The translations under genes were made by a program, and so were the position numbers. A stretch of DNA of 34,461 bases, taken from the NCBI GenBank assembly GCA_028866355.1, contig JAGWIH010000002.1, positions 1 through 34,461 of the forward strand. The letters are read 5' to 3'. Below, in pieces: positions 1 through 34,461 of this stretch. This DNA is from Alphaproteobacteria bacterium (lineage in GTDB: Bacteria > Pseudomonadota > Alphaproteobacteria > ATCC43930 > CGMCC-115725). A model generated the notes under the pieces. That model made no database searches, was not told the origin of the DNA, and saw only the letters and a list, made by a program, of their open reading frames with translations. Every line of letters starts with the position of its first letter. Within the stretch, counting starts at the first letter, position 1.

Positions 1-2
1 GC

Positions 3-182
3 GCCGCCCTCGACCGCTTCGTCTCCGCCGAGGTCGAAGCGCTCCCCGTCCTCGCCAGCGCCACCGACCGCAAGCCCATCGGCTTCGTCACCGAAGCCTA
101 TGCCCTCCGCCGCTACAACCAGGAACTCGAACAGGCCCGCGGCGACGAATTCGCCGACCCAACCCTCTTCGGTCCCGTCTGA
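3..182 (+). CDS. C-terminal fragment of a CBS-domain protein (possibly chloride channel family), truncated at window edge
   Basis: Frame 3 reads AALDRFVSAEVEALPVLASATDRKPIGFVTEAYALRRYNQELEQARGDEFADPTLFGPV*; CBS-like 'LPVL...PIGFVTEAYALRRYNQEL' pattern. N-terminus outside the window. Confidence 0.5.
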   Translation, partial: AALDRFVSAEVEALPVLASATDRKPIGFVTEAYALRRYNQELEQARGDEFADPTLFGPV

Positions 183-411
183 ACGCCGCGATCTTCGCCA
201 AGGCAGGGATTTGGCGGATATCCCCGATTTCGTCCCCCACAACCGGCGCCGCATCGCGCGTTATCAATTGATCATTTAGGTTGAGTGTGGCCCCAACCTT
301 GTGTTCGATAGCGTCGACGGTCGCGTGCAACGAAACACCGGTACCGATGGTCTTCGAACACCGCACGGTATCGCGTCAACTGCGCCAAGCAAGAAACAGG
401 GATGAACGCAC

Positions 412-2748
412 ATGACGACGGGCACCACACGCCAGCTGCGCATTGAGGATGAACCGCTCTTACGCGGCAAGGGCCGCTATACCGGCGATGTGCACGAGCC
501 GCGCCAGGTCGCGGCCGCATTCCTGCGCGCGCCGATGGCATCGGCGACCATCCGCCGTCTCGACACGGTGGCGGCGCAACGGGCGCCTGGCGTGTTGGCG
601 GTGTTGACCGCTGCCGACATGACCGGCACCGGAAGTTTGGCGCATCCGCTGCCGGTGCCTGGCCGCGGCGGCTCGAAGCTCGCGGCGCCGCGTTGGCCGG
701 CTTTGGCCGAGGGCCGGGTGTTCCATGCCGGGCAGCCGGTCGCGATGGTGGTTGCTGAAACACCCGTGCAGGCGCAGGACGCCACCGAGCTGATCGACGT
801 CGACTATGACGAAATCCCGGCCGTAGTCGACGCGCGCCGCGCCAGCGAACCGGGTGCGCCGCAGATTTGGCCCGAAGCACCCGGCAACGTCGCGCTCGAC
901 TTCACCTGGCCGCTCGACAAGGACGGCAGCAACGCGGCCGAAGTGGCGAAGATTATCGCCAGCGCGCCGCTGGTCGCGCGGCTGTCGGTGTCCAATCAGC
1001 GGCTGGCGGTCGCGAGCATGGAGCCGCGCGTGGCGACCGGCTGGTACGACGCCAAGACCGGCGAGTACACGTTGCGCACGGGAACCCAAAGCGTCTGGTT
1101 GATGGCCAGCCAGATGGCAGAGTTGCTCGGCGTCAAACCGGAGCAGATGCGTGTCCTGACGGAGGATGTCGGCGGCGCCTTCGGCATGAAAACCGGCGCC
1201 TATCCCGAATACGTTGCCATCCTGGTCGCTGCCAAGCGGATCGGCCGGCCGGTCGGCTGGACATCAACCCGCGCCGAAGCGTTTCTATCGGACAATCAAG
1301 CGCGCGATCAGGTCATGGATGCCGAGCTTGCGCTCGACAAAGAGGGCAAATTCCTCGCCTTGCGCGTCAAGTCGGTGGCCGACATGGGCGCGTTCGCCAA
1401 CGGCGCCGGACCGCTCACCGCGACGATCAACATGGTGCGGTGCTTCCCCTCGGTTTATCGCATTCCGCGCGTTGTCTGCGACGTGCTGTGCGTCCTAACC
1501 AACACGGTTCAGCTCGGTCCCTATCGCGGCGCGGGGCGGCCCGAAGCCAACTATCTGATGGAGCGGCTGGTCGAGGAAGCAGCTCGCGTCAGCGGCATCG
1601 ATGCTGTCACCCTGCGTCGGCGCAATCTCGTGACGCCTGCGGAACTCCCCTACAAAGGCGCGATGGGCACGGTCTATGACAGCGGCGATTTTCCGGCGAT
1701 CTTCGACAAGGCGCTCGAGCTCGCCGATCTCAAAGGGTTCCCCGTGCGCAAACAGCAAAGTGCCGCGCGCGGCCGCCTGCGCGGCATCGGCGTCTCGTGC
1801 TTCCTCGAACATTCGGGAGCGCTTCCGCCCGAGGGCGCGGCGCTGTCGTTCCCCGGCGACGGTACGGTCGTCGTCGGCTTGGGGGCGCAATCGACTGGCC
1901 AAGGACATCTAACGGTGTTCCGCAAGGTCGCGTCCGAAAAACTTGGTATCGATCCGACGAAAGTGATGGTGCGCGAAGGCGATACGCGGCTCGGTGTCGA
2001 AGGGCATGGCAGCTTCGCCTCGCGGTCCGCCGCCGCGGCTGGCAGTGCGATCTTCTTCACGGCCGATGCGGTGATCGAGAAGGGCAAGAAAGTGGCGGCA
2101 CAGATGCTGGAGGCCGCGGAAGCCGACATCGCTTATCGCAACGGCGCGTTTGAGATCGCCGGCACCGACCGGCGGCTCTCACTGTTTGAGGTCGCGAACA
2201 AGGCGCGAGAGCTCAAGGCCAAGGGCGAGATCGCCGAAACACTCGATACCAACAAGGTGTCGCAGACGCCGCAGCATTTTCCCAATGGCTGCCACATCGC
2301 CGAGGTCGAGATCGATCCTGAAACCGGCGCGCTCGACGTGGTGGCTTACAGCGGCGCCGACGATTCTGGCCGCATCCTCAATACGATGATCGTCGAGGGC
2401 CAGGTCCATGGCGGCGTGGCGCAAGGCCTCGGCCAGGCGCTGCTCGAAAACGCGCTCTACGACGAGTCCGGTCAACTGCTCGCCGGTTCGTTCATGGACT
2501 ACGCGCTGCCGCGGGCAACCGACATGCCGTCGAAATTGACCGACGCTCTGCTCGAATTTCCGTGCAAGACCAATCCGATCGGTGTCAAAGGCGCGGGCGA
2601 AGCCGGCACCACCGGCGCGCTGGCCGCGATCATGAACGCGGTCGCCGACGCCATTCCCGGCGGCGCCGGCCGTGCGCTGCAGATGCCGGCGACGGCGCAA
2701 AAGATCTGGCAAGCATGCCGCGCGGTGAGGAACGGTGGCCGCGCATGA
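412..2748 (+). CDS. Xanthine dehydrogenase family molybdopterin-binding (large) subunit
   Basis: 778-aa ORF with 'LLRGKGRYTGDV', 'EDVGGAFGMKTGAYPEY', 'LGPYRGAGRPEANYLMERLVEEAA', 'NPIGVKGAGEAGTTGALAAIMNAVADA' motifs typical of Mo-hydroxylase large subunits. Confidence 0.93.
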   Translation: MTTGTTRQLRIEDEPLLRGKGRYTGDVHEPRQVAAAFLRAPMASATIRRLDTVAAQRAPGVLAVLTAADMTGTGSLAHPLPVPGRGGSKLAAPRWPALAEGRVFHAGQPVAMVVAETPVQAQDATELIDVDYDEIPAVVDARRASEPGAPQIWPEAPGNVALDFTWPLDKDGSNAAEVAKIIASAPLVARLSVSNQRLAVASMEPRVATGWYDAKTGEYTLRTGTQSVWLMASQMAELLGVKPEQMRVLTEDVGGAFGMKTGAYPEYVAILVAAKRIGRPVGWTSTRAEAFLSDNQARDQVMDAELALDKEGKFLALRVKSVADMGAFANGAGPLTATINMVRCFPSVYRIPRVVCDVLCVLTNTVQLGPYRGAGRPEANYLMERLVEEAARVSGIDAVTLRRRNLVTPAELPYKGAMGTVYDSGDFPAIFDKALELADLKGFPVRKQQSAARGRLRGIGVSCFLEHSGALPPEGAALSFPGDGTVVVGLGAQSTGQGHLTVFRKVASEKLGIDPTKVMVREGDTRLGVEGHGSFASRSAAAAGSAIFFTADAVIEKGKKVAAQMLEAAEADIAYRNGAFEIAGTDRRLSLFEVANKARELKAKGEIAETLDTNKVSQTPQHFPNGCHIAEVEIDPETGALDVVAYSGADDSGRILNTMIVEGQVHGGVAQGLGQALLENALYDESGQLLAGSFMDYALPRATDMPSKLTDALLEFPCKTNPIGVKGAGEAGTTGALAAIMNAVADAIPGGAGRALQMPATAQKIWQACRAVRNGGRA

Positions 2749-3851
2749 GCTTGGTTTATACCTGTGCGCCGGCTTCGGCCGGCCGCGCGCTCGCACGCCG
2801 CAGCAAGACCACCGCACGCAGCCGTGCCACCCGTCAGCGGACCATCGACATCCACTGCCACGTCTTCACGCCGGAAGCGGCGGCGCTGGTCAAGGATGTG
2901 ATGCGGCCGCAAAACGATCCGTATTCGTTCTTTGAAAGCGCCGCGTCGAAGCAGACCGACGTCAAGCAAATCGCCGCCATCGGACCGAAACTGACCTCGA
3001 TCGAGGCGCGGCTCAAGACGATGGATGCCGACGGCATCGACATCCAGGCGATCTCGACCGCGCCGATCCAATATTATTACTGGGCCGACGGCACCCTCGC
3101 GCTGCGCACGTCGCGCCTGATCAACGACAATATCGCGCATATCTGTGCGGCCAACCCCGAGCGTTTCGTCGGCTTGGCGACCGTGCCGATGCAAGTGCCT
3201 GAATATGCGGTGCGCGAGCTTACCCGCGCGGTGCGCGAGCTCGGCCTCAAGGGCGTCGAAATCTGCCCGCATGTCGAGCAAGAGGAACTGTCGGCGGACC
3301 GTTTCCGGCCTTTCTTCGCCAAGGCGGAAGAACTCGGCGCGGTAATTTTCATACATCCGCATGGTTTTCCCGAGGGTCGGCGTCTGGGCGATCACTTCTT
3401 CCAGAACATCGTCGGCAATCCGCTCGACACCACGCTGGCGATCCACCACCTGATTTTCGACGGCGTGCTCGAAACCTATCCGGGGCTCAAGATCGTCTGC
3501 GCCCATGGCGGCGGCTATCTGCCGGCTTATGCCGGACGCATCGACCACGCGCACGCCGCCCGGCCCGATGCCCGCACCAAGATCACCAAGGCGCCGTCGA
3601 GCTACCTGAAGAAGCTCTATTTCGACACCATCGTCTTCAACGACCACCAGTTGGCCTATCTGGTGAAGCAGTACGGCGCCGATCATATCTTGCTGGGTAC
3701 CGACTATCCCTACGACATGGGCCTGCCCGACGCGGTGCAATTCGTGCGCAAGACGCCCGGCCTGTCGGAACGCGATCGGGGATTGATTCTGGGTGGTAAT
3801 GCCGCGCGGCTCTTGGGCATCAAGCCGCCGGCGGGGTCGGCGCGGCGCTAG
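2745..3851 (+). CDS. Amidohydrolase family protein (ACMSD-like, TIM-barrel metal-dependent hydrolase)
   Basis: ATG at 2745 overlaps the upstream stop (ATGA); 'IDIHCHVFTPEA', 'VIFIHPHGFPEG', 'KIVCAHGGGYLPAYAGRIDHA', 'HILLGTDYPYDMG'. The longer ORF-track start at 2562 lies inside the upstream gene. Confidence 0.9.
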   Translation: MSLVYTCAPASAGRALARRSKTTARSRATRQRTIDIHCHVFTPEAAALVKDVMRPQNDPYSFFESAASKQTDVKQIAAIGPKLTSIEARLKTMDADGIDIQAISTAPIQYYYWADGTLALRTSRLINDNIAHICAANPERFVGLATVPMQVPEYAVRELTRAVRELGLKGVEICPHVEQEELSADRFRPFFAKAEELGAVIFIHPHGFPEGRRLGDHFFQNIVGNPLDTTLAIHHLIFDGVLETYPGLKIVCAHGGGYLPAYAGRIDHAHAARPDARTKITKAPSSYLKKLYFDTIVFNDHQLAYLVKQYGADHILLGTDYPYDMGLPDAVQFVRKTPGLSERDRGLILGGNAARLLGIKPPAGSARR

Positions 3852-4786
3852 AACGCCTTGAAAACCTGGATCAGCGCCGGTCCGATCAGCACGATGAACA
3901 TCGACGGCAGAATGAAGACGATCATCGGGATCGTCATGATCGCCGGCAGCTTGGCGGCCTTTTCTTCGGCCTTGAGCATGCGCTCTTCGCGCAGCTCGGC
4001 GGCGAGAACACGGAGCGCTTGAACCAGCGGCGTGCCGTACCGCTCGGTCTGGACCAATGTGTTGACCAGGCTGCGCATCGCCGGAATGTTGACGCGCTTC
4101 ACCAGGTTCGTCAGCGCGTCGCGCCGGTTCGGGAGGAATCCCAACTCGAGCGCGGTGAGCTGCAATTCGTCGGTCATCTCCGGCATGAAACGGCGGAATT
4201 CGCGTGCGACGCGAACCAGCGCGCCGTCGAGGCCGAGGCCCGATTCGGCGCAGATCATCAGGAGGTCGAGCGCATCCGGCAATGCCGAATGAAACCGCTG
4301 ATGCCGCTTTTTGATCATGTTCCGCAGAACGAGCGGCGGCGTATAGGTCGAGCCGACCGCGACGATGGCGCCGAGCAGTGCTACATGCGTCGCCGTCATA
4401 TTGAACGGCGTGCTGAAGATCAGCACCAAGCTGGTCAGCGTGCAAGGCAGCAACAGCCGGATGCCGACGTAAAGGACCAGCGCCTCGCGATTGCGATAGC
4501 CCGCCTGAATCAGCAGGTTTGTCGCCTTGTCGGCGTCGGCGCCGCGGGTGAGCTTCAGCTTTTCGACCAGAGTTTTCAGCAGACTGGCCCCATATTGGGG
4601 TGCCCGGCGCTGGCGCGCGCGCGGCGAGCCGGCGGGCGGCGCCGCGCCGACGCGGCGTGCGACCAAGGCGCTGAAACGACTGCGCAACGGTGCAGCGGCG
4701 TCCCAAGCGCCATAGCCCGCCACCAGCGCGCCGAAAATGACGGCGGCCAGCGTCAACGTGAAGGCGATGTCGCCGAACCCGTTCAT
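3848..4786 (-). CDS. tadC: Type II secretion system F family protein, TadC-like
   Basis: T2SF-domain membrane protein ('LLMICAESGLGLDGALVRVAREF', 'LVNTLVQTERYGTPLVQALRVLAAELREERMLKAEEKAAKLP'), adjacent to TadB and CpaF. Confidence 0.9.
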   Translation of the reverse strand: MNGFGDIAFTLTLAAVIFGALVAGYGAWDAAAPLRSRFSALVARRVGAAPPAGSPRARQRRAPQYGASLLKTLVEKLKLTRGADADKATNLLIQAGYRNREALVLYVGIRLLLPCTLTSLVLIFSTPFNMTATHVALLGAIVAVGSTYTPPLVLRNMIKKRHQRFHSALPDALDLLMICAESGLGLDGALVRVAREFRRFMPEMTDELQLTALELGFLPNRRDALTNLVKRVNIPAMRSLVNTLVQTERYGTPLVQALRVLAAELREERMLKAEEKAAKLPAIMTIPMIVFILPSMFIVLIGPALIQVFKAF

Positions 4787-5757
4787 ACGCGGAACTTGCC
4801 CAAGCGAATCATCGCGAAGATGCCGACCACCAGCGTCGCCATCGCCGCCGTCAGGTACATGTGACCCGACGGCGTGTTGAAGAGCAGCGCGACGTAATCG
4901 AAGTCGAGCACCGCCAGGATGCCCATAACCACGAAGGGCAAGGCGCCGACGATGGTCGCCGAGGCCCGTGCTTCGGCCGAGAAGGTGCGAATCTTCAGAT
5001 GCAGTTGACGGCGCCGGCGCAGAATCAGGTCGAGGTTTTCCAGTGTCTCGGCGAGGTTACCGCCGGTTTCACGCTGGATTGAAAAGGCGATCGCCATAAA
5101 GGTGAATTCGGGCAGGTCGATGCGGCCGGCTGCTTCCCAAAGCGCATCTTCGAGCGGTTGGCCGAGCTGAATCTGATCGGAAATGCGGCGGAACTCGGCA
5201 CCGACCGGCTCGCCTATCTCATGCGTGACGCCGGCGATCGTTTCGGTTACCGGCAAGCCAGCGCGCAGGCCGCGGACCATCAAGCCGACGGCGTCGGGAA
5301 ACACGGCGATGAAGCGCGTCGCCCGGCGGTTGATGAGATAGCCGATAAGCACGCGCGGGGCGAGGAACGTGGCGCCGATGGCCGCCGGCCAGCCGACCAG
5401 CGGCGCGATGCCGATCTCGGTCAGGCCAACGCCGAGCAGCAGGCCGAACACCCCGGCGCCAATCAGCACCTTGCCGATGGTGAGGTTTGTGCCGGTCCGC
5501 GCCAGCTTCTTGCGCCATTTATCGGGGTTGGGCAGGAACCGGCCGATCAGGGCATCAAGACGCGATTTCTTGTCTTCGCGTTTTAGTGTCAGCGCCACGG
5601 CCTCGGCGTCCGGCTTGCCGACGAAGCGATCACGAACCTTGCCCAGGCGTTCGACCACGTCGGCGCGTTCCTTCGTGTCGGTCGCGCCCGACCAGCCCGC
5701 GAAAGTCACGCCGAACAGCAGCAGGAAGACGATGAGCAGGAAAATGGCGTCGATCAT
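4783..5757 (-). CDS. tadB: Type II secretion system F family protein, TadB-like
   Basis: T2SF domain ('FPDAVGLMVRGLRAGLPVTETIAGVTHE', 'FSIQRETGGNLAETLENLDLILRRRRQLHLKIRTFSAEARASA'). Confidence 0.9.
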   Translation of the reverse strand: MIDAIFLLIVFLLLFGVTFAGWSGATDTKERADVVERLGKVRDRFVGKPDAEAVALTLKREDKKSRLDALIGRFLPNPDKWRKKLARTGTNLTIGKVLIGAGVFGLLLGVGLTEIGIAPLVGWPAAIGATFLAPRVLIGYLINRRATRFIAVFPDAVGLMVRGLRAGLPVTETIAGVTHEIGEPVGAEFRRISDQIQLGQPLEDALWEAAGRIDLPEFTFMAIAFSIQRETGGNLAETLENLDLILRRRRQLHLKIRTFSAEARASATIVGALPFVVMGILAVLDFDYVALLFNTPSGHMYLTAAMATLVVGIFAMIRLGKFRV

Positions 5758-5762
5758 GACGC

Positions 5763-7214
5763 CTATCCGACGGCTTCGAGGAGGGCGCGATCCAGACCGT
5801 AATATTCCGCCCGCGTGATGAAGTGCGGACGGAGACCGCTCGACATGAACGTGCCTTTGAGCGAACCGTCCGGCATCTGGCCTTCGTATTGGAAGGTGAA
5901 GAGGTCTTGCGTCGTGATCACGTCGCCTTCCATGCCGACGATCTCGGTGACGGCGACGACGCGGCGAATGCCGTCGCGCATGCGGCTGATCTGCATGATG
6001 AGGTTGACGGCGGCGGCGATCTGCTGGCGGACGGCGCGCGGCGGCAGGTTGACGCCGCCCATGCCCACCATGTTCTCGAGGCGGGTCAACGCTTCGCGCG
6101 GCCGATTGGCGTGGATGGTCGAAAGCGAGCCGTCGTGGCCGGTGTTCATCGCCTGAAGCATATCGAGCGCCTCGGCGCCGCGGATTTCGCCGAGGATGAT
6201 GCGGTCAGGACGCATACGCAGAGCGTTCCGGACCAGGTCGCGGATGGCAATCTCGCCTTTGCCTTCGAGGTTGGCCGGCCGCGTTTCCAGGCGGACGACG
6301 TGCGGCTGCTGTAGCTGCAACTCGGCGGCGTCTTCGATCGTGACGATGCGCTCGCCCGGATCGATCATCTGCGACATGGCGTTCAGCAGCGTGGTTTTTC
6401 CCGAACCGGTACCGCCGGAAATCAGGATGTTGAGGCGCGACCGCGCGGCGATCTTGAGCACCGTCGCCATCGCCGCCGAAATGTTCTTCTGCCGCGACAT
6501 GACGTCGAGCGTGATGCCCTTCTTCGAAAATTTTCGGATCGAGATGGTCGGGCCATCGAGCGCCAAAGGCGGCGTGATGATGTTGACGCGGCTGCCGTCT
6601 TGCAAGCGGGCGTCGACCAGCGGCGTCGATTCGTCGATGCGGCGGCCGACTTGCGTGACGATGCGGGTCGCAATCGACATCACGTGCGCGTTGTCGCGGA
6701 ATGACACGCCCGTGAGCTCGAGCTTGCCGCGACGCTCGACATAAACCTGCTTCGAGCCATTGACCATGATGTCGGTCACGGATTCATCGGCCAGCAGCGG
6801 CTCGATCGGGCCAAGGCCCAGCATGTCGTCGAGCAGGACGGCGACGAGCTGCCGTTGCTCGGCCTGATTGAGGTTGATGCGCTGCTCGGCGACGATCTCG
6901 CTCACCATGTCGGCGAGCTGGCGCGACAGCTCATCGCGTTGCAATTTGGCGGCGACCTCGGTGTCGATGCGCTGGAGCACCAGCGGATAGATGCGCGGCG
7001 CCGCCTCGTTGACGTTGGCGCTGCGCATGGCGATCGGACGCGGCGCCGCCGGAACGTCGGCTATGGTCGCGGGTTCGGATGCACGTTGTTCCGCCGCGGG
7101 CACGGCGGTGCGTTGCGGCGCGGGCGCCGCGGCGGCCGGGCGGAGAGGCGGAAGGTCGGAAACGCGCGGCCGCGGCTGGAGCCCGTCGGCGTTCACTCCG
7201 CGGCGCCCGAACAT
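5763..7214 (-). CDS. cpaF: CpaF/TadA family secretion ATPase
   Basis: Walker A 'ISGGTGSGKTTLLNAMSQ', 'RIILGEIRGAEALDMLQAMNTGHDGSLSTIHANRPREALTRLENM'. Confidence 0.96.
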   Translation of the reverse strand: MFGRRGVNADGLQPRPRVSDLPPLRPAAAAPAPQRTAVPAAEQRASEPATIADVPAAPRPIAMRSANVNEAAPRIYPLVLQRIDTEVAAKLQRDELSRQLADMVSEIVAEQRINLNQAEQRQLVAVLLDDMLGLGPIEPLLADESVTDIMVNGSKQVYVERRGKLELTGVSFRDNAHVMSIATRIVTQVGRRIDESTPLVDARLQDGSRVNIITPPLALDGPTISIRKFSKKGITLDVMSRQKNISAAMATVLKIAARSRLNILISGGTGSGKTTLLNAMSQMIDPGERIVTIEDAAELQLQQPHVVRLETRPANLEGKGEIAIRDLVRNALRMRPDRIILGEIRGAEALDMLQAMNTGHDGSLSTIHANRPREALTRLENMVGMGGVNLPPRAVRQQIAAAVNLIMQISRMRDGIRRVVAVTEIVGMEGDVITTQDLFTFQYEGQMPDGSLKGTFMSSGLRPHFITRAEYYGLDRALLEAVG

Positions 7215-8500
7215 CAGGCGCTCCGCTTCAGGAAGCTCGGCAGGAACGCGCTCGGCGAGAGCTTGGCCGGCAGTTTCGGCAGCGGCAGCTTGGCGAGCAC
7301 CGAGTTGGATTTGGCGGCGGCGGGTTCGATGCCGCCGATGCGCATGGCGATCGCACGGATCGCGGCCGCGGCCGGTGCATGTTTGAGCGCCGCCGACAGG
7401 ACGCTGCCGGTGGACGCGGTGGCGAGCGCCGCCGTGGGCTCGAACGGCACGACATGGTCCAGCTTGACCGCAGTCACGCGCTCGAACTCGGCTTTGGCGA
7501 TTTCGCCGCGGTGCTTGGCGCCGACATGATTGGCGACGATCATATGGCGCGCCGATGGGGTCATCGTCCGCGCGAAGTCCGCAAGGCGCAAAAGGTCACG
7601 CGCGGAAGCCAGCGACAGATCCGTCACCAGGCCGATGGTCGACGACAGCGTCAGGATGCGGCGGACCTCTTCCGACAGAATGCGCGGCGCGTCGACGACG
7701 ACATAGTCGTAATCGTGGCGCAACACGTTGAGCATCGTGTCGATCGCGCCCGGCGCGACATGCATCTGGTCGACGAGCGGCTCTTCCGCGGCCAGCACCT
7801 TGAGGCGCGGGCTCTCTTCGAGCATGGCGGCGCCGAGCAGGCGGCTGTCGAGCCGCGACGGGAACTCGAGCGCCTCACGCAAGCCGGCAGCTGGCGCCAG
7901 ATCGAGCGACAAGGCTGCGTTGCCGAATTGCAGGTCGAGATCGATCAATGTGACCCGTTTTTGGTAGAGGTGCGCCAGGCACCAGGCGACCGAACTGGCG
8001 ATCGTCGTCGCGCCCGCGCCGCCGCGAACGCCGACGAAGCTGACGACGTGGGCCTGCGTCTTGGCGGTGCCCTGACCGAGTTGGCGCTTGTTGTCGCCGC
8101 GCAGCGAACGCTCGAGCATGGCGAGCGTCACTGGCTTGAGCAGATAATCGGTGACGCCAAGTTCAATGAGGTCGCGGTACAAGGTCAATTCGTTGCGCTT
8201 GCCCAGCGCGATGACCGTCATCTCCGGCGGGCAGAGCTCGGCCAGATCGGCCAGCGTCTTCACCGGGTCTTCGACATCGTCGATGTCGACGATCAGCAAA
8301 TTGGGCGGCGCGTGCTTGGTGATGTACTCGTGCGCGGCGGCGACGCCGCCCTCGATCGCAACCGGGTTGCGCCATCCTTGGGCGGCGGCCAGGTCGCGCG
8401 CGACCTGCCGCGTCTCCGGCTCGGCGACGCAAGCGAGGAGCCGCGGGCCCGTGCCTTGGCTCGCTTCGGCTTCCGGCGTCAGATTCGCGTTATTGTCCAT
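7214..8500 (-). CDS. cpaE: CpaE-like pilus assembly/localisation ATPase (receiver-like N-terminus plus MinD/ParA-like domain)
   Basis: 'SFVGVRGGAGATTIASSVAWCLAHLYQKRVTLIDLDLQFGNAALSLDL' deviant Walker A; N-terminal receiver-like region; ATG at 8500 preferred over the ORF-track start at 8731, which overlaps cpaD. Confidence 0.9.
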   Translation of the reverse strand: MDNNANLTPEAEASQGTGPRLLACVAEPETRQVARDLAAAQGWRNPVAIEGGVAAAHEYITKHAPPNLLIVDIDDVEDPVKTLADLAELCPPEMTVIALGKRNELTLYRDLIELGVTDYLLKPVTLAMLERSLRGDNKRQLGQGTAKTQAHVVSFVGVRGGAGATTIASSVAWCLAHLYQKRVTLIDLDLQFGNAALSLDLAPAAGLREALEFPSRLDSRLLGAAMLEESPRLKVLAAEEPLVDQMHVAPGAIDTMLNVLRHDYDYVVVDAPRILSEEVRRILTLSSTIGLVTDLSLASARDLLRLADFARTMTPSARHMIVANHVGAKHRGEIAKAEFERVTAVKLDHVVPFEPTAALATASTGSVLSAALKHAPAAAAIRAIAMRIGGIEPAAAKSNSVLAKLPLPKLPAKLSPSAFLPSFLKRSA

Positions 8501-9182
8501 TGCCGCCACCTGCGCTCGCGCCACCGCTGGCACCGCCGCTGGCACCGCCCGAGCCATCGGCCGAACCGAGCGCCGCCGACGCCTTGCCACTGCGGTAGTT
8601 TTCGACCGCCGCGATACTCGGAGCCGAATCAGCCGGGCCTTGCGGATGGCCCGAAACCAGATCGCGCGGATCCGCGACCATGAGGTAGAGGTCGGTTCGC
8701 GTCGCGCAGCCGAGGTTGGTCGACGGCGCATTCGACGGATTGTAGGGGCCGAGGATGGGCCAATTGGGACAGGCGGGCGGCACCGCCGCTTCGCGGCTGA
8801 CTGTCACCACGACGGCATCGGCCGTCAAACTGGCATCGGGTGGCGCCATGCGGTGTGCGATGCCCATATTGTCGAGCACCTGGCTGACGCGGGCGCGCCG
8901 CGCGTCGGCGATCGTGCCGTTGCCGGCGACGATTGTGACATTGTCGATGCCGTCGCGACGGCCTTGACCGACGAAGGCTTCGAGATCGGCGGCTTCCGTC
9001 GGCGCGAGCGTCGCGCTGCCAGGCGCGAATTGGACCGTATGGCTCAGCTGGACCGGCTTCACCGTGAGCTGATTGAGGGTGACGTCGTTCGGCGCGTGGC
9101 TGCAGGCTGCGAGCAGCGCAACCGTGGCGAACGCGGCGGCGAGCATCCAGCGGCGGCGGAGATGGTTGGCGGATTTGGTCAT
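8490..9182 (-). CDS. cpaD: CpaD family pilus biogenesis lipoprotein
   Basis: From ATG 9182: MTKSANHLRRRWMLAAAFATVALLAACSHAP (lipobox LAAC), OmpA-like 'GSATLAPTEAADLEAFV', 'NWPILGPYNPSNAPSTNLGCATRTDLYLMVADPRDLVSGH' as in CpaD. Confidence 0.9.
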   Translation of the reverse strand: MTKSANHLRRRWMLAAAFATVALLAACSHAPNDVTLNQLTVKPVQLSHTVQFAPGSATLAPTEAADLEAFVGQGRRDGIDNVTIVAGNGTIADARRARVSQVLDNMGIAHRMAPPDASLTADAVVVTVSREAAVPPACPNWPILGPYNPSNAPSTNLGCATRTDLYLMVADPRDLVSGHPQGPADSAPSIAAVENYRSGKASAALGSADGSGGASGGASGGASAGGGNGQ

Positions 9183-9190
9183 GCGCGTTC

Positions 9191-10720
9191 TCAATTGAGC
9201 TCGAAGCCGACCTGGCCCATCGGCATCGCGGCTTTGCGGCCGTCGGGCAGGGTGGTCATGCTGGCGGCGGGTGGCGCCGGGATGCTCGGCGGCTGCGTTT
9301 GCGGGCCATTCATCTGGCCGTTCAGGATCATGTCGGCGTCGGTTGGCGTCGTCAGCCCATCGTTGGGTATTGCCATCGGGCCGTTGACCGGCTTGACGAG
9401 ATAAGGCGTCACCAAGATCACCAACTCGCTTTCGTTGCGCTGGAACGCCTCGGACCGGAACAACTGACCGAGAACCGGGATGTCGCCGAGCCACGGGAAC
9501 TTGTTAAGGTTCTGCGTCATGTTGTTCTGGATCAGGCCGCCGATCGCGAAGGTCTGGCCGCTGCCCAGCTCGACCGTCGTCTCGGCGCGCCGCGTCGACA
9601 GGCCAGGCACCGACACGCCGGCGACCGTGATCGCCGTCGAGTTGTCGATTTGGCTAACCTCGGGCTCGACGTGCAGACTGATCCGGCCGCTGTTCAAGAT
9701 CGTGGCGATGAACGACAGGCTGACGCCGAATTTCTTGTAGTCGATGGTGACGACGGCGCTGCCGCCGGTACCGGATTGCGGCACGGGTACCGGAAATTCG
9801 CCGCCGGCGAGGAAGCTCGCCTTTTGGCCTGACACCGCGGTCAGGTTAGGTTCGGCCAGGATGGTGACCAAACCTTGATCCTCGAGCGCCGAAATCAAGC
9901 CGTTGATGCTATGGCTGCCGAACCGGGCGCCGCCGAAAATGTTGCCGACCGTTTGGCCACCCTGGAGCGACGTCGCCTGCGTGTTGAAGCCGTTCACCGT
10001 GCTTCCGGGCAGCGCCGGCACGATCTTCGTCACCGTGGAATTGGCGATAACACTGGTTCCGGCGGTCACCAGGCCGAAGGCCACGGAACCATTGTTGCTG
10101 ATGTTTTGCCAATCGATGCCGAACTGCTTTTCGATGCTGCGCGACACCTCGGCGACGCGCACATGCAGGTTCACCTGATTGGGCGCGATCAACTGCATCT
10201 TGTTGACCAGCTGCTTCGGATCGGGAACGTAGCGCGCCGCGATCTGCTGGATGTCGGCGCCTTGCGACGGTGAGGTGATGTCGCCTTGGAGCACAATCGA
10301 ATTGTCCACCGGTCGGGCTTCGACTTTGGTGCCAGGCACCAGTTGATCGAGGGCGCGTTGCAGGTCGGCGGCGTCGGCATGCACGACGACCGGGCTGTTG
10401 ATCAGGACGTTGTCTTCTTTATCAAGCGCGAACAACGTGGTCGTGCCGGCGGCCTTGCCGACGAGATAGATGATGGTCGGCGATTTGACCTGGATGTCGG
10501 CGACGGTGGGATCGGCGACGAAGATGTTCCCCGCCGGCCGGTCAAGACGAAGGATGACGCCCTTGCCGCTGGCGAGCGAGATCACCTGTCCGTTCGGCGC
10601 GATGATCTGCGGTCCGGCAAAGGCCACAGCCGGCGCCAGCGTCAAGCTGAGCGACATCACAAACGCGAGTGCCTGGATGGCGCGCACGATGAATCGGTTA
10701 TGGCTACGACGCACGATCAT
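9191..10720 (-). CDS. cpaC: Secretin (type II/III secretion family), CpaC/RcpA-like
   Basis: Signal peptide; 'GKGVILRLDRPAGNIFVADPTVADIQVKSPTIIYLVGKAAGTTTLFALD' N-domain; secretin domain with 'ILAEPNLTAVSGQKASFLAGGEFPVPV', 'FAIGGLIQNN', 'PWLGDIPVLGQLFRS'. Confidence 0.95.
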   Translation of the reverse strand: MIVRRSHNRFIVRAIQALAFVMSLSLTLAPAVAFAGPQIIAPNGQVISLASGKGVILRLDRPAGNIFVADPTVADIQVKSPTIIYLVGKAAGTTTLFALDKEDNVLINSPVVVHADAADLQRALDQLVPGTKVEARPVDNSIVLQGDITSPSQGADIQQIAARYVPDPKQLVNKMQLIAPNQVNLHVRVAEVSRSIEKQFGIDWQNISNNGSVAFGLVTAGTSVIANSTVTKIVPALPGSTVNGFNTQATSLQGGQTVGNIFGGARFGSHSINGLISALEDQGLVTILAEPNLTAVSGQKASFLAGGEFPVPVPQSGTGGSAVVTIDYKKFGVSLSFIATILNSGRISLHVEPEVSQIDNSTAITVAGVSVPGLSTRRAETTVELGSGQTFAIGGLIQNNMTQNLNKFPWLGDIPVLGQLFRSEAFQRNESELVILVTPYLVKPVNGPMAIPNDGLTTPTDADMILNGQMNGPQTQPPSIPAPPAASMTTLPDGRKAAMPMGQVGFELN

Positions 10721-11709
10721 TTGCCCACCGTCCGTCCGGCCGCGCCGATGGCCTTCGCGGTCGCGGCGCCGGCAGCGCCGATTGCCGTGCTCGGCGGCGC
10801 AGATGCCGGCGGCGCAGACGCTGTCTCAACGGCGCGGCCGCCACTGAATTCAATCGACGATTTCGTCGTGCCGCGAATCACATCGATCTCGTTGGACGAG
10901 CCCGACGAGCTCACGGCCTGATGATGGGCGAACGGGATCTGGACCGCGTCGGTGTCCCAGGTGAGAGTCGGTTGATGCGGCTCCGCGTCGTTTTCGGCGG
11001 TGCCGACGCTGCGCAACGTCATTGCCAGCTTGCCCATTTCGGGCAGCAACGTCACAACTTCGGCCTGTTTTGGCGTCACCTCGAGCGTGGCGGTGCGCGC
11101 CAGCGGCCCGTCGTGCGTCTGGTCGTTGATCTTCTGGTCGATGGCGAGCACGCGGATGTCCTGCAGCACGGTCTCGGACACGCGGCGCGGCTGGGAATTC
11201 TTATCGGTCGACGGCACGTCCATAGTCAGGATCAGATCGACGCGGTCGCCCGGCATCGCCAAGCCGGACAGGCCGGCGCCGCTGGTCAGCGGCACGGTGA
11301 TGGCGCGGTCGCCCGGCGTGACGATCGCCGCGAGGAATCCGCGGTCGCCCTTCTTGACGATGCGCAGATCAGTGATTGGTTCGCCCGTCGCGATGCCGGC
11401 CTTCGCCACCGAGCCGACGATCGCGTCGAGATTGACTGCGCCTTTGACCATGTAGGCCTTCGACAGGTCGTTATTCGGCCAGCTCTGCCAAGCGAGATCC
11501 TCGGTGCGGATGAAGTGGCCGGCGGGCAGTGCCTTGGCCGCGACCAGGATCATCTTGGGCGGCGGCGGGGCCGCCATTTGCGCCACCGGCGCGGCGGCCT
11601 CGGTGCGGACGTGCTCGACCCACGCGCGCACGACAAGCGCGGTGACCAGCGACAGCACCATGGCGGTCGCCAGCAGCAGCAATCGGCGGGGCGGCAGTGT
11701 TGCGAACAT
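10717..11709 (-). CDS. cpaB: Flp pilus assembly protein CpaB/RcpC (SAF domain)
   Basis: N-terminal TM, 'ILVAAKALPAGHFIRTEDLAWQSWP', 'RAITVPLTSGAGLSGLAMPGDRVDLILTMD'. ATG 11709 has an upstream AGAGGA on the minus strand; the ORF-track start at 11760 has no evident SD. Confidence 0.9.
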   Translation of the reverse strand: MFATLPPRRLLLLATAMVLSLVTALVVRAWVEHVRTEAAAPVAQMAAPPPPKMILVAAKALPAGHFIRTEDLAWQSWPNNDLSKAYMVKGAVNLDAIVGSVAKAGIATGEPITDLRIVKKGDRGFLAAIVTPGDRAITVPLTSGAGLSGLAMPGDRVDLILTMDVPSTDKNSQPRRVSETVLQDIRVLAIDQKINDQTHDGPLARTATLEVTPKQAEVVTLLPEMGKLAMTLRSVGTAENDAEPHQPTLTWDTDAVQIPFAHHQAVSSSGSSNEIDVIRGTTKSSIEFSGGRAVETASAPPASAPPSTAIGAAGAATAKAIGAAGRTVGK

Positions 11710-11876
11710 CGCGCGGTCGGTCCTCTCAACGTCCTTCCCGGCCGGTGCCATCCGGACCATTACGAATGGCCGTCGGCGGGCGGGTTTTAAGTGAATCGAT
11801 TGTGACGAACTCTGGTTAATACCCAGTGAAAACCGCGCGAAATCCGCGCCTTAGGCCAATCGGCATGATGACTGAC

Positions 11877-12824
11877 CTATTGAGCGGCGACGGCGTCGGG
11901 CGCCTTGTCAGCCGCGGCCTGGCTGGCCGGCCGGGCTGGTAGCGTCGCGAAATGGATGCCCATCAGGGCGGTGCGATCCGCGGCGTCGCCCCGATCGGCG
12001 GCGGCGCTGTGATAGGCGGCAAGCTCGCTGTCCAAGGCGGCGCGATCGGCGTCGCTGGTGACCACTTGCTGCGCTTTGTCCATATCGCCGTGCACGGCCT
12101 CGATGAAGGCGAGGTTACGGCGGTAGCGCGGCTCGGCGTTCGGCAGGGCGACGAGCGCCGTCAGGGTTTTAACGGCGCCGTCGTAATCGCCCGACAGGAA
12201 CTGGGCCATCGCCAAATTGTTGAGCAATCCCTTGTGCTCGGGCGCGATCGCGAGGCCGGCCCGGTAGTTCTTGATGGCGACGTCGTATTGGCCCATCGAG
12301 CTGTAGGCGACTCCCATCGCGCTGAACAGCGCGGGATCGTCCTTGCGGGTTTCGAGCGCGATGTTGAATTCGTCGATCGCCGCCTGCGGCGAGCCGCGCA
12401 CGAGCATCAATTCGCCCATGCGGAAAGCCGCTTCCGGGCCGTTCGGCTTGAGCACCTGGACCAGATGATAGGCTTCGTAAGCCTGGGTGTACTGGCCGAG
12501 CGCGATATCGACCTGACCCAACCGCAGTAACGGCGTCGTCGAATTCGGGTCGTCGCTGTGCGCCTGCCGATAGAAAGCCGCGGCCGCCGCGTTATCGCCC
12601 TTGGCGGCGGCTTCGTCGCCGCGCTCGAGCGCCGATTTCGATGCTTCCGCGTCCTTGTGCATGATTTCGGTTTGCGCCGCGGCCATTTTTTCCGCGGTTG
12701 CCGCTTCCTTGTCGCCGACGCTGGCGCATCCCGACAGCGCCAGGGCGCAAGCGGCCACCAGGACGAAAACCCACACGGCGTCACTACCACGCGTGATGCG
12801 CGTTGAGGCGGCGACGGCGGTCAT
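11877..12824 (-). CDS. TPR-repeat lipoprotein, TadD-like
   Basis: Signal peptide and lipobox 'CALALSGCASVGDKE'; several TPR-like segments ('AAFYRQAHSDDPNSTTPLLRLGQVDIALGQYTQAYEAYHLV'); next to the tad genes. Confidence 0.8.
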   Translation of the reverse strand: MTAVAASTRITRGSDAVWVFVLVAACALALSGCASVGDKEAATAEKMAAAQTEIMHKDAEASKSALERGDEAAAKGDNAAAAAFYRQAHSDDPNSTTPLLRLGQVDIALGQYTQAYEAYHLVQVLKPNGPEAAFRMGELMLVRGSPQAAIDEFNIALETRKDDPALFSAMGVAYSSMGQYDVAIKNYRAGLAIAPEHKGLLNNLAMAQFLSGDYDGAVKTLTALVALPNAEPRYRRNLAFIEAVHGDMDKAQQVVTSDADRAALDSELAAYHSAAADRGDAADRTALMGIHFATLPARPASQAAADKAPDAVAAQ

Positions 12825-13086
12825 CTTGGAACGCAACACGGCAATCCCCTCGCACGCTCACCAGAATGGTTAGCGGGAGTGTCGCGCTTCGTGGTTAAGT
12901 ATCAGTGAACTCAGCAATTTAACCGTGACGCCGGCAAACATGCCGACGCGACGCCGCGGCGGCGTCAACCCCACCGTCACTTCTGGCGTATTTGCGATAA
13001 AACCAATATGTATTTGATTCGATTTAAATTGTGATCCAGTGCATTCGATATATATTTGCCTAATCGTCTGTTAACGGGGTTCCGCC

Positions 13087-13254
13087 ATGACCGCTTTCCT
13101 CCGCCGCCTGGCCGCCGACGAATCCGGCGTCACTGCAGTCGAGTACAGCTTGATCTGCGCACTGATGGGGCTGGTCCTGGTCACGAGTCTGCGCGACGTC
13201 GGCACGGCGCTCAACGCCACGTTCACGACGGTCTCGAACGCGCTCGGCCGCTAG
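13087..13254 (+). CDS. flp: Flp family type IVb pilin (55 aa)
   Basis: Read from the sequence: MTAFLRRLAADESGVTAVEYSLICALMGLVLVTSLRDVGTALNATFTTVSNALGR*. Canonical prepilin region 'DESG/VTAVEYSLI' (cleavage after G, Glu+5) plus hydrophobic stretch. Too short for the ORF track. Confidence 0.93.
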   Translation: MTAFLRRLAADESGVTAVEYSLICALMGLVLVTSLRDVGTALNATFTTVSNALGR

Positions 13255-13350
13255 GCGCGACGCAACCCCCATCGTCGCCGACGACATCGACGCGCATCAC
13301 GCCGCCGCGGCGGCCCACACCTCAACGCTTTGATTTCAATCCGCTGAACG

Positions 13351-13920
13351 TCAGCGCGCGATGCGTGCTTCGATCTCGGCGCAGAGATAATGATAAAGGC
13401 AGATGTGCACCTGCTGGATGAACGGCGTGTCGGTCGCCGGCACCGCCAGCAGGATATCGGCTTTCGGCGCGAGCTTGCCGCCGCCTGCACCCGTCAGCGC
13501 GATCACCGTCATCCCTTTTTGCCGCGCCGTCTCCGCCGCGGCGATCACGTTCTTCGAATTGCCGCTGGTCGACAGCGCCAGCAGAACGCCACCGGTCTCG
13601 CCAAACGCTTCGACCTGGCGGGCGAATGCGCTGTCGTAGCTGTAGTCGTTGCTCCAAGCGGTGACGACGGCGGGATCCGCCACCAGCGCCATCGCCTTGA
13701 GCGCGCGGCGCTCCTTCTTGTAGCGGCCGACCAACTCGCCGGCGATGTGCATCGCATCGGCGGCGGACCCACCATTGCCGCAAATCAGCAGTGGCTTCTG
13801 GGATGCCAGCGCCGTGTGCATGACGTCGATCGCCCGCACGACTTGGGCCTCGTCGATGGCGGCCGCAGCCGTGGCCAGAACGTCGCGCGATGCGTCGAGA
13901 TAAGACCTGATTCCGCCCAT
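13351..13920 (-). CDS. gmhA: SIS-domain D-sedoheptulose-7-phosphate isomerase (GmhA-like)
   Basis: 'LLICGNGGSAADAMHIAGELVGRYKKERRALKAMAL', 'AFGETGGVLLALSTSGNSKNVIAAAETARQKGMTVIALTG'. ATG 13920 preferred over the 485-aa extension. Confidence 0.88.
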   Translation of the reverse strand: MGGIRSYLDASRDVLATAAAAIDEAQVVRAIDVMHTALASQKPLLICGNGGSAADAMHIAGELVGRYKKERRALKAMALVADPAVVTAWSNDYSYDSAFARQVEAFGETGGVLLALSTSGNSKNVIAAAETARQKGMTVIALTGAGGGKLAPKADILLAVPATDTPFIQQVHICLYHYLCAEIEARIAR

Positions 13921-14094
13921 GATCCCCGGCCGCGTATATGGCACGGCCAAGCGCATGCATAAAGCGCCCATTTGCCGCGCGTCGGCGCCAGTGCAGCATT
14001 GCGGCCGGTGCGCTTCAGGGCTTTCGCCGAACCGGGCTACCATAAGGCTAATCCGAACGGAGCGGGTTCGGTTCGGCCCAGGGGAGACCACACG

Positions 14095-15930
14095 ATGACG
14101 CAATGGGTTCGGTTCGAGCGCGACCGCCGCGTCGGTTTCGGCACGCTCGACGGCGACACGATCGCGGTTCACGGCGGCGACATGTTCGCCGGCGCCAAGC
14201 CGACCGGCGAAACCGTCAAGCGCAGCGCGGTCAAGCTGCTGGCGCCGTGCGAGCCATCGAAGATGGTTTGCCTGTGGAACAACTTCCATCAGCTTGCCGC
14301 CAAGAACAATTTCGCGACGCCGCCCGATCCGCTTTATTTCCTCAAAGCCAACAACGCATTTTGCGGTCCGGACACGCCCATTGAACGTCCGAAATCGTAT
14401 TCCGGCCGGATCGTCTATGAGGGCGAGCTCGGCGTCGTCATCGGCAAGAAATGCTCGATGGTCAGCGAGGCCGAAGCGCCCAGTTATATTTTCGGCTACA
14501 CCTGCGTCAACGACGTCACCGCCGTCGATCTGTTGAAGAAGGATCCTTCCTTCGACCAATGGGTCCGCGCCAAGAGCTTCGACACCTTCGGGCCTTTTGG
14601 TCCGGTGATTACGACGGGCGTCGATCCGATGAAGCTCAGCATCCGCACCATCCTCAACAACAAGGAAGTGCAGAATTATCCGGTCGCCGACATGTTCTTT
14701 CCGCCGGCGAAACTCGTCGCGGCCGTGTCGCGCGACATGACGCTGATGCCGGGCGACATCATTTCCTGCGGCACATCGCTCGGCGCCGGCGTGATGCCCG
14801 AAGCGCACAACATCATCGATGTGGTGATCGACGGCGTCGGCAGCTTGCGCAATCCGTTCGATCAGATCGTGCCGAGCCCCTATCTACTCAAAGAGGCGCC
14901 CAAGCCGATGCGCATTTGCGTCGTCGGCGCCGGCGCCATCGGCGGCCTGATCGCCGCCAAGCTCGCGCTCGCCGGCAATCATGTCACGGTCGTCGATATC
15001 GGCGTCCATCTGGCGGCCATCAAGGCGAACGGCATCAAGCTCGAATGGGAAAACGGCAAGACCGAGATCGCCAAGGTCAAAGCGGTCGACAAAATTGCCG
15101 ACGCCGGCAGGCAGGAGCTCGTCATCCTCGCTGTCAAGGCGCATCACCTCGAAGAAGCCGTTCGGGACATCGATCCCATGCTCGATGCCGACACGGTCAT
15201 CCTGACCGTGCAGAACGGCCTGCCGTGGTGGTACTTCCAGCGTCTCGGCGGCAAATACGATGGCCGCAAGCTCGACAGCCTCGATCCGACCGGCGTGCTG
15301 ACGAAGAAGATCGATCCCAATCGATTGGTCGGCTGCGTGGTCTATCCGGCGGCGGCGGTGACGGCGCCAGGCGTCGTCCATCACGTCGAAGGCGACCGTT
15401 TTCCAGTCGGCGAGCTCGACGGCAAGGACACCGAACGCGTCAAGCGGCTGCACGACGTGCTCACCAAGGCCGGTCTCAAGTCGCGCGTGCTCAAGGACAT
15501 CCGCGCCGAAATCTGGCTCAAGGCGTGGGGCAATCTGTCGTTCAATCCGATCAGCGCGCTGACGCATGCGACGCTGGTCGATATCTGCCGCTTCCCGGAA
15601 ACGCGCCACTTGGCGGCGAAGATGATGGAAGAGGCCGAGATCATCGCTAAAAAGCTCGGCGTCACCTTCCGGGTCTCGATCGAGAAGCGCATCGCCGGCG
15701 CCGAAAGCGTCGGCGCGCACAAGACCTCGATGCTGCAGGACGTTGAAGCCGGCCGCGCGCTCGAGACCGAGGCATTGATCGGCTCGATCCTCGAGATGGC
15801 GCGCATGACCGAAACGCCGACGCCGGCGATCGAATCGGTCTACGCCCTGGTCAAGCTGTTGAACAAGGTGATGGTGACCGAAGGCGTCGCGGTCGTCGAA
15901 AAGCCGGCGGCGAGCACCAAGGCGGCTTGA
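14095..15930 (+). CDS. Bidomain protein: fumarylacetoacetate hydrolase (FAH) family domain fused to ketopantoate reductase (ApbA/PanE)-like domain
   Basis: One continuous 611-aa frame from ATG 14095. N-half 'YSGRIVYEGELGVVIGKKCSMVSEAEAPSYIFGYTCVNDVTA...GPFGPVITTG' (FAH). C-half 'MRICVVGAGAIGGLIAAKLALAGNHVTVVDIG ... NLSFNPISALTHATLVDIC' (Rossmann, ApbA). Confidence 0.9.
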   Translation: MTQWVRFERDRRVGFGTLDGDTIAVHGGDMFAGAKPTGETVKRSAVKLLAPCEPSKMVCLWNNFHQLAAKNNFATPPDPLYFLKANNAFCGPDTPIERPKSYSGRIVYEGELGVVIGKKCSMVSEAEAPSYIFGYTCVNDVTAVDLLKKDPSFDQWVRAKSFDTFGPFGPVITTGVDPMKLSIRTILNNKEVQNYPVADMFFPPAKLVAAVSRDMTLMPGDIISCGTSLGAGVMPEAHNIIDVVIDGVGSLRNPFDQIVPSPYLLKEAPKPMRICVVGAGAIGGLIAAKLALAGNHVTVVDIGVHLAAIKANGIKLEWENGKTEIAKVKAVDKIADAGRQELVILAVKAHHLEEAVRDIDPMLDADTVILTVQNGLPWWYFQRLGGKYDGRKLDSLDPTGVLTKKIDPNRLVGCVVYPAAAVTAPGVVHHVEGDRFPVGELDGKDTERVKRLHDVLTKAGLKSRVLKDIRAEIWLKAWGNLSFNPISALTHATLVDICRFPETRHLAAKMMEEAEIIAKKLGVTFRVSIEKRIAGAESVGAHKTSMLQDVEAGRALETEALIGSILEMARMTETPTPAIESVYALVKLLNKVMVTEGVAVVEKPAASTKAA

Positions 15931-15945
15931 GCCGCGTCGCCGGAT

Positions 15946-16608
15946 TCACTCGGCGGCGGTCGAGCTCGGCGGTTTGGCCGGGCCGGCGGCCCAGTAATCG
16001 GGCCGGGCCTTGGTGGTCGCGAGGCGTTGCGCGGTCTCGAAGCCGGGCGCCATCGACGCATCGGTGCCGGACAGAACCTGATGATGCTCGATGTTGAGAA
16101 GCCTGAGCCAGCTTTGCTGTCCCAGCGTCAGCCCGATCATGCAGCCGAGTTCGACGAGCTCCGCTTCGGTGTAATGCCGATTGAGCCGCTCCCAGAACGC
16201 GTCGTCGGTCTGCAAGTGCCAGACGATCGCTTCGGCATAAGCGAGCGCGGCTTTCTGCCGGTCATCGTAGTTCTTCGACGACTCGAAGTTCAGCAAATCC
16301 TTCACGTGGTCTTCGATCACGGCGCCCGACTGCGCCGCCTTCACCGAACGCTGGTTGCCGCAATATTCGCACTGCACCGAGCGCGATACGTAAAGCCGGC
16401 ATAGCTCCTTGATCGGATGTTCCAGCACGCCGTTGCGGAAGATGTCGCGCCATGAATTGGCGAAAAACCAGAAACACGCCGGCACGTGCGCCCGCACCGC
16501 CGAGCTCTCGGGCCGCGGCGTGCCTTCCCGCTGGCACCGCTCCATCTCGGCGCGCATCGCCGCATCCATCCGGTCCAATGCCACGTAACTAATCCGCTGC
16601 TTTGCCAT
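15946..16608 (-). CDS. Carboxymuconolactone decarboxylase (CMD)/AhpD-like family protein
   Basis: 'SVQCEYCGNQRSVKAAQSGAVIEDHVKDLLNFESSKNYDDRQKAALAYAEAIVWH' with C-x2-C CMD-type motif; ATG 16608. Confidence 0.8.
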   Translation of the reverse strand: MAKQRISYVALDRMDAAMRAEMERCQREGTPRPESSAVRAHVPACFWFFANSWRDIFRNGVLEHPIKELCRLYVSRSVQCEYCGNQRSVKAAQSGAVIEDHVKDLLNFESSKNYDDRQKAALAYAEAIVWHLQTDDAFWERLNRHYTEAELVELGCMIGLTLGQQSWLRLLNIEHHQVLSGTDASMAPGFETAQRLATTKARPDYWAAGPAKPPSSTAAE

Positions 16609-16678
16609 CCGAGATTCCTTCGCAAGCCATTGACGGCCACCCGCCAACGTTTGTACCCGCGCGGAGCCAAGTCAAGCG

Positions 16679-18361
16679 TCAAGGCGCAGCGCGTTGCCCA
16701 CGGCGGATCAGGTCGGCGGCGCGTTCGGCTAGAATCAAAGTGGGCAGGTTGGTATTGGCGCTTGGGATGCGTGGCATGATCGACGCATCGACGACGCGCA
16801 GGCCTTGTATGCCATGGACCCGGCATTCGGCGTCGACGACGGCGCGCGGATCATCCGCGCGGCCGATGGCGCAGGTGCCGACTGGGTGGAACATCGGCCC
16901 GGCGGCGGCAAGGATTTCCTCGGGGGCCAACGCTGCATGACGCTTGCCGCCGGCCACCATGCGACCGGGCGCAATGGCGCGGCCGATCGCCAACTGCCGC
17001 AACGCGGCGGGTCCATCGATGATCGCCGAGGCGAGCAGGGCTTCTATGCTGCCGACGGCGCCGCGATGGTTGAAGCGGTGGAGCGGCGGATCTTTCGGCA
17101 ACAGATAGAGCTCGCGATAGGTCTGCCGCACCGCCGGATCGACGAGAAGTTTTTCGGCAAACTGCCCGGCCGTGACCAGCCGCGCCGCGTCGCGTTCATC
17201 CGACAGCAGGCGGAACGAAATGCGCGGCTCGACGTCCGGGCCGGCGGCGGCGAGCTCGACGGTGCCACGCGATTGCGGCGCATACAAAGCCGCCGCGACG
17301 ATGCCGACCCGGGCGCCGAATGCGCGCACGCTGACACGTCCGATCGCACACAACAACAGATCGCCGGCCGGGCAACCGGCGGCGCCGGACGACAACCGCA
17401 AGCCGGCCACGGCATAGTGACGGCCGTCGCGCGGCACGCCCGTGCCGGGATTGAGGGTGAGCGCGAAGTGAATGAACACGTGATTCTGGAGGTTCTGTCC
17501 GACGCCGGCGCGGTCCGCGATCGGCCGGATGCCGATCCGTGCGAGCGAGGCCGCGGGTCCGATGCCGGCGCGCAGCAACAGCGCCGGCGAATGGATGCCG
17601 CCCGCCGATACGATCACCTCGCGCGCCGCGAGACTCCGCCGAGCGCCCCGCTGCTCGACCGCGACGCCGCCGACCCGCGTGCCGTCAATCGTCAGACCGA
17701 CAACGCGCGCCTCGGCCAGGATCGTCAGGTTGCGCCGCTGCCGCACGGTCGCGGTCAGATAGCAGCGGGCGCTGCCGGCGCGTTCGCCGCCTTCGTGGTT
17801 GAGCGGCATGGCGAAAAATCCGTCGGCCGCCACGGCATTGATGTCGTCGTGAGATGGCAGGCCGCGCGCCGCCGCCGCGTGCTCCATCGCGCGCGCAAAT
17901 CCGGGCCACGCATCGCGGGCGAGACTCCGAATTCCGGGTGTCGTCGTCGCGGTGTTGATGCCGTTCCCGTCGACGCGGTTGACGCGCTGGAAATACGGCG
18001 ACAGGTCGGCCCAGCTCCAACCCGCGGCGCCGGCCTGTGCCCAGCCATCGTAGTCGCTCGGCAAGCCGCGCAGCGCCCACATGCCCATGACGCTCGAGCC
18101 GCCGCCCATGATGCGCGCCTGGGTGAACGGCCGCGGCGGCGAGCCGTCGACCATGCTGGCTTCGAGCCCAGGCCAGAAATAATTCCGGTTGAAATAGGCG
18201 CTGGGAAAGACGTCGTGGATGTCGGCGGGCACGGCGCCCGGCGGGATATCGGCGCCGGCCTCGATCAGCACCACGCGGCAGGCCGGATCTTCCGACAGGC
18301 GGGCGGCCAACACCGCGCCAGCCGTGCCGCCGCCGACGATGATGAAATCCGCCTGCTCCAT
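16679..18361 (-). CDS. GMC family FAD-dependent oxidoreductase (choline dehydrogenase-like)
   Basis: 'ADFIIVGGGTAGAVLAARLSEDPACRVVLIEAG', 'IMGGGSSVMGMWALRG', 'VSAGGIHSPALLLRAGIGP', C-term 'RVVDASIMPRIPSANTNLPTLILAERAADLI'. ATG 18361. Confidence 0.93.
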   Translation of the reverse strand: MEQADFIIVGGGTAGAVLAARLSEDPACRVVLIEAGADIPPGAVPADIHDVFPSAYFNRNYFWPGLEASMVDGSPPRPFTQARIMGGGSSVMGMWALRGLPSDYDGWAQAGAAGWSWADLSPYFQRVNRVDGNGINTATTTPGIRSLARDAWPGFARAMEHAAAARGLPSHDDINAVAADGFFAMPLNHEGGERAGSARCYLTATVRQRRNLTILAEARVVGLTIDGTRVGGVAVEQRGARRSLAAREVIVSAGGIHSPALLLRAGIGPAASLARIGIRPIADRAGVGQNLQNHVFIHFALTLNPGTGVPRDGRHYAVAGLRLSSGAAGCPAGDLLLCAIGRVSVRAFGARVGIVAAALYAPQSRGTVELAAAGPDVEPRISFRLLSDERDAARLVTAGQFAEKLLVDPAVRQTYRELYLLPKDPPLHRFNHRGAVGSIEALLASAIIDGPAALRQLAIGRAIAPGRMVAGGKRHAALAPEEILAAAGPMFHPVGTCAIGRADDPRAVVDAECRVHGIQGLRVVDASIMPRIPSANTNLPTLILAERAADLIRRGQRAAP

Positions 18362-18625
18362 TGCGCCGCCGTCCTGTCGCATGATCTTACGCACTGGCGC
18401 ACCATTCTTGCATATGTTCGCAAGACGACCGACGCGTGGCGCTCGGGGCGTTTGTCTGGAACGCGCCAGCAAGCGTCGAGCCAACCCAAGTCAGGCTGGC
18501 GCACAAGCGGCGGTTGGCAAAGTCTTTTGCGACGGATGAATACCGGCATGTGCGATGGGCGGATGCACCAATCGCTGCTTACGGCCTAACGATAAATAAT
18601 CGCTACAAACCGCGTGCCTCACGCA

Positions 18626-18639
18626 TTGATCCAGGTCAA
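18626..18639. promoter_or_regulatory. Candidate FNR/FixK box upstream of the Cyc2-like operon
   Basis: TTGATCCAGGTCAA matches TTGAY-N4-RTCAA; about 94 nt upstream of ATG 18733. Confidence 0.75.
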
Positions 18640-18732
18640 TGCGGAAGGGTCTCTTAATCCGGTTTGTTACTTGCTATGATCTGGTACCGGTCATGTCAGA
18701 TGGGATCGATTCACCTCGGGGCGGGAGGTCGA

Positions 18733-20088
18733 ATGGTCGTCGAACTGAATTTTCTCCGGCGCATGGCTGTTCCGGCGGCATTCGCCGCGTTCGCTCTACT
18801 CCTCGCCGTACCGAGCGCGATGGCCTTGCCGAGCTATGCGCGGCAAACCGGACAACAATGCGCCGCTTGTCATAACGGATTTCCGGAGCTGACGCCCTAT
18901 GGCCGGCTTTTCAAACTGAACGGTTATGTCTTCGGCGGCGGCCAGTCGGACCTGCCGCCGCTCGCGGCGATGATCGTCGAAGATTATACGCACACGCAGG
19001 CCGGCCAATCGGGCGGCGCTGCGGCGCATTACGGACCTAACAACAATTTCTCGCTGAATACGGCCAGCCTCTTTTACGGCGGACGAATCCTCGGCGACTA
19101 TGGACTCGGCGCCTTCGCGCAGATCACCTACAACGATCCGTCACGCAGCTTCCATTGGGATAACACCGACGTTCGCTGGGCGCACGCGACCACGATTGAG
19201 GATCATGAGATCGTCTTCGGCGTCAGCGTCAACAACAACCCGTCGATGTCCGACGTGTGGAACACGACACCGGCGTGGCGCTATCCCTTTCAAAGCTCCA
19301 GCTTGGCGCCGACGCCGGCGAACAAGACGATTATCGAGGGCGCCTATTCGCAACAGGTGTTGGGCGCGAGCGCCTATGCGTTCTGGAACCGGCTGGTCTA
19401 TGCCGAGGCTGGCGCCTATCACACGCTGCCGCCGGATGCCATTTCCGCACTTGGCATCGCGGAGAGCGGCAGCGACTCGTTCAGCGGTTTGGCGCCATAC
19501 TGGCGCCTGGCGCTGCAACCGCAATGGGGGCCGAACGCGCTCGAGATCGGTACCTTCGGGATGGCCGCGAACATCAATCCGGGTCGCGTGACCGGCTTCG
19601 GCACGGACAACAAGACCGATCTCGGCTTCGACGCGCAGTATCAATATCTGACCGACGAGCACAGCATCTCGGCGCAGGCGTCCTGGATCAGTGAACACCA
19701 GCACTTGAACTCGACGTTCACCCAGGCCGGCTCGTCGTTCCTCAATGACCAGCTGCACAGCTTCAACGCCAAGACGACCTATTCCTACGAGCAGACTTAT
19801 TACGGCACGCTGGCCTACTCGCGGATCCAGGGTTCGGGCGATCCGACGCTCTATGCTTCGAGTGCGCCGACGGCCGGTAGCCCAAACAGCGACTGGTGGA
19901 CGGCCGAAGTCGCCTACATGCCGTTCAACCACGGCGGACCGAGTTTCTGGCCGTGGCTCAACATGAAGCTCGGCTTGCAGTATATTTGGTACACGAAGTT
20001 CAACGGCGCCTCGAGCAACTATGACGGCAACGGCCGCAACGCGAGCGACAACAACACGCTGTACGCGTACGTCTGGTTCGCGTTCTGA
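18733..20088 (+). CDS. Cyc2-like outer-membrane protein: N-terminal monoheme cytochrome c motif fused to beta-barrel porin
   Basis: ATG 18733 with GGGAGG upstream; signal peptide ending 'PSAMA'; 'LPSYARQTGQQCAACHNGFPELTPYGRLFKLNGYVF' (single CxxCH at 18859-18873); long alternating amphipathic segments; C-terminus '...LYAYVWFAF' with terminal Phe as in OMPs. Confidence 0.75.
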   Translation: MVVELNFLRRMAVPAAFAAFALLLAVPSAMALPSYARQTGQQCAACHNGFPELTPYGRLFKLNGYVFGGGQSDLPPLAAMIVEDYTHTQAGQSGGAAAHYGPNNNFSLNTASLFYGGRILGDYGLGAFAQITYNDPSRSFHWDNTDVRWAHATTIEDHEIVFGVSVNNNPSMSDVWNTTPAWRYPFQSSSLAPTPANKTIIEGAYSQQVLGASAYAFWNRLVYAEAGAYHTLPPDAISALGIAESGSDSFSGLAPYWRLALQPQWGPNALEIGTFGMAANINPGRVTGFGTDNKTDLGFDAQYQYLTDEHSISAQASWISEHQHLNSTFTQAGSSFLNDQLHSFNAKTTYSYEQTYYGTLAYSRIQGSGDPTLYASSAPTAGSPNSDWWTAEVAYMPFNHGGPSFWPWLNMKLGLQYIWYTKFNGASSNYDGNGRNASDNNTLYAYVWFAF

Positions 20089-20102
20089 GGGGAGAGGACG
20101 CA

Positions 20103-20765
20103 ATGCCGAGAGCATCGGATCAAATCAGCGCGATGCGCGCCGGGCTTCGCTGGACCCTGACACTTTCACTCGCGCTGGCGCTCGCTGCCTGCGATACCGG
20201 TAAGCCAGGCGCGCCGCCGACACCGGCTCAAGAGCAATCCGTCGTCGACGGCACCGTGCACGTCTGCACCTCGTGTCACGGTTTCCACGGAAGGAGCACG
20301 GCGCCCACTTTCCCGAATCTCGCGGGCCAGCAGCGCGATTATATCGTCGCGCAGCTCAAGGCGTTCCGCGATCACACACGCGCCGACCCGCATGCACATA
20401 CCTACATGTGGGGCATGGCGGCAACGTTGAGCGATGCGACCATCGCGGGCGTCGCACAATTCTTTTCGTCTCAGGAGGCGGCACCGGGCACACCGGGCGA
20501 TCCGACGCTCGTCGCCGAGGGCCAGCAAATCTATAAGCACGGTATTCCGGACCGCCAGGTGCCGGCCTGCCAGACGTGCCACGGCGCCAACGGCCAAGGT
20601 AATGCGATCATCCCGCGCCTCGCCGGCCAGCATCCCGGTTATATCGCGGACCAGTTGCAAAACTTCGCATCCGGTGGACGCGCCAACCCTATCATGCACC
20701 GCAACGCGAAAAACCTAACGCAACAGGAAACTTTGCAAATCGCAGCATACGTCGGGTCGCTTTAG
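20103..20765 (+). CDS. Diheme c-type cytochrome lipoprotein (c4-like)
   Basis: 'LSLALALAACDTGK' lipobox; two CxxCH motifs (CTSCH, CQTCH) each followed by 'NLAGQQRDYIVAQLKAF' / 'RLAGQHPGYIADQLQNF' repeats. Confidence 0.9.
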   Translation: MPRASDQISAMRAGLRWTLTLSLALALAACDTGKPGAPPTPAQEQSVVDGTVHVCTSCHGFHGRSTAPTFPNLAGQQRDYIVAQLKAFRDHTRADPHAHTYMWGMAATLSDATIAGVAQFFSSQEAAPGTPGDPTLVAEGQQIYKHGIPDRQVPACQTCHGANGQGNAIIPRLAGQHPGYIADQLQNFASGGRANPIMHRNAKNLTQQETLQIAAYVGSL

Positions 20766-20814
20766 TCATCGCGACGGTGGCCCGAGAATCTGGTATCAAC
20801 ATAGGAGGACAAGA

Positions 20815-21081
20815 ATGATTTCACGTCGGGAATGCATCGGCTGCGGTTTAGCGGTGCTCGGAACGCTCGGGCTGGCGCGCGGCGCGGTGGCGCAAGCCGC
20901 CCCCAAGGTCCCGCAGAAGGACGCGCAATATCAGGATACGCCCAAGAACGGCCAGAAATGCGACGCGTGCCAGTACTACATCGCAGGCGCTCAGCCGAAT
21001 GCGGCCGGCACGTGCCAGCTTGTCGACGGCAGCATTAGCCCCAACGGCTGGTGCGCCCTCTTCGCCAAGAAATCCAGCTAA
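20815..21081 (+). CDS. High-potential iron-sulfur protein (HiPIP) with Tat signal
   Basis: 'SRRECIG' twin-arginine motif; mature part 'AQYQDTPKNGQKCDACQYYIAGAQPNAAGTCQLVDGSISPNGWCALFAKK' with the C-x2-C...C...C HiPIP pattern and 'ISPNGWC'. Confidence 0.92.
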   Translation: MISRRECIGCGLAVLGTLGLARGAVAQAAPKVPQKDAQYQDTPKNGQKCDACQYYIAGAQPNAAGTCQLVDGSISPNGWCALFAKKSS

Positions 21082-21288
21082 AGGATCGGTGTGCGGCGAG
21101 CCGCTGGCGTACCACAGCGGCCGTTTGAACGCGCGAATATGTCGGCAACCCCGGCCGTTCACCGCGCGCCGCCGCTGTCGTAAGATAGGACCCCCGGGAC
21201 GATCCGTCGCGGAACGGCTCGAATCGCATGCGGCGTTCGCGGCCGGACATGCGATGCTCGACGGTCACCTGCATAAGACCTAGTGGTG

Positions 21289-22800
21289 ATGACGTTGAAA
21301 TCGAAAGAGCCAATCGCTGGACGCAAGCCGTCCGATGATGCCTATCGCCTGCTGTTCGAGGCGGCGGCAATCGGCATCAACTGGAGCGAGCCCGACGGAC
21401 GATTGATCGAGGCCAATCAACATTTCTGCGCGCTGGTCGGCTACGAGCACGATGAATTGATGTCGCGGCGCGTTGAAGATATCACCCATCCAGATGACGT
21501 GGCTGAAGACCGGCGACAAATTGCGCGACTGCTGTCTGGCGCGTGTAGCAGCTACATCGTTGAGAAACGTTACGTCCGCAAAGACGGGACGGTGATTCCG
21601 GCTCGAACAACCTCTTCGCTAATGCGCGGGCGCAGTCCGCGCCGCATCGCTGTCGTCGAAGATCTGCGCCCGCAACTGAAGGCGATGAACGCGCAGCGCG
21701 AAAGCGCTGCACGCCTCAAAAGCATCCTCGACGCGGTGCCCGATGCCATGATTGTCATCGACGAGCGCGGGGCCATCGAAACATTCAGCCCGTCTGCCGA
21801 GGCGATGTTCGGATTTTCCGCCGCTGAGGTCGTGGGGCAGAACGTCAACATCCTGATGCCCTCGCCCTATCGCGAACAACATGATGGATATCTGGAGCGC
21901 TATCGAAAAACCGGCGAGCGGCACATCATTGGCATCGGTCGCGTCGTCACGGGCCAGCGCAAGGACGGCACGACGTTTCCGATGGAGTTGTCGGTCGGCG
22001 AGGCGATTGCCGGTGATGCACGGCGCTTCACCGGATTCGTTAGGGATCTGACCGAACGTGAACGATCCGAGCGTCGTATCGACCAGCTTCAGGCCGAGCT
22101 CATGCATGTCGCGCGGCTTGGAGAGCTTGGGCAGATGGGCGCTGCATTGGCGCACGAACTCAATCAGCCGCTGGCCGCGATCGTCAATTATCTCCTGGCG
22201 GCGCGGCGGTTACTCCAATCCGTGCCCGAGGCGCCGGCGCGCATCGGCGAGGCCATGGAAAAGGCGGCGGCCCAAGCCGATCGCGCCGGACAGGTGATTC
22301 GCCGCCTGCGCGAGTTTGTCGCCCGGGGCGAGACCGAGCGCCGCGAAGAAAACGTCAACGCACTGATCGAGGAAGCGGCCGCTTTGGCATTGGTCGGCGC
22401 CAAAAGCGCCGGCGTCACGACGCGGCTCATGTTGCGGCCGGACCTACCGCTCGTTTTGGTCGACAAGGTGCAGATCCAGCAGGTTTTGCTCAATCTGATT
22501 CGCAATGCACTCGAGGCGATGGATTCGAGCGACGAGCGCGTTTTAACCGTCGAAGCTGCGGCCGCCGACGGAATGGTGACCGTGACGGTCGCCGATACGG
22601 GGCCGGGCCTGTCGGCCGAGGTCGCGCAGAATCTGTTCCAGCCCTTCGTCACCACCAAGGCTCGCGGCATGGGCGTCGGCCTGTCAATCTGCCGGTCGAT
22701 TATCGAAGCGCATGGCGGTCGCATCTGGGCATCGCCGCGCACCGGCGGCGGCACGAATTTCGCCTTCACCGTACCGTTCGAGTTGCGAGGGCAGCCATGA
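21289..22800 (+). CDS. fixL: FixL-type oxygen-sensing PAS histidine kinase
   Basis: Two PAS regions; second has 'GQNVNILMPSPYREQHDGYLERYRKTGERHIIGIGRVVTGQRKDGTTFPMELSVGE', resembling the FixL heme-PAS; H-box 'ALAHELNQPLAAIVNYLLAARR'; HATPase C-terminus. ORF-track start 21283 is GTG; ATG at 21289. Confidence 0.92.
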   Translation: MTLKSKEPIAGRKPSDDAYRLLFEAAAIGINWSEPDGRLIEANQHFCALVGYEHDELMSRRVEDITHPDDVAEDRRQIARLLSGACSSYIVEKRYVRKDGTVIPARTTSSLMRGRSPRRIAVVEDLRPQLKAMNAQRESAARLKSILDAVPDAMIVIDERGAIETFSPSAEAMFGFSAAEVVGQNVNILMPSPYREQHDGYLERYRKTGERHIIGIGRVVTGQRKDGTTFPMELSVGEAIAGDARRFTGFVRDLTERERSERRIDQLQAELMHVARLGELGQMGAALAHELNQPLAAIVNYLLAARRLLQSVPEAPARIGEAMEKAAAQADRAGQVIRRLREFVARGETERREENVNALIEEAAALALVGAKSAGVTTRLMLRPDLPLVLVDKVQIQQVLLNLIRNALEAMDSSDERVLTVEAAAADGMVTVTVADTGPGLSAEVAQNLFQPFVTTKARGMGVGLSICRSIIEAHGGRIWASPRTGGGTNFAFTVPFELRGQP

Positions 22801-23405
22801 CCGACGATGCGACAATCTTCATCCTCGACGACGACGATGCGGTGCGCGATTCGCTCACGATGTTGGTCGAAAGCGCAGGCTACAAGGCCGAGGCGTTCGC
22901 CGCGTGCCGGGCGTTTCTCGCCCGGCCGCCACTTCCACCGCATGCGTGCCTGCTGCTTGATATTCACATGCCGGAAATGAGCGGACTACAGCTGCAAGAC
23001 GAGATGGCGCGGCGCGGCCTTAAGCTGCCGGTGATCGTGATGACCGGGCAAGCCGACGTGCCGGTTGCCGTGCGCGCGATGAAGGCCGGCGCGCGCGATT
23101 TCATCGAAAAGCCGTTTTCCGATGAAGTCATCCTCGACAGCATCCGCAATGCCCTGGCGCCGGCCGCAACACCGTCTGGTGATCCGGCCGTCGCGAAGCG
23201 CATCGCTGAACTGACGCCGCGTGAACATGACGTGATGTTGCAGATGGTCGCGGGCAATCCGAACAAGGTCACCGCCTATAATCTCGGCATCAGCCCGCGC
23301 ACGGTCGAAATCCACCGGGCGCGCGTAATGGAAAAGATGGCGGCACGCAGCCTGTCCGAGCTCGTGCGGATGGTGCTCGCTGCCGGCGTCGATCCGGCGA
23401 AATAG
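22797..23405 (+). CDS. fixJ: FixJ-type response regulator (receiver + LuxR HTH)
   Basis: 'TIFILDDDDAVRDSLTMLVESAGYKAEAF', 'LLLDIHMPEMSGLQLQ', 'MTGQADVPVAVRAMKAGARDFIEKPF', HTH 'LTPREHDVMLQMVAGNPNKVTAYNLGISPRTVEIHRARVMEKM'; ATGA overlap with fixL. Confidence 0.94.
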   Translation: MTDDATIFILDDDDAVRDSLTMLVESAGYKAEAFAACRAFLARPPLPPHACLLLDIHMPEMSGLQLQDEMARRGLKLPVIVMTGQADVPVAVRAMKAGARDFIEKPFSDEVILDSIRNALAPAATPSGDPAVAKRIAELTPREHDVMLQMVAGNPNKVTAYNLGISPRTVEIHRARVMEKMAARSLSELVRMVLAAGVDPAK

Positions 23406-23407
23406 CG

Positions 23408-23797
23408 TCAGGCAGGCTGGCGCGCGCTCAGGCCTGGTGCTGGCGTGACGCGCACGATCCGGAATGTGTGTTCAGTGCCGCCCGGTTCGCGGATCGTCAC
23501 GTACTCATCCTCGCGATAGAGATGGTGCGTAAAATGCACGATTGCTTCGTCGTCGTCCGTGCCGGGCGCGTAGGAAAACGCCCACTTGCCGTCGAGATGA
23601 ACCAACTCACCGACGAAATCGCCTTCGCCTTCCCAAAAGCGATGCACGGTGCATAGCTCGGGCGCCATGCCGTAGGCGTGGCGGTCGAGCCGCCCATCCG
23701 GCAGGAGCGGCAAGACGAATTCGTAACCATGACGATGGCTGCCTTGCGGAAAACCCGGCCCACGCGCGAGTTCAAGACGGACACGCATCCACGCCAT
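23408..23797 (-). CDS. Hypothetical protein (129 aa), last gene of DoxX-like/USP operon
   Basis: MAWMRVRLELARGPGFPQGSHRHGYEFVLPLLPDGRLDRHAYG...; ATG 23797, 8 nt after the USP stop. No family recognised. Confidence 0.7.
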   Translation of the reverse strand: MAWMRVRLELARGPGFPQGSHRHGYEFVLPLLPDGRLDRHAYGMAPELCTVHRFWEGEGDFVGELVHLDGKWAFSYAPGTDDDEAIVHFTHHLYREDEYVTIREPGGTEHTFRIVRVTPAPGLSARQPA

Positions 23798-23805
23798 GGC
23801 TGGCC

Positions 23806-24660
23806 TCAGTGCGCGAGCAACACGGGCAGCAGGCTGCTGCCGACGATCTGGCGCGTGGCGCCGCCGAACAGCACCTCGCGCCATGGCGCGTGGCCATAAC
23901 CGCCCATGACCAACAGGTCGGCGTCTTCCTCGCGCGCATTGGCAAGCAGCAGGTCGCCAGCACCCACGCCGGCAACCGGCTGAACCTGCCGATGGGTTGC
24001 CGCGATGCCATGCCACGCCAGATATTCGACAGCCGCGTCGCCGGACGACGCGCCGTTCACCTTGCCCACGGTAATCACGACAACGCGTCGGGCGCACAAC
24101 AACAATGTCAGCGCGCCGGCGAGTGCGTGGACCGCCGAAACCGAACCGTCCCAGCCGATCGCGATCGTCTCGCCGATCGAAGCGGGCGATTTGGCGGGCG
24201 CCAGCAAGACAGGCCGCCCAGAACGCATCAGGGTTTGCTCGACCGCGTCGGTGTGCGGCTGATCGACGATGCGCTCGGATCGGCCAAGCACAACGAGGTC
24301 GAAGAATCGGCCGCGGTTGGCGACGGCGGTAGGGGCGTAGCCCGTCTCTTGGCGCCAACTGGCGGAGGGCGCGTTCCGGCTCGACCCCGCGCCGACCGGC
24401 AGCCGATTGCGGGTCGCGGCCCGCTCGAATTCCGCCTTGGCCTTGGCCGCAACTTGCGCGCCGTCCTCAACCAGCCGGTCGATGAGATCGCCGGTCATCG
24501 GCACATCGAAACCCGCGGCGACGATGAATTGCCGCGGATCGGGCGTGACGTGAAATCCCTCGATATGCGCATCGAACCGCTTGGCGAGACGGCAGGCGAT
24601 TTCGACGGCGCCGCCACTTGCCGTGCCGCCGCTGGCGGCTGCGAGAATGGTGGTGGACAT
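23806..24660 (-). CDS. Universal stress protein (UspA family)
   Basis: 'MSTTILAAASGGTASGGAVEIACRLAKRFDAHIEGFHV' and C-terminal 'DLLVMGGYGHAPWREVLFGGATRQIV' nucleotide-binding loop. Confidence 0.9.
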   Translation of the reverse strand: MSTTILAAASGGTASGGAVEIACRLAKRFDAHIEGFHVTPDPRQFIVAAGFDVPMTGDLIDRLVEDGAQVAAKAKAEFERAATRNRLPVGAGSSRNAPSASWRQETGYAPTAVANRGRFFDLVVLGRSERIVDQPHTDAVEQTLMRSGRPVLLAPAKSPASIGETIAIGWDGSVSAVHALAGALTLLLCARRVVVITVGKVNGASSGDAAVEYLAWHGIAATHRQVQPVAGVGAGDLLLANAREEDADLLVMGGYGHAPWREVLFGGATRQIVGSSLLPVLLAH

Positions 24661-24678
24661 GCCGCTTCCTCTACCTGC

Positions 24679-24774
24679 TCAGGGGTTGCGCCAGGATTGC
24701 CATGCCAGCGCCGCAGTGAATGCGAGCGTGGCCGCGACAATCAGCACGAGATAGGCGATTTCACCGGTCGACAT
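24679..24774 (-). CDS. Putative 31-aa single-TM small protein
   Basis: Read from the sequence: MSTGEIAYLVLIVAATLAFTAALAWQSWRNP*; lies in the 121-nt gap between the DoxX-like and USP genes, same strand; hydrophobic core with WRNP tail. Below the ORF-track cutoff. Confidence 0.55.
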   Translation of the reverse strand: MSTGEIAYLVLIVAATLAFTAALAWQSWRNP

Positions 24775-24781
24775 GGCGACT

Positions 24782-25264
24782 TCACCCAACCAGCGGCCGC
24801 AGCGCCGGATGGCGCTCGACCACATGAAGATTCTCGAGTAGGCCATCGAGCCCCAAGACGTGGCCCGCGTTGTGGGCCATCAGGTAGACGATGACCGTCG
24901 CGTAGACGAGATGGAAGTCGACAAAGAGATTGAGATGATTCTCGATGAACGGCCAATCCATGTGCGCGAAATGGTACGTAAGCATCAACAGAATGCCGAA
25001 CGGGCCGCTGACGCGCACCAGGAGGCCCGAGACCAGAGACAGGCCGATCAGCAGGTGCCCCCACTTCATCAGGAAATTGGTGAATGGCAGAACCGCGGGC
25101 GCGGCAAACGTCGCGAAGAAATCGTGGAAGGTCACGACGTGATTGAGAAAGCCTGCCGCGCTGTAATTTTCCCAAATCTGCCACGTACCGGCATAGAGAA
25201 AAGTCCAGCCGACGAGAATGCGTAGGGCGACAGTGACGCCTTTATCGAGTGTGGCGGTATTCAT
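24782..25264 (-). CDS. DoxX/DoxD-like integral membrane protein
   Basis: 'ALRILVGWTFLYAGTWQIWENYSAAGFLNHV...LPFTNFLMKWGHLLIGLSLVSGLLVRVSGPFGILLMLTYHFAHMDWP' multi-TM DoxX-like pattern. Confidence 0.75.
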   Translation of the reverse strand: MNTATLDKGVTVALRILVGWTFLYAGTWQIWENYSAAGFLNHVVTFHDFFATFAAPAVLPFTNFLMKWGHLLIGLSLVSGLLVRVSGPFGILLMLTYHFAHMDWPFIENHLNLFVDFHLVYATVIVYLMAHNAGHVLGLDGLLENLHVVERHPALRPLVG

Positions 25265-25320
25265 GATGGGCTCCTTTAAAAAGCCTCGTTGCTAGTCTGA
25301 GCGAACCGGGCAGCCGGGCA

Positions 25321-25334
25321 TTGACCTACGTCAA
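25321..25334. promoter_or_regulatory. Candidate FNR/FixK box upstream of DoxX-like/USP operon
   Basis: TTGACCTACGTCAA, both 5-bp arms perfect; 57 nt upstream of ATG 25264; overlaps the stop codon (25331-25333) of the receiver gene. Confidence 0.72.
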
Positions 25335-25711
25335 GCCGCCAGCGCATTTTCGATCGCGGCCAGCAACGGCGCTTCGCCAACGGGCTTTTCGAGGAAGGCG
25401 GCAACGCCGAGCGCATGAGCGCGCGCGCTGATGGTCGGATCGGCGCCGCCGGTGATGAGGATCACGGGCATATGCAGCGCGGCGCCCTTCGGTGATGCCA
25501 GGAACTCGAGGCCGCTCGTGCCGGGGAGGTGATGGTCGAGAATGAGACACGCGTTGGCACGCGCTCGATATGCGCGTGTGAATTCGGCCGTCGACGCGAA
25601 CGCCGACACATCGAATCCATGCGATTCAAGCAGGAAGGTGAGCGAGTCGCGGACCGCGTCGTCGTCGTCGACCAGATAGATCATCGGTTTGTCTTTCACG
25701 GCAAATACCAT
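25331..25711 (-). CDS. Stand-alone receiver-domain protein, FixJ-receiver-like
   Basis: 'MIYLVDDDDAVRDSLTFLLESHGFDVSAF...ACLILDHHLPGTSGLEFL...VILITGG...AFLEKPVGEAPLLAAIENALAA'; ends right after the receiver fold, no HTH. Confidence 0.9.
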   Translation of the reverse strand: MVFAVKDKPMIYLVDDDDAVRDSLTFLLESHGFDVSAFASTAEFTRAYRARANACLILDHHLPGTSGLEFLASPKGAALHMPVILITGGADPTISARAHALGVAAFLEKPVGEAPLLAAIENALAA

Positions 25712-25722
25712 CTTCGCCGTAT

Positions 25723-26475
25723 TCAGTCGTCTTCGTCGGCGGCGCCATCGGCCAGTTCCGCAAGCGCATCGCGATCGAGGATGTAGACCTTGCTCGATCC
25801 GTTTATGGCGATGCAGCCGCTGCCTTTGAGAACGGTGAAGACCCGGCTCACCGTTTCGGTCGTCAGGCCGAGAAAATCTGCGATATCGGTTCGCGTCATC
25901 GGCAGGTCGATCGAATCGTCGTCGTTGGGTTGCCGCCGGAACAACGACAGCAGGAACGAGGCGACGCGCTCGTGCGCCGTCTTGCGGCCAAGCAGCACCA
26001 TTTGGTCCTGGGCCGCTGTAAGGTCGCGGGTGATCGCATCAAGGAACTGGCGCTCGACGCCCGGAAATTCGGCAAAAGCGTGCTCAAGCTGCCGTCGCGA
26101 ACAGCGGCAGACGGTGACCGACGAAACCGCTTCGGCGCTGGCCGTGTATCTATCATTGGGTGCGAAGCCGAACATATCGCCTGGAACCAAGAAGCCGACA
26201 ATCTGCCGCCGGCCATCAGCGAGCAGTTTGAACAGCTTCACGACCCCGGCGACGACGGTGAAGACGTTCAGCGCCGGCTCGCCCTCGTCGACAAAGGCGG
26301 TGCCCGCCGCGATCGTCTGCGACGTCCGCGTCATCGCATAGCGTTCGAGCTCGCTGGTGCGGACCGTAGCGCATGCGTCGTGTCGTCCCGGGCAGGCTTC
26401 GCAGCGGTTGGCCCGTGTCGCCGGCAGAATGACTGTGGCGGGGATGCTTTGGCGAACGGCGGCAGCAAGCGGCAT
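25723..26475 (-). CDS. Crp/Fnr family regulator, FnrN/FixK-type with N-terminal cysteine cluster
   Basis: 'RCEACPGRHDACATV' (C-x2-C-x6-C) plus an internal Cys pair 'VTVCRCSRRQLEHAF'; cNMP-like fold; HTH 'MTRTDIADFLGLTTETVSRVFTVLKGSGCI'. ATG 26475 preferred (26511 is TTG). Confidence 0.92.
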   Translation of the reverse strand: MPLAAAVRQSIPATVILPATRANRCEACPGRHDACATVRTSELERYAMTRTSQTIAAGTAFVDEGEPALNVFTVVAGVVKLFKLLADGRRQIVGFLVPGDMFGFAPNDRYTASAEAVSSVTVCRCSRRQLEHAFAEFPGVERQFLDAITRDLTAAQDQMVLLGRKTAHERVASFLLSLFRRQPNDDDSIDLPMTRTDIADFLGLTTETVSRVFTVLKGSGCIAINGSSKVYILDRDALAELADGAADEDD

Positions 26476-26562
26476 CGGCGTCTCCCAGACTATGGACGGC
26501 ACGCGGTGCAATCCTTCGGTCGCAGAGATACCTGGGTCGGTCCGAACGCGAAATTCGGTGAT

Positions 26563-26584
26563 ATACGTAAGGGATTCTACGTAG
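26563..26584. promoter_or_regulatory. Candidate FixJ-binding element upstream of the Fnr-type gene
   Basis: Minus-strand reading CTACGTAGAATCCCTTACGTAT: two TACGTA hexamers 8 nt apart; resembles FixJ~P sites of fixK promoters (GTAMGTAG-like core). About 88 nt upstream of ATG 26475. Confidence 0.6.
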
Positions 26585-26613
26585 CCCGCGGCGCAACGCC
26601 GCCGTATTCCGGC

Positions 26614-26946
26614 TTAGCGCAGGGAGCTGCGGACAATGTCGGCCCGCGCGCGACCGGTAAATCGGGCAATTCTGGCGTCGAGTTCATCCCGGGTCACGGG
26701 CACGCCGTTGGCAGCGAGATCTTTCATCACACGGGTTGTGACCGACCGTGAATCGTCGTGGGCGACTTGGCTCTCGACCAGATCTTTGACGTAGGCGGCG
26801 GCCCGGCTGCCGGAAAACCCGATGCGCGCCGCCGCCCAACGGGCGAGCAACGCGTTGCGCCGCGCCGTAACCTTGAAGGCCAACTCCTGGTCAAGGGCGA
26901 ATTTCCGCTCGAACGCGCGCTCGCGCTCGTCATTGAAGGTATTCAT
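26614..26946 (-). CDS. DUF1476 family protein (F1-ATPase inhibitor zeta subunit-like)
   Basis: From ATG 26946: MNTFNDERERAFERKFALDQELAFKVTARRNALLARWAAARIGFSGSRAAAYVKDLVES..., matching the DUF1476 N-terminal pattern. Confidence 0.85.
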   Translation of the reverse strand: MNTFNDERERAFERKFALDQELAFKVTARRNALLARWAAARIGFSGSRAAAYVKDLVESQVAHDDSRSVTTRVMKDLAANGVPVTRDELDARIARFTGRARADIVRSSLR

Positions 26947-26979
26947 ATTCACAGTATGCAGCAGCCCGCCGGATTGAAC

Positions 26980-26993
26980 TTGATCCATGTCAA
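26980..26993. promoter_or_regulatory. Candidate FNR/FixK box upstream of the DUF1476 gene
   Basis: TTGATCCATGTCAA; 34 nt upstream of ATG 26946. Confidence 0.72.
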
Positions 26994-27071
26994 ACCGGAG
27001 CGGATTTATTCGATGCCGGCGCGGATCGCCATCGCGGATATCGAGCCACATCAACCGACTTTCGTCCGACT

Positions 27072-29762
27072 TCAAACTTGGGCAAGCGGCAGTGTGACCC
27101 GCATAATATCCGCATCCTCCGGCAGGGATTTCGCCGCGAATCCAAGCTCACGGCAGAGCTCCAGCATCATCCGATTTTCCCGCAGGACATCGCCCTGCAA
27201 AACCCGCAACATTCGCGATCGTGCATATGTAATCAGATGTTTCATCAACAGGCGCCCAATGCCGTGCCCCTTGAGGTCCGAGCGCACAGTGATCGCGAAT
27301 TCGGCGTTTTCATTATTGGGATCTGCCGACAGCCGGACCACGCCATAAATATCCGGAGCGCTTTCCGGTGCGCCGGCTGACGAAAGCAGCAACGCCATTT
27401 CGCGCTCGTAGTCGAGCTGCGTCAGCCGGGCAAGCAGCGTCGGGCTAAGTTGGGTCAACGGCGCGAAGAACCGCAGGCGCACGTCTTCGCTGGAGAGCCG
27501 CCGGAAAAATACTTCTATCGCTGAAGCATCTTCGGGACGCATCGGGCGCAGCAAGCAAGTTTCGCCGCTTTCCAGGGTTACGGCTTCGACCAGTGCGGTG
27601 GGATAGGGCCTAATCGCAAACCGTGCGGCTGGATCGCCCTTGGCCGGTTTGACGCGAATGCGTGCGTCGAGGGCAATAATCCGATCGACGCCGGCCAGAA
27701 GCGGATTGATGTCGAATTCGGCGATTTCGGGACAATCGATTATCAGCTGGGAAAGCTTGACCAGGGTCAGGGCGATGGCATCGAGCGCCGCAGACGGCTG
27801 GTTGCGGAAGCCGCGCAGTTGGCGAAATATCTTCGTCCGTTCCATGAGAGAACGCGCCAAGGCGAGATTAAGCGGCGCGAGCGCCAGCGCCCGGTCGCCG
27901 ATGATCTCCGCCGCAATGCCACCCTGACCGAACAGCATGACCGGTCCGAACTGGGAATCGTCGGTCATGCCAAGCAACAGCTCGTAGGCGCCCTGGCGTT
28001 CAACCATCGGCTCGACGGTGAAGCCGGCAAGTTTCGCATCAGGGCGAATTCGCCGGACGCGATCGAGCATCGCGGCCGCGGCGGCCTTGGCCGCTTGTGG
28101 ATCGGCCAGATTGAGCACAACGCCGCCGACATCTGTCTTATGTGGGATATCCGGCGACAGGATTTTCACGGCACAGGGGGTGTCGAACGCGCGGGCTGCC
28201 GCTTCGACCGCGTCCGGTGTCGTTGCCGTTTGGGTCCGCACCACCGGAACCGCATAGGCAGCCAGAATTTCTTTGCTTTCGCTGCCGGACAGCCATGGAC
28301 GGTTTTCGGCCAGCGCATGCGCGATAATGCCGGCGGCGCGCGGCCGGTCGGGCGTGAAATCCGCCGCTACGGCGGCCGGAAGCTGGGACAGGAGCGCCTG
28401 ATTCGTACGATAGCGCACGAGATGCATGAACCCCCGTACCGCCTCGTTCGGCGTGGGGTAAGTGGGCATCCTGGCCGCGGCGAAGATCTGCCGCGCCTCG
28501 GCCGCGGTGCTCTCACCAACCCAGCTGGTCAGAACCTTGCGCCCGTTTTTCGCGGCGACGGCGGCGACTGCTCGGGCGGCGTCTGCCGAGGAAGCCAACG
28601 CCGTCGGCGCGTTGAGCGCCAACACGGCATCGACAGCGCGATCCTCGAGCAGCGTCGCCAGTGCATCGCCATAGCGGCGCGGCGTGGCGTCGCCGATGAT
28701 GTCAACCGGATTACCCCGCGACCAAGTGCGTGGCAGCACGCGATCGAGCGCCGCAATCGTCTCCGGTGCGAGCGGCGCCAACGTTCCGCCCATTTCCATC
28801 AAGGTGTCGGTTGCCATGACAGCAAGGCCACCGCCATTGGTGAGGATCGCAAGCCGCTCGCCTTCGAGGGGGCCGCATAGCGCCAACGTGGCGGCGGCGT
28901 CGAACAACTCGTCCAACTCGAAAACCCGCAAGATACCGGCGCGTCGGAACGCCGCGTCGTAAACTGCGTCGACGCCAGCCAAGGCGCCGGTGTGCGAGGT
29001 GGCGACTTTGGCGCCTTCCGGTCGACGCCCGGATTTGACCACGAGAACCGGCTTCATGCGGGCGGCAATTCGTGCCGCGGACATAAACTTACGCGCCGCA
29101 GTCACGCCTTCGATGTACAGCAGGATCGCTTTAGTCGCGGCGTCGCCGGCGAGATAATCCAGCATGTCGCCAAAATCGACATCGGTCATGTCGCCGAGCG
29201 AAACGACATGGGAAAAGCCGATGCCGCGCGCCACCGCCCAATCGAGCATCGAGGCGATGATCGCGCCGGATTGGGCGACAAAGGCAAGATCACCGGCGGG
29301 CGCCGGGAGATGCGCGAAGGTCGCATTGAGCTTGTGGTTGGGCGTCATGACGCCGAGACAATTCGGGCCGACAATGCGTAGAAGGTGTGGTCGCGCCGCA
29401 TCGAGAACGCGCTGCCTGAGGTCGACGCCGGCTTGATCGCTGCCCTCGCCGAAGCCTGCCGTGATGATCACGGCGGCTTTGCAGCCGATGTGGCCGAGAT
29501 CGGCGATGATTCCCGGCACTGTCGGCGGCGGCGTCGCGATGACGGCGAGGTCGGGGGTTATCGGCAAATGCGCGACATCGGTCGCTGTCGCCAGCCCGTG
29601 GATCGTTTTATGTGCCGGATTGACCGGCATGATCGGTCCGGCAAATCCCGCCGAGACCAGATTGCGTATCAGGATTTCGCCCACCGAGCCGGAGCGATCG
29701 CTGGCGCCGACGAGTGCGACGGATTTCGGCTGAAAGACGCAACTAAGATTGCGGGTGCTCAT
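27072..29762 (-). CDS. ADP-forming acyl-CoA synthetase-like protein fused to GNAT acetyltransferase domain
   Basis: CoA-binding 'FQPKSVALVGASDRSGSVGEILIRNLVSAGFAGPIMPVNP', ATP-grasp region 'ILAAYAVPVVRTQTATTPDAVEAAARAFDTPCAVKILSPDIPHKTDVGGVVLNL', C-terminal GNAT 'FAITVRSDLKGHGIGRLLMKHLITYARSRML'. Confidence 0.93.
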   Translation of the reverse strand: MSTRNLSCVFQPKSVALVGASDRSGSVGEILIRNLVSAGFAGPIMPVNPAHKTIHGLATATDVAHLPITPDLAVIATPPPTVPGIIADLGHIGCKAAVIITAGFGEGSDQAGVDLRQRVLDAARPHLLRIVGPNCLGVMTPNHKLNATFAHLPAPAGDLAFVAQSGAIIASMLDWAVARGIGFSHVVSLGDMTDVDFGDMLDYLAGDAATKAILLYIEGVTAARKFMSAARIAARMKPVLVVKSGRRPEGAKVATSHTGALAGVDAVYDAAFRRAGILRVFELDELFDAAATLALCGPLEGERLAILTNGGGLAVMATDTLMEMGGTLAPLAPETIAALDRVLPRTWSRGNPVDIIGDATPRRYGDALATLLEDRAVDAVLALNAPTALASSADAARAVAAVAAKNGRKVLTSWVGESTAAEARQIFAAARMPTYPTPNEAVRGFMHLVRYRTNQALLSQLPAAVAADFTPDRPRAAGIIAHALAENRPWLSGSESKEILAAYAVPVVRTQTATTPDAVEAAARAFDTPCAVKILSPDIPHKTDVGGVVLNLADPQAAKAAAAAMLDRVRRIRPDAKLAGFTVEPMVERQGAYELLLGMTDDSQFGPVMLFGQGGIAAEIIGDRALALAPLNLALARSLMERTKIFRQLRGFRNQPSAALDAIALTLVKLSQLIIDCPEIAEFDINPLLAGVDRIIALDARIRVKPAKGDPAARFAIRPYPTALVEAVTLESGETCLLRPMRPEDASAIEVFFRRLSSEDVRLRFFAPLTQLSPTLLARLTQLDYEREMALLLSSAGAPESAPDIYGVVRLSADPNNENAEFAITVRSDLKGHGIGRLLMKHLITYARSRMLRVLQGDVLRENRMMLELCRELGFAAKSLPEDADIMRVTLPLAQV

Positions 29763-29877
29763 GGCGCAGGGATTCCGGCGCGTCCGCGATGTGTCGAGGC
29801 TAGCAGCAACGCGTCACCCGCCCAAAGACCGTCTGGGCGCCGCCATCATGCTCCGTAAGCGAAAAAGTCTCTTCGCC

Positions 29878-30759
29878 TTAGTCTCTGGCATCGCGTTCCA
29901 GCTTGGCGCGGATGGCCCGCAATTCCTTCTGGCGCTGTGTCGCCGTACGCGGATAAGCCAATGGCAGCTCGCCCAGAACTTCGAGGACAATGTGGGACAC
30001 GATCAGGCGCGCGTTTTCCTTGTCGTCGGCCGGCACGATGTACCAGGGCGCAAACCACGTGCTGGTGGCGCTCAAGCATTTCTCATACGCCTTCATATAG
30101 TGTTTCCAGAATTTCCGCTCGGCGACGTCGGCTAAGCTGAATTTCCAGTTCTTGTTCGGCTCATCGATCCGCGCGATGAAACGTCGGCGCTGCTCGTCCT
30201 TTGACAAGTGAAGAAAGAACTTAACGACGCGCGTACCGCTGAGATGCAAATGGTGTTCCAGATCCGTGATCGAGCGATAACGCGCCTTCCACGTCGATTC
30301 CGTATTGCCGTCGGCGGGAGGCAGGTTTTCGCCGGCAAGAATTTCCGGATGCACCCTGACGATCAGAACTTCTTCGTAATAGGAACGGTTGAAGATCCCG
30401 ATATGGCCGCGTTCGGGCAAATCGCGCGTCGTGCGCCACAGGAAATCGTGGCGAAGTTCGGTGGCGCTCGGATGGCGATAACTGAAGACTTGGCAACCCT
30501 GTGGATTAATCCCCGACATGACATGCTTGATCACGCTATCTTTGCCGGCGGCGTCCATTGCTTGAAAGATGAATAAAACGGCATAGTGGCCGTCTGCATA
30601 AAGCAGCTGCTGCCGGTCGCTCAGGCGCCTGACATGATCAGCAAGGATGGTGTGATAATCGTCCTTGGATTTGTAGACAGGCTTGATCCGCGTCGGCCAT
30701 TTCTTGAGCTTGATCGCATCGCCTTCCGTGACGCGAAAATCGTCAAGACGAATTTTCAT
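29878..30759 (-). CDS. ppk2: Polyphosphate kinase 2 (PPK2) family protein
   Basis: '[81 protein letters not shown]', '[28 protein letters not shown]'. Confidence 0.95.
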
Positions 30760-30839
30760 TCTTCATTGACCTCCTCGCCTGTTGGCGATGAGCGGGGGCG
30801 CATGTGGTGCATGTGCTGCCGATTCCGACGAACGCCGTG

Positions 30840-31244
30840 CTATGGCCGTTTGATCTGTGCGCGCATGCGGTCGGCTGCCTTGAAATAGCGCCGAGCCAAC
30901 GCCACGAGCTCGGCGTCGCTTACTTTATCCAGGGTCTCAACGCCGATCACACAGGGAAGCATGCCGGCGGCATGGCGGCGTAGAAACGCCATGAATTCGG
31001 CCTTCGCCGCCGCCGGGCCTACGACGTAAATCTCCTTCGCCGCCGCCAAGGCTCCTGCGATCTTGCGGAAGAAGACCGGATCGCCGGTCAGATGCGTGCC
31101 CGACGGGCTGCCTGCCTTGCCGTGGATATGATGGTTCTGATGCGGTGCGTGGACGACGGTCTCGTCGGCGTCTTCGTCGTTGAAATAGATGACCCGCGCC
31201 TCGTGATGATCGATCCAGGCTACCGCGTGATAGTGTTTGGTCAC
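30840..31244 (-). CDS. eRF1-domain-like 'translational machinery'/host-attachment-type small protein
   Basis: 'HYHAVAWIDHHEARVIYFNDEDADETVVHAPHQNHHIHGKAG...FFRKIAGALAAAKEIYVVGPAAAKAEFMAFLRRH'. Confidence 0.65.
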   Translation of the reverse strand: MTKHYHAVAWIDHHEARVIYFNDEDADETVVHAPHQNHHIHGKAGSPSGTHLTGDPVFFRKIAGALAAAKEIYVVGPAAAKAEFMAFLRRHAAGMLPCVIGVETLDKVSDAELVALARRYFKAADRMRAQIKRP

Positions 31245-31322
31245 GGCGCAATCCCCGTTCTCGAATGATGCAGTCTGTGCAAAAGCGCCAGCGGCAACGA
31301 TTCTTTTTGCCGGCGACTCATC

Positions 31323-33278
31323 TCAATGCCCTCCGCCGACGGCGACGCCACCGGGCGCGTCGAAAATATCGGGCGTCGGCCGGCCTTCGACGATGATCAG
31401 GCCGGACAGGCCCCGCTCCATGCGCGCGAGCGCGTGATCCACCACGACATAACGGCCCGGCACCGGCATCTTGAAGTCGACAACGACGGCGCCGCCCGGA
31501 GGCACCGGCACGGTCTGGATGCCGCGCAACGGCGGGTTGGTCAGGCCGCCGAAATCGTAGACCTTGTCGAAGATCGTGCCGATGACGTGGAAGGAAGAGG
31601 TGAAGTTCGGGCCGCCGACGCCGAAGAAGATGCGGGCGGTTTCGCCTTTCTTCATCACCATCGGATGGAGCGTCGTCAGCGCACCGACCGAACCGTTGAA
31701 GACGAAATATTCCGGATGCTCGGCGAGAAGTTTTTCGACGCTGAACTCCTGGCTGCCGTGCTGTCCGAACGGCCCGTCGGTATAGATCTCGCCCTGCATG
31801 ACATAGAACTCGTGATCGACCTTGGGCAGTCCGCCTTCCGGCTCGACCAGAATCAATCCATACATGCCGTTGGCGATGTGTTCGGCCACCATCGGCGTCG
31901 CGCAGTGATAGACGAAGAGCCCCGGATAGAGCGCCTTGAACCGGAAGAACTTCTCGCCATTGGGTTCGACTTGCATCGCCGCCGCGCCGCCGCCCGGACC
32001 GGTGACGGCGTGGAAATCGACGGAATGGATCATCGAGCTGTTGGCGTCGTTCTTGAGGTGAACCTCGACCATGTCGCCGACGCGCACGCGGATGAACGGG
32101 CCCGGCACCTTGCCGTTGAACGTCCAATAGTCGTAGGTGGTGCCTTCCGCGAGCCGGCCCTCGACTTCGACGGTCGTCAGGTCGACGCGGACCGAGGTCG
32201 GCTTGCGGTTGCCGATCGGCGGCGGCAGGTCCGTGGGATCGCGCGAGATGTCGGCCTGCGCGACGGTCGCCGGCGCCGGCTTGGCTGTGACGGTGAACTT
32301 GCCCTCCATGCCGGCGAGGCGGTGGCCCGGCGCGCTGCAAAAATAGACGTAGTCTCCGGGTTTGCCGGCCGGCACCACGATCGTCGTGCTGGCGCCTTTG
32401 CCGATGACGCGCGGCGACTTGACGCCCTGATCGGGGAAGGTGATGTCGTGCTCGGCGCCTTCGCCGTTGATGAGCGTGACCTGTACGGTCTGGCCTTCGG
32501 CCGCGGTTAGCGGCGGGTTGACCTTGCCGTCGATTGCGCCGCCGACGCCGATGAAGACCATGCGGCCTTCGGCGATGCCCGATCGCAACGTGTATTTGAC
32601 GTCGGCGACGGCACTCGACGGCGCGGTGGCGGCCGCAGCCGGCTTGGCGTGTGACGCTGGCGGCAACGGTCCGCCCGATACGGCCGCCAGGAACGCGATG
32701 ACATCGTGCCGGTCGGTCTCGGACTTGAGGCCGGGGAAGGGCATGCGGTTGCCGGGCACGACCTTGGCTGGGTCGGCGAGGTAGCCGTCGAGCGTCGCCG
32801 CGTTCCAGGTGATGCCGGCATGCTTCATCGCGTCCGAGTAATTGAATCCGTCGAGCGAGCCCGCGTGACGGCCAATCAACTTGGCCAGACTGGGTCCAAT
32901 CAGCGTCTTGCCCGGTTCGAGCGAATGGCACGCCTGGCATTTCCGGAAGACGCGGCGGCCGTTCTCGACGTCGCCGTTATCGGCCGCGACCGCGGTGGCG
33001 ACCAGCTTAACCGGCGGCACGGCAGCGGTCGTGCCATCTGTCAGCGAGCCGGCGTGCAGATGCGAACCGTCGATATCGGCCAGCGCGACCTGAACCGGCA
33101 ACGGCGCCGGCGGTGGTGAGACCGCGACGGGCGTCGCCGGTGGCGCCGCGGGCATTGCCGGCGCTGTTGCGACAGTGGCCGACGCATCGGCCGTGCGCGC
33201 GCCGGGCGGGTGCGCCGCGAGAACGGCGATCACGGCGCCGGCCGTGATGGCGGCGAAGACGAGAAAACCTTTGTTCAT
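31323..33278 (-). CDS. nirK: Multidomain copper nitrite reductase: N-terminal cytochrome c + cupredoxin + NirK
   Basis: Signal/anchor; 'GRRVFRKCQACHSLEPGKTLIGPSLAKLIGRHAGS' (cyt c); 'AEHDITFPDQGV...GDYVYFCSAPGHRLAGMEGKFTV' (cupredoxin); NirK 'IHSVDFHAVTGPGGGAAAMQVEPNGEKFFRFKALYPGLFVYHCATPMVAEHIANGMYGLILVEPEGGLP...FHVIGTIFDKVYDFGG'. Confidence 0.93.
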   Translation of the reverse strand: MNKGFLVFAAITAGAVIAVLAAHPPGARTADASATVATAPAMPAAPPATPVAVSPPPAPLPVQVALADIDGSHLHAGSLTDGTTAAVPPVKLVATAVAADNGDVENGRRVFRKCQACHSLEPGKTLIGPSLAKLIGRHAGSLDGFNYSDAMKHAGITWNAATLDGYLADPAKVVPGNRMPFPGLKSETDRHDVIAFLAAVSGGPLPPASHAKPAAAATAPSSAVADVKYTLRSGIAEGRMVFIGVGGAIDGKVNPPLTAAEGQTVQVTLINGEGAEHDITFPDQGVKSPRVIGKGASTTIVVPAGKPGDYVYFCSAPGHRLAGMEGKFTVTAKPAPATVAQADISRDPTDLPPPIGNRKPTSVRVDLTTVEVEGRLAEGTTYDYWTFNGKVPGPFIRVRVGDMVEVHLKNDANSSMIHSVDFHAVTGPGGGAAAMQVEPNGEKFFRFKALYPGLFVYHCATPMVAEHIANGMYGLILVEPEGGLPKVDHEFYVMQGEIYTDGPFGQHGSQEFSVEKLLAEHPEYFVFNGSVGALTTLHPMVMKKGETARIFFGVGGPNFTSSFHVIGTIFDKVYDFGGLTNPPLRGIQTVPVPPGGAVVVDFKMPVPGRYVVVDHALARMERGLSGLIIVEGRPTPDIFDAPGGVAVGGGH

Positions 33279-33338
33279 GAGCCGGACCGTTGGCGCAGTT
33301 TCACGGGCCGATTTGGCGGGGTTTGGCGTCCGCGCGCC

Positions 33339-33352
33339 TTGATTTGGGTCAA
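33339..33352. promoter_or_regulatory. Candidate FNR/FixK box upstream of nirK
   Basis: TTGATTTGGGTCAA; 61 nt upstream of nirK ATG 33278 and 125 nt upstream of the divergent ORF at 33477. Confidence 0.75.
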
Positions 33353-33386
33353 TCGGCTGCGGTCAAGAACACCTAGGGAAATTACT

Positions 33387-33402
33387 TACGGACGTTTCCG
33401 TA
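33387..33402. repeat. Perfect short inverted repeat TACGGA-CGTT-TCCGTA in the nirK/33477 divergent region
   Basis: 6-bp perfect arms, 4-nt spacer, read directly from the sequence. Confidence 0.6.
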
Positions 33403-33476
33403 TGTTCCCGGCCCGCGCGTTCGCGAATATTTTCCGCGCTAAAGATCGTCCGCCATCGCTATATCGGGAGGAAAAG

Positions 33477-33698
33477 ATGTCATCGCTGGTTGCACTCGAC
33501 ATCACGCAATTGAACGCGCTGCGTGCGAAGATTGCCGAATTGGAAGGCGAACCGCCGCCGGTCCAAAGCCGCAAGCTGAATCTGCTGACGGCGCTCCGAC
33601 GCGAGGAAAAATCCCTGCGATGCTGCATGCGCCGTCTCGGCCATAAGATTGGGCAACCCGTCGCCGTCAAGTCCCCGGCATCCAAGCGCGCCGCTTGA
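33477..33698 (+). CDS. Hypothetical small basic protein (73 aa)
   Basis: ATG 33477 preceded by GGGAGGAAAAG; MSSLVALDITQLNALRAKIAELEGEPPPVQSRKLNLLTALRREEKSLRCCMRRLGHKIGQPVAVKSPASKRAA. Start chosen over the ORF-track 33210. Confidence 0.6.
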   Translation: MSSLVALDITQLNALRAKIAELEGEPPPVQSRKLNLLTALRREEKSLRCCMRRLGHKIGQPVAVKSPASKRAA

Positions 33699-33743
33699 TC
33701 GGCAAAATCATCCGGACGGCAAGGCCGGCGCCGTTTCACCGCG

Positions 33744-34060
33744 CTAGTCGGTGAGGATCACGCCGGTGGTGCTGGTGCCGGTGCCCGATCCCGAACCGCC
33801 CGAGCAGTGCAGCTGGAACACCAGGTCGTTATAGTCGTAGTCATCGGCGTTGCCGCCCATGTCGTTGAAGGCGAATTGGTAGCTCTTACCATTGAGATTG
33901 GTGCACGTGGGCGCGGCGTAGGTCAGAGCCTGCGTCCATGATTCGCTGGTGCCATGGCCGTGTACGCCCCAATCGCCCGAGCCCGTGGCGGTGAAGCATT
34001 GCTGGACCTTTGCGTACCCTGAAGGACCTGCAAGCTGCAATCCTAGGTTGTCGGATAGAC
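33744..34060 (-). pseudogene. C-terminal remnant of a secreted DUF4114-like protein
   Basis: In-frame 'GPSGYAKVQQCFTATGSGDWGVHGHGTSESWTQALTYAAPTCTNLNGKSYQFAFNDMGGNADDYDYNDLVFQLHCSGG' looks like an extracellular acidic domain; upstream frame is low-quality, with no signal peptide and overlap with the USP promoter. Confidence 0.4.
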
Positions 34061-34179
34061 GCCGCGGGTGCCGGTCGATCCGCATTCGACGTTGTGATCC
34101 AGATCGAAGAATGACCCTTGAAGCTTTTTCGTCTTGCGATAAGACGTGACATTGGGCCGGCGCTTTCATGTGAGTTAAG

Positions 34180-34193
34180 TTGACGTAGATCAA
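34180..34193. promoter_or_regulatory. Candidate FNR/FixK box upstream of second USP gene
   Basis: TTGACGTAGATCAA; followed by GATACT at 34216-34221, near a -10 position if the box is centred at -41.5. Confidence 0.78.
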
Positions 34194-34251
34194 GCCAATG
34201 CGATCGGCCGCATCGGATACTTGATATTGTTCAGAAACACGGAGGGTGGAT

Positions 34252-34461
34252 ATGTATCGGAATATTTTGATCGCCACCGACGGCTCGCAACTCGCCGCCG
34301 ACGCGGCGCGGCAGGGCATCGCGCTCGCCAAAAGCCTCGGCAGCAAGGTGACCGTGGTGACGGTGACCGAACCGTTCTATTTCCAAAGCGCCAATATTCC
34401 CGCCGATTTGCAGCCCAACTACATACAGGCTGCGCAACGGCAGGCGAAAACCATTCTCGCC
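34252..34461 (+). CDS. Universal stress protein (UspA family), truncated by window end
   Basis: MYRNILIATDGSQLAADAARQGIALAKSLGSKVTVVTVTEPFYFQSANIP..., GGAGG upstream of ATG 34252. Confidence 0.92.
   Translation, partial: MYRNILIATDGSQLAADAARQGIALAKSLGSKVTVVTVTEPFYFQSANIPADLQPNYIQAAQRQAKTILA

Follow-up and report, generated by a model that had tools for sequence, protein, structure and literature searches.

Our analysis of the window, the whole stretch of 34,461 nucleotides considered here, from an uncultured alphaproteobacterium, indicates that a FixJ operator very probably drives the gene of a four-cysteine Fnr-type regulator, so that FixL, FixJ and a [4Fe-4S] FNR would place two oxygen sensors in series. 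The candidate FixJ box, TACGTAGAATCCCTTACGTA (26564–26583, minus strand; TACGTAAGGGATTCTACGTA on the plus strand), is marked by its genome-wide uniqueness and by its conservation upstream of orthologous fnr genes. Both of its TACGTA hexamers are perfect and stand 8 nt from each other, as the initial annotation had described, and the distance to the regulator, given there as about 88 nt, is exactly 88 nt to the fnr ATG at 26475 (minus strand). This start codon agrees with the aligned starts in two relatives (G001 and G003). The box sits in the gap between fnr and the gene of the ATPase inhibitor subunit zeta (26614–26946). When up to one mismatch was allowed in the two hexamers, it was the only match in the organism's own 2.41-Mb assembly. 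At 64% GC, exact matches are expected 0.03 times per genome and 1.6e-6 times in the 139-bp intergenic stretch holding the box. A matrix made from related boxes gives it a score of 34.0, against 11.9 for the next-best site of the window, a score that is partly built in because the training set includes the orthologous boxes, one of them identical. The box agrees at 12 of 16 positions with the mapped FixJ site of Sinorhizobium meliloti, TAAGTAATTTCCCTTA. FixJ boxes are characterised as an 18-bp imperfect palindrome; SELEX motifs for FixJ are GTAMGTAG and GTAGTTTCCC (PMC4999443). The columns TA.GTA....CCC.TA are invariant when the window box is aligned with two Sinorhizobium promoters.

Upstream regions of Fnr homologues were drawn from 60 relatives. 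In every one of the 12 family genomes with a cysteine-type fnr orthologue (G000, G001, G003, G006, G007, G009, G011, G015, G018, G020, G023 and G027), a TAnGTAGAAnCCCTTAnGTA-like box with 0–2 hexamer mismatches lies upstream of that gene. Eight other cysteine-type Fnr homologues (L012, L015–L019, L021, L022) have no box, their best upstream match carrying at least 4 mismatches. A scan of the genus with up to 3 mismatches locates the box before fnr in each of the three FixLJ-bearing genomes and returns three further 3-mismatch sites elsewhere. The congener G002, listed as 100% complete, is without FixL, FixJ, the fnr orthologue and the box, all together. Over 37 family genomes, the occurrence of the box with FixL is 16/25 versus 2/12 (Fisher P = 0.013), an association that is blurred by draft assemblies and variant boxes; in G020 (70% complete), boxes are present and FixL was not found. 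The fixLJ/fnr/zeta neighbourhood is seen, whole or in part, in G001, G003, G006, G007, G011, G015, G023 and G027. A strict-pattern scan of 387 genomes of the class gave matches in 7 genomes, in five of which a Crp/Fnr gene follows the match. At one locus (L033) the box precedes a cysteine-less Fnr-type gene.

The regulator (25723–26475, minus strand) is a Crp/Fnr protein of 250 residues with C25, C28 and C35 in a Cx2Cx6C arrangement and a central C123. Alignment to FNR (PDB 8qto) and to FnrN-type homologues shows that these four cysteines are in register with the cluster ligands of FNR. Across genera, none of the 12 box-bearing orthologues has lost any of the four; G011 also has a further boxed gene, which carries the N-terminal cysteine set. 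All other box-bearing Crp/Fnr genes examined are without this set, and their central cysteine is nearly always gone too; the comparison covered Sinorhizobium, Azospirillum, Agrobacterium, other FixJ-linked loci, further family members and the class-wide scan matches. In the phylogenetic tree, the boxed cysteine proteins cluster with other cysteine-type (FnrN-type) ones, and a group of ten boxed proteins is supported at 89/87. The tree places the regulator outside the cysteine-less FixK branch, a deep split supported only at 34/87. From the cysteines an oxygen-sensing [4Fe-4S] cluster is predicted, and we infer that the regulator is of the FnrN/FNR type rather than a FixK. The expectation of an ordinary fixK-type gene thus held in one part only: a Crp/Fnr gene does stand behind the FixJ box, but C25, C28, C35 and C123 are present where a FixK is defined by having no Fe-S cysteines.

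The best-surviving alternative, which we regard as unlikely, is an ordinary FixLJ–FixK cascade in which the FixJ site is genuine and the regulator is FixK-like, with cysteines that no longer hold an oxygen-sensing cluster. The NCBIfam models for Caulobacter FixK and Rhodobacter FnrL score the protein equally (162.4 and 162.3 bits), the Cx2Cx6C spacing lacks one residue relative to the Cx2Cx7C found in other genera, and the gene occupies the place of fixK in the locus. However, the cysteine spacing of the FNR in the PDB is shorter still, and both the full retention of the four cysteines in the boxed orthologues, against their loss from the FixK-type proteins checked, and the grouping of the regulator in the tree argue for a cysteine-type FNR. 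In G009, G027 and G018 (L170, L171, L172), the boxed cysteine-type fnr is accompanied by a further gene, FixK-like and without the cysteines, whose own box matches to a varying degree. The organism's own assembly is a draft, 85% complete and 6% contaminated, and a separate FixK could therefore be missing from view. In another genome, G388 (L181/L187), two overlapping tandem FixJ-type boxes, TACGTAAAACCCCTTAGGTACAAACCCTTACGTA, lie before a cysteine-less Fnr-type gene.

The initial annotation had located fixLJ about 3–5 kb from the regulator; this is confirmed, and both genes are identified by NCBIfam and PDB matches. FixL (21283–22800, plus strand) has two PAS domains, the second being the FixL heme PAS, followed by the HisKA/HATPase kinase domains. 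Along its whole extent, the PAS domain at residues 143–270 can be aligned to heme PAS chains of FixL from the PDB (E 2e-48). FixL autokinase activity at low oxygen is established for the FixL family. The fixJ gene (22797–23405, plus strand) overlaps the stop codon of fixL and encodes a receiver and a LuxR/FixJ helix–turn–helix (HTH) domain. FixJ matches PDB 5xso at E 1e-47, with the receiver residues D11, D12, D55 and K105, the phospho-acceptor among them, and the helix ISPRTVE.HRA.VM.KM conserved. Its HTH residues, including the recognition helix, are nearly invariant with respect to Sinorhizobium FixJ. The NCBIfam scores of FixL (523 bits, cut-off 850) and FixJ (241.8 bits, cut-off 255) fall short of the curated equivalog thresholds, which the distance of the lineage would lead one to expect; the Fnr score is also below its threshold. 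Binding of phosphorylated FixJ (FixJ~P) to the fnr box is very probable. Recognition of the box by another NarL/FixJ-family response regulator instead of the window FixJ is very improbable. Family genomes do encode several FixJ-like regulators, and FixJ/TtrR-type regulators have similar HTHs; against this, a search of the organism's own genome at E 1e-20 yields only FixJ and an HTH-less receiver (25331–25711), the box resembles the mapped S. meliloti site and has the same downstream element in common with it, and G002 has lost box and FixLJ together.

The anatomy of the promoter follows that of fixK promoters, which have TAAG near -64 and a CSNAATWT element near -33 (PMC4999443). In the window, as in the S. 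meliloti fixK promoter, the FixJ site is followed by CCNAATTT exactly 25 nt from the start of the box; the element itself, CCGAATTT, occupies 26551–26558 on the minus strand. CSNAATWT at +25 is found in 9 of the 12 orthologous fnr promoters, the other 3 deviating from it, and in PfixK of both S. meliloti 1021 and Sinorhizobium 05631. The pSymA fixK promoter of S. meliloti 1021 reads TAAGTAATTTCCCTTAGTGATCTAACCCAATTTC, and the window fnr promoter, for comparison, TACGTAGAATCCCTTACGTATATCACCGAATTTC. By register with S. meliloti PfixK, where TAAG is near -64, a putative -10 hexamer TATCTC is placed at 26525–26530 (minus strand) and the transcription start of fnr is predicted near 26519. Autoregulation of fnr through an FNR box was considered, and TTGAN6TCAA is absent from 26476–26613. 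The description of the box as two TACGTA hexamers is correct for the window, but the family-wide motif is TAnGTA-GAAn-CCCTTAnGTA plus CSNAATWT at +25. The consensus TAnGTAnnnnCCCTTAnGTA combined with CSNAATWT at +25 should be usable for finding FixJ targets, a kind of search that the literature calls hard.

This layout also bears on the sign of regulation. Repression of fnr by FixJ, for example by the unphosphorylated protein as at R. palustris nifHDK, is highly improbable; unphosphorylated FixJ is reported to repress nif promoters, but FixLJ activates R. palustris fixK itself (PMC13327599), and the spacing to the -35-region element in the window matches activated fixK promoters. A chance palindrome without function can practically be dismissed by footprint and uniqueness, since the exact TACGTAN8TACGTA sites found in a few family genomes (L032, L037, L039) lie at unrelated places with unrelated spacers, whereas at the fnr site spacer, position and +25 element are kept from genus to genus. 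These three sites were themselves treated as chance occurrences, with neither a Crp/Fnr gene nor a FixJ relative nearby. Phylogenetic footprinting, PfixK-like anatomy, fixLJ linkage and the joint loss seen in a sister species support the original interpretation of a FixJ box.

The putative targets of the regulator lie close by. Five FNR-type boxes had been noted in the vicinity, and five perfect TTGAN6TCAA sites are present in the window, where 0.26 are expected and none of 100 shuffles reaches five. Genome-wide, TTGAYN4RTCAA has 18 matches and the reversed control 1; of the 18, 5 lie within the 34 kb of the window (P about 4e-6). TTGATCCAGGTCAA (18626–18639) is upstream of a porin-like gene (18664–20088) and a diheme cytochrome operon. 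TTGACCTACGTCAA (25321–25334) precedes a DoxX-like gene (24782–25264), and the equivalent position is occupied in G001 and G003. TTGATCCATGTCAA (26980–26993) is upstream of the zeta gene, TTGATTTGGGTCAA (33339–33352) lies between a nirK-type gene (31323–33278, minus strand) and a small ORF on the plus strand, and TTGACGTAGATCAA (34180–34193) is near the window end. One further genomic box, outside the window, is upstream of a hemA-like gene (L207), named by eye from its sequence. The zeta gene (PF07345; minus strand), the upstream neighbour of fnr, adjoins it in G001, G003, G007 and G023 as well and is near it in G011; low-oxygen control of ATP synthase inhibition through the FNR box of this gene is possible.

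Directly downstream of fnr lies the single-domain response regulator at 25331–25711 (minus strand), which is similar to the FixJ receiver. It neighbours fnr in G001 and G003 too and occupies the place of bll2758/RPA4249/FixT-type genes. An Fe-S-type FixT was considered for this receiver and rejected, as it has one cysteine only.

The product of the nirK-type gene is a copper nitrite reductase of the NirK type with an N-terminal cytochrome c and a cupredoxin domain as fusion partners; G009 and G020 have homologues of nearly its full length. Upstream of it we observed a second FixJ-like site, TAAGTAATTTCCCTAGGTGT (33369–33388, minus strand), which agrees with the S. meliloti site at 14 of 16 positions and scores 11.9, the maximum in 30 Markov-2 nulls being 10.9. 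The homologue in G009 has a stronger box upstream (24.7), and that in G020 has none. Direct control of nirK by FixJ is possible. The small ORF, around 33498–33698 (plus strand; MSSLVALDITQLNALRAKIAELEG...), is divergent from nirK behind the common FNR box, and a vaguely similar small ORF is found behind a FixJ box in G020 (L198).

Sensor, relay, regulator and putative targets are physically linked, as had been proposed, with fixLJ, fnr and the five FNR boxes all inside the window. In the cascade that we favour, the heme-PAS kinase FixL would phosphorylate FixJ at low oxygen. FixJ~P dimers would occupy TAnGTAGAAnCCCTTAnGTA, between about 64 and 45 nt ahead of the transcription start and adjoining the CCGAATTT -35-region element, and would recruit RNA polymerase, so that fnr is transcribed, probably with the downstream response-regulator gene. 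With its four cluster cysteines, FNR should need a [4Fe-4S] cluster, and hence still lower oxygen, before binding DNA. The cluster-bearing protein would then bind the TTGAN6TCAA boxes of the nirK-type, zeta, DoxX, cytochrome and hemA-like genes. The amount of FNR would be set by FixL and its activity by oxygen. The receiver at 25331–25711 would be co-induced with fnr and, in the manner of FixT, may exert feedback on FixL. For this alphaproteobacterial family, it seems reasonably likely that the FixK step is held by a [4Fe-4S] FNR under direct FixJ control, a two-stage oxygen gate, this FNR being the sole FixJ-boxed regulator found in the window's genus.

A comparison with known systems shows both likenesses and differences. 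The S. meliloti pSymA PfixK (TAAGTAATTTCCCTTA) shares the FixJ site, CSNAATWT at exactly +25, the nearby fixLJ and a Crp/Fnr target (PMC4999443). However, S. meliloti FixK is without Fe-S cysteines while the window target has four, and the right half of the window box is fully palindromic (TTACGTA) where the S. meliloti site has TTAGTGA. In Bradyrhizobium and Rhodopseudomonas (bll2758, RPA4249), fixLJ, a single-domain receiver and a Crp/Fnr gene also share one locus, and PfixK of R. palustris carries a GTACGTAG box (PMC13327599, PMC9104804). Their FixK/FixK2 is not described as an Fe-S protein, and gene order and orientation differ from the window. In R. leguminosarum, a FixL-type sensor raises fnrN and FnrN then senses lower oxygen, which is likewise an arrangement of sensors in series, but the path from hFixL through FxkR and FixK to FnrN requires these intermediates and FnrN boxes (PMC7888657). 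In the window, FixJ appears to act on fnr itself, without a FixK step, and the promoter of fnr has no FNR box. The Caulobacter FixLJ circuit also includes a single-domain receiver gene, FixT, with a four-cysteine Fe-S motif in place of the one cysteine of the window receiver (PMC7078487).

Surveys describe fixK as the cysteine-less target of FixJ and place the four-cysteine FNR class outside FixJ control (PMC4999443, PMC2908626). They treat FnrN, which senses oxygen itself, and FixLJ–FixK, in which FixK does not, as separate, with fixK in every fixLJ genome (PMC4999443). The literature searched, the coverage of which is incomplete, yielded no example of an Fe-S FNR controlled directly by FixJ. 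The likeliest reading of the sequence is that the box itself adds to the known FixJ sites, while its coupling to a cysteine-bearing FNR would be a circuit variant not found in that literature. If this is true, the lineage joins FnrN-type and FixLJ systems directly, with no FixK between them. It would be a minimal form, occurring in nature, of the two sensors in series known from R. leguminosarum (PMC7888657), and would allow serial sensing to be tested for whether it sharpens or delays the low-oxygen switch.
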